From contig NZ_JASZYT010000008.1 of the NCBI RefSeq assembly GCF_030316765.1, positions 248,001-312,000 of the forward strand: 64,000 nucleotides of DNA. Direction: 5' to 3'. Shown piece after piece: positions 1 through 64,000 of the stretch (within the stretch, counting starts at the first letter, position 1; every line of letters begins with the position of its first letter). Both the position numbers and the translations under genes were made by a program. Under the pieces are notes generated by a model, which was not told the DNA's origin, ran no database searches, and was given only the letters and a program-made list of their open reading frames with translations. Origin of the DNA: Variovorax saccharolyticus. Its GTDB lineage: Bacteria; Pseudomonadota; Gammaproteobacteria; Burkholderiales; Burkholderiaceae_C.

Positions 1-3000
1 CTATCGCGCCGACTGGCTGGCCGGCTGGGCCGAGGGCCAGGACCTGATCGTCGCCAGCCGGACCGGCGCCCAGCCGGTGCCCGACGAGCTGCGCTGGCAG
101 CCGCGCCTGTGGCGCGCGCTGCAGGGCGATGTCGGCGCCGCGGGTGCCGCCCAGAGCCGGGCCGCCGTGCACCAGCGCTTTATGGCCGCGGCCGCGGGCT
201 GGCAGGGCGAGCGGCCGGCCGGCCTGCCGCGGCGGCTGGTGGTGTTCGGCATCTCCTCGCTGCCGCAGCAGTCGCTCGAAGTGCTGGGCGCGCTAGGGCG
301 CTGGATGCAGGTCCTGATGTGCGTGCACAACCCCTGCGAGCACGACTGGTCGCACATCGTGGCCGACAAGGACCTGCTGCGCGCCGAGCGCCTGCGGCAG
401 CGCCGGCGTCCGGGCGGCGAAGGCGCGATCGCCGAGGAGAGCCTGCACCTGCACGCGCAGCCGCTGCTGGCCGCCTGGGGCAAGCAGGGCCGCGACTTCA
501 TCCGCCTGCTCGATGTCCATGACGCGCAGGAGGCCTACGCGCAGCATTTCGATGCCATCGGCCAGCGCATCGACTGCTTCGACGCCAACCCGCAGGACAC
601 GCTGCTGCGCCAGCTGCAGGACGACATCCGCGACCTGCGCCCGCTGGCCGAGACCCGCAAGACCTGGCCGGCGCTCGATGCACGGGCCGACCACTCGATC
701 CGCTTTCACATCACGCACGGCCCGCAGCGCGAGGTCGAGGTGCTGCACGACCAGCTGCTGTCGGCCTTCGCGGCCGATGCCACGCTGCGTCCGCGCGACG
801 TGATCGTGATGGTGCCCGACGTCGCCACCTACGCGCCGCACATCCAGGCCGTGTTCGGCCTGCTCGCCGCCGACGATCCGCGCCATGTGCCCTACACGCT
901 GGCCGACCAGGGCCAGCGCCACCACGATCCGCTGCTCGGCGCGCTCGAGAAGCTGCTGGTCCTGCCGCAGTCGCGCATCGCGGTCAGCGACCTGCTCGAC
1001 TGGCTCGAGGTGCCGGCGCTGCGCGAGCGCTTCGGCATCGACGAGAACCAGCTGCCGCTGCTGCATCGCTGGATCTCGGCGGCCAATATCCGCTGGGGCC
1101 TGCACGCCGAGCAGCGCCGCATGCTCGACCTGCCCGAGGCGCTGGCGCAGAACAGCTGGGACTTCGGCCTTCAACGCATGCTGCTGGGCTATGCCGTGGG
1201 CAGCGGCGAGGCCTGGGGGGAGGTCGAGCCGCTCGACGAGGTGGGCGGGCTCGACGCCGCGCTGCTCGGGCCGCTGGTGCAGCTGCTGGCCACGCTCGAA
1301 TCGCACTGGCGCACGCTGGCCACGCCGGCCAGGCCCGCGACCTGGGGCGAGCGGCTGCGCGCGCTGCTGGCCGACTTCTTCGTCGCCGACGAGGACAGCG
1401 ACGGCTTCACGCTGAGGCGGCTCGAGATCTCGCTGCAGCAGTGGCTCGACGCCTGCGCCAACGCCGCGATGGCCGAGGAGATCCCGCTGTCGGTGGTGCG
1501 CGAGCACTGGCTGGCGCAGATCGACCAGCCGACGCTCAACCAGCCCTTCTTCGCCGGCGCCGTGACTTTCGCGACCTTGATGCCGATGCGCGCGATCCCG
1601 TTCCGCGTGGTGGCGCTGCTGGGCATGAACGACGGCGACTACCCGCGCAGCCGCGTGCCGATGGACTTCGACCTGATGGGCCACGACTGGCGGCCCGGCG
1701 ACCGCTCCCGGCGCGAGGACGACCGCTACCTGTTCCTCGAGGCGCTGCTGTCGGCGCGCGAGCGGCTGCACATCAGCTGGGTCGGCCGCAGCATCCTCGA
1801 CCATTCGGAGCGGCCCCCCTCGGTGCTGGTGGCGCAGCTGCGCGACCATCTCGCGGCGGGCTGGCGCCTGGCGGGCGACGCATCGCCGACGCCGAAGGAA
1901 ACGGGCGAGCACCTGCTGCACGCGCTGACTGTCGAGCACCGGCTGCAGCCCTTCCACCCGGCCTACTTCACGCTCGGCGGCGATGCGCGCCTGTTCAGCC
2001 ATGCGCGCGAATGGCGGGCCGGGCTGCTGGCGCAGCCGTCGGCCGATGCGCGGGATGCACCGCCGCTGGCGCCCTGGGCCTTCGACGGTCCGCTCACGCT
2101 GCGCCTGCTGGCCGACTTCCTCAAGGACCCGGTGCGCAGCTTCTTCCGGCAGCGCCTGGGCATCCACTTCGAGGCCGACGATCCGGTCGGCGAAGACGAG
2201 GAGCCCTTCGCCCTCGACGCGCTGGAAAACTGGCAGTTGCAGAACGAGCTGATCCAGGCCCAGCGCGCCGCCCTGGAGTCCGGCGACTCGCGCGAGGAGG
2301 CGATGGCCGCGCAACTCGCACGCATGGCGCGGCGCGGCGAGTTGCCGGCCGGCCACTTCGCCGACCTCGCGCAGCAGCGCCTGGCCGAGCCGATGGAGAA
2401 GATGTTCGCCGAGTACGCGAAGGCCCTGGCCGAATGGCCCGAGGCGCTGCCCGACGCGGCGCTCGACCATCTGCCCGAAGGCCTTGCGGAGCCGCTGCGC
2501 CTGTCGGATTGGCTCGGCGGCCTGCGGGCCAACGCGCAGGGCGAGCGCTGCCGCCTGCTGCTCGACAGCGGCAGCCTGGTCAAGGACAAGCGCTACCGCC
2601 TCGACAAGCTGGTGCCGTTCTGGGTCGCGCACGTGGCGGCGCATCTGGAGGGCGGATCGATCACCAGCCGCATCGTCAGCAAGGCCGGCGTCGTCACGCT
2701 CGAGCCGCTGGACCCGCAGCAGGCCCGGGCCTGCTGGTCGCAGCTGCTCGAGGCGTGGCAGCAAGGCCTGGACCGTCCGCTGCCGATGGCGTTGCGCAGT
2801 GCGCTCGCCTGGCTGGGCAAGGGCGGTTCCGCGGCCGATCCGAGCGCGGGCACGCCGCGCGAAGCCGCGCGCGCCACCTACGAGGACAGCGACCCGCAGT
2901 ACGGCAAGTTCGGCGAATGCGACGGCAACGCCTACCTGGCTCGCGCCTACCCCGATTTCGACGCGCTCTGGGCCGATGGCGAGTTCGCCCGCTGGGCGGT

Positions 3001-3061
3001 CGCGCTGCTGAAGCCGATGAGCGACGCGGTCGCCCGGGCGTCGGCCAAGGAGACCGCATGA
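1..3061 (+). CDS. recC: RecC subunit of exonuclease V (5' end outside window)
   Basis: RecC is the Chi-recognition and scaffold subunit of the RecBCD helicase-nuclease, which processes double-strand breaks for RecA. The open frame runs from the first bases of the window, beginning YRADWLAGW, a typical stretch near the RecC N-terminus. About 1019 residues are visible and roughly the first 100 of a usual ~1100-residue RecC are missing. A conserved segment near 1570-1690 (VVALLGMNDGDYPRSR) is the inactivated helicase-like core of RecC. The stop overlaps the recB start as ATGA at 3058-3061, so recC, recB and recD form one translationally coupled operon. A GTG at 77 could be mistaken for the start, but coding continues upstream of it. 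Confidence 0.95.
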   Translation, partial: YRADWLAGWAEGQDLIVASRTGAQPVPDELRWQPRLWRALQGDVGAAGAAQSRAAVHQRFMAAAAGWQGERPAGLPRRLVVFGISSLPQQSLEVLGALGRWMQVLMCVHNPCEHDWSHIVADKDLLRAERLRQRRRPGGEGAIAEESLHLHAQPLLAAWGKQGRDFIRLLDVHDAQEAYAQHFDAIGQRIDCFDANPQDTLLRQLQDDIRDLRPLAETRKTWPALDARADHSIRFHITHGPQREVEVLHDQLLSAFAADATLRPRDVIVMVPDVATYAPHIQAVFGLLAADDPRHVPYTLADQGQRHHDPLLGALEKLLVLPQSRIAVSDLLDWLEVPALRERFGIDENQLPLLHRWISAANIRWGLHAEQRRMLDLPEALAQNSWDFGLQRMLLGYAVGSGEAWGEVEPLDEVGGLDAALLGPLVQLLATLESHWRTLATPARPATWGERLRALLADFFVADEDSDGFTLRRLEISLQQWLDACANAAMAEEIPLSVVREHWLAQIDQPTLNQPFFAGAVTFATLMPMRAIPFRVVALLGMNDGDYPRSRVPMDFDLMGHDWRPGDRSRREDDRYLFLEALLSARERLHISWVGRSILDHSERPPSVLVAQLRDHLAAGWRLAGDASPTPKETGEHLLHALTVEHRLQPFHPAYFTLGGDARLFSHAREWRAGLLAQPSADARDAPPLAPWAFDGPLTLRLLADFLKDPVRSFFRQRLGIHFEADDPVGEDEEPFALDALENWQLQNELIQAQRAALESGDSREEAMAAQLARMARRGELPAGHFADLAQQRLAEPMEKMFAEYAKALAEWPEALPDAALDHLPEGLAEPLRLSDWLGGLRANAQGERCRLLLDSGSLVKDKRYRLDKLVPFWVAHVAAHLEGGSITSRIVSKAGVVTLEPLDPQQARACWSQLLEAWQQGLDRPLPMALRSALAWLGKGGSAADPSAGTPREAARATYEDSDPQYGKFGECDGNAYLARAYPDFDALWADGEFARWAVALLKPMSDAVARASAKETA

Positions 3062-6000
3062 CATTGCCCTCGCTGCTGGAGCCGTTGAGCTTTCCGTTGC
3101 GCGGCAGCCGGCTGATCGAAGCCAGTGCCGGCACCGGCAAGACCTTCACGATCGCCGCCCTGTACCTGCGCCTGGTGCTCGGGCACGGCGGCGAGGCCGC
3201 CTTCACGCGCCCGCTGGCGCCGCCCGAGATCCTGGTCGTCACCTTCACCGACGCCGCCACCAAGGAGCTGCGCGACCGCATCCGCGCCCGGCTGGCCGAG
3301 GCGGCCGAGGCCTTCCTTGCGGACCCGGCGACCGTGCCGCCCAGGCCCCCGGGCGAGGACCTGCTGCACGACCTGCGCGCCGGCTATCCGCCGGCGCAAT
3401 GGCTGGCCTGCGCGCGCACCTTGCGCCTCGCGGCCGAATGGATGGACGAGGCCGCGGTGTCCACCATCCACGGCTGGTGCAACCGCATGCTGCGCGAGCA
3501 TGCCTTCGACAGCGGCGCCCTGTTCACGCAGACGCTCGAAACCGACCAGCGCGAACTGCAGGCCGAGGTCGTGCGCGACTACTGGCGCAGCTTCTTCACG
3601 CCGCTGTCTGCCGCCGATGCGACGCAGGTGCATGGCTGGTGGGCCACGCCCGATGCCTTGCTGAAGGCGGTCGAGAATCTGGTCGGCCTGAGCGAGGTGC
3701 TCGGCGAAGGCCGGCCGCCCGCCGCGGCACTGCAGCACGCGCGCGACCACACCGGTCGCGCGTTGTCCGTGCTCAAGGCGCCGTGGGCCGGCGAGCAGGG
3801 CTGGGCCGCCGGGCTCCAGGCCGGGCTCGAGGCGGCGGTCGCGGCCAAGCAGTGCAAGCTGCCCAAGCGCAAGGAATGGATGCAGAAGCTGCGCGACTGG
3901 GCCGAGGGCGATGCGCTGCTGCCCGAGTTGACCAAGACCGCCTGGGAGCGCCTCACGCCGGCCGGATTGGGGAGCGACTGGAGCGGCGACACTGCGCTGC
4001 TGCGCCATCCTGGCCTGCTCGCGCTGGCCGACCTGCAGGAGGCGGTCAGGGCCCTGCCCGACGGCCGCCAGGACCTGCTGCGCCACGCCGCCGCCTGGAC
4101 CGCCGCGCGCTTCGCCGACGAACAGGCGCGCCGTGCCCAGATGGGCTTCGACGAACTGCTGACCCGGCTCGACGCCGCGCTGCAGGGCCCCAACGGCGAG
4201 CGCCTCGCGGCCCTGATCCGGCGCCAGTTCCCGGTCGCGCTGATCGACGAATTCCAGGACACGGATCCGCTGCAGTACCGCATCTTCGACGCCGTCTACG
4301 GCATCGCCGCCAATGCGCAGGACACCGCGGTGGTGCTGATCGGCGACCCCAAGCAGGCGATCTACGCCTTCCGCGGCGCCGACATCCACACCTACCTGGC
4401 GGCGCGCCGCGACACCGAGGGCCGGCTCGCCACTCTGGGCACCAACTTCCGCTCGACGCCGGCGATGGTCGAGGCGGTCAACCGCGTCTTCCTGCAGGCC
4501 GAGGCGCGTGAAGAAGGGCAGGGTGCCTTCCTGTTCCGCGAGCGCGGCGAGAACCCGCTGCCCTTCCTCGCGGTGCAGGCCCGGGGCCGCAGCGAGCGCT
4601 GGACCGTGGCCGGCGAACCGGCGCCCGCGCTCACGTGCTGGACGCTGGCCGGCGACCCGCCCCCCGGCAACGGCGAGGCCCAGCGCCTGCTGGCCACCGC
4701 CTGCGCCGCCGAGATCGTGCGCCTGCTCGCCGATGGCCTGGCCGGCCTCACCGGCTTCGCCAAGCAAGGCGCGGCCTTGCGCGGCGTGCAGCCCGGCGAT
4801 GTCGCGGTGCTGGTCAACAGCGGGCGCGAGGCGACTGCGGTGCGCCAGGCACTGGCCCGGCGCGGCGTGCGCAGCGTCTACCTGTCGGACAAGGATTCGG
4901 TCTTCCAGAGCCCGGTGGCGGCCGAGCTGCAGCGCTGGCTGGCGGCCTGCGCCGAGCCCGACGACGACCGTCCGCTGCGCGCCGCGCTCGGCAGCGCCGC
5001 GCTGGCGCTCGCCTGGAGCGAGCTCGACCGCCTCAACCACGACGAGCTGCAATGGGAAGCGCGCGTGCTGCAGTTCCGCCGCTACCAGCAGACCTGGCGG
5101 CGCCAGGGCGTGCTGCCGATGCTGCGCCACCTGCTCAGCGATTTCGGCGTGCCGCAACGCCTGCTGGCCGCGGGCGACGAGCGCACGCTGACCGACCTGC
5201 TGCACCTGGCCGAGCTGCTGCAGCAGGCCAGCGCGCAGCTCGACGGCGAGCACGCGCTGATCCGCTGGCTGGCCGAGCAGCGCGACGACAGCGGCAGCGA
5301 GAACGAGGCGCGCAAGCTGCGCCTCGAAAGCGATGCCGACCTGGTCAAGGTGGTCACCGTGCACAAGTCGAAGGGGCTCGAATACCCGCTGGTCTTCCTG
5401 CCCTTCGCCACCGCCTTCCGCGCCGCCAAGGCCACCGACCTGCCGCTCAAGTGGCACGACCAGGAGGGGCGCCTGGTGGTCGCGCTGCAGGCCGACGACG
5501 AGGCGCTGGCCCGCGTCGACCGCGAGCGCCTCGGCGAGGACCTGCGCAAGCTCTACGTGGCGCTGACACGGGCCCGCCATGCGACCTGGATCGGCGTCGC
5601 GCCGCTCGCCGGCGTGGAGCGCAGCGCGCTCGGCTATCTGCTGGGCGGGGGCGCGCCGCTGTCGGCCCCGGCGCTGACCGAGGCCTTGCTCGAACTCGCC
5701 AAGACCAGTGCGGCGATCGCGGTCGAGACCGCGCCCGAGGCCGGCGATGCCTGCTATCGGCCGGTCGCCGCCGCCCCGCAGCTGGCGCCCGAGCCCGCGC
5801 TGCCCCCGGGCCCGCGCGAGCGCTGGTGGATCGCCAGCTATTCGGCGCTGAGCCGGGCCGCCGACACGCTCGACGACGAGGCCGCGCTGGCGCTCGGCGA
5901 GCCGGCAACGCGCCTCGCCCTGCCGCCGACGCCGGCCAGCGCCGCCGAGGACATCTACGCCGACAGCCGCTCCGACGCCGCAGGGCCCGAAGGCGACGCC

Positions 6001-6789
6001 GATGCGCCCGCAGCCAGCGCCGGCAGCCTGCACGACTTCCCGCGCGGCGCCGGCCCCGGCAGCTTCCTGCACGGCCTGCTCGAATGGGTCGGCCGCCAGG
6101 GTTTCGCGCGCCTGCGCGCCGACGCGGCCGCACAGGCCGACCTGGCCGACCTGATCGCCCGGCGCTGCAACCTGAGCGGCTGGAGCACCTGGACCGAGCC
6201 GCTGCGCGAGTGGCTGCTGGGCTGGCTGGCAGCGCCGCTGGACCTCGGCGCGCTGCAGTCCGGCGCCGTCGCCCCGGCATCGCTGGGCCGGGTCCAGATC
6301 GAGATGGAGTTCTGGTTCGGCGTGCAGCAGGTCGACCTGCGCGCGCTCGACGCCCTGGTCTGCCGCCACACGCTCGGCGGCGCGCCGCGTGCGCCGCTGC
6401 TGCCGCAGCAGCTCAACGGCATGCTCAAGGGCTACATCGACCTCGTGTTCGAGCATGAGGGCCACTACTTCGTGGCCGACTACAAGTCCAACTGGCTCGG
6501 TCCGCGCGACGCCGACTACACGCCCGCCGCGCTGCGCGATGCCGTGCTGCAGCACCGCTACGAATTGCAGTACGTGCTCTATGTGTTCGCGCTGCACCGG
6601 CTGCTGCGTTCGCGGCTCCCCGACTACGACTACGAGCGCCATGTCGGCGGCGCGGTCTACCTGTTCCTGCGCGGCCATGCGGCGCCGGGCCAGGGGCTGC
6701 ACTGCGAGCGGCCGCCCAAGGTCCTGATCGATGCGCTCGACGCGCTGTTCGGCGGCGCGGCGCTGCCTGCGATGGAGCAGACCGCATGA
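3058..6789 (+). CDS. recB: RecB, helicase-nuclease subunit of exonuclease V
   Basis: RecB is the 3'-5' helicase (UvrD/SF1 type) and only nuclease subunit of RecBCD. The product is 1243 residues, close to the family norm (~1180-1250). Visible motifs are Walker A ASAGTGKT at residues 22-29, the DExx-box motif LIDEFQDTD near residue 395, a helicase motif HKSKGLEYP near 770, and the C-terminal nuclease motif DYKSN beginning at about residue 1141, whose Asp and Lys are catalytic in E. coli RecB. The ATG at 3058 overlaps the recC stop and the gene's own stop overlaps the recD start, again ATGA. Nothing suggests loss of function. Confidence 0.97.
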   Translation: MTLPSLLEPLSFPLRGSRLIEASAGTGKTFTIAALYLRLVLGHGGEAAFTRPLAPPEILVVTFTDAATKELRDRIRARLAEAAEAFLADPATVPPRPPGEDLLHDLRAGYPPAQWLACARTLRLAAEWMDEAAVSTIHGWCNRMLREHAFDSGALFTQTLETDQRELQAEVVRDYWRSFFTPLSAADATQVHGWWATPDALLKAVENLVGLSEVLGEGRPPAAALQHARDHTGRALSVLKAPWAGEQGWAAGLQAGLEAAVAAKQCKLPKRKEWMQKLRDWAEGDALLPELTKTAWERLTPAGLGSDWSGDTALLRHPGLLALADLQEAVRALPDGRQDLLRHAAAWTAARFADEQARRAQMGFDELLTRLDAALQGPNGERLAALIRRQFPVALIDEFQDTDPLQYRIFDAVYGIAANAQDTAVVLIGDPKQAIYAFRGADIHTYLAARRDTEGRLATLGTNFRSTPAMVEAVNRVFLQAEAREEGQGAFLFRERGENPLPFLAVQARGRSERWTVAGEPAPALTCWTLAGDPPPGNGEAQRLLATACAAEIVRLLADGLAGLTGFAKQGAALRGVQPGDVAVLVNSGREATAVRQALARRGVRSVYLSDKDSVFQSPVAAELQRWLAACAEPDDDRPLRAALGSAALALAWSELDRLNHDELQWEARVLQFRRYQQTWRRQGVLPMLRHLLSDFGVPQRLLAAGDERTLTDLLHLAELLQQASAQLDGEHALIRWLAEQRDDSGSENEARKLRLESDADLVKVVTVHKSKGLEYPLVFLPFATAFRAAKATDLPLKWHDQEGRLVVALQADDEALARVDRERLGEDLRKLYVALTRARHATWIGVAPLAGVERSALGYLLGGGAPLSAPALTEALLELAKTSAAIAVETAPEAGDACYRPVAAAPQLAPEPALPPGPRERWWIASYSALSRAADTLDDEAALALGEPATRLALPPTPASAAEDIYADSRSDAAGPEGDADAPAASAGSLHDFPRGAGPGSFLHGLLEWVGRQGFARLRADAAAQADLADLIARRCNLSGWSTWTEPLREWLLGWLAAPLDLGALQSGAVAPASLGRVQIEMEFWFGVQQVDLRALDALVCRHTLGGAPRAPLLPQQLNGMLKGYIDLVFEHEGHYFVADYKSNWLGPRDADYTPAALRDAVLQHRYELQYVLYVFALHRLLRSRLPDYDYERHVGGAVYLFLRGHAAPGQGLHCERPPKVLIDALDALFGGAALPAMEQTA

Positions 6790-8906
6790 AGACGTCCCCG
6801 ATGTCCGCCGGTGTCTTCCTCGGCCCGCTGCCCGCGCGCCATGCGCCGCTGCTCGCCGACCTCGACCGCTGGGTCGCCGAAGGCTGGCTGCGGGCGCTCG
6901 ATCGCAGCTTCGCGGCCTTCCTGGCGCAGAAGTCGCCCGATGCCGATCCGCTGCTGATCCTCGGCGCCGCGCTCGCCAGCCACCAGCTGGGCCGCGGCCA
7001 TGCCTGCCTCGACCTGCAGGCGGCGCTGGCCGATGCGGGCCTGGCGCTGTCGATGCCGCCCGAAGGCGCAGCGCGCGCCGCCGAGGATGCCGCGCCGATC
7101 ACCGCGCCTTCGGCCTTGCTGGCCGGCGTGACGCTGGCGCGCTGGACCAAGGCGCTGACGCATGCCGCGCTGGTCGGCAGCGGTCCCGGCGCAACCCCGC
7201 TGGTGCGCATCGGCCATCGCCTGTACCTGCGCCGCTACTGGCAGTACGAGCAATCGGTGCGGGCCGCCATCGCCGAGCGCGTGGCGCTGCCGACCGCGGC
7301 GGCGGCGCCCGAGTCGCAGGCCACGCTGGCGGCCGCGCTCGACGCGCTGTTCCCGCACCGCGACGGCGCCGCCACCGACTGGCAGAAGATCGCCTGCGCG
7401 CTGGCCGCACGGCAGCACTTCGGCATCGTCACCGGCGGCCCCGGCACCGGCAAGACGACCACCGTGGTGCGCCTGCTGGCGGTGCTGCAGCAGCTGGCGC
7501 TGGCCGGCGGGGAGGGTCGACGCCTGCGCATCCGGCTGGCCGCGCCCACCGGCAAGGCGGCGGCGCGGCTCAACGAGTCGATCGCCGGCGCGGTCGCGCG
7601 CCTGCCGCTCGAAGGGCTGGCCGATCCGGCGGCGGTGCGGGCGGCGATTCCGACCGAGGTCACGACCGTGCACCGGCTGCTCGGCAGCCGCCCCGACACG
7701 CGGCACTTCCGCCACGATGCGCGCAACCCGCTGGCGCTCGATCTGCTGGTGATCGACGAAGCCTCGATGCTCGATCTCGAGATGATGGCCGCCGTCTTCG
7801 CTGCGCTGCCGCCGCATGCGCCGCTGATCCTGCTCGGCGACAAGGACCAGCTCGCTTCGGTGGAGGCCGGCGCCGTGCTGGGCGATCTCTGCCAGCGCGC
7901 CGACGCGGGCCACTACAGCGCCGGGACCGCGACCTGGCTGGAGGCCGTCACCGGCGAGATCCTCGAGCCCGAGCTGTGCGATGCCGCGGGCAGCCCGCTC
8001 GACCAGGCGGTGGTCAAGCTGCGCATCAGCCATCGCTTCAGCGCCGCCAGCGGCATCGGGAAGCTGGCCGAGGCGGTCAATGCGGGCGACGCCGGTGCGG
8101 TGCGGCGCGTCTTCGATCGCGGCTATGCCGACCTGTCGCAGCAGCGCAGCCTCGACGACGCGGCGCTGCGCCGGCTGGTGGTCGATGGCGCGCCCGAGGG
8201 CTTCGCGGGCCAGGGGGCGGGGCGCGTCGAGGGCGGCAAGGCCGTGCCGCCGCCGGCCGGCTACCGCCACTACCTGACGCGGATGAGCCAGGGCAAGCCC
8301 GGCATCGATGCCCCGCAGGCCGACTTCGACGCCTGGGCGCTCGGGGTGCTCGCGGCCTATGGCCAGTTCCAGCTGCTGTGTGCCTTGCGCAGCGGCCCGC
8401 AGGGCGTCGCGGGGCTGAACCAGCGCATCGCCGGCCTGCTGCGCGCCGAGGGCCTGCTCGAAGCCGAGCATGGCGGCTGGTACCCGGGCCGCCCGGTGCT
8501 GGTCACCCGCAACGACTATGGCCTGGGCCTGATGAACGGCGACGTCGGCGTCACCTTGGCGATGCCGGCCTGGGTGCCCGGCGAGCAGCGCCCGCGCTGG
8601 ACCCTGCGCGTGGCCTTCGCGGCCGGCGACGGCCAGGGCGGCATCCGCTGGGTGCTGCCGAGCCGGCTGCGCGCGGTCGAGACCGTGTTCGCGATGACGG
8701 TCCACAAGTCGCAGGGCTCCGAGTTCGCGCATGCCGCGCTGCTGCTGCCCGAGCGGGCCAGCCCGGTGCTGACGCGCGAGTTGGTCTACACCGGCATCAC
8801 GCGGGCCCGCCACTGGTTCACGCTGGTGGCGGCACCCGAGGTGATGCAGGGCGCGGTGCGCAAGCGGGTCGAGCGGGTCGGGGGGCTGGGCCTGCGCGCC
8901 CCCTGA
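6786..8906 (+). CDS. recD: RecD, 5'-3' helicase subunit of exonuclease V
   Basis: RecD is the fast 5'-3' SF1B helicase of RecBCD. The product has 706 residues. It shows Walker A GGPGTGKTT at about residues 216-224, Walker B VIDEASMLD near 320, motif III LGDKDQLASVE near 355, and the C-terminal UvrD-like motif VHKSQGSEF followed by VYTGITRAR. The ATG at 6786 overlaps the recB stop. The stop lies 6 bases from the stop of the convergent NmrA-like gene, leaving no room for an independent terminator, so read-through or antisense overlap of the two transcripts is likely. Confidence 0.97.
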   Translation: MKTSPMSAGVFLGPLPARHAPLLADLDRWVAEGWLRALDRSFAAFLAQKSPDADPLLILGAALASHQLGRGHACLDLQAALADAGLALSMPPEGAARAAEDAAPITAPSALLAGVTLARWTKALTHAALVGSGPGATPLVRIGHRLYLRRYWQYEQSVRAAIAERVALPTAAAAPESQATLAAALDALFPHRDGAATDWQKIACALAARQHFGIVTGGPGTGKTTTVVRLLAVLQQLALAGGEGRRLRIRLAAPTGKAAARLNESIAGAVARLPLEGLADPAAVRAAIPTEVTTVHRLLGSRPDTRHFRHDARNPLALDLLVIDEASMLDLEMMAAVFAALPPHAPLILLGDKDQLASVEAGAVLGDLCQRADAGHYSAGTATWLEAVTGEILEPELCDAAGSPLDQAVVKLRISHRFSAASGIGKLAEAVNAGDAGAVRRVFDRGYADLSQQRSLDDAALRRLVVDGAPEGFAGQGAGRVEGGKAVPPPAGYRHYLTRMSQGKPGIDAPQADFDAWALGVLAAYGQFQLLCALRSGPQGVAGLNQRIAGLLRAEGLLEAEHGGWYPGRPVLVTRNDYGLGLMNGDVGVTLAMPAWVPGEQRPRWTLRVAFAAGDGQGGIRWVLPSRLRAVETVFAMTVHKSQGSEFAHAALLLPERASPVLTRELVYTGITRARHWFTLVAAPEVMQGAVRKRVERVGGLGLRAP

Positions 8907-8912
8907 GCCGGG

Positions 8913-9671
8913 CTACTTCGAAGCGGCGGACTTGGCGAACCAGGCTTCGAAGCCGATCGATCCCAGCCACGGGTTCTTGCCGCTCGGCACCAGCGTGTCG
9001 TCTTCGAGCCGGGCGCCGAAGTAGCGCGCCTGCGGATCGGCCACGACCTGGCGCGGGTCTTTGGTCGCGGCCAGGTAGCGCTGCAGCAGTTCGGGCATCC
9101 GCACGCGCTCCGGCCCGGCGATCTCGACCACGCCGTTGAGCGGTGCGCCCAGCGTGTACTCGGCCATTGCCGCCGCCACGTCGTCGGAGGCGATCGGCTG
9201 CACGAAGGCCGGCGACAGCTTCACGGTCTGGCCGTCGGCGCCCGACTGCGCGATGCCGCCGAGGAATTCGAAGAACTGCGTCGAGTGGACGATCGTGTAG
9301 GGGATCGAGCCCTCGCGGATCAGCTTCTCCTGCGCGATCTTGCCGCGGAAGTAGCCGCTTTCTGCCAGCCGATCGGTGCCCACCACCGACAGCGCGACAT
9401 GGTGCTTCACGCCCGCCGCGGCCTCCGCGGCCAGCAGGTTGCGGCCTGCGGTCTGGAAGAATTCCAGCACCGCCTTGTCTTCGAACGAAGGCGAGTTCGC
9501 GACGTCGACCACCACCTGCGCGCCGGCGAGCGCTTCGGCCAGGCCTTCGCCCGTGATTGTGTTGACACCCGAGGCCGGCGAGGCCGCGAGCACTTCATGG
9601 CCGCGCTGGCGAAGATTGGCGACGAGCTTGCTTCCGATCAGGCCGGAGCCACCGATGACGACGATCTTCAT
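8913..9671 (-). CDS. NmrA-like NAD(P)-binding oxidoreductase/epimerase of the ECF41 module
   Basis: This is a 252-residue atypical short-chain dehydrogenase. It starts with the Rossmann motif MKIVVIGGSGLIGSKL (GxxGxxG), and no canonical YxxxK catalytic pair is evident, as in NmrA/NAD-dependent epimerase-like proteins. I chose the ATG at 9671, which has GGAG eight bases upstream, over an in-frame GTG three codons earlier that overlaps the preceding gene. It lies 5 bases after the AhpD-like stop and is almost certainly cotranscribed with it. Genes of this kind (carboxymuconolactone decarboxylase, oxidoreductase or epimerase, called COE) are the usual partners of ECF41 sigma factors. The substrate is unknown. 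Confidence 0.8.
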   Translation of the reverse strand: MKIVVIGGSGLIGSKLVANLRQRGHEVLAASPASGVNTITGEGLAEALAGAQVVVDVANSPSFEDKAVLEFFQTAGRNLLAAEAAAGVKHHVALSVVGTDRLAESGYFRGKIAQEKLIREGSIPYTIVHSTQFFEFLGGIAQSGADGQTVKLSPAFVQPIASDDVAAAMAEYTLGAPLNGVVEIAGPERVRMPELLQRYLAATKDPRQVVADPQARYFGARLEDDTLVPSGKNPWLGSIGFEAWFAKSAASK

Positions 9672-9676
9672 GGTGT

Positions 9677-10156
9677 TCACTCCAGTCCCGCCTTGTCGAG
9701 GCCGTAGGCCTTGTCGGCCGAGCCGGGCACATTCCTGAAGCCGACGCTGAGGCGGTTCCAGGCGTTGATCGTCATCACGACGAAGCTCAGGTCCGACAGT
9801 TCCTTCTCCGACAGCTGGGTGCGCACGCGGTCATAGATCTCGTCGGGCACGCCGTGCTCGGGCAGGCGGGTCAGGACCTCGGTCCAGGCCAGCGCGGCGC
9901 GCTCGCGCGGGCTGAACAGCGACGATTCGCGCCAGATCGGCAGGTGATGGAGGCGCAGTTCGCGCTCGCCGTGCAGCTTGGCTTCCTTCACGTGCATGTC
10001 GAGGCAGAAGCCGCAGCCGTTGATCTGGGAGGCGCGGATGTGCACCAGGTCCTGGATCGTCTGCTCGATGGCGCAGTCCTTCTGCAGCATGCTGAATTCG
10101 ACGAACTTCTTGTACAGCGCGGGCGATTGCTGCATGGCGTTGATGCGTTGGGTCAT
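9677..10156 (-). CDS. AhpD-like carboxymuconolactone decarboxylase family protein, probable ECF41 target
   Basis: This 159-residue all-alpha protein belongs to the CMD/AhpD superfamily. The redox signature CGFCxxxH gives Cys48, Cys51 and His55, with an upstream Glu, the catalytic arrangement of alkylhydroperoxidase-D-like proteins. It is therefore more likely a thiol peroxidase or reductase than a decarboxylase. The ATG at 10156 is preceded by AGGA at good spacing; an in-frame GTG two codons upstream is less likely. It is the first gene downstream of the ECF41-type promoter at 10248-10274, with a leader of about 85 nt. The NmrA-like gene follows. In this family the COE gene is the main or only regulon member of the adjacent sigma factor. 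Confidence 0.85.
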   Translation of the reverse strand: MTQRINAMQQSPALYKKFVEFSMLQKDCAIEQTIQDLVHIRASQINGCGFCLDMHVKEAKLHGERELRLHHLPIWRESSLFSPRERAALAWTEVLTRLPEHGVPDEIYDRVRTQLSEKELSDLSFVVMTINAWNRLSVGFRNVPGSADKAYGLDKAGLE

Positions 10157-10247
10157 GGTCACTTCCTAGAGAGCCCCAGATCGGCTGAGGAACCGTTTGC
10201 GAAATCTCGCTGCATGGACGGGTGATTCTTTGCATCCATACCCACAA

Positions 10248-10274
10248 GACGCGCCGGCTCTCCGGTTTGTGACA
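10248..10274 (-). promoter_or_regulatory. ECF41-type promoter TGTCACA-N16-CGTC
   Basis: On the minus strand the sequence reads TGTCACA at 10274-10268, then exactly 16 bases, then CGTC at 10251-10248. This matches the published ECF41 promoter (TGTCACA, 16 bp, CGTC) without mismatch. It lies between the sigma-factor stop (10284) and the AhpD-like start (10156) and points into the AhpD gene. Transcription would begin near 10241. The match is direct; its use by the adjacent sigma factor is inference. Confidence 0.88.
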
Positions 10275-10283
10275 GACCCTGCC

Positions 10284-11165
10284 TCAATGGCCCTGAAAAG
10301 CCGCCGCCAGCCGCGCCAGCTTCTCGGGGTTGCGCTGCACGTGGATGCGCGTGATGCGCTCGCCATCGGTCTCGTAGGAGCCTGCGGATTCGAGCACCCC
10401 GTCGATGAAGCGCAGCAGCGCCCACTCGCCGTTGATCATCGCGAGCTCCACCCGCACGCCGCTGCCGAAGCGCAGGTGGGTGGCATAGAAGAGCTGCGCG
10501 ATGCGCTGGCCGCCCAGCAGCGGCTTGCCGAAGCTCGGCACGATGCCGCCGCCGTCGCCGATCAGCTCGGCGTTCTCGGCCAGCATGCCGTTCATGGCCG
10601 CGAAGTCGCCGCGCGACAGCGCCTCGGCGAAGCCGCGCATCAGCTGGTGGTGGGCGTCGCGCGAGACCGTGAAGCGCGGCCGCTCCTCGCGCAGCTGCGT
10701 CTTGGCGCGGTGCACGATCTGGCGGCAGGCGGCCTCGCTCTTGCCGATGGCCTTGGCCACTTCGTCGTAGTCGGCATCGAACACCTCGCGCAGCAGGAAG
10801 GCGGCGCGCGCCTCGGGCGCCAGCCGTTCGAGCATGAACAGGAAGGCGACCGAGACGTCGTCCGACAGCTCCTTGGTCTGCTCGGGCGTCGAAGGCCCAT
10901 CGGTCAGCACCGGCTCGGGCAGCCAGTAGCCGACGTAGTGCTCGCGCTGCACCTTGGCGGCACGCAGCCGGTCGATCGCGATCCGCGTGGTGATGGTCAC
11001 CAGCCAGGCCTCGGCGTTGTCGATGGTCTCCTGGGCCGCTTCGTGCCAGCGCAGCCAGGCGTCCTGCACCACGTCCTCGGCCTCGGCCACGGAGCCGAGC
11101 ATGCGGTAGGCGATGCCCTGCAGGCGGGGGCGGAGGCGGTTGAAGGTGGTGGTGGGGTCGGTCAT
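10284..11165 (-). CDS. ECF41 (SigJ-type) sigma factor with fused SnoaL-like C-terminal domain
   Basis: This 293-residue RNA polymerase sigma factor has region 2 at residues ~8-75 and region 4 at ~105-162. A C-terminal SnoaL/NTF2-like extension (~170-290) replaces an anti-sigma factor. Three hallmark motifs of group ECF41 are present: WLPEP at 81-85 in the linker, DGGG at 204-207, and NPEKL at 279-283 (family NPDKL-like). In studied members the extension both activates and restrains the sigma factor. The ATG at 11165 has AGGTG upstream. The downstream COE-type genes and the matching promoter at 10248-10274 support a one-operon regulon. The inducing signal is unknown. Confidence 0.93.
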   Translation of the reverse strand: MTDPTTTFNRLRPRLQGIAYRMLGSVAEAEDVVQDAWLRWHEAAQETIDNAEAWLVTITTRIAIDRLRAAKVQREHYVGYWLPEPVLTDGPSTPEQTKELSDDVSVAFLFMLERLAPEARAAFLLREVFDADYDEVAKAIGKSEAACRQIVHRAKTQLREERPRFTVSRDAHHQLMRGFAEALSRGDFAAMNGMLAENAELIGDGGGIVPSFGKPLLGGQRIAQLFYATHLRFGSGVRVELAMINGEWALLRFIDGVLESAGSYETDGERITRIHVQRNPEKLARLAAAFQGH

Positions 11166-11175
11166 GTGCACCTCA

Positions 11176-11202
11176 GACGTTGGACGCCGGGCGTTTGTGA
11201 CG
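11176..11202 (-). promoter_or_regulatory. Candidate autoregulatory ECF41 promoter CGTCACA-N16-CGTC
   Basis: On the minus strand CGTCACA (11202-11196), 16 bases, then CGTC (11179-11176) reproduce the ECF41 promoter with one mismatch in the first base. Both this site and the one at 10248-10274 share GTCACAAAC. It sits directly before the sigma-factor gene. A start point 6-8 bases after CGTC would fall only 2-5 bases before the ATG at 11165, giving a nearly leaderless mRNA, so function is less certain. Confidence 0.5.
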
Positions 11203-11209
11203 CCCGCCC

Positions 11210-12127
11210 TCACTCGATGTTCTGCACCTGTTCGCGCATCTGCTCCACCAGCACCTTCATGTCGACCCCGATCCGGGTCATCTCGAGCGTGGCCGACTTG
11301 GAGCCCAGCGTGTTCGCCTCTCGGTGAAGCTCCTGGATTAGGAAATCGAGACGCTTGCCGATCTCGCCGCCCTTCTTCACCAGCCGCTCGATCTCGTCCA
11401 GGTGCGAGTCGAGCCGGGTCAGCTCTTCGGCGACATCGATGCGAATCGCGAAAGCGGTCGCTTCCGACAGCGCCCGGTCCTGGGCCGCCTCGGGCGCCGT
11501 GGCGCCGCCGCCCAGGCCCATGGCCTCCTGCCAGCGCTCCAGGAACCGGGTGCGCTGCTGCTCGACCAGCTTGGGCACCAGCGGCAGGGCCTGCGCCGCC
11601 AGCTTGCGCAGCTGGCCCAGGTGGTCCAGCAGCATCTTCGCCAGTCGCGCGCCTTCGCGCTCGCGGGCCGCCATCAGGGCTTTCACGGTCTTTTCGGTCA
11701 GCTCGGTCAGGTCCGGGCCCCAGTCGCCCCGGGGCGCCGAATCGCCGGCCGCCAGCCGCAACACGTCGGCCACGCTGAGGTCGCGGGCACTCGGCAGCCA
11801 GGACTTGATGGTGTCCTGCACCCCGTTGAGCCGCTGCAGGAGCTTGGGCGACGGGTCGGCGACGCCGGCGGTGGCGGTGTTCTCGATCGCCACCCGCAGC
11901 TCGACCTTGCCGCGTTTCAACTGCCCGGTGAGCAGCTCGCGCAGCGCCGGCTCGTGCTGGCGCAGTTCTTCGGGCAGCTTGAAGGTGAGGTCGAGGAATC
12001 GGCTGTTGACCGAGCGGATCTCGACCCCGAGGCGGCCCGCGGGCTGGGGCCTGGCTTCGGCGTCGGAGTGGCTGCCTGTGGGGCCGTTCTGGCCGCTGGC
12101 ATAGCCGGTCATGCTGTAAACTGGCAT
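11210..12127 (-). CDS. yicC: YicC family endoribonuclease
   Basis: This is a 305-residue YicC-family protein. It opens with the family signature MPVYSMTGYASG and ends in the DUF1732 part, with VKKGGEIGKRLDF and QELHREANTLGSK, followed by KVLVEQMREQVQNIE. YicC proteins are endoribonucleases linked to stationary-phase growth and small-RNA turnover. The ATG at 12127 is supported by alignment of the SMTGYA start. The gene diverges from the kinase-phosphatase pair across a 90-bp gap. It lies 44 bp upstream of the sigma-factor ATG in the same direction, so some transcripts may read into the ECF41 module. Confidence 0.93.
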   Translation of the reverse strand: MPVYSMTGYASGQNGPTGSHSDAEARPQPAGRLGVEIRSVNSRFLDLTFKLPEELRQHEPALRELLTGQLKRGKVELRVAIENTATAGVADPSPKLLQRLNGVQDTIKSWLPSARDLSVADVLRLAAGDSAPRGDWGPDLTELTEKTVKALMAAREREGARLAKMLLDHLGQLRKLAAQALPLVPKLVEQQRTRFLERWQEAMGLGGGATAPEAAQDRALSEATAFAIRIDVAEELTRLDSHLDEIERLVKKGGEIGKRLDFLIQELHREANTLGSKSATLEMTRIGVDMKVLVEQMREQVQNIE

Positions 12128-12217
12128 CGCGCCTCGCTGTGGTTTGTTTGCGTTTCACCGAGGCCCGGCACCGCGTTCGCTTGCCGCACCATCGCCTTCG
12201 GGCGAAACTCCCGGATT

Positions 12218-13225
12218 ATGTCAAAGGTCAAACCTTCGCCCCTGCTTCCCGACACGATGATCGGGGGCTACCGCGTCGTGCGACGGCTTTCCGCCGGCGG
12301 CTTCGGCGTCGTCTACCTGGCTGTCGACAACAGCGGCCAGCAGGTCGCCATCAAGGAATACCTGCCCTCGTCGCTGGCCACCCGCGGCACCGGCGAGCTC
12401 AATCCCCAGGTGCCGCCCGAGAAGCTCTCGCTCTACCGGCTCGGCCTCAAGAGCTTCTTCGAGGAAGGCCGCTCGCTGGCCCAGATCTCGCACGCCTCGG
12501 TGGTCAGCGTGCTCAACTTCTTCCGCGAGAACGAGACCGTCTACATGGTCATGAACTACCTGGAGGGTGCCACCCTGCAGGATTTCATCGTCACGGCCCG
12601 CGACCTCAAGAAGCAGAAAGTATTCAGGGAGTCGACCATCCGGTCGCTCTTCGACGAAATCCTGCGCGGCCTGCGCATCGTCCACCAGCACAAGATGCTG
12701 CACCTGGACATCAAGCCCGCCAACATCTTCGTCACCGACGACGACCGCGCCGTGATGATCGACTTCGGTGCCGCCCGCGAAGTGCTGTCCAAGGAGGGCA
12801 ACTTCATCCGCCCGATGTACACCCCCGGCTTCGCGGCCCCCGAGATGTACCGGCGCGATTCGTCGATGGGCCCCTGGACCGACATCTATGCCATCGGCGC
12901 CTGCATCTACGCCTGCATGCAGGGCTACCCGCCCAACGACGCGCCCCAGCGCATCGAGAAAGACCGCCTGGGCCTGTCGCTGTCGCGGCTGCGCGGCATC
13001 TACTCCGACAACCTGATCGAGGTGGTCGAGTGGTGCATGTCGCTCGATCCGCTGTCGCGCCCGCAGTCGGTGTTCGCCCTGCAGAAAGAGCTCAGCCGCG
13101 AAGGCGAGCGTCGTTACACCAAGCTCACTGTCGGCGAGAAAGTAAGACTTTCCATCGACAACATGCGTTCATTCGAAAAGAAGGGCCTGCCCAAAGCAGC
13201 AGCGCCCACCACACGCCCCGCATGA
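12218..13225 (+). CDS. Serine/threonine protein kinase (Hanks type)
   Basis: This is a 335-residue soluble eukaryotic-like kinase. It has a glycine-rich loop at residues ~25-33 (SAGGFGVVY), the ATP lysine K46 in AIKEYLP, the catalytic loop HLDIKPAN at 162-169 with D164, DFG at 182-184 and an APEMY motif. No transmembrane or PASTA segment follows, so it probably signals in the cytoplasm. I take the ATG at 12218 as the start; the open frame extends far upstream only as a shadow of yicC. The stop overlaps the phosphatase start by ATGA, so kinase and phosphatase are made as a pair. Substrates are unknown. Confidence 0.93.
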   Translation: MSKVKPSPLLPDTMIGGYRVVRRLSAGGFGVVYLAVDNSGQQVAIKEYLPSSLATRGTGELNPQVPPEKLSLYRLGLKSFFEEGRSLAQISHASVVSVLNFFRENETVYMVMNYLEGATLQDFIVTARDLKKQKVFRESTIRSLFDEILRGLRIVHQHKMLHLDIKPANIFVTDDDRAVMIDFGAAREVLSKEGNFIRPMYTPGFAAPEMYRRDSSMGPWTDIYAIGACIYACMQGYPPNDAPQRIEKDRLGLSLSRLRGIYSDNLIEVVEWCMSLDPLSRPQSVFALQKELSREGERRYTKLTVGEKVRLSIDNMRSFEKKGLPKAAAPTTRPA

Positions 13226-14127
13226 AATTCTCGGTATTCCAGGTCAGCCGCAAAGGTGGCCGCCTCAAGAACGAAGACCGCATGGGCTACTGCTACACGC
13301 GGGAGTCCGGCCTCTTCGTGCTGGCCGACGGCATGGGCGGGCACCCCGAAGGCGAGGTCGCGGCCCAGCTGGCGCTGCAATCCATCGCCGCGCTCTACCA
13401 GCACGAGGCCCGGCCGATCGTCAAGGACGTCAAGGCCTTCCTGACCTCGGCGGTGATGGCCGCGCACCAGCAGATCATGCGTTACGCCGGCAACAAGGGC
13501 ATGCTCGACACGCCCCGCACCACGGTGGTGGCGGCGGTCATCCAGGGCAACACCGCCACCTGGATCCACTGCGGCGATTCGCGCCTGTACGTGATCCGCG
13601 ACGGCGAGCTGCTGACCCGCACCCGCGACCATTCGCATGCCGAGCGCCCGCGCGCCAATGCCGGCCCCGAGCCGGTCAACCGCAACCTGCTGCTGACCTG
13701 CCTGGGCTCGCCGACCACGCCGCTGTTCGACGTCTCGGCGCCGCTGCAGCTGCAGCGCGGCGACCGCATCATGCTGTGCTCCGACGGCGTCTGGGGCGTG
13801 CTCGACGACGGCGTCATCGTGCACATCCTGTCGTCCGGCAAGCCGGTGTCCGACTCGGCGCCCGACCTGGCCGAGATGGCGCTGCGCAACGGCGGCAGCC
13901 ACAGCGACAACGTCACGCTCATCGCCCTCGAATGGGAGACCCCCGACGCGCCGGGCGAAAAGCGCGGCGTCTCCACCGACAGCATCAGCGACGGCGTGTT
14001 CGCCTCCACCATCCAGGCCGGCATGCCGTCCGACAGCGAGCTCGACGACCTCGACGACGACGCCATCGAGCGCTCGATCGCCGAGATCAACGAGGCGATC
14101 AAGCGCTCCGCAGCCCGCAAGGGCTGA
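13222..14127 (+). CDS. PP2C family serine/threonine phosphatase
   Basis: This 301-residue Mn/Mg-dependent phosphatase carries the PP2C motifs NEDR (17-20), LADGMGGHPEGE (~34-45), GDSRLYVIRDGE, a DGVWGVLDD segment and GGSHSDNVT. These supply the metal-binding aspartates. The last ~50 residues are acidic (LDDLDDDAIERS) and look like a flexible tail outside the catalytic domain. It overlaps the upstream kinase gene by 4 bases and is expected to reverse that kinase's phosphorylation. rph follows 30 bp downstream in the same direction. Confidence 0.93.
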   Translation: MKFSVFQVSRKGGRLKNEDRMGYCYTRESGLFVLADGMGGHPEGEVAAQLALQSIAALYQHEARPIVKDVKAFLTSAVMAAHQQIMRYAGNKGMLDTPRTTVVAAVIQGNTATWIHCGDSRLYVIRDGELLTRTRDHSHAERPRANAGPEPVNRNLLLTCLGSPTTPLFDVSAPLQLQRGDRIMLCSDGVWGVLDDGVIVHILSSGKPVSDSAPDLAEMALRNGGSHSDNVTLIALEWETPDAPGEKRGVSTDSISDGVFASTIQAGMPSDSELDDLDDDAIERSIAEINEAIKRSAARKG

Positions 14128-14157
14128 ACCGTTTCAATCTTTCCCTTTCCGTTCACC

Positions 14158-14886
14158 ATGACAGTTTTCGTTCGAAGCGGCGGCCGTGCGGCCGACCAGC
14201 TGCGCCCCGTGCGCATCACCCGCGGCTACACCATCCACGCCGAGGGCTCGGTGCTGATCGAGTTCGGCCAGACCCGCGTGCTGTGCACCGCCTCGGTCGA
14301 AGAGAAGGTGCCGCCGCACAAGCGCGGCAGCGGCGAGGGCTGGGTCACGGCCGAATACGGCATGCTGCCCCGGGCCACCCACACCCGCAGCGACCGCGAA
14401 GCCGCCCGCGGCAAGCAGAGCGGCCGCACGCAGGAGATCCAGCGCCTCATCGGCCGCTCGATGCGCGCCGTGTTCAACCTGGCGGCGCTCGGCGAACGCA
14501 CCATCCACCTCGACTGCGACGTGCTGCAGGCCGACGGCGGCACCCGCACCGCGGCCATCACCGGCGCCTTCGTGGCGGCGCAGGACGCGGTCAACAAGCT
14601 GCTGGCGGCCGGCAAGATCCAGGCGACGCCGATCCTCGGCCACGTGGCGGCCATCTCGGTCGGCATCGTGCAGGGCACGCCGCTGCTCGACCTCGAATAC
14701 ACCGAGGACTCGGCCTGCGACACCGACATGAACGTCGTCATGACCGGCGCCGGCCACTTCGTCGAAGTGCAGGGCACGGCCGAAGGCGCAGCCTTCTCGC
14801 GCGACGAGATGAACCAGCTGCTGGCCCTGGCCGAGAAGGGCATCGTCGAACTGACCGCGCTGCAGACGCAGGCCCTGGCCGCTTGA
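14158..14886 (+). CDS. rph: Ribonuclease PH
   Basis: This 242-residue phosphorolytic 3'-5' exoribonuclease trims tRNA 3' ends. Family features include [14 protein letters not shown] near residue 65-78, the [14 protein letters not shown] block, the phosphate-binding [12 protein letters not shown] near residue 118-129, and the acidic catalytic segment DLEYTEDS around 178-185. The length is normal and, unlike the frameshifted rph of E. coli K-12, the C-terminus is intact. No strong Shine-Dalgarno sequence precedes the ATG at 14158. rdgB begins 20 bases after the stop. Confidence 0.96.
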
Positions 14887-14906
14887 GCCAGCCGCGCCCC
14901 CTGGCG

Positions 14907-15512
14907 ATGAAACTGGTTCTCGCATCCAACAACGCCGGCAAGCTGGCCGAACTGCAGGCGCTCTTCGCGCCGCTCGGCGTCGAGCTGGTGCGGCAGTCCG
15001 AGCTCGGCGTCGGCGAGGCCGACGAGCCCTTCCGCACCTTCGTCGAGAACGCGCTCGCCAAGGCCCGCCACGCGGCGGCCGCCACCGGCCTGCCGGCCAT
15101 CGCCGACGATGCGGGCCTCTGCGTCGAGGCCTTCGGCGGCCTGCCGGGCGTCGACACCGCCTACTACGCCACCCAGTTCGGCTACGAGAAGGGCGACGCC
15201 AACAACGTGCGCGCGCTGCTCGAGCAGATGGACGGCGTGCACAACCGCCGCGCCGCGCTGGTCAGCACCCTGGTGGCGCTGCGCAGCGCCGACGACCCCG
15301 AGCCGCTGATCGCGGTCGGCCGCGCGCCGGGGGAGATCACGCGCGCGCCCATCGGCGACAACGGCTTCGGCTTCGACCCCGTGATGTTCCTGCCGCAGTT
15401 CGGCAAGACCTTTGCCCAGCTGCCGACCGACGTCAAGAACGCCAACAGCCATCGCGGCCAGGCCGCCCGCGCGATGCTGTCCCTGATGCGCGACCGCTGG
15501 CCCTTGTCGTGA
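14907..15512 (+). CDS. rdgB: RdgB/HAM1 non-canonical purine NTP pyrophosphatase
   Basis: This 201-residue enzyme hydrolyses XTP, dITP and ITP to monophosphates and keeps deaminated purines out of nucleic acids. Signatures are SNNAGKLAELQ at residues 7-17, FVENALAKARHAA, the catalytic DDAGLCVEAFGGLPG, the NGFGFDPVMF block, and SHRGQA near the C-terminus. I chose the ATG at 14907 because the protein then begins MKLVLASNNAGK, the typical start; a TTG at 14883 overlapping the rph stop is an alternative. The rph-rdgB-hemW order is a common housekeeping arrangement. Confidence 0.96.
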   Translation: MKLVLASNNAGKLAELQALFAPLGVELVRQSELGVGEADEPFRTFVENALAKARHAAAATGLPAIADDAGLCVEAFGGLPGVDTAYYATQFGYEKGDANNVRALLEQMDGVHNRRAALVSTLVALRSADDPEPLIAVGRAPGEITRAPIGDNGFGFDPVMFLPQFGKTFAQLPTDVKNANSHRGQAARAMLSLMRDRWPLS

Positions 15513-16777
15513 GCGTGATGATCCCGATCGCCACCGGCGCCGAAGAGGCGGCCGAGGGCGCGGCCGGCGCCAACGACGTGCTGCACCTGATGCGCCCCGG
15601 CCCGCTGCAGCTGGCGGCACTGCCGCCGCTGTCGCTCTACGTGCATCTGCCGTGGTGCCTGCGCAAGTGCCCGTATTGCGACTTCAATTCGCACGAATGG
15701 CGTGCAAAAGGCGGCAACGCTGCCGATGAGGCCCTGCCCGAGCAACGCTACATCGACGCCCTGGTGGCCGACCTCGACGCCGCGCTGCCGCTGGTGTGGG
15801 GCCGCACGGTGCACACCATCTTCATCGGCGGCGGAACGCCGAGCCTGTTCTCGCCGGCCGCCATCGACCGCCTGATCGGCGACCTGCGCGCCCGCCTCAA
15901 GCTGGCGCCAGATTGCGAGATCAGCCTGGAGGCCAACCCCGGCACCTTCGAGCGCGACCGCTTCCGCGCCTTTCGGGCGGCCGGCGTCACGCGGCTGTCG
16001 GTGGGGGTGCAGAGCTTCGACGACGAGCATCTGAAGGCGCTCGGCCGCGTGCACGACCGCGCCCAAGCCATCGCCGCGGTGGAAGAGGCCGCGGCGGCCT
16101 TCGATACCTTCAACCTCGACCTGATGTATGCGCTGCCGGGCCAGACGCTGGAGGGCCTCGATGCCGACCTCGACCAGGCGCTGGCGCTGCAGCCGCCGCA
16201 CCTGTCGGTGTATCACCTGACCATCGAGCCGAACACCTACTTCGCCAAGTTCCCGCCCGTGATCCCCGAGGACGACCTGGCTTACGACATGCTCGACCGC
16301 ATCACCGAGCGAACGGCCGCCAGCGGACTCCGTCGATACGAGATATCGGCCTACGCGCGCGCGGGCCATGCCTGTGCTCACAATCTGAACTATTGGCAGT
16401 TCGGCGATTACCTCGGGATCGGCGCCGGTGCCCACAGCAAACTGACATTCGCGCACCGGGTGGTGCGCCAGGTGCGGTACCGGGAGCCGCGCCTGTACAT
16501 GGACAACGCGATCGCCGGCCATGCAGTCGCCCAGAGCGACGAGGTCGGCATCGGGGCCTTGCCCTTCGAATACATGCTCAATGCCCTGCGGCTGAAGGAT
16601 GGGTTTACGCTGGCGGAGTTCGGTGAACGCACCGGGCTGGCCATTACTTCCATCCAGCGCGGTCTTGAAGAGGCGGAGCGCAAGGGTTTGATACAAAGAG
16701 ACCTCGCACGCGTCTGGCCGACGACGCGTGGATTCGACTTTTTGAGCGACCTGCAGTCCATCTTCCTGCCGGACTGA
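15509..16777 (+). CDS. hemW: HemW, radical SAM heme chaperone
   Basis: This is a 422-residue radical SAM protein of the HemW (formerly HemN-like) family. The iron-sulfur motif CLRKCPYC places Cys50, Cys54 and Cys57 on the [4Fe-4S] cluster. The FIGGGTPSLF and LEANPGTFE segments bind SAM, and HNLNYWQFGDYLGIGAGAHS is typical of the family. HemW proteins bind heme and deliver it to respiratory enzymes rather than oxidising coproporphyrinogen. The GTG at 15509 overlaps the rdgB stop; an ATG three codons later (15518) is equally possible. A 30-residue N-terminal extension precedes the usual start of homology. Confidence 0.94.
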   Translation: MSVMIPIATGAEEAAEGAAGANDVLHLMRPGPLQLAALPPLSLYVHLPWCLRKCPYCDFNSHEWRAKGGNAADEALPEQRYIDALVADLDAALPLVWGRTVHTIFIGGGTPSLFSPAAIDRLIGDLRARLKLAPDCEISLEANPGTFERDRFRAFRAAGVTRLSVGVQSFDDEHLKALGRVHDRAQAIAAVEEAAAAFDTFNLDLMYALPGQTLEGLDADLDQALALQPPHLSVYHLTIEPNTYFAKFPPVIPEDDLAYDMLDRITERTAASGLRRYEISAYARAGHACAHNLNYWQFGDYLGIGAGAHSKLTFAHRVVRQVRYREPRLYMDNAIAGHAVAQSDEVGIGALPFEYMLNALRLKDGFTLAEFGERTGLAITSIQRGLEEAERKGLIQRDLARVWPTTRGFDFLSDLQSIFLPD

Positions 16778-16791
16778 AAGGGGACAAAGCT

Positions 16792-17508
16792 ATGGAACAG
16801 AACAACGACATCGACACCGAAGCGCTGGAATCGAGCGCCGCCGCAGCCATCAAGCGCCGGGCCCGCGGCCGGCCCAGCCCCGAGCAGGCGGCTGCGCTGC
16901 GCGAATCCTTTCTTGCAGCGGCCCTGGAGTCCTTCCTGGACAAGGGCTACTCGGCCACCAGCATCGAGGCCATCGCCCGCGAGGCCGGCGTGGCCAAGAT
17001 CACCATCTACCGCCAGTTCGACAACAAGGAGGCGCTGTTCCGCGAGGTGGCGCACCGGGCCGTCAGCAACGCCCGCGAGACCATGCAGAACACGCTGGTG
17101 CACCGCGGCAGCGACGAGCGCCAGACCCTGATCGAACTGGTCGAGCGCATGTACCTGAGCGGCACCGAGCCCAAGACCCTGGCCCTCATGCGCCTGGTGA
17201 TCGCCGAGGCGGTGCGCTTTCCGGAGCTGGCCAAGTCGCTCTATGCCGAGAACAGCTACGTGCTGGCGCCCGTGGTCGACTACCTGGCCGAGGCGCACCG
17301 CGCCGGCAAGCTGCACGTGCCGCAGCCCGAACTGTCGGCGGTGCAGCTGTCGATCCTGGCCTTCGGCGGGGTGCGCTTCTTCATCTCGAAGCCCCTGGCG
17401 GGCCCGGAGGAGCGGCGCGTGTGGGCCGAAGGCATCGTGGACCTGGTGCTGCGGGGCTGGGCGCCGGACTCGGCTGCTGCCGCGAAAGTGCCCCAGGGCT
17501 CAGACTAA
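16792..17508 (+). CDS. TetR/AcrR family transcriptional regulator
   Basis: This is a 238-residue regulator. Residues ~25-45 are basic (KRRARGRPS), followed by the TetR helix-turn-helix at ~45-90 (GYSATSIEAIAREAGVAKITIYRQFDNKE, described here by position rather than function). The ligand-binding C-terminal domain resembles the TetR_C AefR-like group. A strong AAAGGGGACAAAG Shine-Dalgarno region precedes the ATG. It starts 14 bp after hemW and may be cotranscribed. No obvious target gene adjoins it, since a tRNA follows. A palindrome of the kind TetR proteins bind occurs at 60051-60074, but a link is speculation. Confidence 0.9.
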   Translation: MEQNNDIDTEALESSAAAAIKRRARGRPSPEQAAALRESFLAAALESFLDKGYSATSIEAIAREAGVAKITIYRQFDNKEALFREVAHRAVSNARETMQNTLVHRGSDERQTLIELVERMYLSGTEPKTLALMRLVIAEAVRFPELAKSLYAENSYVLAPVVDYLAEAHRAGKLHVPQPELSAVQLSILAFGGVRFFISKPLAGPEERRVWAEGIVDLVLRGWAPDSAAAAKVPQGSD

Positions 17509-17547
17509 AATCCCGACCCTGCCTTCCCGCGCGACGAAGGCAGTCCA

Positions 17548-17635
17548 GGAGAGTTGGGTGAGTGGTTTAAACCAGCAGTCTTGAAAACTGCCGACGGGCA
17601 ACCGTCCGTGAGTTCGAATCTCACACTCTCCGCCA
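17548..17635 (+). tRNA. tRNA-Ser(TGA)
   Basis: This 88-nt gene includes an encoded CCA. The 7-bp acceptor stem GGAGAGT pairs with ACTCTCC, followed by discriminator G and CCA at 17633-17635. The anticodon arm GCAGT-CTTGAAA-ACTGC gives anticodon TGA. A long variable arm (ACGGGCAACCGT) marks it as a class II serine tRNA. The T arm GTGAGTTCGAATCTCAC is perfect. A 6-bp hairpin at 17640-17656 follows but has no T-run. Its 3' end is copied at 18265-18278 (see findings). Confidence 0.98.
17621..17634 (+). repeat. Left copy of 14-bp direct repeat, in tRNA-Ser 3' end (att-like)
   Basis: TCACACTCTCCGCC covers part of the T arm, the 3' acceptor strand, the discriminator and CC of tRNA-Ser. An identical 14-mer lies 644 bp downstream in the same orientation. 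Integrases of the tyrosine-recombinase family commonly use tRNA 3' ends in this way. Confidence 0.7.
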
Positions 17636-17691
17636 GCGATCGATGTCTCTCATCGACGCTCGGGCAGTTCGATATTTCGCCCCATCCGCCG

Positions 17692-18015
17692 CTAGCCGCC
17701 AGTGCACGCAACCGGCGTGGCGCGCCCCACGGCCCACGACGTGCGACCCTGCTCGATGAGCATCGTTTGGCGTCCGTTGGAGAACGTGGTCCCCGACTTT
17801 CCGATCGCAGGAAGATCGATGGCGGCCGCTCCGTCAACGGAGACCGAGGCGCTGTCTCCCATCAAGCGCACAGCCAGGCGCGTCCCATCGCAAACGTAGC
17901 TGCTGACTGGATAGGGATTGCCGACACCGATCGACGGACCTGGCGTCGGATGCTGGCAGGCGGCCAGTGTCCAGATGGCAATCATGCCGAAGATTGAACA
18001 AAGAAAGCGTTGCAT
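17692..18015 (-). CDS. MliC-type lysozyme-inhibitor-like lipoprotein
   Basis: This 107-residue lipoprotein starts MQRFLCSIFG with a hydrophobic signal and a lipobox-like LAAC at about residue 17-20. The mature part begins with YVCDGTRLAVR, has a central SVDGAAAIDLPAIGKSG, and ends with a Cys near the C-terminus. That is the beta-barrel pattern of MliC/PliC inhibitors of C-type lysozyme (a CDG start, an SG in the middle, a terminal Cys). It may protect peptidoglycan from host or protist lysozyme. I chose the ATG at 18015 because GAGGGG lies upstream and a signal peptide follows; the frame is open 39 codons further upstream. It is the only clear gene inside the segment bounded by the tRNA-derived repeats. 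Confidence 0.7.
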   Translation of the reverse strand: MQRFLCSIFGMIAIWTLAACQHPTPGPSIGVGNPYPVSSYVCDGTRLAVRLMGDSASVSVDGAAAIDLPAIGKSGTTFSNGRQTMLIEQGRTSWAVGRATPVACTGG

Positions 18016-18264
18016 CTTGCCCCTCGCAACGTCCGCCACGTCGTTCGGCGGAGTGATGCTCACTTGCTGAGTGGTTGGCACGACGGGCTCCTCGATTTCG
18101 ATAGGATGAACCCTACACTGTCGAGTTGACACCGTCCAGTCACGCCAAGCGACGCGGCATTTGAAGAGCTGTAGCCCAAGGTCCCCGAGTTCCTCGTCGT
18201 GTACGTTGCCGGCGCGACCGCCGATGAGTCCGTGTGAGGCTTTCTGCTGGCATCTGACTGGTGG
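18016..18264. other. Intergenic remnant of plainer composition, no intact gene
   Basis: There is no complete gene here. On the plus strand at about 18175-18237 a short frame reads PKVPEFLVVYVAGATADESV and then stops. It is preceded in frame by a TAG, so it looks like the C-terminal scrap of a lost gene; I cannot name the family. The composition is visibly less GC-rich at third-position-like sites than neighbouring genes. The promoter of the MliC-like lipoprotein must lie in the left part. Confidence 0.4.
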
Positions 18265-18278
18265 TCACACTCTCCGCC
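18265..18278 (+). repeat. Right copy of 14-bp tRNA-Ser-derived direct repeat (att-like)
   Basis: TCACACTCTCCGCC is identical to the tRNA-Ser 3' end at 17621-17634, in the same orientation. It lies 23 bp beyond the stop of the AraC-type gene. It marks the far edge of a ~0.64-kb segment that holds a lipoprotein gene and no integrase. Confidence 0.65.
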
Positions 18279-18301
18279 GGACCCTGCTGGGACAGCGCTG
18301 A

Positions 18302-19354
18302 CTACAGCTGCCGCCTTGGCCCGCCGCCTGAACCAGGCCGGGACGCACCCATGCCCACTGTGGAGCGCGTCTCCGACGGCCTCTCCCCAAACCGCGCCCG
18401 GTACTGCGCCGCAAAGTGCCCCAGGTGCAGAAACCCGTACTTCTGCGCAACCTCGCGCACACCGCCATCGGAGGCGCCAGCCGCTGCCTGCAGTTCCGCC
18501 CGCACCCGGTCGAGCCTGAGTTCGCGCAGGAACTCCATCGGCCCCTGCCCCGCATGCTGCCGGAAGGCCACTTGCAAGGCCCGCGCGCTGCAGCCGACTT
18601 CGCGGCAGATGTCCGCCAGCGACAGCGGCTGCTCCGCATGCGCCGCCATGTATTCCTGCGCCTTGCGCACCACGCGCGGCAGCAGGCTGCGCTGCGCCTC
18701 GCCGGCCAGCGCGCGCGAATGGTTGTGGCCCGCCGACATCAGCAGGCTCGACATCAGGTATTCCTCGGCATGCTCGCCCAGGCGCCCGCCCGACTGCAGC
18801 GCGTTGCCCGCATCGAGCGTGAGCCGCAGGTAGTCGATGAAGTGCACCAGCGGCGCCAGCGCGGGGTTGTCCAGCGGCACGCCCAGGTCGAACACCAGCT
18901 GCTGCTTCACCGGCGCCTGCAGCAAGGATTCGAGCCGCGAGAGCAGGGCGGACCGGGCCAGCCGCACGATCAGGTGCGGGCTGTCGTCCGACCAGCGCAT
19001 CGACAGCGGCTCGGTCGGCGAAGGCAGCGACGCCAGGCTGGGGGTCGCGTCCACCTGCTGCGCGCCGCAGCGGATCTCGGCCCCGCCGCGCAACGGAATC
19101 TGCAGCAGGAAGAAATCCTGCAGGTAGCCCGGGTCGATCTGCACCCCCGGCCCGTACTGCACGTAATTGAGGCTCACGTCCCGATGCAGCCGCGCACTGT
19201 GATGGCAGGCGTCGAGTTCGGTGCGCGGCCGCAGCATGACCAGCTTGTGCGGGCAGAACACGCGGGCCACGCTCTCGCGCGCCTCGTCCATGTCGTGGCT
19301 CTCGAAGAGTCGGTAGCGCTGCAGCGGCAGCCGTGAAGGGGTGGCGGTTTCCAT
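18302..19354 (-). CDS. AraC family regulator of the monooxygenase cluster
   Basis: This 350-residue regulator has an N-terminal cupin-like sensing domain (AraC_binding_2 type, residues ~20-200) and a C-terminal double helix-turn-helix (~245-330). In the latter, SLADICREVGCSARALQ is the first recognition unit and VAQKYGFLHLGHFAAQYRAR the second, ending in RFGERPS. I use the ATG at 19354, which begins METATPSR; further upstream the open frame enters the divergent promoter region. It is transcribed away from the SDR-monooxygenase operon across 178 bp, the usual position of an AraC activator for that operon. Styrene/indole oxidation clusters often carry such a regulator. Confidence 0.88.
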   Translation of the reverse strand: METATPSRLPLQRYRLFESHDMDEARESVARVFCPHKLVMLRPRTELDACHHSARLHRDVSLNYVQYGPGVQIDPGYLQDFFLLQIPLRGGAEIRCGAQQVDATPSLASLPSPTEPLSMRWSDDSPHLIVRLARSALLSRLESLLQAPVKQQLVFDLGVPLDNPALAPLVHFIDYLRLTLDAGNALQSGGRLGEHAEEYLMSSLLMSAGHNHSRALAGEAQRSLLPRVVRKAQEYMAAHAEQPLSLADICREVGCSARALQVAFRQHAGQGPMEFLRELRLDRVRAELQAAAGASDGGVREVAQKYGFLHLGHFAAQYRARFGERPSETRSTVGMGASRPGSGGGPRRQL

Positions 19355-19532
19355 GGGGCCAGGGCACCGTAGCAAAAACCGTCCCCGCCCACAATTCGGA
19401 CCACCCCTTGGATGAAAGCTGCGCGCCACGGACAGCGCCTGCGTTTGCGGGACTCGCCACCGGCCTCCCTGCAAATAACGTTCGCTCCACAGGCCATCCC
19501 GGCCTGCCGATCAACCCAGGAGAGCAAGCGTC

Positions 19533-20324
19533 ATGTTCAAGGGACTCGCGGGCAAGAGCGCCATCGTCACCGGTGGCTCCACACTGATAGGCGCCGGCGT
19601 GGTGCGTGCACTGCACGCGGCCGGCGTCAAGGTCGTCATCGCCGACATCGATGCCGACAACGGCCAGCCGCTGGCCGATTCGCTCGGCGCCGGCGCACGC
19701 TTCGTGCGCACCGACATCACCGACGACGCCCAGGTGCAGGCCTGCGTGGCGGAGGCGGCGGCACGGCACGGCGGCGTGCACTTCCTGGTCAACCTGGCCT
19801 GTTCCTATGTGGACGACGGCTTCAAGTCGCCGCGCGCCGACTGGCTGACCTCGTTCAACGTCAACGTGGCGAGCGCGGTCGCGATGCTGCAGGCGGTGCA
19901 TCCGCACATGGTCGCGGCGGGCGGCGGGGCGGTGGTCAATTTCACCAGCATCTCGTCGCGCGTGGCGCAGACCGGGCGCTGGCTCTACCCGGTGAGCAAG
20001 GCGGCGATGGCGCAGCTCACCCGCAACATGGCGATGGACCTGGCGCCTGACCGCATCCGCGTCAACAGCGTGTCGCCGGGCTGGACCTGGTCGGCCGTGA
20101 TGGACAAGCTCAGCGGCGGCGACCGCGCCAAGACCGATCGCGTGGCCGCGCCCTTCCATCTGCTCGGGCGCGTCGGCGACCCGAACGAAGTCGCGCAGGT
20201 GGTGCTGTTCCTGTGCTCGGACCACGCCAGCTTCGTGACCGGCTCCGACTACGCGGTGGACGGCGGCTACTCCGCCATGGGCCCCGAGCAGGCCGTGCCC
20301 GCCATTCCCAAGCTGATGGATTGA
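19533..20324 (+). CDS. Short-chain dehydrogenase/reductase, first gene of the indole-type cluster
   Basis: This 263-residue classical SDR has a cofactor motif TGGSTLIGAG at residues 13-22 (a variant of TGxxxGxG). D40 after strand beta-2 suggests NAD preference. The catalytic set is Ser139/Ser141, Tyr152 and Lys156 (YPVSK). The C-terminus GSDYAVDGGYSAMGPEQ is standard. It is the promoter-proximal gene, 20 bp before the StyA-like gene. In indole-degradation clusters an SDR acts on the early hydroxylated indole intermediates, and I infer the same here. A general alcohol dehydrogenase role cannot be excluded. Confidence 0.85.
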   Translation: MFKGLAGKSAIVTGGSTLIGAGVVRALHAAGVKVVIADIDADNGQPLADSLGAGARFVRTDITDDAQVQACVAEAAARHGGVHFLVNLACSYVDDGFKSPRADWLTSFNVNVASAVAMLQAVHPHMVAAGGGAVVNFTSISSRVAQTGRWLYPVSKAAMAQLTRNMAMDLAPDRIRVNSVSPGWTWSAVMDKLSGGDRAKTDRVAAPFHLLGRVGDPNEVAQVVLFLCSDHASFVTGSDYAVDGGYSAMGPEQAVPAIPKLMD

Positions 20325-20344
20325 CCCGATCAAGGAGACACGCA

Positions 20345-21583
20345 ATGAAACGAATCGCCATCGTCGGCGCAGGCCAGTCGGGCCTGCAACTGGGACTGGG
20401 CCTGCTCGCTGCAGGCTACGAGGTCACGATGTACAGCAACCGGACAGGTGAGGACATCCAGCATGGCAAGGTCATGTCGAGCCAGTGCATGTTCGGCGCC
20501 TCGCTGCAGATCGAGCGCGACCTGGGCCTGGACCACTGGGCGAGCGATTGCCCCACGGTCGACGGCATCAGCCTCGCGGTGCCCCATCCCGAGCAGAAGG
20601 GCGCCAAGGCCATCGACTGGGCCGCGCGGCTGAACGCGAGCGCGCAGTCGGTCGACCAGCGCGTCAAGATCCCGGCCTGGATGAGCGAGTTCCAGAAGAA
20701 GGGCGGCGAACTCATCCTGAAGGACGCCGGCATCGACGACCTGGAAGCCTGCACCCGCAGCCACGACCTCACGCTGGTCGCCAGCGGCAAGGGCGAGATC
20801 TCGAAGCTCTTCGAGCGCGACGCCCACAAGTCCACCTACGACAAGCCGCAGCGCGCACTGGCGCTGACCTACGTGAAGGGCATGAAGCCGCGCCAGCCCT
20901 TCTCGGCCGTGTGCTTCAACCTGATCCCCGGCGTGGGCGAGTACTTCGTGTTCCCGGCGCTGACCACCACGGGCCCCTGCGAGATCATGGTGTTCGAAGG
21001 CGTGCCGGGCGGCCCGATGGATTGCTGGGCCGACGTGAAGACGCCGCAGGAGCACTTGGCGCGCAGCAAGTGGATCCTCGACACCTTCACGCCCTGGGAG
21101 GCCGAGCGCTGCCGCGACATCGAGCTGACCGACGACAACGGCATCCTCGCCGGCCGCTTCGCGCCGACCGTGCGCAAGCCGGTGGCGACCTTGCCATCGG
21201 GCCGCAAGGTGCTGGGCCTGGCCGACGTGGTGGTGCTCAACGACCCGATCACGGGCCAGGGCTCCAACAACGCGGCCAAGTGCGCCGACACCTACCTCAA
21301 GAGCATCCTCGCGCGCGGCGAGGGCGCGGCCGATGCGGCGTGGATGCAGCAGACCTTCGACCGCTACTGGTTCGGCTACGCACAGTGGGTCTCGCAGTGG
21401 ACCAACATGCTGCTCGCACCGCCGCCGCCCCACGTGCTCAACCTGCTCGGCAGCGCCGGTGCGATACCGCCGCTGGCCAGCGCCTTCGTCAACGGCTTCG
21501 ACGACCCGCGCACCTTCTTCCCGTGGTTCGCGGACCCGGCCGAGGCGGAGCGCTACATCGCAACCTGCGCCGCCGTCGCTTGA
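20345..21583 (+). CDS. StyA-like flavoprotein monooxygenase (indole monooxygenase type)
   Basis: This is a 412-residue group E FAD-dependent epoxidase. FAD is bound by VGAGQSG at residues 7-13, and GQGSNNA near 302 closes the FAD site. It uses reduced FAD from a separate reductase. Aligned by eye to Pseudomonas StyA, the residues at StyA positions 46, 48 and 96 are Ser, Gln and Ala (SSQCM and SAQSVD), as recalled for indole rather than styrene monooxygenases. Position 76 is Ile instead of the usual Met. AAGGAGACACGCA precedes the ATG. The next gene is a close paralogue carrying its own reductase. Confidence 0.88.
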   Translation: MKRIAIVGAGQSGLQLGLGLLAAGYEVTMYSNRTGEDIQHGKVMSSQCMFGASLQIERDLGLDHWASDCPTVDGISLAVPHPEQKGAKAIDWAARLNASAQSVDQRVKIPAWMSEFQKKGGELILKDAGIDDLEACTRSHDLTLVASGKGEISKLFERDAHKSTYDKPQRALALTYVKGMKPRQPFSAVCFNLIPGVGEYFVFPALTTTGPCEIMVFEGVPGGPMDCWADVKTPQEHLARSKWILDTFTPWEAERCRDIELTDDNGILAGRFAPTVRKPVATLPSGRKVLGLADVVVLNDPITGQGSNNAAKCADTYLKSILARGEGAADAAWMQQTFDRYWFGYAQWVSQWTNMLLAPPPPHVLNLLGSAGAIPPLASAFVNGFDDPRTFFPWFADPAEAERYIATCAAVA

Positions 21584-21597
21584 GCCGGAGCCCGGGC

Positions 21598-23331
21598 ATG
21601 AAGCGACGCGTGGCCATCGTCGGCGCCGGACAGTCCGGCATGCAGCTCGCGCTCGGCCTGCAGCGCGCGGGGCACGAGGTGACGGTCTACTCGAACCGCA
21701 CGGGGCAGGAGATCTTCGATGGCCCGGTGATGTCGAGCCAGTGCATGTTCGAGACCGCGCTGCAGACCGAGCGCGAACTGGCGCTCGACGGGTGGGCCGA
21801 TGAATGCCCCATCGTGGAGGGCATCGGCATGGTGGTGCGCAGCCCCGAGGGCAGCAAGGCCATCGAATGGAGCGCGCGGCTCGACGGCCCTGCGCAGTCG
21901 GTCGACCAGCGGCTCAAGATCCCCGCCTGGATGGCCGAGTTCGAGCAGCGCGGCGGCCGGCTGCTGTTGCAGGACGTGGGGCTGGCCGAGCTCGAAGCCT
22001 GCGCCGCCACGCACGAGCTCGTGGTCGTCGCGAGCGGCAAGGGCGAGATCTCGCAACTGTTCGAGCGCGACGCCGAGCGCTCGCCCTTCGACCAGCCGCA
22101 GCGCGCACTGGCGCACACCTACGTGAAGGGCATGAAGCCCGCCCAGCCGTATTCGCGGGTGTGCTTCAACCTGATCCCCGGCGTGGGCGAGTACTTCGTC
22201 TTCCCGGCGTTGACCACCACGGGGCCGTGCGAGATCATGGTGTTCGAAGGCGTGCCCGGCGGCCCGATGGATTGCTGGGCCGACGTGAAGACCCCGCAGG
22301 AGCACCTGGCGCGCAGCAAGTGGATCCTCGACACCTTCCTGCCCTGGGAAGCCGAGCGCTGCGGCGACATCACGTTGACGGACGACAACGGCATCCTCGT
22401 GGGCCGCTTCGCACCGACGGTGCGCAAGCCCGTGGCGACGCTGCCGTCGGGGCGCAAGGTGCTGGGCCTGGCCGACGCGGTGGTGCTCAACGACCCGATC
22501 ACCGGCCAGGGCTCCAACAACGCGGCCAAGGCCGCCGACATCTACCTGAAGCGGATCCTCGAACACGGCGATGCGGCCTTCGACGCCGCGTGGATGCAGC
22601 AGACCTTCGACCGCTACTGGGAAGGCTATGCCCGCTGGGCCACCGACTGGACCAACAGCCTGCTCGCGCCGCCGAAGCCGCATGTGCAGAAGCTGCTGCA
22701 GAGCGCCACCCACATGCCCGCTGTCGCGAGCACCCTCGTGAACGGTTTCGACGACCCGCGCGTCTTCGCGCCCTGGTGGTTCGATGCCGTCGAGGCCGAC
22801 CGCTTCCTGGAGGCGAGGGCGCGCGAGGCGGCGGCCGACCGTTTCGACCGGCGCGACTTCCGCAAGGCGCTCGGCCAGTTCACCACCGGCGTGACCGTCA
22901 TCACGACCCGCGGCATCGACGGCCGCCGCGTCGGCATGACCGCCAACTCGTTCTCGTCGGTCTCGCTCGACCCGCCGCTGGTGCTCTGGAGCCTGGCGCG
23001 GCAGGCGCCGAGCGTGGCCGACTTCACCGGCGCCAGTCATTTCGCGATCAACGTGCTGGCGGCGCACCAGCATCACCTGTCGCGCCAGTTCTCGACGCCC
23101 CAGCCGGACAAGTTCGGCGGCGTCGACTGCTGCGACGGCACGGCCGGCGTGCCGCTGCTGAATGGCGTCATCGCCCGCTTCATCTGCCGCAACGTGAGGC
23201 AATATGACGGCGGCGACCACCTCATCTTCATCGGCGAGGTCGAGCGCTACGACCGCTTCGACGGCGAGCCGCTGGTCTTTCACTCGGGCTACTACCAGGT
23301 GACGACACGACATCCGGAATGCGTGCAATGA
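21598..23331 (+). CDS. StyA2B-type fusion: indole/styrene monooxygenase plus flavin reductase
   Basis: This is a 577-residue self-sufficient two-domain enzyme. Residues 1-~412 are a second StyA-like epoxidase, highly similar to the upstream paralogue, with long identical blocks such as EIMVFEGVPGGPMDCWADVK. Residues ~415-577 form a flavin reductase of the HpaC/StyB class (FRKALGQFTTGVTVITT, then GMTANSFSSVSLDPPLV and a FHSGYYQV end). The frame is continuous through the junction EARAREAAADRFDRRD, so this is a true fusion. Such StyA1/StyA2B pairs are known from Rhodococcus opacus 1CP. The reductase probably supplies FADH2 to both epoxidases. The ATG at 21598 lies 14 bp after the preceding stop. 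Confidence 0.92.
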   Translation: MKRRVAIVGAGQSGMQLALGLQRAGHEVTVYSNRTGQEIFDGPVMSSQCMFETALQTERELALDGWADECPIVEGIGMVVRSPEGSKAIEWSARLDGPAQSVDQRLKIPAWMAEFEQRGGRLLLQDVGLAELEACAATHELVVVASGKGEISQLFERDAERSPFDQPQRALAHTYVKGMKPAQPYSRVCFNLIPGVGEYFVFPALTTTGPCEIMVFEGVPGGPMDCWADVKTPQEHLARSKWILDTFLPWEAERCGDITLTDDNGILVGRFAPTVRKPVATLPSGRKVLGLADAVVLNDPITGQGSNNAAKAADIYLKRILEHGDAAFDAAWMQQTFDRYWEGYARWATDWTNSLLAPPKPHVQKLLQSATHMPAVASTLVNGFDDPRVFAPWWFDAVEADRFLEARAREAAADRFDRRDFRKALGQFTTGVTVITTRGIDGRRVGMTANSFSSVSLDPPLVLWSLARQAPSVADFTGASHFAINVLAAHQHHLSRQFSTPQPDKFGGVDCCDGTAGVPLLNGVIARFICRNVRQYDGGDHLIFIGEVERYDRFDGEPLVFHSGYYQVTTRHPECVQ

Positions 23332-23377
23332 GCGCGCGGCCCGCACACCCACCCCACCCTTGAACGGAGCACATCAC

Positions 23378-24616
23378 ATGCAGGACACAGCAGCCACCCA
23401 CTCCCCGCGCCACATCCGCATCCAGGCCAGCGACGGCAGCGGAAGCTTCAACGGCTACCTGGCCGTGCCGAGTTCGGGCAGCGGACCCGGCCTGGTGCTG
23501 GCGCAGGAGATCTTCGGCGTGAACCAGACGATGCGCGAGGTGGCCGACTACTACGCCGAAGAAGGCTATGTGGTGCTGGTGCCCGACTTGTTCTGGCGCC
23601 AGCAGCCCGATGTCGAGCTCGGCTATTCGCCGGACGACTGGCAGCGTGCCTTTGCCCTCTACAAGGGCTTCGACGAGGCCCGCGGCATGGAAGACATGCA
23701 GGCCGCGATCACCGCGCTGCGCGGGCGGCCCGAAGTGCAGGGCGCAAAGGTCGGCGTGCTCGGCTTCTGCCTGGGCGGCAAGCTGGCCTACCTGGCGGCC
23801 TGCCGCACCGATGCGGACGTGGCGGTGGGCTACTACGGCGTGGGCATCGACGCGGCGCTCGACGAGGCCGACCGCATCCGCTGCCGGCTCGCCCTGCACG
23901 TGGCCGAGCTCGACGGCTTCTGCCCGCCCGAGGCCCGCGAGCGCATCGTGGGTGCGCTGCGCGGCCGGCCGAACGTCGAGGTGCATGTGTACCCCGGGGT
24001 CGACCATGCGTTTGCGCGGGTGGGCGGCGAGCACTACCACCGGGCCTCGGCGCTGATGGCGCACGAACGCAGCATCGCGGCGCTGAAGAGCGCCATCGGC
24101 CCGCGCTACGACCTGGCGGCGCTGTGGGACAAGCACTGCGAGTACGAGTTCGCGACCCGCAATGTCGACGACACGATGAGCACCATGGTGGCCGAGCCCT
24201 ACGTCAACCACATCCCGACCATGACCGGCGGCGTGGGCTATAAGGCGCTGCACCATTTCTACACGAATCACTTCGTCAACAGCAACCCGCCCGATACCTC
24301 GCTGGTGCCGATCTCGCGTACCGTGGGCGCGTCGCAGGTGGTCGACGAGATGCTGTTCAGCTTCACGCACACGACCGAGATCCCGTGGATGCTGCCGGGC
24401 GTGGCGCCGACGGGCCGGCGGGTCGAGATCCCGCTGCTGGCGGTGGTCAAGTTCCGCGGCGACAAGCTCTATCACGAGCACATCTACTGGGACCAGGCGA
24501 GCGTGCTGGTGCAGGTGGGGTTGCTGGGTGCGGCGGGCTTGCCGGTGGCGGGGGTGGAGACAGCGCGGAAGCTGCTCGACGAGACGTTGCCGTCGAATAC
24601 CTTGATGGGTTCCTGA
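23378..24616 (+). CDS. Dienelactone hydrolase-SnoaL domain fusion
   Basis: This 412-residue protein has an N-terminal dienelactone hydrolase domain (residues ~10-235) with a full triad: Cys131 in GFCLGGK, Asp179 in AELDGF and His210 in GVDHAF. The second half (~245-400) is a SnoaL/NTF2-like domain. GGAG lies nine bases before the ATG; an in-frame TTG at 23360 is less likely. It is the last gene of the monooxygenase operon. In known indole pathways a third enzyme converts 3-hydroxyindolin-2-one to anthranilate, and this protein is the candidate for that step by position only. It could instead open a lactone or lactam. Confidence 0.8.
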   Translation: MQDTAATHSPRHIRIQASDGSGSFNGYLAVPSSGSGPGLVLAQEIFGVNQTMREVADYYAEEGYVVLVPDLFWRQQPDVELGYSPDDWQRAFALYKGFDEARGMEDMQAAITALRGRPEVQGAKVGVLGFCLGGKLAYLAACRTDADVAVGYYGVGIDAALDEADRIRCRLALHVAELDGFCPPEARERIVGALRGRPNVEVHVYPGVDHAFARVGGEHYHRASALMAHERSIAALKSAIGPRYDLAALWDKHCEYEFATRNVDDTMSTMVAEPYVNHIPTMTGGVGYKALHHFYTNHFVNSNPPDTSLVPISRTVGASQVVDEMLFSFTHTTEIPWMLPGVAPTGRRVEIPLLAVVKFRGDKLYHEHIYWDQASVLVQVGLLGAAGLPVAGVETARKLLDETLPSNTLMGS

Positions 24617-24642
24617 ACGCCACCCGCCTTGATTATTTGAGA

Positions 24643-24662
24643 TTATGCCGTATTTGCCATAA
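24643..24662. promoter_or_regulatory. Palindrome TTATG-N10-CATAA upstream of hipBA
   Basis: Inverted arms TTATG (24643-24647) and CATAA (24658-24662) lie in an AT-rich 133-bp gap before the hipB-like gene. The arm spacing centres half-sites about 15 bp apart. Autorepressing HipB-type antitoxins bind such sites, so this is a plausible operator; nothing else in the gap explains it. Confidence 0.4.
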
Positions 24663-24730
24663 GATCAGCTCGCAACATCGTTGATTCACCCTGATATCAG
24701 CGTAGCGAGTCGCCCAAAGAAGTGGGCAAT

Positions 24731-24745
24731 TTTATAGCAAATAAA
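24731..24745. promoter_or_regulatory. Palindrome TTTAT-N5-ATAAA overlapping the hipB translation start region
   Basis: Perfect 5-bp inverted arms (24731-24735 and 24741-24745) end four bases before the hipB ATG, where a ribosome-binding site should be. No Shine-Dalgarno sequence is visible. Together with the site at 24643-24662 it could serve autoregulation. The short AT-only arms make chance occurrence possible. Confidence 0.35.
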
Positions 24746-24749
24746 GCAT

Positions 24750-25031
24750 ATGAACAGCTTGCCTGACCTTGGCCGGGCGCTCGCGCGCTTGCGCAAGGAG
24801 CGCGGCCTGACCCAGAAGGAACTGGCTGCCGCCTGCGGCATGGGCCAGTCCACGCTCGCGCGCTTCGAGACGGGCGGCGTTGCCGAGTTCGGCTCGCGCA
24901 AGCTGCTGCGCCTGTTGGAGGTTCTGGGCCACGAAATGAGCTACGTGCCGGTGAATCGCAGCTTCACGCTCGACGACGCGCTGGCCGAGCGGCAGCGCGA
25001 GTTCGCCGGCGACATCGACGCGCACCGATGA
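24750..25031 (+). CDS. hipB: HipB-like antitoxin (XRE family helix-turn-helix)
   Basis: This 93-residue protein has a Cro/C1-type HTH at residues ~8-65 (LRKERGLTQKELAAACGMGQ and ARFETGG). Its partner is a HipA-type kinase toxin whose ATG overlaps this stop (ATGA at 25028-25031). In HipBA systems HipB represses the operon and holds HipA inactive on DNA. The AT-rich gap upstream contains two palindromes that could be operators. The ATG at 24750 lacks a clear ribosome-binding site, which would keep translation low. Confidence 0.85.
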   Translation: MNSLPDLGRALARLRKERGLTQKELAAACGMGQSTLARFETGGVAEFGSRKLLRLLEVLGHEMSYVPVNRSFTLDDALAERQREFAGDIDAHR

Positions 25032-26350
25032 AGCTGCACGTCTTCGTCCACGACAAGCCGGTCGCGACCCTGGAGTCCGCTGATGGCTTCCGCCACGTGA
25101 TGGCCTATCACCCGGACGTCGAGCCCGAGCAGTTCGTCTCGCTGCTGATGCCCGTGCGCACCGAGTCCTACGCCTACCCCGACCTGCACCCCGTCTTCCG
25201 CATGAACCTGCCGGAAGGTTTCCTGCTGTCGATCCTTCAGGAGCAGCTGGGGCCGCAGGTCGGTGCATCGCCGCTCAACCTGCTGTCGGTGGTGGGGCGC
25301 AACGCCATCGGGCGTGTCAAGGTCGCGATGCCCGGCGCAGACCCGACGCAGCCGCCCGTGCCCTTCGAGCTGGCGGGCATCCTGCGGGGCGACAACTCCG
25401 AGGCGGCTTTCGTCGACCTGGTCCGCCGCTACGCCGTGTCGGGCGTGTCTGGCGTCGTCCCCAAGTTCCTCTCGCCCAACACCCTCGCGGAACGCGGCAA
25501 GGCAACGCTGGCGACCGACCGGCACATCGTCAAGGGCACGACCTCGCGGCTCCCCGGCGTCGCGCTCAACGAGCACCTCTGCATGGAGGTGTCGCGCCAG
25601 GCCGGCATACCCACCGCGAAGACCGAGGTCTCCGATGACGGCCAGGCCCTGGTGGTGCATCGCTTCGACGTCGAGGACGACGGCGTCACGCGCAAGGGCA
25701 TGGAAGACATCTGCAGCCTGCTGTCGCTGCGGCCCGAAGAAAAATACCAGTCGACCTGGGAGCGCGTGGTCGGCCGCATCAAGGACGTGGTGCCGGTTGC
25801 CGCGCAGCAGAACGCGGCGCTGTCGCAGCTGGCCGACCTGCTGCTGCTGACCTACGCGCTGCGCAACGCCGACTGCCACACCAAGAACATCGCGCTGCTC
25901 TACAGCTCGCGCGAGCACATCGCCCTGGCCCCCGTCTACGACATGCTGACCATCTCGGTCTACGAAGACTATGCGAAGAACCCGCCCGGCATGCCCGTCG
26001 ATGGGCGCAGCAGCTGGATGCCGGGAAAGGCGTTGGAGCGCTTTCTGCAGACGCGCTGCGGCGTGATGCCCGCGCAGACCCGGGAGCGCGTGGAGCGCAT
26101 CTGCGAGGCGATCGTCCAGGTGACGCCGCAGGTGGTCGAAGCGGCCGGCCGCTACCCCGGGTTTCGCGAGACCGGCGCGCGGATGCTGCAGGCGTGGAAT
26201 GCCGGGATGAACAGCCTGCGGCTGCAAAAGAGCTGGAGCCTGCCGTCGCTCGACGCTGCCATCGAGCAGGCGGGTTGGACGGATGTGCGGCCGGCGGTGC
26301 CGACATCGCGGGAGAAGATCGGCAGGTCGCCCTTGCTGGGAAGGCGCTGA
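25028..26350 (+). CDS. hipA: HipA-like serine/threonine kinase toxin
   Basis: This is a 440-residue HipA-family kinase, the full length of the E. coli type. It has the N-terminal beta-barrel subdomain (FRMNLPEGFLL), then the kinase fold. The catalytic loop NADCHTKN gives Asp282 and Asn287. The metal-binding Asp in APVYDML is residue 305. A KFLSPN/HIVKG region stands where HipA binds ATP. HipA of E. coli phosphorylates glutamyl-tRNA synthetase and produces growth arrest and persistence; the target here is unknown. All catalytic positions look intact, so the toxin is probably active. Confidence 0.9.
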   Translation: MKLHVFVHDKPVATLESADGFRHVMAYHPDVEPEQFVSLLMPVRTESYAYPDLHPVFRMNLPEGFLLSILQEQLGPQVGASPLNLLSVVGRNAIGRVKVAMPGADPTQPPVPFELAGILRGDNSEAAFVDLVRRYAVSGVSGVVPKFLSPNTLAERGKATLATDRHIVKGTTSRLPGVALNEHLCMEVSRQAGIPTAKTEVSDDGQALVVHRFDVEDDGVTRKGMEDICSLLSLRPEEKYQSTWERVVGRIKDVVPVAAQQNAALSQLADLLLLTYALRNADCHTKNIALLYSSREHIALAPVYDMLTISVYEDYAKNPPGMPVDGRSSWMPGKALERFLQTRCGVMPAQTRERVERICEAIVQVTPQVVEAAGRYPGFRETGARMLQAWNAGMNSLRLQKSWSLPSLDAAIEQAGWTDVRPAVPTSREKIGRSPLLGRR

Positions 26351-26449
26351 CGACGGACGGGTCGCGACGCGATATCCGCGCGCCCTTCGCTACGATGGCG
26401 GCACTTCATCCAAGCCGCGACCCGCTTGCCCGCCGCCCACAGCCCCACC

Positions 26450-29400
26450 ATGACCACGCCGGCGTCGCCATGGCGTCGACGCAGCACCAAGTTGCTGCTG
26501 TGGGCGCTCGGGCTGCTGCTTGTCGCGGCCCTGGGGCTGGTGGTCTTCCTGAAGACACTCGATGCCGGGGTCTACCAGCGGGCCCTGGAGCGGGAGCTTT
26601 CATCCGTTTTCGATCGGCAGGTGTCGATAGGCAGCGTGTCGTTCAACGTCGCCCTGCGGCCGACCTTGTCCGTGCGCGACCTGCGCATCGCCAACCCTGC
26701 CTGGGCCTCGCGACCGGACTTCGTGACTGCCGCGAGCGGCGAGGCGCGCGTCGATCTCGTCGCCCTGTGGAACGGCCGGGTCGAAATGCGCGCCATGCGC
26801 CTGGACGGCGTCGACCTGCTGCTCGAGCGCAACGCGGAGGGCGAGGGCAATTGGCCGTTCGGCACGCCCCGCCAGGGCAGCCGGCGCGCGGTGTTGCCCG
26901 ACTTCGGCACCGTGTCGCTGTCCGACGTCCGCATCGGCTGGCGGCCGGGCAGCGGCGCGGGCGAGCAAGTCCATCTCGATTCCGCCGAGGCCACGATCAG
27001 CGACGCCGCGCCGTTCCGGGTCCAAGCGCTTGCCGACTATCGGCAAACGCCGATGCAGCTCACGGTGGAGGCCGACGCCTCGCTGCAGGCCGCAATCGAC
27101 GGCGCACCCTGGCGCCTGTCCATCGGCCTGCGACCGAAGGGCGCGTCGCTCGCGCTGGACGTTCGACTGGCATCGATCGCGTCGCTCGAGGGCGTTGAAC
27201 TCGGCATCGAAGCCACGGGCGAGCAGCTGGCCGCGTGGTCCGGCGTCCTGGGTCGGACGTTGCCGGCATGGGGCCCCTATCGCCTGTCGGCGCACGCCCG
27301 CTACGCACGAGGCAGCCTGCAGGTCGAAGACCTGGGCCTGTCGCTCGATGGCCTGCCGATGCAGCCGTCGCGCCTGGAGATCGGGTCGGGCAAAGCCGTG
27401 TTCGGCGCGAGCGAGGACACGCGGCTGACACTGGCGGGCAAGCTCGGTGAAGCCGCGTTCTCGCTCGAAGCCAGCAGCGCGCCATGGCCCGAACTGCAAA
27501 AGACCGATGGCAGCGCGCCTCTCACGCTGCGCGCCGAACTTGAGGGCTTCACGCTGAGCGCCGATGGAAGCATCACGCCCGCAGCCGAAGCCTCGGATTT
27601 CGACTTGGCGCTGACCGCCCGCGGCGACGCGCTGGCGCCGATGCGGCTGCTGGCGGGCCTGCAGACCAGCCACCCCTTGCCGGTGGACCTTGCGGCACGC
27701 GTGACGCATTCCAGGGAAGGCTATGCGGCCAAGAACATCCGTGGCCGGGTGCTCGGCACGGCGGTGTCGGGAGATCTCGCCTACGCGGCCGCGCCGCGCG
27801 CGCTGCTCAGCGGGGCACTGAACCTCGGCCAGCTGGACTTGAACCAGCCCGATCTCAAGGCGCTCGAATCGAGCGCCCGCGAGTCCCGACCGCGAGAAGC
27901 CGCCGCTGCAGGTGCGCCGGCGTGGCATCGTCAGGTCGAAGCGGATCTCTCTCTGCGGATTGCAGGCATCACCGGCCTGCCGGTCCCGGCCAGGAACCTG
28001 AGCGGCCGGCTGCGCTGGCGCGACGAAGTGCTTCATCTGCAAGGGCTTGCCGCCACGCTGTCCGGCACGGACGTCACCGGAGAGGGCACGCTTCGCTGGC
28101 GCGATGAGCGGCCGCAGATCGATGGCAAGGCGAGCATTGCGGTGCTCGACTTCGCCAGGCTCGGCGGCAGCGTCGCCAGACCAGGGCAGCGCAATGCACT
28201 CGACGAAGCCCTGCCGCTGGCGCCGCTGCGTGCCTTCGATGCCAGGCTGGATGTCGAGGTGGCCCGCATTGCAGGCGCACCGGTGCCGATCGCCAAGCTG
28301 GCTGCGCTCGCGCAACTGCGCAGCGGCAAGCTCGCCATCGACCTGACATCCGTCACGGTCGCCAACGCGCCGGTGCAGGGCCAGGTCACGGTCGATGCGA
28401 GTGGGCGGGTATGGCGAGTCGATGCCAACGCGAAGGCCGACCGCATCGACCTGGCAGCGCTGCTGCGCGCGCCGAATCGGCCCGACACGGTGCGCGGCGC
28501 GATCCAGGGACTGCAAGTCGTGTTCGGCTCGCAAGGCACGAGCGTGCGCGAACTCATGAGGCAGGCGAAGCTCTCCGCGCGCACCGCTCCCTTCTCGCTG
28601 GCGGTGGGGCGCGACCGCTCGCCGGTCCAGGTGCAGCAGGCCAGCATCGAGGTCGAGCCCGGCGGCCCGGTGCGCGCGAGCGCGGTGGGCCAGGCGCTCG
28701 GCGCGCCGATGGATCTGAAGATGGTCGCCGGGCCGCTGGCGGAACTGCTGCGCCCCGAGACCGCGTGGCCGAAGATCGAAGCGACCCTGCGCACCGCCCT
28801 GGACGGCAACACACTCGACGTGCTCGCGACCAGCGGGCCACTGCAACGGCTGGTCGGCCTGCGTGACGTGCCGCTGGCCTTGCAGGCGACACTGCCCGGC
28901 GCGCGTGCCACCCTGGATGGCAAGGTGGGCAACCTGGCGGCGCCCACGGGCACGCAGCTCGCCGCCCGGATCGAGATCGACAACCTGGCGCAGACCGCGA
29001 CCAGCTTCGGCGCTTCGGGCCTGCCTGCGCTCCCGGTCAGCGCCTCGGGTCGGGTCACGCTGGGAGACGGGGAGCTGGCCGTCGACGATCTCAGCGCGCA
29101 GGCCGGCAAGTCGGATGCGGCGGGGCGGCTGCGAATCCGTTGGCGCGACCGGCCGAACCTGTCGGCGGATCTCAGGTCCAGGCTGATCGATACCACGCAG
29201 TGGGCAGAGCCCACGCCCAACCAGACGCCGGTGCTGGACCGGCCCATCCGCTTGCCGTTCCTGCTGTCGCGCGACGCGCAACTGCAGCTGCGCGCCGAGC
29301 GCCTCCTCTTGCATCGATACGACCTGGCCAGCCTGCAAGTCGATGGCAAGCTTACGAACGGACTGGTCCAGGTGACGACCACCGCGGCCGAAGGCGAGAT

Positions 29401-30190
29401 GCACGGTGAACTGCGGCTCGATCTGCGCCAGCAAGTGCCGGCTGCGGCGTTGCGCCTGTCGCTCAAGAACGTCAATCCCGAGGCCTTGTACACGTCACGG
29501 GTGGAGTCGCCGAGCGGGGCCGGCACGCCACCGCTGCTGTCGATCAACACGCAGCTCGCCGGTGCCGGCACCACGGTGCGCAACATGCTCACCGCGGGGC
29601 GCGGCGAGTTCCTGCTGACCGCGGGCGCGGGGACATTGCCCATGGAATCGAGCTATGGCTTCGAGCGGGTCGCCGGCAACCTGCTCCTGGCGCTGTTGCC
29701 CGGCCGCAGGGCGACGCAGCACAACGAACTCGTATGTGCGGCCGCGCGCTTTGCCATCGCCGACGGCGTGGCCACCTCGAGCGACGGCGTCGCGCTGCGC
29801 CTGAAGCACCTGGACATCCTGGGCAGTGGCGCGGTGAACCTGCGAACGGGCGAGATCCTGTTCGGGTACCGGGCGGTGCGACGCGAGCTCTTCCAGCTCA
29901 GCTTGATGGGCCTGACCAGCGGCGTCGCGAAAATCACCGGGACGATCAGCAACCCGACCGTCGAGCTGGACCCCAGCGGCGCGCTGCTCGTAGGGACCGC
30001 GGCCTGGGCCACCGGGGGGATGTCGCTGCTGGCGGGCGACCTGTGGCGCAAGCTCCAGTCGACCGCCAACCCCTGCACCCGCATCGCCGAGGGCGCCCAG
30101 TTGTCGAACGATCCGCTCGACGTGCTGATGCGGTCGGTGCCATCGGTCAGCTTGCCTTCACTGCTGCCCGCACGATCCGCCGCAAGGTAG
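26450..30190 (+). CDS. AsmA-family inner-membrane/periplasmic protein
   Basis: This is a 1246-residue AsmA-like protein. One N-terminal transmembrane helix lies at residues ~12-34, followed by a long periplasmic part rich in beta-strand repeats (for example LDLRIAN and GEGNWPFG, typical of the AsmA N-domain). The AsmA C-terminal domain is at ~950-1200 (GEFLLTAGAGTLP, FGYRAVRREL). AsmA, YhdP and TamB relatives are bridge-like proteins that move phospholipids between membranes. I chose the ATG at 26450; a TTG eight codons upstream extends the frame. It stands alone between hipA and a Tat lipoprotein gene. Confidence 0.85.
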   Translation: MTTPASPWRRRSTKLLLWALGLLLVAALGLVVFLKTLDAGVYQRALERELSSVFDRQVSIGSVSFNVALRPTLSVRDLRIANPAWASRPDFVTAASGEARVDLVALWNGRVEMRAMRLDGVDLLLERNAEGEGNWPFGTPRQGSRRAVLPDFGTVSLSDVRIGWRPGSGAGEQVHLDSAEATISDAAPFRVQALADYRQTPMQLTVEADASLQAAIDGAPWRLSIGLRPKGASLALDVRLASIASLEGVELGIEATGEQLAAWSGVLGRTLPAWGPYRLSAHARYARGSLQVEDLGLSLDGLPMQPSRLEIGSGKAVFGASEDTRLTLAGKLGEAAFSLEASSAPWPELQKTDGSAPLTLRAELEGFTLSADGSITPAAEASDFDLALTARGDALAPMRLLAGLQTSHPLPVDLAARVTHSREGYAAKNIRGRVLGTAVSGDLAYAAAPRALLSGALNLGQLDLNQPDLKALESSARESRPREAAAAGAPAWHRQVEADLSLRIAGITGLPVPARNLSGRLRWRDEVLHLQGLAATLSGTDVTGEGTLRWRDERPQIDGKASIAVLDFARLGGSVARPGQRNALDEALPLAPLRAFDARLDVEVARIAGAPVPIAKLAALAQLRSGKLAIDLTSVTVANAPVQGQVTVDASGRVWRVDANAKADRIDLAALLRAPNRPDTVRGAIQGLQVVFGSQGTSVRELMRQAKLSARTAPFSLAVGRDRSPVQVQQASIEVEPGGPVRASAVGQALGAPMDLKMVAGPLAELLRPETAWPKIEATLRTALDGNTLDVLATSGPLQRLVGLRDVPLALQATLPGARATLDGKVGNLAAPTGTQLAARIEIDNLAQTATSFGASGLPALPVSASGRVTLGDGELAVDDLSAQAGKSDAAGRLRIRWRDRPNLSADLRSRLIDTTQWAEPTPNQTPVLDRPIRLPFLLSRDAQLQLRAERLLLHRYDLASLQVDGKLTNGLVQVTTTAAEGEMHGELRLDLRQQVPAAALRLSLKNVNPEALYTSRVESPSGAGTPPLLSINTQLAGAGTTVRNMLTAGRGEFLLTAGAGTLPMESSYGFERVAGNLLLALLPGRRATQHNELVCAAARFAIADGVATSSDGVALRLKHLDILGSGAVNLRTGEILFGYRAVRRELFQLSLMGLTSGVAKITGTISNPTVELDPSGALLVGTAAWATGGMSLLAGDLWRKLQSTANPCTRIAEGAQLSNDPLDVLMRSVPSVSLPSLLPARSAAR

Positions 30191-30308
30191 GGAGCGCGAG
30201 AGCGCGCCGACCTCACTCACGGTTTTCGGTGAGTGTCAATTTGTTACGCCACCGCTATGCTCGTCCGCCATTTCGGTGCAGCAAGGGCGCGGATCGCGTA
30301 ACGACAGA

Positions 30309-31679
30309 ATGATGGATCGCAGAAAGTTTTCTTTCACGGTGGTGGGTACGGCCGTGCTGGCCGGATGCGGCGGTGGCGGGAGCAGCGGAGCTGCCTTTGC
30401 CCCCATCGCGCCGTCCCCCGCGGCCGCGCCGGCCGCCCCGCCAGCCACTGTGGCTCCGCCAGCCCCCGAGGCCCCACCAGCGCCCGCGGCCCCGCCACCC
30501 CCTGCGGCACCGCCACCTTCGAGCGGCCCTGAACTGGCAACGCCGGTGGCACTGCCTGCCGGTACCATTTTTCAGCAGACTCTCGCTGTCGCCAATGGCC
30601 GCGGCGTGGCGCCGGCCCAGGCCAACGTCTGGGATCTTGACCCGGACTTCTCGATCGGGGACGGCGGCGACGACCAGCTCGACGGCGCACTGGAGTTGCA
30701 GGTGGCGGTAGGCGGCGCGTCTGCACAGTTTCCGAGCGACCAGATCTACAGCGAGCTCACGGCGCTGGGCCCGACCTTGGGCACGGCAGATCAACTGCTG
30801 GCGGTTTCCTTTTCGGCGGATGCTGCCTTCGCGACAAGCAGCAATGCAACGGGGCGCTACGCCTTCCTGCATGCGGGCGTCGATGTGCGCTTGCAGCAAG
30901 TGCTCGACCTTCGCGCCGCGACTGGAGGAATCTCGTTGTCCTGGACCGGTTCCCTGGGCCAGCTCGATCTCCGCGATTTCGCCGATCCCTCCCAATTCAT
31001 CCAGGTGGTGCTGCGCGATAGCTCGGGCGGGTTGCTGGCCATGCTCTACAGGACCGACCTGACCGGCTCCACCGGGACATGGGCGTCGGCCTCGCTCACG
31101 GCCTACGCCGGGCAGGTCGTGGTGTTGTCGTTCGAGCAGCGGACCGGCAAGACCGGCTCGGCCATCGACAACGTGTCGGTCAAGGATTCGACCAGCAGGG
31201 AATTCGTCGTCAACGGTGACTTCGAGGCCCAGGCCTCGGGCTGGCTCATGAGCGATGCGAAGGCGTCACAGAACGTGCGCTCGGGCGTTCGCACGCTGAG
31301 GGGGCTCGAGGTGCAACGCAGCTTCTTCGCCCAGCCCGACCAGCCATGGGGTCGCGTCACCGACGTGTTCCACAATGCGAGCGCGGCACCCGTCACCGCC
31401 GTGGTGACCTACATCAACAACCTGGGCTCGGACGATGGCGGCGTCATCTATCCCACGCCGGGGGCGTCGCTCAAGGGGCTGACGACCTGGGACAGCGGCT
31501 ACAGGGAAGATCGTGATATCGGCTTCGTCTTCGGCGCGGCGGACAGCAGGACCTTCCAGTCGGCGTCGGTGCTGAACCTGCGCGACGGTTCGGACGAGGT
31601 GAGATGCTTGGATCGCGGCTGTCTCGTAGAAGGAGCTTGGATTGAAATCGAGGATTTGCGTCACGATGAACTCCAGTGA
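30309..31679 (+). CDS. Tat-type lipoprotein of unknown function with Pro/Ala linker
   Basis: I do not recognise the family. The 456-residue product begins MMDRRKFSF, a twin-arginine motif, with a lipobox LAGC ending at about residue 18. A Gly/Ser then a Pro/Ala-rich spacer runs to about residue 80. Beyond it are two beta-rich parts with the look of carbohydrate-binding or adhesin modules: DNVSVKDSTS followed by EFVVNGDFEAQASGW resembles the start of a CBM-like repeat. Export would be folded, through Tat, with lipid anchoring. Translation stops inside a small hairpin (31671-31689, arms CTCCAG/CTGGAG) with no T-run. Composition is less GC-biased than neighbours toward the 3' end. Confidence 0.75.
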   Translation: MMDRRKFSFTVVGTAVLAGCGGGGSSGAAFAPIAPSPAAAPAAPPATVAPPAPEAPPAPAAPPPPAAPPPSSGPELATPVALPAGTIFQQTLAVANGRGVAPAQANVWDLDPDFSIGDGGDDQLDGALELQVAVGGASAQFPSDQIYSELTALGPTLGTADQLLAVSFSADAAFATSSNATGRYAFLHAGVDVRLQQVLDLRAATGGISLSWTGSLGQLDLRDFADPSQFIQVVLRDSSGGLLAMLYRTDLTGSTGTWASASLTAYAGQVVVLSFEQRTGKTGSAIDNVSVKDSTSREFVVNGDFEAQASGWLMSDAKASQNVRSGVRTLRGLEVQRSFFAQPDQPWGRVTDVFHNASAAPVTAVVTYINNLGSDDGGVIYPTPGASLKGLTTWDSGYREDRDIGFVFGAADSRTFQSASVLNLRDGSDEVRCLDRGCLVEGAWIEIEDLRHDELQ

Positions 31680-31721
31680 GAAACTGGAGCCAAGCCTAGA
31701 GACCACCCCCGAAATGCTCAA

Positions 31722-32660
31722 TTAACCGGTGTCTTGAACTTCATAGGGATCGTCCAGGTGAAGGCCGTGCGTCGCTCGGGTCGACCGAAGGGCGAGGTAC
31801 AACCCCACCGTGCTTTCATATCCGACCCGATGCGCGATCTCCTCCCTGCTGAGCCGCGTTGTTCTCATGAGTGCTTGCGCGTTCGACACCCTCACCTTGG
31901 AGAGATACCGCGCCGGGGCACATCCGGTCGCCTCACGGAACGCAAGGCTGAAGGCCGACCTCGACATGCCGGCGGAAGATGCGATGCCCGCGACCGTCGA
32001 GCGCTCCTTGTATTCCGTGTGCATGTACAGCAGTGCATTCGCGATGCGAGGGTCTCGCAGGGCCCGGCCCACGGACGTCGTCGGCGAATCGACATCGAGC
32101 GCGACCCGAAGGCCGAGCACGTAGACCAACTCCAGCCCGCGCAGGAGGGCGAAGCTGCTTCCTTCCTGGAAGCGCGCCACTTCGCGCAGCAGTCCTTGGA
32201 TCGTGCTTTGAAGCAGCGGCTCACCCTCTATCTGGTGCTTCCGGATGACGATGATTTCCGGCAGCAGCTTGTACAGAGGGCTCGAGGAACGACCGCCACA
32301 ATGCAGGCCGGCACACAGGAACAACGCAGATCCATCCGCCCCTGGGATCTCCACCCTGACGAATCTTCCTTTGCTCCGACTCGGAAGAATCTGTTCGAGC
32401 GGGACGGAAACTGCCGGTGTGGAGCTGCCGATCCGATGAGCACCGCCATGCGGGAAGATGGCCAGATCGCCCTGGTTCAAGGGAATGGCGTTCGGGTGTC
32501 CGATGTCGATCGCCATCGTTCCCTCTTCGACATAGTGGAAGACCGCACAAGACTCGTGCGGCCCTTCGAAGCACCACTCGCCCGCGGCTCGCCATGCGCT
32601 GACGAATACGCCCTCCAGGCGAAGCGGGTCGACGATCAGCGAGAAGAGATCCTCGGTCAT
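31722..32660 (-). CDS. AraC family transcriptional regulator
   Basis: This 312-residue regulator starts MTEDLFSLIVDPLRLEGVF, the opening of AraC proteins with an N-terminal Cupin_6 domain (~1-190). The HTH region is at ~215-300 (AGMSRSAFSLAFREATG). The second HTH (REEIAHRVGYES) is followed by an atypical tail, VGLYLALRSTRATHGL, lacking the usual FSRAF..FG..P pattern. That might mean divergence or a frameshift near 31770-31800. The frame is open to 32714, but the ATG at 32660 gives the family's usual start. Its target is not evident; cupin-type members often control oxidoreductases. Confidence 0.75.
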   Translation of the reverse strand: MTEDLFSLIVDPLRLEGVFVSAWRAAGEWCFEGPHESCAVFHYVEEGTMAIDIGHPNAIPLNQGDLAIFPHGGAHRIGSSTPAVSVPLEQILPSRSKGRFVRVEIPGADGSALFLCAGLHCGGRSSSPLYKLLPEIIVIRKHQIEGEPLLQSTIQGLLREVARFQEGSSFALLRGLELVYVLGLRVALDVDSPTTSVGRALRDPRIANALLYMHTEYKERSTVAGIASSAGMSRSAFSLAFREATGCAPARYLSKVRVSNAQALMRTTRLSREEIAHRVGYESTVGLYLALRSTRATHGLHLDDPYEVQDTG

Positions 32661-32821
32661 TTGCGCAAATCCCCTCTGGTTCCTGGCCCCGGTCGCAGTC
32701 GCGACGCGTGGCACACACTAGGGGGGATTTCGTGCAGCTTGGTCCGCGACGCGGGTGAGAGGCTTCGCCTGTCACGGGCGGAATAGTCTTCGCGCCTTCA
32801 CGGGGCCTGCGCCCCGGACCC

Positions 32822-33193
32822 CTACCGCACCGTCGACATCACAGTCGCCCTGCACCTCGGCTGCTCCCGCGGCGGCAGGAAGTTGCAGTTGTCCAGCGCG
32901 CGCTGCTGCATGTCGCTCAGCCTCGGCGGGTTGCGCCGCGGTGGCGGCGGCTGGTGCCAGTGGCTCGGCGGGGGCTGGTGCCAGTGCTGGTTGGGCGGGT
33001 GGCGGTTCCAGCGCTGGCCATGGCCGCGCTGCCAGCCCCGCTCCCACATGCAGCGGTCGAAGTTGACGCGGGCGCGACTGCAGAAATGAAGATCGCGATC
33101 GAACTGGGGGCTGTTGTGCCACTGGGCCATCGCGGGCTCGGTGCCGGCCAGCGCCGCGATCGCCAGGAACAGTGCGGAGATCTGCTTTTTCAT
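32822..33193 (-). CDS. Small secreted His/Pro/Trp-rich protein, unknown function
   Basis: I do not recognise the family. The 123-residue product has an N-terminal signal peptide (MKKQISALFL to an AMAQ cleavage site near residue 22). The centre is rich in His, Pro, Trp and Arg (QHWHQPPPSHWHQ). Four Cys in the mature protein (CSRARVNFDRC and DNCNF with a later Cys) could form two disulfides or, with the histidines, bind metal. The ATG at 33193 precedes the signal peptide; the open frame extends further upstream without support. It ends 35 bp downstream of the dimeric-barrel gene and may be cotranscribed with it. Confidence 0.65.
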   Translation of the reverse strand: MKKQISALFLAIAALAGTEPAMAQWHNSPQFDRDLHFCSRARVNFDRCMWERGWQRGHGQRWNRHPPNQHWHQPPPSHWHQPPPPRRNPPRLSDMQQRALDNCNFLPPREQPRCRATVMSTVR

Positions 33194-33227
33194 GGTCGCA
33201 TTGTCGCCGCCCCCGCCCTGCCAGTCA

Positions 33228-33881
33228 TCACCCCAGCGCGGACGCGCTGATGTCCATGCGATACCGGTAGACGCGCGCATCGATCAGCTCGCCGTACTTC
33301 TGCACCGGCACGTCCAGCTGGGCCACGACGCGCTGGGCGGCGGCCTCGCTGGTGCACTCGACGATCACATAGCAGTCCTGCCCGCCGACATAGCCGGCGT
33401 CCGCGGTCACGGGCCGCGAGAGCTGGGCATCGGCCTCCACGAAATGGACCGACGCCGTGCCGGGTTTGTCCAGCACATCGAGTACGCCTTCGAGCGCCGG
33501 CATCATGGCCGCATCGCCCGACGGCCGCAGCCGCAGCAGCGCAAGCGCAACGCCTCGCGCCACGCCTTCGCTGCGCACCAGGCGCCCGACGACTCGGGTC
33601 GGTTCGATGAACCGGGTGATGTGGTGCATCGACCATTCGGTCTGGCTCGCCAGTGCCGCCCGGTAGGCAGGGCTGTCGAGCACCTCGAAGTCGGTGGCGC
33701 TGTAGATCTGCAGGTAGCGGGTCGGTGCGCCTACCGATTCGTAGCGCCTGGCCTCGATGAAGCCGGGGATCGCCACGCGTTCGGCCAGATGCTCGCGGTC
33801 GAACCATTCATTGAAGTCGGCCTCTTCGGTCGGCAGCACTTCCATGGACGAGATCAGGATTCCTTTTCCGGCGAAGACCAT
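33228..33881 (-). CDS. Two-domain dimeric alpha/beta-barrel (EthD-like) protein, unknown function
   Basis: This 217-residue protein appears to hold two ferredoxin-like repeats. The first (residues ~8-95) contains EADFNEWFDREHLAERV and GFIEARRYES, the pattern of EthD or DUF4286-like barrels, where FNxWYDxEHLxER is typical. The second (~115-210) is more diverged. Such proteins often accompany degradation or uptake clusters. It follows the Bug binding-protein gene by 52 bp on the same strand and is probably cotranscribed. No catalytic role can be assigned from sequence alone. Confidence 0.65.
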   Translation of the reverse strand: MVFAGKGILISSMEVLPTEEADFNEWFDREHLAERVAIPGFIEARRYESVGAPTRYLQIYSATDFEVLDSPAYRAALASQTEWSMHHITRFIEPTRVVGRLVRSEGVARGVALALLRLRPSGDAAMMPALEGVLDVLDKPGTASVHFVEADAQLSRPVTADAGYVGGQDCYVIVECTSEAAAQRVVAQLDVPVQKYGELIDARVYRYRMDISASALG

Positions 33882-33933
33882 GTCGTTTCTCTTCTCGAAT
33901 TGATTGATTTCTTGATTGGGGCGGTCGCGTGGA

Positions 33934-34911
33934 TCAGTCGATCCGGATGTTCGATTCGGCGATCACCTTCTCCCACTTGAGGCGGTCCCGCGAGATGGTG
34001 TCGGCGAGCTTCTTCGGCGAGCCGCCTTCGAGTTCCATGCCCATGTCGATCAGCTTCTTCTTCACCTCCGGGTCTTGCAGGATCTCGTTCACGTTCTTGT
34101 TCAGTACCGCGATCACGGGCTCGGGCGTGCGCGCCGGTGCCAGCAGCGCAAACCAGTGCAGCAGTTCGAAGTTGGCGAAGCCCTTGGTCTGCGAGACCGG
34201 GGGCAGCCCGGGGTAGGCCGGCGAGCTCTTGGCGGTGGTGACCGCGAGCGCCTTCAGCTTGCCGGCCTTGGCCATCGGCATCGACTCGGGGCCGATGGCC
34301 ATCATCACCGACACCTGGCCCGACATCAGGTCCTGCAGCGCAGGCGCGCCGCCCTTGTAGGGCACATGGGTCATGTCGAGGGAGGCCACGCGCTTGTACA
34401 GCTCCATGCCCAGGTGGCTGGGATTGCCGGCGCCGCTGGAGGCGTAGTTGATCGGCGTGGTGGAAGTCTTAGCGAAGGCCGTGAGTTCGTCGATCGAATT
34501 GACCGGCATCGACGGATGGACCATCACGACGCTGGGCAGGGTCACGGCCATCACGATCGGCGCCAGGTCCTTCTCGGGGTCGTAGGCCAGGCGGCCCTTG
34601 TAGAGCGTCGGGTTGACCGACAGTCCCGCGGTAGAGGCCAGCAGGATGGTGTAGCCGTCGGGCGGGGCCTTGGCGACGAAGCCGGCGCCGATCTGTTCGG
34701 TGGCACCGGGCTTGTTGTCCACCAGCACCGGCTGCTTGAGCCGCAGCGACAGCTGCTGTCCGATGAGTCGCGCCACCGTGTCGGATGCACCGCCGGGCGG
34801 GTACGGCACCACGAGGCGGATGGGCTTGTCGGGGTAGTCGGCGGCTGCCGATGCAAGGCCGGTCATCACCAGCGAGAGGGCACACACCACACGAGTCAAT
34901 GAGATCTTCAT
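33934..34911 (-). CDS. Bug/TctC-type periplasmic solute-binding protein
   Basis: This is a 325-residue tripartite-tricarboxylate-transporter (TTT) binding protein. A signal peptide runs to about residue 24 (ending LASAAADYP). Family marks are PIRLVVPYPPGGASDTVAR, VDNKPGA, AKAPPDGYT and HVPYKGGAPALQDLMSGQV. I chose the ATG at 34911 with GGAT upstream; ATG at 34917 is two codons earlier. No TctA/TctB membrane genes are nearby, so it is an orphan Bug protein, as is common in Burkholderiales. Its ligand is probably a small carboxylate or amide acid, in keeping with the amidase gene upstream. Confidence 0.92.
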   Translation of the reverse strand: MKISLTRVVCALSLVMTGLASAAADYPDKPIRLVVPYPPGGASDTVARLIGQQLSLRLKQPVLVDNKPGATEQIGAGFVAKAPPDGYTILLASTAGLSVNPTLYKGRLAYDPEKDLAPIVMAVTLPSVVMVHPSMPVNSIDELTAFAKTSTTPINYASSGAGNPSHLGMELYKRVASLDMTHVPYKGGAPALQDLMSGQVSVMMAIGPESMPMAKAGKLKALAVTTAKSSPAYPGLPPVSQTKGFANFELLHWFALLAPARTPEPVIAVLNKNVNEILQDPEVKKKLIDMGMELEGGSPKKLADTISRDRLKWEKVIAESNIRID

Positions 34912-35040
34912 ATGCATCCAATCAAAAGAACGAAGACTCATCGTATGGACTTGACCCTGCGCGAGATAGCGAGAAATTCGCATCACGCAACATGACAGGA
35001 ATCTATCAAGTCGAGCGGTTGCGCGCGGCGTTCGGCGCCG

Positions 35041-35997
35041 TCATTGCGGCGTGATCTTCGCGGCCTTCACGAGGCGTGCGTAGTTGTCCGCGTCCTTGCG
35101 GATGAACTCCCTGAAGGCATCGGGCGAGTCACCGACCGGAATGAGCGAAGTCTCTTCGAGCTGCTTTCGCAACTCGCCGCGCAAGGCGGTCTTGATGGCG
35201 GCGTTGATCTTGTCGATCACGGCACGCGGCGTTCCGGCTGGCGCGGCGATGCCGGTCCAGGTGACGACTTCGAACTCGGGCAGGCCCGCCTCCTTCATCG
35301 TCGGCACGTCGGGCAGCAGCGGCGAGCGATTCGGGCTGGTGATGGCGAGTGCTCGCAGCTTGCCGCTTCGGGCATAGGGCAAGGCGGTCGGCGAGGTGTC
35401 GAACAGCAGGTCGATCTGTCCGCCCATGAGATCCACGAGGGCCGGGGCGCCGCCCTTGTACGGCACATGCAGCAGTTCGATGCCGGCCTGCTGCATGAAG
35501 ATCTCGGTCGAGAAGTGCTGGGCCGAACCCACGCTCGCGCTGCCGAAGCTCAGCTTGCCCGGATGCGCCCTGGCCATCGCGATCAGTTCCTTGACGCTGT
35601 GCGCCGGCGACTGAGGGCCCACGACGAGGATGTTGGGCTGGTCGACGATCCGCATGATCGGCGCGAAGGCCTGCAGCGGATCGAAGGGCGGATTGGCGTA
35701 CAGGAACTGGTTGGCGGCGAAGACGCCGGCGCTGCCGACCAGCAGCGTGTAGCCGTCCGGCGGCGCCTTGGCGACATAGGCGGCGCCGACGTTGCCCGAA
35801 GCGCCCGGCTTGTTGTCGACCACGAAGGGCTGGTGCAGGGCGTCCTGCAGGCTCTTGCCGACCAGTCGCGCGACCAGGTCCACGCTGCCACCCGGAGGAA
35901 ACGGAACGATCAGCCGTACCGGCTTGACCGGGTAGTCCTGGGCGGCCGCGCACTGGACCACGGCCGCCAGCAGCACGGCGAGCAGCTTCCTAGACAC
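35041..35997 (-). CDS. Bug/TctC-type periplasmic solute-binding protein (second copy)
   Basis: This 318-residue TTT-family binding protein has a signal peptide ending about residue 19 (VVQCAAAQDYP). It has the PVRLIVPFPPGGSVDLVAR, VDNKPGASGNVG, AKAPPDGYT and HVPYKGGAPALVDLMGGQI signatures. It starts at GTG 35997, overlapping the amidase stop by 8 bases, so the two are translationally coupled. Overall similarity to the Bug gene at 33934 is at family level, not a recent duplicate. The coupling suggests that it captures the substrate or product of the amidase/RraA-like enzymes. Confidence 0.92.
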   Translation of the reverse strand: MSRKLLAVLLAAVVQCAAAQDYPVKPVRLIVPFPPGGSVDLVARLVGKSLQDALHQPFVVDNKPGASGNVGAAYVAKAPPDGYTLLVGSAGVFAANQFLYANPPFDPLQAFAPIMRIVDQPNILVVGPQSPAHSVKELIAMARAHPGKLSFGSASVGSAQHFSTEIFMQQAGIELLHVPYKGGAPALVDLMGGQIDLLFDTSPTALPYARSGKLRALAITSPNRSPLLPDVPTMKEAGLPEFEVVTWTGIAAPAGTPRAVIDKINAAIKTALRGELRKQLEETSLIPVGDSPDAFREFIRKDADNYARLVKAAKITPQ

Positions 35998-37381
35998 TGC
36001 AGGGCTCCGGCGCTGGCGCTGGCGACTCGTTCAGCGCGCTGCCGACTGCGGATGCGACCCCGAGCAGCGCGTGATCGTCGCCCGCCCGGCCGACCAGTTG
36101 CAGGCCGATCGGCCGCTGGTCTTCGTCCTGGCCCGCAGGCAGCGCGATGCCGCACAGCGCGAGCAGGTTGATCGGGCGCGTGAAGTGGACCGGCGCCAGG
36201 TCGTGGTCGATGTCCTCGAGCCGCGGCGCGGTCATGGCGGTGGTGGGCATGGCGATGGCGGACAGGCCGAGCCGGTCCATCTCGGCGGCGAAGGCCTGCT
36301 GCCAGCGCGCCGCAGTGGCCTGGGCCTCGAGGTACTGCACCGCGGTGGTCGCGCGGGCCGCGATGAGCCGGGGCCGCACCGACGGGTCCATCGGCGCCTC
36401 GGGGTCGTCGAGCAGCCGGTCGTTCACCCAGGCGCCCTCGGCAATCATGATGGCGTTGGTCGGCGCCTTGAAGGCCGCCAGCGGCGCCGGGAAACGGAAC
36501 GGCACCAGGCTGAAGCCCGCTTCTTCCAACCGTTGCAGGCTCAGCGCATGGTTGCGTGCGACCGCTGGCGCGAGCGGCGCGAGTTCGTCCGCTTCGAGCA
36601 CTCCGATTCGCCGGGAGGCTTTTGGGTTCGCGTCGGGGCTCGCGGCGGGCAAGCTGGCCAGCGCCTCGAAGCACAGCCGCGCATCCTCCACCGACGACAC
36701 CAGCAGGCCCAGGCTGTCGAGGCTTTCGCTGAGCGGGTAGACACCGCCGCGCGGCAGCGCATCGATGGTCGGCTTGAAGCCCACGATGCCGCAGAACGCG
36801 GCGGGCACGCGCACCGAGCCGCCGGTGTCGGAGCCGATCGCCCACGGCACCAGGTGCGCCGCCACGGCCACTGCCGAGCCGCTGCTGGAGCCGCCCGGCG
36901 CCAGGGTGTCGGCGGCGCGGCCGGCCGGATTGCGGGGCGTGTCCATGTGGGAGTTGGTGCCCCAGGCGCCCAGCGCGAGCTGCACCATGTGGGTCTTGCC
37001 GACGATGACGCCGCCGGCCTCGACGATGCGCCGGACGATGTCGGCGTCCTGCCGCGCGATGTTGTCCGCGAGCAGCGGCGAGCCGGCCGTGGTCGGCTTG
37101 CCCTCGATGTTCACGAGGTCCTTCAGCGCCACCGGGATGCCGTGCAGCGGGCCGCGGTCGCGGCCTGCGCCCAGCTCCTTGTCGGCCAGGGCGGCGGCGG
37201 CCAGTGCCTCCGGCTCGTAGACCGCGATGAAGCTCTTGAAGTGGCCGTCGTGCGCCGCGATGCGGCGCAGGCACTCGCGGGTCAGCGCGACCGAGCTGGT
37301 GGCGCCGCTGCGCAGGTCGCGCGCGAGCTGCGCGATCGGAGCGAAGGCGGGAGGGCGGGTGGTCGGGTCGGGGTGCGTCAT
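35990..37381 (-). CDS. Amidase signature family hydrolase
   Basis: This is a 463-residue amidase of the GatA-like amidase signature family. The Ser-cisSer-Lys triad is visible: Lys in GIPVALKDLVN near residue 87, and the serines in APGGSSSGSAVAVA around 163-170, with GSDTGGSVRVPAAFCGIVGFKPT following. It hydrolyses a carboxylic amide to acid and ammonia; the substrate is unknown. The ATG at 37381 overlaps the RraA-like stop (ATGA) and the stop overlaps the Bug start, so the three genes form one tightly coupled operon, divergent from a LysR regulator. Confidence 0.92.
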   Translation of the reverse strand: MTHPDPTTRPPAFAPIAQLARDLRSGATSSVALTRECLRRIAAHDGHFKSFIAVYEPEALAAAALADKELGAGRDRGPLHGIPVALKDLVNIEGKPTTAGSPLLADNIARQDADIVRRIVEAGGVIVGKTHMVQLALGAWGTNSHMDTPRNPAGRAADTLAPGGSSSGSAVAVAAHLVPWAIGSDTGGSVRVPAAFCGIVGFKPTIDALPRGGVYPLSESLDSLGLLVSSVEDARLCFEALASLPAASPDANPKASRRIGVLEADELAPLAPAVARNHALSLQRLEEAGFSLVPFRFPAPLAAFKAPTNAIMIAEGAWVNDRLLDDPEAPMDPSVRPRLIAARATTAVQYLEAQATAARWQQAFAAEMDRLGLSAIAMPTTAMTAPRLEDIDHDLAPVHFTRPINLLALCGIALPAGQDEDQRPIGLQLVGRAGDDHALLGVASAVGSALNESPAPAPEPCSV

Positions 37382-38046
37382 GCGGCTGCTTCCTGAAGAA
37401 AAAGTTGGGTGCCCAGGATCTGGGGGTAGGTCTCGCCGGCGCGCAGCCGCGCCAGCGTCTGCTGCTCGGCCTGCTGCAAGCCGATCGCGCGCTCGGCCAG
37501 GGCCCGCGCCGCGTCGGGCGGCATGACCAGGATGCCGTTCTCGTCGGCCAGCACGGCGTCGCCGGGATGCACGCGCACGCCGCCGCAGTCCACTGGGAGG
37601 CAGAAGCTGCCCGTGTGTCCGCCTGAGCGGGTGGTGCGGGCGCTCAGGCCGCGCGCCCACACCGGCACGCCGAGCTCGCGCAGCTCCTCGATGTCGGTGA
37701 CGCAGCCGTCGACCACCACGCCCGCGACACCGCGCAGCCGCGCGGCCAGCACGCTGGCGCCGCCGATGCAGGCGATCGTCTCGTCGCCCGCGCGGTCGAC
37801 GAACAGGAAGTCGCCGGCCCGGAGCTGTCCCAGCGCGTGGTGCAGGATGGAGCCGTCGGCGCCTTCGCAGCGCACGGTGACCGCGGTGCCGACGCTGCGC
37901 GCCACGGCCGCCATGGCCCGGATGCGGCCATGAAGGAAGCCGCTTTCGTGAAAATGGCCGATGGTGGCCGGTTCGGCCTCCTTCAGCAGGGACAGCAGCT
38001 GCGGCGCGCAGGGCGGCGGCAGCTCTCCGAGTTGGATGCCAGTCAT
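37378..38046 (-). CDS. RraA/HMG-aldolase-like protein lacking the active-site Arg
   Basis: This is a 222-residue RraA-family protein. The family core is clear: GGASVLAARLRGVAGVVVDG, then LGVPVWARG and VHPGDAVLADENGILVMP. In class II HMG/OAA aldolases VxDGAVRD supplies the substrate-binding Arg and metal-linked Asp. Here the segment reads DGCVTDIEE, with Thr in place of Arg. Either substrate specificity differs or aldolase activity is lost. I use the ATG at 38046 (MTGIQLGELPPPC); no strong Shine-Dalgarno sequence is seen and upstream codons are open to 38097. It is the first gene of the operon with the amidase and a Bug protein. Confidence 0.8.
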   Translation of the reverse strand: MTGIQLGELPPPCAPQLLSLLKEAEPATIGHFHESGFLHGRIRAMAAVARSVGTAVTVRCEGADGSILHHALGQLRAGDFLFVDRAGDETIACIGGASVLAARLRGVAGVVVDGCVTDIEELRELGVPVWARGLSARTTRSGGHTGSFCLPVDCGGVRVHPGDAVLADENGILVMPPDAARALAERAIGLQQAEQQTLARLRAGETYPQILGTQLFLQEAAA

Positions 38047-38118
38047 TTGGGATATCGTCGTTGTCGAATGGCCATCGTAAGTACAGGCCCGCGCCACGGA
38101 TACTGATCAATTCTCAAG

Positions 38119-39063
38119 ATGGTTAATACAGGTTCCTTATCAACCCGGTTCACCCTGCACCAGCTGCAGGCCTTCGTGTGGACCGCACGCCTGGGCACCG
38201 TGCACGCGGCGGCCCGGCACCTGCACCTGACCCAACCCGCGATCTCGCACCGCATCCGCGACCTGGAGGAAGAGCTGGGCGTGCAGCTCTTCGAGCGCCA
38301 GAACCAGCGCCTGCAGGTGACCGAGCTGGGGCGCAACGTGCTGGTGTACGCCGAGCGCGTACTGGCGTCGGCGCAGGAGATGGCACGGCTCGACCTGCGG
38401 CGCACCATCACCGGCCTGGTGCGCATGGGGGTGGACGAGTCCTGCGCCATCATCGGCATGCCGCAGATCCTCAAGGACATCAAGGACGGCTATCCGGCGC
38501 TGCGCGTCGACCTCACGGTGGGCGGCGGCGCGCAGCTGCTGCAGAAGATCAACAACCACGAGCTCGACATCGCGCTGCACACGGGGCAAAGCAGCCAGCC
38601 CGACGTGACCAGCCAGTTCATCGGACTGACCCAGCACCAGTGGGTGGCGGCGCACGACCTGATGGTGGCCGACGAAGACTTCGTGCCGGCCCATGCGCTG
38701 AACCATCGCATCGTCTGCAATGCGCCGCCGTCGACGCTGCATGAGTCGGCGTCGCGCTGGCTGGCCTCCGACGGCTATGCCTTCGAGGAGTACAGCAGCT
38801 GCAATTCGCTGTCGCTGATGGTGGCGCTGGTCGCTGCCGGCCATGCGATCGCCATGCTGCCGGCATCGATCACGCGCCGGCAGGTCGCCGAGAAATCCCT
38901 GCAGGTTCTGCGCGCCAAGCCGGCCGTGCCGCATGTGCCCTATTACTTCTCTTACCTGGCGCATCACCGCAGCGAGACCACGGCGCGAATCCTCGAGATC
39001 GCGTTGCGCAATCTCAAGGAGGCGGGCTTCTTCCATGAGGAGCCGGCCCGCGGCGCCGACTGA
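38119..39063 (+). CDS. LysR family transcriptional regulator
   Basis: This 314-residue regulator has an N-terminal winged HTH (residues ~10-70, FTLHQLQAFVWTARLGTVHA and LTQPAISHRIRDLE) and a full periplasmic-binding-like effector domain (~95-300). It diverges from the RraA-amidase-Bug operon across a 72-bp region, the standard layout for a LysR activator of that operon. The effector pocket ligand is unknown but is expected to be a pathway intermediate. Confidence 0.93.
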   Translation: MVNTGSLSTRFTLHQLQAFVWTARLGTVHAAARHLHLTQPAISHRIRDLEEELGVQLFERQNQRLQVTELGRNVLVYAERVLASAQEMARLDLRRTITGLVRMGVDESCAIIGMPQILKDIKDGYPALRVDLTVGGGAQLLQKINNHELDIALHTGQSSQPDVTSQFIGLTQHQWVAAHDLMVADEDFVPAHALNHRIVCNAPPSTLHESASRWLASDGYAFEEYSSCNSLSLMVALVAAGHAIAMLPASITRRQVAEKSLQVLRAKPAVPHVPYYFSYLAHHRSETTARILEIALRNLKEAGFFHEEPARGAD

Positions 39064-39245
39064 GAGATCTGGTCACGAGTTGATACATCGCAGGCCCTTC
39101 CACGCAGGCTGGATCAGCGCGTGCGATGCAGGTCAACCCCACTCGGAGGGAGCAATGTGCGGGTTGGCTCGCGCAAGCCACGCGGCGACTGGGGTCGTGC
39201 ATCAAAAAATGCAGCAAGCTCGCGCTAGCCTTGCTAGCATGCCGC

Positions 39246-39707
39246 ATGGACTGCGTGCGAACTCCGGAGGTCGTGTCTGCGGTGCTGGCGTCAAGCGGGC
39301 CGGCCGCTGCCTTGGCGTACCTCAACGAAGGCGTGCCCCACCGGTTCAGCGCGATCTACCGTTTCGCCGGGCCGCTGCTTCACAACGTGATGCTGCACGA
39401 CAAGGCCGGCCGCATGCGGCCCGAGTTCCTTGCCGTGGTTCCGTTCACGCGCAGCTTCTGCCAGTTCGTGGTCAAGGAGGGGTCGTTTCGTACCGACAAC
39501 TCCGTCGCCGATTCCCGCCTGGTCGGTCATGCCCTGCGCGGCATCGTGATCTCGTACCACAGCGTGCCTGTGCTCGACCACCACTCGGGCGAACTCTGGG
39601 GCACGCTGTCCCATTTCGACATGCGCAGCCTGCCGCTTGCGGACGAGGAGTTCGAGCTCCTGCAGAACGCGGCCACCTTGCTGCCGCCGTATCTCTCCAA
39701 CCTCTGA
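39246..39707 (+). CDS. GAF-domain protein
   Basis: This 153-residue protein is essentially one GAF fold: HRFSAIYRFAGPLLHN, then SFCQFV.KEGSFRTDNS with a Cys in the region where free-Met sulfoxide reductase-like GAFs have one, then SYHSVPVLDHHSGELWGTLSHFD. Its role might be small-molecule sensing. The ATG at 39246 gives the family-like start MDCVRTPEVV; the frame is open to 39126 with poor coding character. Two GCTAGC hexamers (39224-39229, 39233-39238) lie just upstream. No output domain is fused, so it must act through a partner or alone. Confidence 0.75.
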   Translation: MDCVRTPEVVSAVLASSGPAAALAYLNEGVPHRFSAIYRFAGPLLHNVMLHDKAGRMRPEFLAVVPFTRSFCQFVVKEGSFRTDNSVADSRLVGHALRGIVISYHSVPVLDHHSGELWGTLSHFDMRSLPLADEEFELLQNAATLLPPYLSNL

Positions 39708-39729
39708 GACCCTGGCGCCGCGGGCGGCG

Positions 39730-39903
39730 CTAGAAGGTTCCGACGGCCAGGCAGATCGCCAGCACGATGACGATCCCGGCGATCACGAAGCCGGTGATCC
39801 GCTCTCTGGATACAGCCTTCTCCCTGGGCGGATGCGTTTGATCCGCGCGATTCAAGGACGCGAAGCTGCTGAAACTCTGGGTGTCGGTCGAAGGGCCATG
39901 CAT
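39730..39903 (-). CDS. Small single-pass membrane protein, hypothetical
   Basis: This 57-residue frame ends in one confident transmembrane helix, ITGFVIAGIVIVLAICLAV, after a polar stretch HPPREKAVSRER. I take the ATG at 39903 (MHGPSTD); another in-frame ATG lies six codons upstream. It converges with the GAF gene, with stops 22 bp apart. No family is recognised. The hydrophobic C-terminus and positive-inside charges make a real gene plausible, but there is no clear ribosome-binding site. Confidence 0.45.
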   Translation of the reverse strand: MHGPSTDTQSFSSFASLNRADQTHPPREKAVSRERITGFVIAGIVIVLAICLAVGTF

Positions 39904-40406
39904 GTAAACAATTGTGTGCATTCGGGTCGCGGCGTCCAAGGAACAATTGCACGCTTTAGTACACACTTTTGGGGGCGAGCCGCCTGTGCTTGTCGGTGCC
40001 GCGCGCACCCGTGGGGCCGTCGACCTCGGCGCCCCGGGGCCGCGTCTGCGGAAATTTCATCGCACTGATCAGCCAATTCCGATTAACTAATTGGGGCTCG
40101 TCTTATAGTCACGCGTTGATTCAATTGCTGTGACTTCATTCGCATTGAATTGCGTGATTTTTCGAGTGGCGAGCGCTGCGCGATGCATGTCGCAATCCCA
40201 CAACGCGACTCGAATTAATTGAAGTTGACTTTGCATAGTCGCGGTTCGACTTTGCATGAACGACTCTGTCTCCAGGAAAAGCCTCTGATGCAATAGCCAC
40301 AACTTCCCAAAAGGAGGTTGGCCCGGGGTCCGGTGGCGCACCAATTTGCCCGTCACGGTGAGCCTTTCGCACCGGAGCCCCATGTTTAACCTTGGAGAAA
40401 CTTGCA
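39904..40406. promoter_or_regulatory. 503-bp gene-free region, porin promoter and leader
   Basis: No credible gene. The centre is AT-rich. The decamer GACTTTGCAT occurs at 40227-40236 and again at 40248-40257, 21 bp apart (two helical turns), each inside a small dyad (GACT..AGTC; GTTC..GAAC). An imperfect inverted repeat TTCAATTGC/GCATTGAA spans 40120-40149. TTGACT at 40225-40230 could be a -35 element. A perfect ribosome-binding-like AAGGAGG (40310-40316) lies about 90 nt before the porin start without a start codon of its own. All of this suggests a regulated, structured leader. Confidence 0.5.
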
Positions 40407-41702
40407 ATGAAAAAATCTCTAGTTGCCCTGGCTGCCCTGGCTGTGGCCGGTATCGCTTCGGCCCAGTCGTCGGTCACCCTCTTCGGCGTGGTCGACGCAA
40501 CCATCAGCGGCTTCTCGAACAAGGCGGAAGACAAGAGGAGCCCCACTCTTGAGAACCCGACCTTCGTGCGTCGCGCCGATGTCACGACCAGCCAGACGGT
40601 TCTGCGCAACTCGGGCTACAACTCCAGTCGCCTCGGTTTCCGCGGCACCGAAGACCTCGGTGGCGGCCTGGCAGCCAGCTTCTGGCTCGAAGGTGCCCTG
40701 AGCAACGACGACGGCACGCCGGGTGGCCAGAACTGGCAACGCCGCTCGACCGTGAGCCTGTCGGGCAACTTCGGTGAAATCCGCCTCGGCCGCGACTACA
40801 CGCCGACCTTCTGGAACGACACCGTGTTCGATCCGTTCGGCACCAATGGCGTGGGCACCAACCTGATCTCGACCGCCAACGGCTACAACAACCCCGGCAG
40901 CGTGATCTCGCAAGGCGGCTTCATCCAGAACACGACCTACGCCCGCGCCAGCAACTCGATCGGCTACTTCCTGCCGCCGAACCTGGGTGGCGTCTACGGC
41001 CAGTTCATGTACGCCTTCAACGAGAAGACCAGCTTCGACCCGGGCACCCGCACGCCTCCCGGCCCGGAAGCCTTCCTGGCGAACCCCAACACCAATGCTG
41101 ACCCGGCGGGCATCTCGCGCGCCGGTCGCTACGTCGGTGGTCGCATCGGCTACGCCAACGGTCCGCTCGATGTCGCGCTGGCTTACTCGCAAAGCACCGT
41201 CGCCTCGAACTTCTACGCCGGCACCACGACCAACCTCGACACCTGGAACCTCGGCGCTTCGTACGACTTCGGCGTCGCCAAGCTGTTCGGCGAGTACTCC
41301 AACGCCAAGCTGAAGCAGGACACCTCCAGCAACTTCGTTGCCGGCGTCACGAATCCGTTCGGCTTCCGCAACCCCGGTGCCGACGGCTGGCTGCTCGGCG
41401 TGACTGTTCCGGTGGGCCCTGGCCTGATCCGCGCTTCGTACTCGGCGGTCGACTACAAGAACACCGGCACGCTCATCAGCGAGCGCCTCGGCTTCCGCCC
41501 GGACCCGAAGGCTGACAAGTTCGCCATCGGCTATGTCCACAACCTGTCGAAGCGCACCGCCCTGTACGCCACCGTGGCTCGCGTCAACAACAAGAACGGC
41601 GCCGACCTGACCGTGGGTGGCCCGGCCTTCGTCACCGAAGGTGGCGTGCTGACTCCGAAGACCTCGACCGGCTACGACCTCGGTCTGCGTCACTCCTTCT
41701 GA
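40407..41702 (+). CDS. General trimeric outer-membrane porin (Gram-negative porin family)
   Basis: This is a 431-residue 16-strand porin of the betaproteobacterial Porin_4/OmpC-like group. The signal peptide MKKSLVALAALAVAGIASAQ is cleaved after AQ, giving SSVTLFGVVDAT. SRLGFRGTEDLGGGL and EIRLGRDYTP are hallmark strands, and the protein ends in Phe (LRHSF) for BAM recognition. GGAGAA precedes the ATG. Codon choice is strongly optimised, as expected for a very abundant protein. A long regulatory leader precedes it and an excellent terminator follows at 41741-41772. Confidence 0.96.
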   Translation: MKKSLVALAALAVAGIASAQSSVTLFGVVDATISGFSNKAEDKRSPTLENPTFVRRADVTTSQTVLRNSGYNSSRLGFRGTEDLGGGLAASFWLEGALSNDDGTPGGQNWQRRSTVSLSGNFGEIRLGRDYTPTFWNDTVFDPFGTNGVGTNLISTANGYNNPGSVISQGGFIQNTTYARASNSIGYFLPPNLGGVYGQFMYAFNEKTSFDPGTRTPPGPEAFLANPNTNADPAGISRAGRYVGGRIGYANGPLDVALAYSQSTVASNFYAGTTTNLDTWNLGASYDFGVAKLFGEYSNAKLKQDTSSNFVAGVTNPFGFRNPGADGWLLGVTVPVGPGLIRASYSAVDYKNTGTLISERLGFRPDPKADKFAIGYVHNLSKRTALYATVARVNNKNGADLTVGGPAFVTEGGVLTPKTSTGYDLGLRHSF

Positions 41703-41740
41703 TTCGAGGCGCAAGCCCCGAGCCAGCAGGCAGGTCCTGA

Positions 41741-41772
41741 AGGCCGCCCGGTCATTGCCGGGCGGCCTTTTT
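41741..41772 (+). terminator. Rho-independent terminator of the porin gene
   Basis: An 11-bp perfect GC-rich stem AGGCCGCCCGG / CCGGGCGGCCT with a 6-nt loop is followed by a T-run (CTTTTTC). It lies 38 bp after the porin stop and 19 bp before the LysR-HTH gene. Confidence 0.95.
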
Positions 41773-41790
41773 CACTAGGGAGAGTCTCGA

Positions 41791-42204
41791 ATGCAGAACA
41801 ATGTCCTATCAAGCCATGTTGCAGAAAGAATGCTCGATCTGAACGATCTGCGCATCTTCGCGTACGTCGCTTCGCTCGCCAGCTTCTCTTCGGCGGCGGA
41901 TGCCTTGCAGATCCACAAGTCGAGCGTGAGCCGGAGCATCTCGCGGCTCGAGAAGATGCTGCAGACATCCTTGATCCATCGCACCACCCGCAAGGTGCTC
42001 CTGACCGAGCACGGCATCCAGCTGAAAGAGCGCTGCGTCGAGATGCTGTCGCGGGTCAACGAGACGATCGGCTACGCCGGCAGGGTCGATCCGGCCCCGA
42101 TGTTCGCGGCACGGCCGTCGCCCGCGATCCGTTCCAGGCCGAAGCTGGTGGCGGCGGTCGACCGGAAGCCGCGGCGCGTGCTTGGGGGGCTGTCGGCCTT
42201 CTAG
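41791..42204 (+). CDS. LysR-type HTH protein without effector domain
   Basis: This 137-residue protein begins with a typical LysR winged HTH: LDLNDLRIFAYVASLASFSS, HKSSVSRSISRLE, TTRKVLLTEHG, then a linker-helix-like RVNETIG near residue 90. Where the ~200-residue effector domain should follow there are only ~45 residues of basic, low-complexity sequence (RSRPKLVAAVDRKPRR). It is either a genuine minimal DNA-binding protein or the remnant of a truncated regulator. No disabled effector domain is visible downstream, because the next gene is convergent and overlaps by the 4-base CTAG. ATG at 41830 is an alternative start. Confidence 0.75.
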   Translation: MQNNVLSSHVAERMLDLNDLRIFAYVASLASFSSAADALQIHKSSVSRSISRLEKMLQTSLIHRTTRKVLLTEHGIQLKERCVEMLSRVNETIGYAGRVDPAPMFAARPSPAIRSRPKLVAAVDRKPRRVLGGLSAF

Positions 42205-43229
42205 TGCAAGCCGCTGCGCAGCGTCTGCCGCATCTTGCTCGGCGGCACCCGATACCAGTTCTTGAACTTGCGGCTGAAGTTGGTCGGGTCGTTGTAGCCC
42301 AGCTGTGATGCGATGGCTTCCATCGACAGCTCGGTGTGCTTCAGGTACCAGGCGGCGTGCGCCTTGCGCAGCTGGTCCTTGATGTCCGAGTAGGTGGCGC
42401 CGACTTCGGCGAGCCTTCGCACCAGCGTCCGGGCGGAGATGCCCAGGTCGACGGCCAGTTCGCCGACGTCCGGATTGCGCGTCAGCCGCTCGAGCAGCGC
42501 ATGCCGAACCTGCTGCACGAAATCGCCGCTGCCGATCTCCGATTCCATCTTGCGGCAGGCCTGCGCGGCCTCCGAGAATGCCCGCGGGTCGGCGGCGATG
42601 GAGGGCGTGCGAAGCAGTTCGACGGGCAACTGGAAGCTCAGGCACTCCTGGCCGAACTCCACCTTGCGGACGTAGCGCAGGCAAGGCACGTCGTTGTCGG
42701 CGGGGCGGGCGTAGGGCAGCCCCACGACGAGCTCGTCGGCCGGCCGCCCGAGGATGGCCTCGAGCAAGCGGCAGTACGCGCCCAGGATCGACTGCATGAC
42801 GAATACATGCGTCTCGACCAGCGGGCGCACCGGCTTGACCTTGAGGACGCTCCAGCGCGCACCGTCGTCCACCTCGAACTCGAGGCCCCGGAAGATCAGC
42901 CTGGCATGCCGGCTCAGGACCCGCAGGGCCTGGCCGAGGTTGTCGCTGCTGACCGTCGCGATGCCGACCGGGCTGTGGTACGGCTGGAGCATGGACCCGG
43001 CCATCAGGCCCAGCGCCGGCTCGCCGCTGCTCTGGATGGCCTGCGCCACGAAGCGGCGAAAGACGGAGAAGTCGACCATGCGCTGTCCGTCGCTGAGCGC
43101 CTGCCAGCTCAGGCCGGCATTCGCAAGAACCTCGGACGGCCGCACGCCGCGGCTGTTGAGGCAGTCGAGGACGCCGCGGACATAGACCGGATGCGCGAAG
43201 GGAATGGCGATGTCGCCCTTGATGCTCAC
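42201..43229 (-). CDS. AraC family regulator with arabinose-binding-like N-domain (OruR/ArgR type)
   Basis: This 342-residue regulator has an N-terminal 'Arabinose_bd' domain (residues ~15-205) and a C-terminal AraC HTH (~240-335) with VDLGISARTLVRRLAEVG, IASQLGYNDPTNFSRKFKNW and RVPPSKMR. Relatives regulate amino-acid, ornithine or fatty-acid-related genes. It starts at GTG 43229 (MSIKGDIAIP), and the stop overlaps that of the convergent LysR-HTH gene as CTAG. The 105-bp gap to panC on the same strand contains no clear shared promoter, so it is probably a separate unit. Confidence 0.9.
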   Translation of the reverse strand: MSIKGDIAIPFAHPVYVRGVLDCLNSRGVRPSEVLANAGLSWQALSDGQRMVDFSVFRRFVAQAIQSSGEPALGLMAGSMLQPYHSPVGIATVSSDNLGQALRVLSRHARLIFRGLEFEVDDGARWSVLKVKPVRPLVETHVFVMQSILGAYCRLLEAILGRPADELVVGLPYARPADNDVPCLRYVRKVEFGQECLSFQLPVELLRTPSIAADPRAFSEAAQACRKMESEIGSGDFVQQVRHALLERLTRNPDVGELAVDLGISARTLVRRLAEVGATYSDIKDQLRKAHAAWYLKHTELSMEAIASQLGYNDPTNFSRKFKNWYRVPPSKMRQTLRSGLH

Positions 43230-43334
43230 TGTGGCTGGGGATGAAATGGGTGCGCGCCCAATCTACATCCCGGTGCCAGGACCGGACTCCGAGAATCGCT
43301 GCGAAGATTCTTCTGCGTCGGCCGAGTATTCCGA

Positions 43335-46693
<3,359 letters not shown>

Positions 46694-46841
46694 AGGTCGT
46701 CGCTCTTGGTTCGGATCACAAACGGGGCGAACCATAACCGACTCTTGCGCTACGACCGCGTGCATTTACGCGAGCCGGCCCGCTTCCGCATGGCTGCTAC
46801 GATCGCGCCCATTCCGCTGCATGTGCGTGGCCTCGCGACCG

Positions 46842-47726
46842 ATGACGAAGATGGACAGTACCCTCGATTTTTCTTCCGCCGAATGGGCCGCCGTGGTGCG
46901 TGCCGATGCATTGCGGGCCCTTGATGAAGATGTGGCAGGCGGCGATCTCACTGCCTCGCTGATTGCCTCCGATCGCCGTGCCGAGGCGCGAGTCCTGGCC
47001 CGCGAAGCCGCCGTGCTGTGCGGTGCGCCCTGGGTCGAGACGGTGGTGCGGCAGCTCGACCCCGCGGCACGGATCGTGTGGCACGTGGCGGAAGGCGAGC
47101 GCTGCGCGCCCGACCAGACCGTGCTCGAGATCTCGGGCACTGCCAGGGCGCTGCTCACGGCCGAGCGCACCGCGCTCAACTTCCTGCAACTGCTCAGCGC
47201 TGTGGCGACCAAGACCGCGGCCCATGTCGATGCCGTGCGCGGCACGCGGGCGCAGATCGTCGACACGCGCAAGACGCTGCCCGGCCTTCGGCTGGCGCAG
47301 AAGTACGCGGTGCGCATCGGCGGCGGCGTCAATCACCGCATCGGCCTCTACGACGCGGTGCTGATCAAGGAGAACCACATCGTCGCGGCCGGTGGCGTCA
47401 GCGCGGCCTTGCGTGCCGCGGCCGAAGTGGCGGGCCGCGCGAAGTTCGTGCAGATCGAGGTCGAGACCCTGGCGCAACTCGACGAGGCGCTGGCCAACGG
47501 CGCCCGCATGCTGCTGCTGGACAACATGGACCTGCCGACGCTGCGCGAGGCAGTGCGCCGCAACGACGCCGCCGGCGCTGGCCGCGCCGTGCTCGAGATA
47601 TCGGGCGGCGTCACCCTGGACGCACTGCGCGGCCTGGCCGAGACCGGCGTCGACCGCATCTCGATCGGCGCCTTGACCAAGGACGTCAAGGCGATCGATT
47701 TCTCGATGCGTTTCCGGGAGGCCTGA
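46842..47726 (+). CDS. nadC: Quinolinate phosphoribosyltransferase (nicotinate-nucleotide pyrophosphorylase)
   Basis: This 294-residue enzyme converts quinolinate and PRPP to nicotinate mononucleotide. Family landmarks are EDVAGGDLTASLI, TAERTALNFLQLLS, the substrate-binding DTRKTLPGLRLAQKYAVRIGG, HRIGLYDAVLIKENH, and ISIGALTKD at the end. Start choice lies between ATG 46842 and 46851, nine bases apart; 46821 is less likely. Its stop is 3 bp before nadA. It shares a ~148-bp divergent region with nadB. Confidence 0.95.
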   Translation: MTKMDSTLDFSSAEWAAVVRADALRALDEDVAGGDLTASLIASDRRAEARVLAREAAVLCGAPWVETVVRQLDPAARIVWHVAEGERCAPDQTVLEISGTARALLTAERTALNFLQLLSAVATKTAAHVDAVRGTRAQIVDTRKTLPGLRLAQKYAVRIGGGVNHRIGLYDAVLIKENHIVAAGGVSAALRAAAEVAGRAKFVQIEVETLAQLDEALANGARMLLLDNMDLPTLREAVRRNDAAGAGRAVLEISGGVTLDALRGLAETGVDRISIGALTKDVKAIDFSMRFREA

Positions 47727-47729
47727 GCC

Positions 47730-48866
47730 ATGGGCCTCGAACTGACGCTCCCGGTGATCGAAGTCGACTACGAGCAGCCGCTGGATGCCGCCGAAGGCAG
47801 CAGCGCCTGCAGCACCCGCCATGCCTGGGCCCGCGTGCCGCCCGAGCCGGGCCCGAAGGAGCGCGAGGCGCTCAAGGCGCGCATCCGCCGCCTGCTGCGC
47901 GAGCGCGATGCGGTGATGGTCTCGCACTACTACGTGCATCCCGACCTGCAGGACCTGGCCGAGGAGACCGGCGGGCTGGTCAGCGATTCGCTCGAGATGG
48001 CGCGCTTCGGCCGCGACCATGCGGCACGCACGCTGGTGGTCTCCGGCGTGCGCTTCATGGGCGAGACCGCCAAGATCCTGTCGCCCGAGAAGCGGGTGCT
48101 GATGCCCGACCTCGACGCCACCTGTTCGCTCGACCTCGGCTGCCCCGCGGACGAGTTCGATCGCTTCTGCGCGCAGCATCCCGATCGCACGGTGGTGGTC
48201 TATGCCAACACCAGTGCCGCCGTGAAGGCGCGCGCCGACTGGCTGGTGACCTCGAGCTGCGCGCTCGACGTGGTGCGGGCGCTGAACGCGCAGGGCCAGA
48301 AGATCCTGTGGGCGCCCGACCGGCACCTGGGCGACTACATCCGCCGCGAGACCGGCGCCGACATGGTGAGCTGGGGCGGCGCCTGCATCGTGCACGACGA
48401 GTTCAAGGCGCTCGAACTCGAGTTGCTGAAGCAGCAGCATCCGGCAGCCCGCGTGCTGGTGCATCCCGAGGCGCCAGCCGATGTCATCGCGCTGGCCGAC
48501 GCGGTGGGCTCGACTTCGGCCATCCTGAGCGCGGCGCAGCGCATGGACGCGAGCGAATTCATCGTCGCCACCGACAGCGGCATGCTGCACAAGCTGCGCA
48601 CGCTGAACCCGGGCAAGACCTTCATCGAGGCGCCGACCGCCGGCAACTCGGCGACCTGCAAGAGCTGCGCCCACTGTCCGTGGATGGCCATGAACGGCCT
48701 CGCCGGGCTCGCGCAGGTGCTCGAGACGGGCGCCGGCGAAGTGCATGTCGATCCGGCGCTCGGGTTGCGCGCGCGCGTTCCGATCGACCGCATGCTGGCC
48801 TTCACGGCGGCGCTGCGGGGCGGGCAGCCGGTCGATCACCTGGTGGCGGGGATCGGCGCCGTCTGA
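47730..48866 (+). CDS. nadA: Quinolinate synthase A
   Basis: This 378-residue [4Fe-4S] enzyme condenses iminoaspartate with dihydroxyacetone phosphate to quinolinate. The three cluster cysteines appear in family contexts: [19 protein letters not shown] and the C-terminal [33 protein letters not shown] near the N-terminus and the [10 protein letters not shown] segment are typical substrate-site motifs. It begins 3 bp after nadC, probably cotranslated. The stop lies 3 bp from the convergent NRPS stop. Confidence 0.97.
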
Positions 48867-48869
48867 GGC

Positions 48870-51446
48870 TCAGGCGCGCTTGAACAGGCGCTTGAGCCAT
48901 CCCGTGGTGGCGGCAGCCGGCGCTTGCTGCGGGGACGGTCCGGCCTCGGGCAGCTCGATGCCGTGGACCAGCTGAGCCAGCGATTCGAAGACCATCCGCG
49001 GGCCGTCGAGCCGGACGCCGCTCCTGCGATGGAAGGCGATCACGGCTTGACCGACCTTCAGTGAGTCGCCACCCAGGTCGAAGAAATTGTCGGAGCGCGC
49101 GACGCTGTCGCTGCCCAGGTCCAGCAGTTCGTGCCAGATGCCGGCCAGTGCCCGCTCGGCTGCCGTCGAGGGCGCATCCACCGCCGTGGGGTCCGGCCGT
49201 GCTTCGATGCTGAAGGCGGGCAGCGCGTGCCGGTCGACCTTGCCGTTGGGCAGCAGGGGCAGCGCGTCGAGCGCGATGAAATGATGGGGCAGCATGTAGT
49301 CCGGCAGGCTGCTGCGCAGGTGATCCCTGAGGCGCTGGGTGTCGAGGACACCGTCGCGCAGCACGAGGTAGGCCAGCAGGCGGTCTTCGCGCATCACGAC
49401 CAGGGCCTGCGCGACATTCGGGTGCGCCTGCAGGCGCGCCTCGATCTCGCCGAGCTCGATGCGGAAGCCGCGCAGCTTGACCTGGTCGTCGCTGCGGCCG
49501 ATGAACTCCACCACGCCATCGTGCAGCCAGCGCGCCGAGTCGCCGGTGCGGTACATCTTCTCGCCGGGCCGGAACGGATTCGGCAGGAAGCGGGCCGCGC
49601 TGAGCTCCGGCCGGTGGAGGTAGCCGCGCCCCACGCCGAGTCCGCCCACATAGAGCTCGCCGGGAACATTGACGGGCTGGGGCTGGCACTGCGCGTCGAG
49701 CACGTAGAGCTGCGCGTTGGCGATCGGATGGCCGATCGGCACGAACGGCCGATCGGGCAACTGATCGCCGACTTCGTACCAGGCGCTGTCCACGGTCGCC
49801 TCGGTGGGTCCGTAGAAGTTGCCGAGCCTGACGCCCGGCAGCCGCTTCTGGAATGCCGACGCGAGCGCGCGGTCCAGCGCTTCGCCGCCGCTCAGCACGT
49901 AGCGCAGCTTCGGGAAGTCCAGGCTGCCGAGATGGTCCAGCAGCACCCGCAACTCGGACGGGACGAACTGGACCACGCTGATCCCGTGGTCCCGGATGGC
50001 CGCGGCCAGCAGGCGCATGTCCTGATGGACATCGGGCGGCCCGATGACGAGCGTCGCGCCGCAGCACAGCGGCGAGAAGAACTCCCACAGCGACGCATCG
50101 AAGCTGGACGAGGTCTTCTGCAGCACGCGGTCTTCGCGGCCGAGGCCGAGCGCGCCGCTGATCCAGCGCACATGGTTGCTGAGGCCCTGGTGCATCAGCT
50201 GCGCGGCCTTCGGCGTCCCGGTCGAACCCGAGGTGTAGATCAGGTAGGCAAGCTGGTCGGGGCGGGTCGGATCGGGCAGCTCGGCCAGCGGTTCGGGTGG
50301 AGGCTCGCCCCCGTCGTCCGGAACGACGATGCACTTCGATGCGAGCGACGCGTCGGTCCGCTGCAGCAGGTCGGCGAGTCCTGCCTGGGTCAGCAGCACG
50401 GCGGGCGCGGCATCGTCCAGCATGGCTTGCAGGCGCTCGGCCGGATGCGCGGGATCGAGCGGAAGCAGGACCGCGCCTGCCTTGAAGATCGCTAGCAGCG
50501 CGACGGCGGCGCCGATGCAGCGCCTCATGCACAGGCCGACGACCTGCTCGGGTCCGGCACCCTGCGCGCGCAATGCGTGAGCGAGGCGATCCGACAGGAG
50601 GTCGAGCTCGCGGTAGCTGAGCTCGCGCTGTCCGTAGCGCAGTGCGACGGCATCGGGCGTCGCCCGTGCCTGAGCGCGAAAGAGCGCATGGACCGGCGGC
50701 CCGGGCGGGAGCGGAGGCACCGTCCGGTTCCACTCGAACAGCATCCGGTGCTGCTCGGCTGCGCCCATCAGCGGCAAGTGGATCAGCGCACCCTCGGGAT
50801 CGGCCACGATCCCCCGCAGGAGGTTGAGCAGGTGCTCGCCCATCAGGACGATGGTCCGGGGCTCGAACAGGTCGTCGCGGTAGCCGAAGACCGCTTCCAT
50901 TCCGGTTCCGGTGTCGATGATCTTCAGCGACAGGTCGAAGCTCGATGTCCCGGCGGGAGCGTCCGGCGCCTCCAGCGCCTCCAGCGCGAACGACACCTGG
51001 GGCGGATCGTGGCGGCTGTGGTCTCCGGCGGCTGGCTGCTGCGCCAGCCGATCGGTCGCGGCGCGGGTGGTCTCGCGCACCTGCTTCAACAGGGCGATGA
51101 ATGCGGACTCGCCGTCGAGCCGGTTGCGCATCACCGTGTCTCCGGCTCCGCCGTCCAGCATGACGCCGACGGCGATGTCGGTCTCGGCGCTGTAGCGCAT
51201 CAGCAGCACCTCGAAGGCGGCGAGAAGGGCCATGAACGGGCTGGCGTCGTGCCGCGCCGCGAGCGCTCGAACGGCGGCCGCGAGCGCCGGGTCGATGGCG
51301 CACGAAAGCGTCTTGTTCTCGTGTGCGCCGTCAGGCCGGGGAACCCGGTGGCGGTCGGCCGGCAGGGTCAGGATCCGGAACTCCCCGGGGCCGGCGGGCC
51401 CATGCATCGAGGTGAGGTGATCTGTCTGGTGCGAGGCAGAACTCAT
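48870..51446 (-). CDS. Orphan single-module NRPS: truncated condensation domain, adenylation, carrier
   Basis: This is an 858-residue protein. Residues ~35-260 match only the C-terminal half of a condensation domain; no HHxxxDG catalytic motif is present. A full adenylation domain follows (~270-770) with LIYTSGSTGTPKA near 404, FYGPTEATVDS, YRTGDSARW and LPNGKVDR. A carrier domain ends with GGDSLK, where Ser795 would take the phosphopantetheine. No thioesterase or reductase domain is present. Reading the Stachelhaus positions by eye gives D-A-W-Q-L-G-F-V-D-K, nearest to Gln/Glu codes I recall. The ATG at 51446 lies 4 bp after a 49-codon ORF. The product is unknown. Confidence 0.88.
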   Translation of the reverse strand: MSSASHQTDHLTSMHGPAGPGEFRILTLPADRHRVPRPDGAHENKTLSCAIDPALAAAVRALAARHDASPFMALLAAFEVLLMRYSAETDIAVGVMLDGGAGDTVMRNRLDGESAFIALLKQVRETTRAATDRLAQQPAAGDHSRHDPPQVSFALEALEAPDAPAGTSSFDLSLKIIDTGTGMEAVFGYRDDLFEPRTIVLMGEHLLNLLRGIVADPEGALIHLPLMGAAEQHRMLFEWNRTVPPLPPGPPVHALFRAQARATPDAVALRYGQRELSYRELDLLSDRLAHALRAQGAGPEQVVGLCMRRCIGAAVALLAIFKAGAVLLPLDPAHPAERLQAMLDDAAPAVLLTQAGLADLLQRTDASLASKCIVVPDDGGEPPPEPLAELPDPTRPDQLAYLIYTSGSTGTPKAAQLMHQGLSNHVRWISGALGLGREDRVLQKTSSSFDASLWEFFSPLCCGATLVIGPPDVHQDMRLLAAAIRDHGISVVQFVPSELRVLLDHLGSLDFPKLRYVLSGGEALDRALASAFQKRLPGVRLGNFYGPTEATVDSAWYEVGDQLPDRPFVPIGHPIANAQLYVLDAQCQPQPVNVPGELYVGGLGVGRGYLHRPELSAARFLPNPFRPGEKMYRTGDSARWLHDGVVEFIGRSDDQVKLRGFRIELGEIEARLQAHPNVAQALVVMREDRLLAYLVLRDGVLDTQRLRDHLRSSLPDYMLPHHFIALDALPLLPNGKVDRHALPAFSIEARPDPTAVDAPSTAAERALAGIWHELLDLGSDSVARSDNFFDLGGDSLKVGQAVIAFHRRSGVRLDGPRMVFESLAQLVHGIELPEAGPSPQQAPAAATTGWLKRLFKRA

Positions 51447-51450
51447 GGCG

Positions 51451-51600
51451 TCACGGCTTCGGTTGGGTTTTGCACAGGGCGCGCGGTGCGTCGGCCGTGT
51501 CCACGGCGAGACCGAGGCTGCTGGCGTTGCCGAAGAATTCGAGTGGGCCGGCATCGCCGACGTCCGTAGGGCGATGCCTCGGAGTCGGTGGCGATGCCAT
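51451..51600 (-). CDS. Candidate 49-residue peptide ORF coupled to the NRPS gene
   Basis: This ORF begins MASPPTPRHRP and ends CKTQPKP. Its TGA (51453-51451) lies 4 bases before the NRPS ATG, a spacing that allows translational coupling. From codon 13 onward it has coding-like GC-rich third positions (about four of five codons end in G or C). The central part reads DAGPLEFFGNASSLGLAVDT; one Cys is at residue 43. No clear ribosome-binding site precedes the ATG, and the first 12 codons are less coding-like. I recognise no family. It might be a leader peptide, a small partner of the NRPS, or chance. Confidence 0.4.
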   Translation of the reverse strand: MASPPTPRHRPTDVGDAGPLEFFGNASSLGLAVDTADAPRALCKTQPKP

Positions 51601-51609
51601 GAGTCAAGG

Positions 51610-51636
51610 AAGGCGCCCCGGGGTGGGGGGCGCCTT
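51610..51636. other. Strong hairpin in the NRPS upstream region
   Basis: A 10-bp perfect stem AAGGCGCCCC / GGGGCGCCTT encloses a 7-nt loop. It has no T-run on either strand, so it is not a standard intrinsic terminator. It precedes the 49-codon ORF by about 10 bp and would form in the leader of any NRPS transcript, where it could attenuate or protect the mRNA. Confidence 0.55.
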
Positions 51637-51797
51637 CATGCGTTGAGGTGACAGCGCCTTCACCATAGCGCCGTCACGCACCCTCCACATCGCCTGTCGG
51701 AGGGATGACACAACAATTTGTAGATTCTTGTGTACTTAAGTTTCGATTTCGTTCATTATTGCGGCCCATTAGGCAATTGCCGGCTTAGAGCAACCCA
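51637..51797. promoter_or_regulatory. AT-rich divergent promoter region with inverted repeat
   Basis: This gap separates the NRPS unit from the small gene at 51798. It contains an inverted repeat ACACAA-N14-TTGTGT (51708-51733) inside the most AT-rich stretch of the neighbourhood (to about 51770), a likely regulator site for one or both directions. No gene is seen. Confidence 0.45.
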
Positions 51798-52010
51798 ATG
51801 GAATCTCCACTCCCCGCAGATCACGCCACATTCCACCGATGGACTGAGGTCACAGATGCCTTTGCCAGGGAGTTCAAGCGCCTTCAAGCCGGGGACAGGG
51901 CCGCGCTGGCGGAGGTCCGCCGGCTCTCCGGTGAATTGCAGCGCATGGGCCGTGCCCTGGGGCTCGAGATGCCGGTCGTCGCGGCCCAGCCCCCCTCGTT
52001 CTCCAAATAG
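51798..52010 (+). CDS. Small hypothetical protein, 70 residues
   Basis: I do not recognise it. The sequence [20 protein letters not shown] is followed by a predicted amphipathic helix, [33 protein letters not shown], with heptad-like leucines, which could mediate dimerisation. There is no signal peptide. It follows an AT-rich promoter-like region and ends 17 bp before the icd terminator on the other strand. Coding statistics look genuine (GC-rich third positions). Confidence 0.6.
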
Positions 52011-52023
52011 CCGCGGCGCCATG

Positions 52024-52048
52024 AAAAAGGCCCGCCGAAGCGGGCCTT
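52024..52048 (-). terminator. Rho-independent terminator of icd
   Basis: Read on the minus strand, AAGGCCCG pairs with CGGGCCTT across a 6-nt loop and is followed by TTTTT. It lies 22 bp past the icd stop. On the plus strand it could also weakly end the small gene at 51798. Confidence 0.9.
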
Positions 52049-52069
52049 GATGCGTTGGCGGCAGGGTGC

Positions 52070-54307
<2,238 letters not shown>

Positions 54308-54494
54308 TGTGTGACCTCTGGTGCTTGGCGGATGTGCGGGTGCCCACGGCGAGCGGCCGGCCGCGGGCAGTCGTTTTTGACGCGCGTAAGTCTACTTGAG
54401 GGGTGTTTCGCCTCGTGGTAGAGGGTCTAAGGGCCGGGACCCGGGCGCCCGCCGGGTCGCTGCATGGATCGTGCCGGTGTCTGCCGGCCGGAGC

Positions 54495-54761
54495 TCAGCT
54501 GCTGAACTGGATTCCCTGGGTCGAGTTCTGGCACCGGTTCTGGTTGCTGTTGCAGCTCTGGAGCGCCTTGTTCAGGCGGGCCCGGCAGTTCTTCTCGGAG
54601 GCGTTCTTGCAGAACTGGTAGTCGGCGTTGGCGGTCTGCTTGCAGGTGCTGAACTGGAGTTCGCAGCGGGTCTGGCTGCCGCCATCGCCCTGGGCCGAGG
54701 CGAGCCCCGACAGGGCGAACAGGAGCCAGGCGGCGGTGATCTTGGGCGCGAGCGTGCTCAT
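54495..54761 (-). CDS. Small secreted cysteine-rich protein
   Basis: This 88-residue protein has a signal peptide (cleavage near ASAQ, residue ~24). Six Cys in the ~64-residue mature part are spaced as CELQFSTC, DYQFCKNASEKNC, and QSCNSNQNRC, consistent with three disulfides. The family is not recognised. It is transcribed toward icd but separated from it by 187 bp. The ATG at 54761 has GGAAGG upstream (CTTGAGGAAGGCC context). Confidence 0.7.
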   Translation of the reverse strand: MSTLAPKITAAWLLFALSGLASAQGDGGSQTRCELQFSTCKQTANADYQFCKNASEKNCRARLNKALQSCNSNQNRCQNSTQGIQFSS

Positions 54762-54831
54762 GACGTGGCCTTCCTCAAGAGGTAGGACCGCATCATAGGG
54801 AACACGCCCTGGATCGGCTGCGCTTTTTTTT

Positions 54832-55650
54832 TCAGCCCATCAGGCTCGGATTGCGTCGCGCCTCGTCGATCCGGCGCTGGCGGATCGCCTCGCGGCATTG
54901 CCCGAGCTGGGCGGTCTTGGGGTCTGCGCAGCGGGTGTTGATGCAGATGGCACGGGCGAAGAAGTTGCTCCCGTTGCAGTCCGCCAGCGGGTCTCGGCCC
55001 AGGCGCACCGATGCGGTGGCGGTCGCCTTGCGCGTTTTCGACGCCGGCGGGGCGTCGGCGGGCGCGAGCAGCGGCTCGGATGCTGCGGGGTCGAAGGCGT
55101 TCCCGGCCGCACCACTCCAGGCCGGGGGCGTGGCGGCGTGGGCCGAAGACAGCAGCACCTCGTTCGGGCCCAGGCCGAGTTCGACCGGCGCGGTGCGCGA
55201 GCGAGCGGCCGCCACGCGCGGTGCGGTTTGCAGCGCTTTCGGCTGCGCGTAGAGCCTGCTGGCTGCGGCAGCGGGCTGCGGGGCCGGCGGCGCACGCAAC
55301 GCGTTCCAGGCCACGAAGCCTGCGAACAGCAGCAGCGGCGGCAGCAGCGCCAGCTGCATGACGTTGCGCAACGAGCGTGCTTCGGAGATGGCGCTTGGCT
55401 CGTCGGCCGTTTCGGGCTCCACGGGGGCGACGTCGGGCTCGGCACGCGGCGGCAGGGCGCCGCCGCAAGTCCGGCAGCGCACATCGCTCAGGTGGTTGAC
55501 GCTCTGGCAGAACTCGCAGGTCGCGAACTGGGCCTTCTTGCTGTGGAGCAGCATCTCGACCAGGTCGCCGACCTGCACGAAAGCGATGGCCCGAGGCCTT
55601 GGCGGCCACGTGAAGCTCTCGGGCATCGCGCGGGTACGGAAGGACATCAT
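54832..55650 (-). CDS. Zinc-ribbon membrane protein with cysteine-containing C-terminal tail
   Basis: This is a 272-residue protein with three parts. Residues ~44-63 form a zinc ribbon (CEFCQSVNHLSDVRCRTCGG) that would lie in the cytoplasm. One transmembrane helix is at ~97-115 (LALLPPLLLFAGFVAW). A long Ala/Pro-rich linker leads to a C-terminal segment with four Cys (DCNGSNFFARAICINTRC, then QC), probably periplasmic. The function is unknown; I have seen zinc-ribbon plus tail proteins of this sort in Burkholderiales without an assigned role. Two adjacent ATG codons (55650, 55647) begin it. Confidence 0.65.
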   Translation of the reverse strand: MMSFRTRAMPESFTWPPRPRAIAFVQVGDLVEMLLHSKKAQFATCEFCQSVNHLSDVRCRTCGGALPPRAEPDVAPVEPETADEPSAISEARSLRNVMQLALLPPLLLFAGFVAWNALRAPPAPQPAAAASRLYAQPKALQTAPRVAAARSRTAPVELGLGPNEVLLSSAHAATPPAWSGAAGNAFDPAASEPLLAPADAPPASKTRKATATASVRLGRDPLADCNGSNFFARAICINTRCADPKTAQLGQCREAIRQRRIDEARRNPSLMG

Positions 55651-55865
55651 GGCTTTCAGGACCCGGCGACGGGCTCCATAAAGAGAGCTTTTGTCTTATG
55701 AGTACGCAGCGCCGAGTGTAAGACGGCACCTCGAATTTGTGCCGCCGAATCCTCGACACGCTCCGAGCTGAGAGCTATTTCACGAACCGCGGTCGAAGTT
55801 GTGACAATTTGCTTCACGAATTCACGGCCCGCCCCTAGGATCGCCTCAAACATCGAAAGCGACCC

Positions 55866-56174
55866 ATGCAACTCCGGTTCTTGCACCTGTCCCGAACGAT
55901 CGTTCTCCTGGGCCTCTGCGCGGCCAGCGCCATGGCCTCGGCCGAAGTCCACCGCTGCAAGGACGAGCGCGGCCAGACGGTGCTTTCGGACCGGCCGTGC
56001 GGCTCGGCGTTCTCGGGTCCGGCGCTGCAGTCGAACACGCTCGGCAGCGGTGCCGACCGGCTCGCCGCGCCCCAGATGCACAGCGCCCGCGTGCGCGAAG
56101 GCGGCGGGCAGTACGACTTCATACCGGCCAGCCGCCCGGCCGAGCGCTACACCGAGAAGCAGGCGCTCAAGTAG
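55866..56174 (+). CDS. DUF4124 domain secreted protein
   Basis: This 102-residue protein has a signal peptide ending AMASAEV (residue ~26) and the DUF4124 core EVHRCKDERGQTVLSDRPCG, where two Cys flank a short beta-hairpin. Such proteins are periplasmic and of unknown role. It diverges from the zinc-ribbon protein across ~215 bp. The stop is 33 bp from the convergent MCE lipoprotein gene. Confidence 0.8.
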   Translation: MQLRFLHLSRTIVLLGLCAASAMASAEVHRCKDERGQTVLSDRPCGSAFSGPALQSNTLGSGADRLAAPQMHSARVREGGGQYDFIPASRPAERYTEKQALK

Positions 56175-56207
56175 GGCGCCAGGCAGGGCGCCGGATCGGC
56201 CCGCCGC

Positions 56208-56822
56208 TCAGGGCGCGGCCGCGACCAGCGTCGCCGCCTCGGCCGCCACGCGCCGCAGCAGTTCGGTCGATGCCCTTGCCTGCGACTGCGGCGTGTCGGC
56301 ATCGCCCGGGATGTCGAAGCTGAAGTCGCCGGCGCGCAGCGGGACCCGGGCGCCCTGCGTGCTCCACACCGTGATGCGTGCGCTGGCCTTCAGGCGGCGT
56401 TCGCTGCGCAGGTAGTCCATGCGAGTCAGCACCACCTGCAGCGACGCCGCGGGCGATTGCTCGCTGCAGCTGGCTTCGCACAGGCGCCAGCCGGGCAGCC
56501 GCTCGCGCAGCGCGGCCGTGAACTCCCGCGCCACGCCGATCTCGATGCGCTCGGCCCAGAAGGTGTCGGGCCATTCGCCCAGCGTGCTGGTCTCGGCCCG
56601 ATAGCGCACCCGGCGGGCCAGCAGGTATTCCGGAATCTCGGGCCGGCTCACCGCCAGCACGCGGACGGCCGCCGGTGCGGTGGGCGCGGCGGCGGCCGCA
56701 GCCGCGCTGGCCCCCGGCGGCAGCGTCAGCAGCACCTGCGGCGGCGGCGACGCGCAGGCCGCCAGCATCAGGATCAGTGCGGCGTGCAGCGGCCGGGCCG
56801 CCCATCGTTTCAGTGCAGTCAT
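56208..56822 (-). CDS. ABC-type transport auxiliary lipoprotein (PqiC/MCE partner)
   Basis: This 204-residue lipoprotein has a lipobox LAAC near residue 22. Its mature domain matches the ABC_trans_aux (DUF330) fold: VRVLAVSRPEIPEYLLARRVRYR, WAERIEIGVAREFTAAL. It would sit in the outer membrane or periplasm as a partner of the MCE protein in lipid transport. The ATG at 56822 overlaps the MCE stop (ATGA). It is last in the four-gene permease-ATPase-MCE-lipoprotein operon. Confidence 0.88.
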   Translation of the reverse strand: MTALKRWAARPLHAALILMLAACASPPPQVLLTLPPGASAAAAAAAPTAPAAVRVLAVSRPEIPEYLLARRVRYRAETSTLGEWPDTFWAERIEIGVAREFTAALRERLPGWRLCEASCSEQSPAASLQVVLTRMDYLRSERRLKASARITVWSTQGARVPLRAGDFSFDIPGDADTPQSQARASTELLRRVAAEAATLVAAAP

Positions 56823-57805
56823 TGGCGTGGGTTCCCGAAGATGATGGCGTTGGGCCGCTCCTCGAGCTGCTCGCCCCAGGAGCGCAGGCTGCGCGCCGCT
56901 TGTGACAGATCCTGGACCGCGGTCTCGAGGTCGCTGCGCAGCGGTGCGCCGGGCGAGGCCATGTCGGCCAGCCGCTGCATCGACAGTCTGGCGGTCTCCG
57001 AGGCCTCGCGCGCGCCCACCAGGGTGCGCTGGAGCTCGGGCTGGGCCGAGAGCACCGTCTGGCGCGAGCTGTCGGCCAGTTGCGTGATCGATCGCAGCGT
57101 CGCCTCCGAGCTGCCCTGCACCTGCCGGATGGCTTCGGTCGCGGCCGCCAGGGTCTTGCGCGACTCGGCGCCGGTCAGCTGCAGCTCCTTGCCGGCGCCG
57201 CTCAGGACGCCCTGCGCGCCGTCGAGCGTCTTCTGCACCGACACCAGCGTGCTGCGCAGCTCCTGGATCGCCTCGCGCATGTCGGCCACCGTGTCGCGCA
57301 GCGGCAGGTTGGCAACCTGGTCGATCAGGGCGCCGAAGCGGTCGGCCACGGTCGGGATCTCGGGTGCGCCGGGCCCGCCCAGCAGCGTCGCCGGCGTGTT
57401 CGGCAGGAAGTCGAGTTCGATCGCCTTCTGCCCGGTCACCACGCTCTGCGAGGCCAGCCGCGCGCGCAGTCCGCGCTGCACCAGCAGCGGCAGGTCGAGC
57501 GACTTCTCCTCGTCGCCATTGGTCAGCCGCAGCGCCGAGGGCTGCAGCCGCAGCGACACCGGCACCGTGGTCTTGAGCGTCGCGGGGTCCATCTGGATCC
57601 CGATGTCGGTCACCTGGCCGATCATCACGCCGCGGAAGTTCACGGGCGCGCCGACCGACAGGCCGCTCACGTTGCCCTGGTAGAACACGCGGGCCTTCTG
57701 CTGCTTGGTGAACAGGTCGTTGCCGCCGAGCCAGAGGATGGCCGCGACGGTGATCAGGAAGGCGGCGATGACGAAGGCGCCGATCAGCAGGGCGTTGCGT
57801 TTCAT
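56819..57805 (-). CDS. MCE-domain (MlaD-like) lipid-transport protein
   Basis: This 328-residue protein has one N-terminal transmembrane helix (~7-27, GAFVIAAFLITVAAILWL) and a single MCE domain (~38-115, VSGLSVGAPVNFRGVMIGQV). A long coiled-coil-like helical tail follows (~160-310). MCE proteins form hexameric tunnels that shuttle phospholipids between membranes. The tail is longer than in E. coli MlaD and recalls the YebT/PqiB-type needle helices. ATGA overlaps join it to the ATPase gene upstream and the lipoprotein gene downstream. Confidence 0.92.
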   Translation of the reverse strand: MKRNALLIGAFVIAAFLITVAAILWLGGNDLFTKQQKARVFYQGNVSGLSVGAPVNFRGVMIGQVTDIGIQMDPATLKTTVPVSLRLQPSALRLTNGDEEKSLDLPLLVQRGLRARLASQSVVTGQKAIELDFLPNTPATLLGGPGAPEIPTVADRFGALIDQVANLPLRDTVADMREAIQELRSTLVSVQKTLDGAQGVLSGAGKELQLTGAESRKTLAAATEAIRQVQGSSEATLRSITQLADSSRQTVLSAQPELQRTLVGAREASETARLSMQRLADMASPGAPLRSDLETAVQDLSQAARSLRSWGEQLEERPNAIIFGNPRQ

Positions 57806-58584
57806 GGGGTGGCCTTGGCGGTGGCGGGAGCGGCGGCCGGCGGCGGCACCTCCCGATGGAGGAAGGCATGCACGGTCGGGTGCACATCCTGCCGGGCGAG
57901 TTCGCGCGGGCAGCCGTGGGCGATCGGCTGCTTGCTGTCGGCGTCGAGGAAGATGCCGTCGTCGGCGATCGCGAACAGGCTCGGCAGTTCGTGGCTGACG
58001 AAGACCACGGCCGCGCCGGTGCGGTGCCGGATGTCGAGGATCAGGTCGTCGAGGCGGCGCGAGCTGATCGGGTCCAGGCCGGCCGAGGGCTCGTCGAGGA
58101 ACAGCAGCGGCGGCTCGGCCGCGATGGCGCGGGCCAGGCCGGCGCGCTTCTTCATGCCGCCGCTCAGCGACGACGGATAGAAGTCGGCGAACTCGCCCAG
58201 CTCGACCCATTCGAGCACCTCGCGGGCCTTGGCTTCGCGCTGCCTCGGATCGAGCCGGGTCTGGCGCGAGAGGGGCAGGCAGATGTTCTCGAGCACGGTC
58301 ATCGACGACCACAGCGCGGCACTCTGGAACAGCATGCCGAAGCCCGAGCGCAGCCGGCTGCGTTCGGCGTCGTCGCTGGCCCAGAAGTCGACACCGTCGT
58401 AGGTGACGCTGCCGGCCGCCGGCGGCAGCAGGCCCACCAGGTGCTTGAGCAGCGTGCTCTTGCCGCAGCCGCTGCCGCCCATGACGGCGAAGATGCAGCC
58501 CTTCTCGACCTTCAGCGACACGTCCTTCTGGATCAGGCGGTCGCCGAACTGCATCACGAGCTGATCAACCGCGAGCAGGCTCAT
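57802..58584 (-). CDS. MlaF-like ABC transporter ATP-binding protein
   Basis: This 260-residue ABC ATPase has Walker A GGSGCGKST near residue 36-44, signature LSGGMKKRAGLARA near 140, Walker B LLFLDEPSAGLDP and the H-loop SHELPS. The Lys-Lys after LSGGM is typical of MlaF/Mkl-type ATPases. It energises the permease encoded at 58730. Its stop overlaps the MCE gene start. A 145-bp gap with an intergenic repeat separates it from the permease gene. Confidence 0.93.
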   Translation of the reverse strand: MSLLAVDQLVMQFGDRLIQKDVSLKVEKGCIFAVMGGSGCGKSTLLKHLVGLLPPAAGSVTYDGVDFWASDDAERSRLRSGFGMLFQSAALWSSMTVLENICLPLSRQTRLDPRQREAKAREVLEWVELGEFADFYPSSLSGGMKKRAGLARAIAAEPPLLFLDEPSAGLDPISSRRLDDLILDIRHRTGAAVVFVSHELPSLFAIADDGIFLDADSKQPIAHGCPRELARQDVHPTVHAFLHREVPPPAAAPATAKATP

Positions 58585-58650
58585 GACAATGCTCCACCGC
58601 GCTGCCGCATGACTCGTGTCGCCTGAAAAAAGGCGCAGTCCGACACCAGG

Positions 58651-58717
58651 GATACCGCGGAACCGGCTTTGCCGGGCCGCTGGTATCGCCCCCTTGAGGG
58701 GGAGGCGCCGCAGGCGC
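58651..58717. repeat. Triple-hairpin intergenic element between permease and ATPase genes
   Basis: Three dyads follow each other: GATACC...GGTATC (58651-58687) enclosing CCGGC-TTT-GCCGG, then CCCCC-TTGA-GGGGG (58689-58702), then GCGCC-GCA-GGCGC (58705-58717). The arrangement resembles palindromic intergenic elements that I recall as recurrent in Comamonadaceae. It splits an otherwise coupled operon and might tune expression of the ATPase and MCE genes relative to the permease. Confidence 0.6.
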
Positions 58718-58729
58718 ATCGGGGGTGCT

Positions 58730-59539
58730 TCATATATCCAGGGCGTTGGCGCAGATGGCGAAGATGGCGTCCAGCACGATGATGCCGACGATGCTGGTCA
58801 CCACCGCGCCGGTGGTCGCGACGCCGACCCCGGCGGCATTGCGCTTGGCATTCAGGCCGTAGTAGCAGCCGACCATGCCGACCAGGGCGCCGAAGGTGAC
58901 CGACTTGCCGATGCCCAGGCCCAGGTGGGTCCAGGTCAGCGCCTCGGCCGTGCGCTGCATGTAGGCGGTGGCCGAGATGTCGAGCATGGCGGCGGCCACC
59001 AGCATGCCGCCGACGAGGCCGGCCAGGCAGGCGAAGATGTAGAGCAGGGGCATCATCAGCAGCAGCGAGGCGACCCGCGGCAGCACCAGGAAATCGACCG
59101 CGCCGAGGCCCAGCACCTCGAGCGCGTCGACCTCCTCGTTGGCCTGCATGGTCGCGATCTCGGCCGCGAAGGCGGCGCCGGTGCGCCCGGCGATGACCAC
59201 CGCCGTGATGATCGCCGCCATCTCGCGCGCGACCGCGATGCCCACCAGGTCGGCGACGAAGATGCCGGCGCCGAACTTGGCCAGCTGCACCGCGCCGACG
59301 AAGGCCAGGATGGCGCCCACCAGCAGGTTCACGACCAGCACGATGGTCACCGCGCGGGCGCTGCAGTCGGCCAGCACGCGGCCCAGGTCCTCGCGCCGGA
59401 AGCTCCAGCGGCCGCCCAGGGCAGCCGCGGCCGACAGCAGCACCTCGCCGATGAATCGCACCGGCCGCTCGAGCGGGCCGATGGCCGATCGCAGCAGGGC
59501 GTCGAGGGATGGGCGGTGGGGAAGGGAGGGCGGCGGCAT
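58730..59539 (-). CDS. MlaE-like ABC transporter permease
   Basis: This is a 269-residue integral membrane protein of the MlaE family. It has about five to six transmembrane helices and the family-specific VVIAGRTGAAFAAEIATMQANEEVDAL segment (residues ~130-156), in which the coupling helix with EEVDAL contacts the ATPase. LPR and GVG segments near 168 and 245 are also typical. It is the first gene of the lipid-transport operon on the minus strand. The start is ATG 59539 with an extended N-terminal region. Confidence 0.92.
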   Translation of the reverse strand: MPPPSLPHRPSLDALLRSAIGPLERPVRFIGEVLLSAAAALGGRWSFRREDLGRVLADCSARAVTIVLVVNLLVGAILAFVGAVQLAKFGAGIFVADLVGIAVAREMAAIITAVVIAGRTGAAFAAEIATMQANEEVDALEVLGLGAVDFLVLPRVASLLLMMPLLYIFACLAGLVGGMLVAAAMLDISATAYMQRTAEALTWTHLGLGIGKSVTFGALVGMVGCYYGLNAKRNAAGVGVATTGAVVTSIVGIIVLDAIFAICANALDI

Positions 59540-59641
59540 TCGACGGCGGGCGGTTTGTCCGTCGATGGTAGCGAATGCCTTGCCAGGGATGCCGGAAACC
59601 GATGCCGGCGGGATCTCGCGGGGTCGCTCAGGAGGCGCGGG

Positions 59642-59833
59642 CTACCACTCGCCCACTTCGCGCAGGCGCTGGTCGGGCTCCAGCCGGTCGAGTCGTTCGC
59701 GGGCCTGCAGTTCGCGGCGCCGGTCGGCGCCGACCAGGCTGCCCAGCTTGCGCGCCAGCGCCTCGGCGATGGAGCGCCGCGCCGTGGGCTTCGGCGTGCG
59801 GCCGGCGCGGTTCGTGCGGATGCGGCTGTTCAT
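59642..59833 (-). CDS. Small basic hypothetical protein, 63 residues
   Basis: The product starts MNSRIRTNRAGRTPKPTARR and continues with a charged helix, AEALARKLGSLVGADRRREL. Strong GAGGAAGC before the ATG at 59833 supports translation. No signal or membrane segment is present; the basic N-terminus might bind nucleic acid. No family is recognised. It lies between the MlaE-like gene and the LIV-type operon. Confidence 0.5.
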   Translation of the reverse strand: MNSRIRTNRAGRTPKPTARRSIAEALARKLGSLVGADRRRELQARERLDRLEPDQRLREVGEW

Positions 59834-60050
59834 GGTGCTTCCTCGAGGTGAGCCTTGAATCCTCCTCACTATCGGCTTCAGCTTGATGACTGAACAGCCC
59901 GGCGAGGCCGAACCGCATGACGGATCGTGCAAATCGCACGTTCGGCCTTGCCGAGTTGGACCGGACCGGCCGCAGCGAGCCCGGGAAAACCTGGGAAGAC
60001 TCGGGAATTACCACTAGAGACGGAAGGCGCCACATCTCCTTATAGTCTGC

Positions 60051-60074
60051 CGATCGTTTAGTTAACGATCGTTA
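60051..60074. promoter_or_regulatory. Palindromic operator at the LIV-type operon promoter
   Basis: CGATCGTT-TAGTT-AACGATCG (60051-60071) is a perfect 8-bp inverted repeat. A second perfect 12-bp palindrome, TAACGATCGTTA, at 60063-60074 overlaps it. They lie between a TATAGT -10-like box (60041-60046) and the livH ATG at 60082, so a bound repressor would cover the start site. The form fits TetR-family operators. Confidence 0.7.
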
Positions 60075-60081
60075 GGAAAAA

Positions 60082-60978
60082 ATGGACGCATTCGATTCCG
60101 CCTCGCTGGCGCAACTGGTCCAGCTCGGCCTCCAGGGCATTTCCACCGGCGCCATCTACAGCCTGGTCGCGCTCGGCCTGGTGCTGGGCTACAAGGCCAC
60201 CGAAGTGCTCAACTTCGCGCACGGCGACGTGCTGATGCTGTCGTCCTTCGCGGCCTGGTACTTCATCGTCGAGGCCGGCCTGTCGTTCTGGCTGGCGCTG
60301 CCGCTGGTGGTGGTGCTGGCCGCGGCCCTGTGCTGGCTGCTGGAGGCGAAGGTGATGCGCGCCATCGTCGGCCAGCCGCAGTTCGCCGGCGTCATGCTGA
60401 CCATCGGCATCGGCTTCATGATCCGCGGCGGCACCAGCATGGTGTTCGGGCCCGATTCGCGCAGCTACGCGACGCCGTGGAGCGACCGCAGCACGCAGAT
60501 CGCCGGCGCCGTGGTGGCCGACCTCAATCTCGTGATCATCGCGGCCGCCCTCGCGGTGACCGCGCTGCTCTTCGTCTTCCTGCAGCGCACCGCTTTGGGC
60601 GTGGCGATCCAGGCCTCGTCGCAGAACCAGCTCGCCTCCTACCTGTGCGGCGTGCGGGTCAAGCGGCTCAACTCGCTGGTCTGGGCCATCTCGGGGGCGA
60701 TCGCGGCGCTTTGCGGGGTCTTGCTGGCGCCGATCTCGCTGGTCGACCTGGGCCTGTGGTTCGTGATGCTCAAGGCGCTCGCGGCACTGGTGCTCGGCGG
60801 CTTCGGCAGCGTGCCCGGCGCCATCCTCGGCGGGCTGCTGATCGGGCTGATCGAGCAGTTCTCGGGCGTCTACCTGCCCGACGGCTTCAAGGACGTCATG
60901 CCCTACCTGGTGCTGATCGCCGTGCTGGTGTTCTTCCCGCGCGGCCTGATCGGCGAAGCGCACGGGAGGCGGGTATGA
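60082..60978 (+). CDS. livH: LIV-type ABC transporter permease (LivH family)
   Basis: This 298-residue permease has about eight transmembrane helices and the LivH motif SLVALGLVLGYKATEVLNFAHGD near residues 28-50. ALVLGGFGSVPGAILGGLLIG near 235 is the EAA-like cytoplasmic loop. It forms the channel with LivM. The operon lacks other LIV genes upstream and the binding protein comes last. Despite the name, such transporters in Burkholderiales often take up aromatic acids, amides or short fatty-acid derivatives, so the substrate is open. The upstream palindrome suggests repressor control. Confidence 0.93.
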   Translation: MDAFDSASLAQLVQLGLQGISTGAIYSLVALGLVLGYKATEVLNFAHGDVLMLSSFAAWYFIVEAGLSFWLALPLVVVLAAALCWLLEAKVMRAIVGQPQFAGVMLTIGIGFMIRGGTSMVFGPDSRSYATPWSDRSTQIAGAVVADLNLVIIAAALAVTALLFVFLQRTALGVAIQASSQNQLASYLCGVRVKRLNSLVWAISGAIAALCGVLLAPISLVDLGLWFVMLKALAALVLGGFGSVPGAILGGLLIGLIEQFSGVYLPDGFKDVMPYLVLIAVLVFFPRGLIGEAHGRRV

Positions 60979-61008
60979 GCCCCCGCCCGGCCGTTCCGAA
61001 GGGGGCTC
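60977..61008. repeat. Hairpin spanning the livH stop codon
   Basis: Perfect arms GAGCCCCC (60977-60984) and GGGGGCTC (61001-61008) enclose a 16-nt loop; the livH TGA lies at the left base. It has no T-run. It may slow ribosomes or act as an mRNA stabiliser between livH and livM. It resembles the CCCCC/GGGGG element at 58689-58702. Confidence 0.5.
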
Positions 61009-61039
61009 GCACCGCACTGCGAAGCACGGAGGCTTCCCA

Positions 61040-62116
61040 GTGAGCGGCAGCCGCTACCAGACCAGCTACGCCGAAGGCCGGGCGCTGCTGCGCACGCGCG
61101 AGCAGCGGCTCTTGTACGGAGCGCTCGCCGCCGCGCTGGTGGCCGCGCCCTTCGTGCTGCCGACCTTCTATGTCGGCGAGGCGGCGTTCATCTTCATCAT
61201 GTGCATCGCCAGCCTGGGCCTCATGACGCTGACCGGCTTCACGGGGCAGGTGTCGCTCGGCCAGGCGGCGTTCCTGAGCATCGGTGCCTACACGCACGCG
61301 CAGCTGCTGACGCTCGGCCTGCCGCTGCCCCTGTCGCTGCTGGCCGCCGGTGCCGTGGCCGGACTGGCGGGGCTGCTGGTGGGCCTGCCGGCGATCCGCG
61401 TCTCGGGCCTGCACCTGGCGGTCGTGACGCTGGCCTTCGCGATCGTCACCGAGCATGTCATGGGGCGCTGGAAATCCGTCACCGGCGGCCACGGCGGCCT
61501 TGCGGTGCCGGACCCGATGCTGTTCGGGCTCAGCCTCGGCGCCCCTCGCCCGTTCTACTTCCTGTGCCTGGCGGTGCTCGGGCTGGTGCTGTGGATGCTG
61601 CTCAACCTGATGCGCTCGGCCACCGGCCGCGCCTTCGTCGGCGTGCGGGATTCAGAGGCCGCGGCGCAGGGCCTGGGCATCCATGTCGCCCGCACCAAGG
61701 TGCTTGCCTTCGTGGTCTCGGCCACGGTGTCGGGCGTGGCCGGCGCGCTGCTGGCGCACCAGACGCAGTTCATCACGCCCGAGGGCTTCGGCCTCGCGCT
61801 CTCGCTGCAGCTGGTGCTGATGGTGTTCATCGGCGGCATGGGAAGCCTGCGCGGCGCGATCTTCGGGGCGCTGCTGATCGGCATGCTGCCGTCGCTGATC
61901 TCGCTCATGAAGCCGCTGCTGCCAGCGCGCATCGGCAGCCAGTTCGGGCTCGAACTGTTCGTCTACGGCGCCGTGCTGGTGTTCTTCGTGCTGCTCGAGC
62001 CGCGCGGCATCAACGGCCGCTGGCTGCGCATCCGCGGCGCGCTCGACGAATTCCCGCTGCGACAGCGGCTCGGCTTCAAGCGCCAGAAGGCCTACATGCG
62101 ATCGGAGCGTGCCTGA
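61040..62116 (+). CDS. livM: LIV-type ABC transporter permease (LivM family)
   Basis: This is a 358-residue permease with about nine transmembrane helices. LTGFTGQVSLGQAAFLSIGAY near residue 64 and VGVRDSEAAAQGLGIHVARTKVLAF near 200 are LivM signatures. The start is GTG 61040 with GGAGG seven bases upstream (61028-61032). The last ~40 residues are a charged cytoplasmic tail (RWLRIRGALDEFP). Its TGA overlaps the livG ATG by one base. Confidence 0.93.
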   Translation: MSGSRYQTSYAEGRALLRTREQRLLYGALAAALVAAPFVLPTFYVGEAAFIFIMCIASLGLMTLTGFTGQVSLGQAAFLSIGAYTHAQLLTLGLPLPLSLLAAGAVAGLAGLLVGLPAIRVSGLHLAVVTLAFAIVTEHVMGRWKSVTGGHGGLAVPDPMLFGLSLGAPRPFYFLCLAVLGLVLWMLLNLMRSATGRAFVGVRDSEAAAQGLGIHVARTKVLAFVVSATVSGVAGALLAHQTQFITPEGFGLALSLQLVLMVFIGGMGSLRGAIFGALLIGMLPSLISLMKPLLPARIGSQFGLELFVYGAVLVFFVLLEPRGINGRWLRIRGALDEFPLRQRLGFKRQKAYMRSERA

Positions 62117-62874
62117 TGCCCTTCTTCGAAGTCGATGGCCTGAGCCTGTCCTTCGGCGGCGTTCGCGCGGTGCGCGATCTCAGCTTCGAGGTGGCCGAGG
62201 GCGAGGTGTTCGCGATCATCGGGCCCAACGGCGCCGGCAAGACCTCGGTCTTCAACCTGATCACGAGGGTGTTCGACGCCAGCGGCGGCTCGGTGCGGCT
62301 GCGCGGACGGGAGATCACGAAGCTCGCGCGGCACGACGTGGTGCGTCAGGGCATCGCGCGCACCTTCCAGAACATCGAGCTGTTCGAGGGGGCGACCGTG
62401 CTCGACAACCTGATGCTGGGCCGCCACTCGGCGCCGCACGGCAGCCTCGTCGCGCAGCTGTTCAACCTGCCGGTGGTGCGGCGCGCCGAGAACGCGACGC
62501 GCGAGGTGGTGGAGGACGTGATCGCGCTGCTCGACCTCGCGCCCTACCGCATGAGCCTGGTCGCCGGACTGCCCTACGGCATCCGCAAGATCGTCGAACT
62601 CGGCCGCGCGCTGGTGGCCGGGCCGCGGCTGCTGCTGCTCGACGAACCGGCTTCCGGCCTGAACCCCGAGGAGACGCACGAACTGGCGCACTGGATCCGC
62701 GACATCCGCGCCGCGCTCGGCATCACCGTGGTGATGGTCGAGCACGACATGTCGCTGGTCTCGGCGGTGGCCGACCGCGTGCTGGTGATGGAGCAGGGGC
62801 AGCGGCTCGCGCTCGGCACGCCGGCCGAAGTGCAATCCGACCCCCGTGTGATCGCGGCCTACCTGGGAGCCTGA
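62116..62874 (+). CDS. livG: LIV-type ABC transporter ATP-binding protein (LivG family)
   Basis: This 252-residue ATPase has Walker A GPNGAGKTS at ~35-43, a Q-loop ARTFQNIELFEG, and Walker B LLLLDEPASGLNPEE. The expected LSGGQ signature is altered: the segment reads LPYGIRKIVELGRAL, as often seen in LivG-type proteins (xYGxxRxxEIARAL). H-loop VEHDMSLV is present. The ATG at 62116 overlaps the livM stop. Confidence 0.94.
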   Translation: MPFFEVDGLSLSFGGVRAVRDLSFEVAEGEVFAIIGPNGAGKTSVFNLITRVFDASGGSVRLRGREITKLARHDVVRQGIARTFQNIELFEGATVLDNLMLGRHSAPHGSLVAQLFNLPVVRRAENATREVVEDVIALLDLAPYRMSLVAGLPYGIRKIVELGRALVAGPRLLLLDEPASGLNPEETHELAHWIRDIRAALGITVVMVEHDMSLVSAVADRVLVMEQGQRLALGTPAEVQSDPRVIAAYLGA

Positions 62875-62877
62875 GCC

Positions 62878-63660
62878 ATGACTGCCTTGCTGAGCGTGCG
62901 CAACATCGAGACCTGGTACGGCCCGGTGAATGCGATCCGCGGCGTCAGCCTCGAGGTCGAGGCCGGCCGCATCGTCTGCGTGCTGGGGGCCAACGGCGCC
63001 GGCAAGACCACCTTGCTGAACACCATCGCCGGCGTGATCGATCCGGCCAAGGGCAGCATCGAGTTCGAGGGCCGGCGCATCGATGGGCGGGACGCCGACG
63101 AGGTGGCGCGTGCCGGCGTGGTGCTGGTGCCCGAGGGCCGGCAGGTCTTCACCTTCCTGAGCGTGATGGAGAACCTGCGCATGGGCGCCTTCGCGCGTCG
63201 CCGGGATCCGGAAGTGGCGCGCGACATCGAGCGCGTGTTCGAGTGGTTCCCGCGCCTGAAGGAACGCCGCGCCCAGGCGGCTGGTCTGCTGTCGGGCGGC
63301 GAGCAGCAGATGGTGGCGATCGGCCGTGCCTTCATGGGCCGGCCGCGGCTGCTGCTGCTCGACGAGCCCTCGCTCGGCCTGTCGCCGCTGTTCACCAAGG
63401 AGATCTTCGCGATCGTGCAGCGCATCCGCAGCGAGACCCGCACCGCGGTGCTGGTGGTCGAGCAGAACGCCGCGATCGCGCTGGCCACGGCCGACGACGG
63501 CTACATCGTCGAGCTCGGCCGCATCGTGGCGGCCGACAGCTGCGCCAGGCTGCGCGAGCGCGACGACGTGCGCGACTTCTATCTCGGCGGCGCTGCCGGC
63601 CATGCAGCGGGCGCTCAGGCGGCCGCGCGGCCGCAGCGCCGGCGCGCCAGCTGGCGCTAG
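62878..63660 (+). CDS. livF: LIV-type ABC transporter ATP-binding protein (LivF family)
   Basis: This 260-residue ATPase has Walker A GANGAGKTT near 37-45, VPEGRQVFTFLSVMENL, signature LSGGEQQMVAIGRAF, Walker B LLLLDEPSLGLSP and a VVEQNAAIAL H-loop region where Gln replaces His, as is usual in LivF. About 25 extra Ala/Arg-rich residues extend the C-terminus (ARPQRRRASW). It starts 3 bp after livG. Confidence 0.94.
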   Translation: MTALLSVRNIETWYGPVNAIRGVSLEVEAGRIVCVLGANGAGKTTLLNTIAGVIDPAKGSIEFEGRRIDGRDADEVARAGVVLVPEGRQVFTFLSVMENLRMGAFARRRDPEVARDIERVFEWFPRLKERRAQAAGLLSGGEQQMVAIGRAFMGRPRLLLLDEPSLGLSPLFTKEIFAIVQRIRSETRTAVLVVEQNAAIALATADDGYIVELGRIVAADSCARLRERDDVRDFYLGGAAGHAAGAQAAARPQRRRASWR

Positions 63661-63697
63661 CCGCGCCCTTCATCCCTCTCACTTCAGGAGACATCCC

Positions 63698-64000
63698 ATG
63701 AGCCTTCGCCGTCGCACCCTGTTGAGTTCCGGCCTGGCCGGGCTCGCGCCCGCCTTCCTCGCTGCGCCCGCCCGTGCCGCCGGCGTCAGCAGCACCGAGA
63801 TCGTGCTCGGCACCCACCTCGACCTCTCGGGGCCGGCCGCGATCACCATGCCGCCGATCCGCAACGGCCTGCAGATGAGCATCGACGAAGTCAACGAGGC
63901 CGGCGGCATCCACGGCCGCAAGCTGCGCTTCGTGATCGAGGACAACGGCAGCCAGCCGCCGCAGGCGGTGCGCGCGGTCGACAAGCTGATCCGGCGCGAC
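63698..64000 (+). CDS. LIV-type ABC transporter substrate-binding protein (3' end outside window)
   Basis: The first 101 codons of a Peripla_BP_6 family binding protein are visible. A signal peptide with a twin-arginine-like start MSLRRRTLLSSG ends at APARAAG (residue ~27). The mature start VSSTEIVLGTHLDLSGPAA and NGLQMSIDEVNEAGGIHGRKL are standard. AGGAG lies 8 bases before the ATG at 63698. It completes the livHMGF-type uptake system; the ligand cannot be told from this part. Confidence 0.93.
   Translation, partial: MSLRRRTLLSSGLAGLAPAFLAAPARAAGVSSTEIVLGTHLDLSGPAAITMPPIRNGLQMSIDEVNEAGGIHGRKLRFVIEDNGSQPPQAVRAVDKLIRRD

Follow-up and report, generated by a model that had tools for sequence, protein, structure and literature searches.

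The free oxygenase plus oxygenase-reductase pair has been described from Variovorax paradoxus EPS, a close relative of the strain analysed here, as VpStyA1/VpStyA2B (VpIndA1/VpIndA2B), and the key enzymes have been purified from it, with A2B reported to reduce flavin with NADH and both A1 and A2B to oxygenate and to form indigo (PMC6017014). Rhodococcus opacus 1CP also has a free oxygenase and an oxygenase-reductase fusion, IndA1/IndA2B (StyA1/StyA2B), reported to be involved in indole degradation (PMC13101518); its A2B protein is given as 57% identical to that of EPS, with lower activity (PMC6017014). The Acinetobacter iif operon (iifABCDE, iifR) encodes an oxygenase, a reductase, a short-chain dehydrogenase (SDR), a DLH-SnoaL protein and an AraC regulator, and the roles of IifA, IifB and IifC/D as well as the need for IifR have been shown in published work, IifA being described as a two-domain protein with a SnoaL fold (PMC7225977).

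The window, the 64,000-nucleotide stretch of Variovorax saccharolyticus DNA analysed here, comes from another Variovorax strain than EPS, with V. ginsengisoli nearest among the named records. It contains the five genes that a previous sequence-only reading had placed there, all of which were confirmed by their open-reading-frame coordinates and Pfam (Table 1). The AraC reading frame is also open further upstream, from a TTG, and the genes directly beyond the operon are a small HTH-like ORF and then HipA. A1 is identical at 388 of 412 residues to the crystallised chain of PDB 7z4x, which we take to be the V. paradoxus EPS protein, and A1 and A2 are identical to each other at 302 of 410 residues (74%).

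The cluster is the known iif/ind indole system, in the IndA1/IndA2B form reported earlier for V. paradoxus EPS. A free A1 adjoins an A2 fused in one frame to the flavin reductase, which is the arrangement of that subtype, and SDR and DLH genes stand beside the oxygenases, as expected for an indole monooxygenase (group E, former E2 type). The EPS proteins are described with the same 74% identity between A1 and A2 and, as in the window, a fusion with an ARE-type linker (PMC6017014). Acinetobacter, in contrast, has one oxygenase and a free reductase. What had appeared from the sequence as an unusual enzyme division, two epoxidases sharing a fused reductase, is therefore not new, having been reported for both R. 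opacus 1CP and V. paradoxus EPS (PMC6017014, PMC6165268), and because the finding belongs to a characterised system, a new pathway need not be claimed.

Table 1 Features of the operon (positions in the window)
Feature	Position	Strand	Basis
AraC-family regulator, 350 aa from ATG	18302..19354	-	Pfam AraC_binding_2 + HTH_18; IifR-like by place
Candidate operator, conserved block in AraC-SDR intergenic region	19419..19452	.	Alignment of 34 intergenic regions
SDR, IifB-like, 263 aa	19533..20324	+	Pfam adh_short_C2; 59% identity to A. baumannii iif SDR
A1, indole monooxygenase IndA1/StyA1, 412 aa, probable main oxygenase	20345..21583	+	Pfam Smoa_sbd; 24/412 mismatches to PDB 7z4x; SQMVIA
A1 middle (about residues 151-331), putative gene-conversion tract common with A2	20795..21337	+	Edges approximate
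A2B, indole monooxygenase (A2) + NADH:flavin reductase (B) fusion, 577 aa	21598..23331	+	Single open frame; Pfam Smoa_sbd, Flavin_Reduct; SQMVIA
A2 middle (about residues 150-330), putative gene-conversion tract common with A1	22045..22587	+	Edges approximate
Flavin reductase domain B of A2B	22825..23328	+	Pfam match, protein residues 426-567
DLH-SnoaL two-domain protein, IifA-like, 412 aa, probable cofactor-independent oxygenase	23378..24616	+	Pfam DLH + SnoaL_2; 61% identity to A. baumannii iif locus

Oxygenase fingerprint and the predicted indole pathway

Residue positions were read from a MAFFT alignment with StyA of PDB 3ihm. Positions 46/48/50/73/76/96 read N-V-H-Y-H-S in StyA and S-Q-M-V-I-A in both window domains, the latter being the complete indole-monooxygenase fingerprint as published, S46-Q48-M50-V/I73-I76-A96 (PMC13101512). 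Ser46, Gln48, Ala96 and Ile76 had been assigned correctly in both epoxidases by the sequence-only reading, but Ile76, taken there as a departure from the indole-monooxygenase pattern, belongs to the fingerprint as printed. After removal of 7 broken, partial or distant rows, 88 of the 101 rows left in the alignment carried the fingerprint, a count that includes both window domains. No third StyA-like gene was found in the genome at E 0.001.

Alignment to the iif products, a check proposed together with the original claim, gave identities of 62, 57, 59, and 61% for A, B, SDR, and DLH against the A. baumannii iif locus (L178), with the SDR and the DLH-SnoaL protein matching IifB and IifA. Residues C131, D179, and H210 of the DLH-SnoaL protein are kept in 17/17 aligned rows. 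In its predicted model the DLH half is good and the SnoaL half poor (mean pLDDT 71.8), and the 50 Foldseek matches listed all belong to DLH-like or other alpha/beta hydrolases; the SnoaL assignment therefore comes from Pfam and the published IifA (PMC7225977). Anthranilate dioxygenase AntA and AntB score over their model cut-offs in the same genome, elsewhere than the operon.

We read the gene set, with a probability of about 0.85, as an iif/ind-type operon that serves to degrade or detoxify indole, leading from it to anthranilate. The fingerprint, the homology to iif genes and the presence of AntAB in the genome support, as predictions, both the indole substrate and the complete upper pathway that had been suggested, and the literature behind this reading is PMC6017014, PMC6221969, PMC7225977, PMC4577076, and PMC6165268. 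The reductase domain of A2B would use NADH to provide reduced FAD to A1, the main oxygenase, and to its own A2 domain, and A1 and A2 would epoxidise indole at C2-C3, the epoxide then hydrolysing to the 2,3-diol. The SDR would oxidise the diol to 3-hydroxyindolin-2-one, thereby keeping it from becoming indigo, and the DLH-SnoaL protein would carry out a cofactor-free oxygen addition and ring opening to give anthranilate, which anthranilate 1,2-dioxygenase (AntAB) could convert to catechol. We infer for this strain the same protein activities as in the characterised orthologues, indole as the natural substrate, AntAB as the enzyme taking the product, and the roles of the regulator and operator.

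The AraC protein is likely an indole-responsive activator of the operon. The conserved block between it and the SDR gene holds TGCG twice, 20 bp apart, and is a candidate operator. The NCBIfam model for AndR, the anthranilate dioxygenase regulator, gives the AraC protein 187 bits, under its cut-off of 350, and the A. baumannii iif locus has no AraC match above 40% identity, both of which we counted against the indole reading. Also counted against it were the gene order, SDR-A1-A2B-DLH with DLH last in the window and A-B-C-D in Acinetobacter iif, and the fact that no iifE-like gene (MetA-pathway type outer-membrane protein) was recognised beside the window operon, where iifE closes the Acinetobacter operon; the role of iifE is called unclear in PMC6221969.

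The natural substrate might instead be a different indole, such as skatole or a halo- or plant indole, or else a related heteroaromatic, with indole a side substrate of these enzymes. Group E monooxygenases are described as promiscuous (PMC6017014, PMC6165268), and skatole monooxygenases form a sister branch within the same group, but the latter are reported to be without the indole-monooxygenase fingerprint that both window domains have in full, and indole is given as the only substrate oxidised by an IMO-type enzyme of Acinetobacter piscicola (reported in PMC13101512). We consider such a substrate improbable and lowered a skatole role on the fingerprint evidence.

A styrene-degradation or sulfide-oxidation system would fit the EPS orthologues in so far as these show slow epoxidation of styrene and activities of 3.1 and 1.6 U per mg on benzyl methyl sulfide (PMC6017014), rates that we likewise counted against the indole reading. 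A strong sulfide preference, named by the sequence-only reading as evidence against indole, is partly seen in these EPS orthologues, which oxidise benzyl methyl sulfide faster than styrene, but the same paper reports that they form indigo from indole. Neither window domain has the styrene monooxygenase fingerprint N46-V48-H50-Y73-H76-S96, and the NCBIfam StyA model scores them at 216.4 and 212 bits, far under its cut-off of 550; a styrene role was lowered on these two results. Among the operon's five genes Pfam found neither a styrene oxide isomerase nor a member of the aldehyde dehydrogenase family, and by the account in PMC13101518 the R. opacus 1CP IndA1/A2B pair is not induced by styrene. 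We consider a styrene or sulfide system very improbable.

Conservation of the cluster

In the genus group, 42 of 101 genomes have an intact A2B. Conservation was scored over the 30 genome-collection loci in which an intact A2B of the Variovorax type comes after A1. Gene order is conserved well beyond chance across these 30 loci. All have an SDR match in front of A1, one of them cut by the contig start, and 27 have the divergent AraC gene, with one further contig starting inside the SDR and no AraC match in L022 and L024. The DLH-SnoaL gene follows A2B in 26 loci, two of these genes being cut by the contig end; the contig of L004 ends before its place, and in L035 no match was found within 7 kb. 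In L022 and L024 the DLH half stands alone behind A2B, with no SnoaL match elsewhere in the locus, indicating that the last pathway step may differ there, and this too was counted against the indole reading. In clusters without DLH, other enzymes that might replace it downstream were looked for, and the pattern that emerged was only partial.

Similarity of A1 and A2 and the history of the fusion

Gene conversion within genomes appears to have made A1 and A2 more alike over residues ~150-330. Across 31 clusters, identity at 4-fold degenerate sites in this middle part was 0.789 with the own partner compared to 0.728 with shuffled partners (0/5000 shuffles), and 0.740 for A1-A1 between genomes, while the two ends gave 0.583 own and 0.573 shuffled (292/5000) and 0.587 and 0.593 (3884/5000). 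In L012, A1 and A2 share a 179-nt identical run. A middle part that is merely more conserved than the ends would also raise its identity, as between orthologues (A1 and A. baumannii IifC are 69% identical in the middle and 56% at the ends), and some assemblies are short-read, in which near-repeats may be blended. Conservation without conversion is nevertheless unlikely, given that the excess sits at 4-fold degenerate sites and is tied to the same genome, with none comparable at the ends, and that the L012 run also counts against it.

We consider it probable that A1 and A2 owe their likeness to ongoing gene conversion confined to residues ~150-330, with the ends diverging, and that the fusion is reversible through loss of A2 in Delftia, 'Xenophilus' L33, and Variovorax J22G73. 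The middle part comprises the substrate-binding domain and the stretch behind it; conversion so limited would hold a common substrate pocket in the free and the reductase-tethered copies. Conversion would then account for most of the 74% identity between A1 and A2, which has been interpreted in the literature as hinting at convergent origin. A brief literature search found no published description of A1/A2 gene conversion. This evolutionary addition is modest and may help the study or engineering of group E monooxygenases, with natural A1/A2 mosaics and natural fusion splits in a few relatives offering ready-made controls for the value of the fusion and of the second oxygenase.

The single-A clusters of Delftia (L043, L060), 'Xenophilus' L33 (L061), and Variovorax J22G73 (L037) share the window's AraC-SDR-A-B gene order, and their A is 80-90% identical to window A1, but they are without the A2 half and their reductase is free; in L061 no DLH match was found within 7 kb. 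In Delftia and the two relatives the A2 half seems to have been lost from an A1/A2B ancestor, leaving the reductase free, and the fusion would in that case be reversible. In the trees, their A falls within the A1 clade, above two strains with A1/A2B (99/97), and their B within the fused clade (99/97). Were a single A and free B ancestral in them, with A2B gained elsewhere by transfer or fusion, the fused Variovorax reductases could form a clade, which the reductase tree alone does not reject (AU p 0.158); the A1 tree does reject this alternative (AU p 0.014), for a group defined after inspection of an earlier tree, and together with the nesting this leaves it doubtful.

Nocardioides and Streptomyces loci (L029 and L175), together with Nocardioidaceae genomes, were used in place of the R. 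opacus 1CP sequences. An origin of A1 and A2 by duplication inside Variovorax alone would be at odds with a quick tree in which, with the middle omitted, A1 and A2 separate and A2 joins actinobacterial A2 (SH-aLRT 93), but a tree constrained to keep Variovorax A1 and A2 together could not be rejected (AU p 0.294). The fusion may have arisen once or several times: the reductase domains of A2B type form a weakly supported group (88/56), and neither a grouping of all fused A2 domains (p 0.507) nor one of Variovorax and Acidobacteria reductases with unfused iifD-type ones (p 0.457) was rejected. The start of B in L061, considered as a trace of the loss, agrees with the window A2 start at 15/20 bases including the ATG. 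The corresponding A2 regions in 31 clusters reach between 8 and 16 against it, so the likeness is no evidence of the loss; it was dropped, and the probability of the reading with conversion and a reversible fusion was set slightly lower.

Operon layout and active-site residues

The cluster proposed by the sequence-only reading, with an AraC regulator, an SDR, a StyA-like oxygenase (A1), a second StyA fused to a flavin reductase (A2B) and a DLH-SnoaL protein, is present in the window at 18302-24616. A search of the genome returned A1 and the A2 half as its only StyA-like proteins. The closest named match among the matches listed was Variovorax ginsengisoli CGMCC 1.12090 (A1 99%, A2 half 98%, B 100%). 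Window A1 is identical at 388 of 412 residues to PDB 7z4x, which, with its kin, we take to be VpIndA1 of V. paradoxus EPS. PDB 9lrq, titled 'Alanine-phosphoribitol ligase', aligns to A1 along 405 residues at 578 bits and is apparently a mislabelled indole monooxygenase. The two genes directly behind the operon (24750-26350) likely form a HipBA toxin-antitoxin pair.

Features of the operon and the genes behind it
Feature	Coordinates	Strand	Remarks
AraC gene	18302-19354		divergent, upstream of the SDR-A1-A2B-DLH-SnoaL genes
SDR gene	19533-20324	plus	
A1	20345-21583	plus	StyA-like oxygenase
A2B	21598-23331	plus	oxygenase-flavin reductase fusion, 577 aa, single open frame
DLH-SnoaL protein gene	23378-24616	plus	
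HTH-like small ORF	24750-25031		by eye
HipA-type kinase gene	25028-26350		Pfam HipA_C, Couple_hipA

Alignment to StyA of PDB 3ihm, which has N-V-H-Y-H-S at positions 46/48/50/73/76/96, gave S46, Q48, M50, V73, I76 and A96 for both oxygenase domains, confirming the Ser, Gln and Ala read earlier from the sequence. The indole-monooxygenase fingerprint printed in a 2026 paper, S46-Q48-M50-V/I73-I76-A96 (PMC13101512), is fully matched by both domains; Ile76, taken earlier for a departure from a Met pattern, thus belongs to the fingerprint itself. Once seven broken, partial or distant rows had been removed, the alignment comprised 101 rows, counting both window domains; 88 of these show the complete fingerprint.

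Relation to the iif pathway

The best-supported account of the operon is the IndA1/IndA2B form of the Acinetobacter indole (iif) pathway, in which A2B would serve as reductase plus second oxygenase. The system is already known. VpStyA1/VpStyA2B of V. paradoxus EPS were described in 2018 (PMC6017014), where A2B acted chiefly to reduce FAD with NADH (kcat 22.3 per s), E. coli carrying a clone of either protein formed indigo, and both proteins oxidised benzyl methyl sulfide faster than styrene. The size of that preference is internally at odds in the paper, at 25-26x in the text and ~7 and ~12x from the abstract's figures. A 2018 review renamed such systems IndA1/IndA2B and pointed out their SDR and DLH neighbours (PMC6165268). 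A part in indole degradation is also reported for the pair of R. opacus 1CP, for which styrene is described as no inducer (PMC13101518).

In Acinetobacter, indole is oxidised by IifC/D, with unstable indole-2,3-epoxide as the first product (PMC7225977), IifB yields 3-hydroxyindolin-2-one, and IifA, a cofactor-independent oxygenase, yields anthranilate (PMC6221969). Expression of iifA-D rises with indole, and IifC is not visible in an iifR mutant (PMC4577076). Identity between the window and the iif locus of A. baumannii was 62% for A, 57% for B, 59% for SDR and 61% for DLH-SnoaL. In contrast to the Acinetobacter operon, the window has a doubled oxygenase, an oxygenase-reductase fusion and the DLH gene at the operon's end; no iifE-like gene was recognised beside it, and the A. 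baumannii locus holds no match above 40% to the window AraC protein. AntA and AntB are encoded elsewhere in the genome, above cut-offs, and the gene preceding them scores above the BenC cut-off and below that of AntC.

IifA has two domains, the C-terminal one with a SnoaL fold (PMC7225977). In the DLH-SnoaL protein, C131, D179 and H210 were kept in 17/17 aligned rows, and the SnoaL half was more conserved than the DLH half (87/164 versus 67/228 invariant positions), which hints, no more, that the SnoaL half may be important for the unusual chemistry. Counting against this, the A1/A2B clusters of Variovorax sp. dw_308 and J22R133, loci without an AraC match, encode a DLH protein lacking the SnoaL half. 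Among clusters without a DLH-SnoaL gene, an amine-oxidase-like flavoprotein lies within some kb in L028, L049, L051-L054, L058, L063 and L179, and a PF04199 cyclase in L042, L057 and L179; either is a possible alternative route onward from oxidised indole.

A mosaic of A1 and A2

A1 and A2 of the window share 302 of 410 residues, but not evenly: identity is 91% over residues 163-318 and 64% over the remainder. Orthologues, too, are more alike in the middle (69% versus 56% outside, against A. baumannii), so protein identity alone is no proof of exchange. Four-fold degenerate sites were compared in 31 clusters of Variovorax type, the window's among them, with partners shuffled among genomes 5000 times; the genomes are related to one another and do not count as independent samples, and some of the assemblies come from short reads or are MAGs, where near-repeats could have been merged. 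In the middle, own-genome A1/A2 identity was 0.789 against a shuffled mean of 0.728 (sd 0.007; reached in 0/5000) and 0.740 for A1-A1 between genomes, compared with 0.583 versus 0.573 (292/5000) in the N-terminal part and 0.587 versus 0.593 (3884/5000) in the C-terminal part. Sliding windows placed the edges of this segment at about residues 150 and 330. This pattern looks like the trace left by segmental gene conversion.

Single-oxygenase clusters and distribution

Clusters of Delftia acidovorans, D. tsuruhatensis, 'Xenophilus' sp. L33 and Variovorax sp. J22G73 (L043, L060, L061 and L037) share the gene order AraC, SDR, A, B, with a single A and a free-standing B. Their A nests among the A1 sequences, above the branching of two A2B-bearing strains (99/97), and their B nests among the fused B domains (99/97). 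A grouping that keeps the A1/A2B genomes together was rejected in the A1 tree (AU p 0.014, for a group chosen after an earlier tree was seen); the reductase tree by itself was not decisive (AU p 0.158). The simplest reading is that these clusters lost the A2 half, although A2B may instead have spread by transfer. A likeness of the 'Xenophilus' start region to the A2 start did not exceed what chance gives across these clusters. A search of openly available papers found no earlier report of A1/A2 gene conversion or A2-half loss, which is weak evidence of absence. A further cluster of the same family (L116, genome G165) has an A-B fusion with another kind of reductase, one that clusters with the free reductases of other relatives and so marks a separate fusion event.

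A 2017 search in the 2018 paper reported fused genes from Actinobacteria and Variovorax only (PMC6017014). The genus search found an uninterrupted, practically full-length A2B in 42/101 genomes, the window's counted. Among the matches listed, A1 is followed by an intact Variovorax-type A2B in 30 of 69 loci of the genome collection, drawn from the best 80 matches, and fused A2B also occurs in Nocardioides immobilis and, with A1 on the opposite strand, in three Acidobacteria MAGs (L026, L028, L031). Damaged-looking clusters were seen in Variovorax sp. Root411 (A1 partial, A2 split) and in genome G039, where A1 and/or A2B lie in broken pieces.
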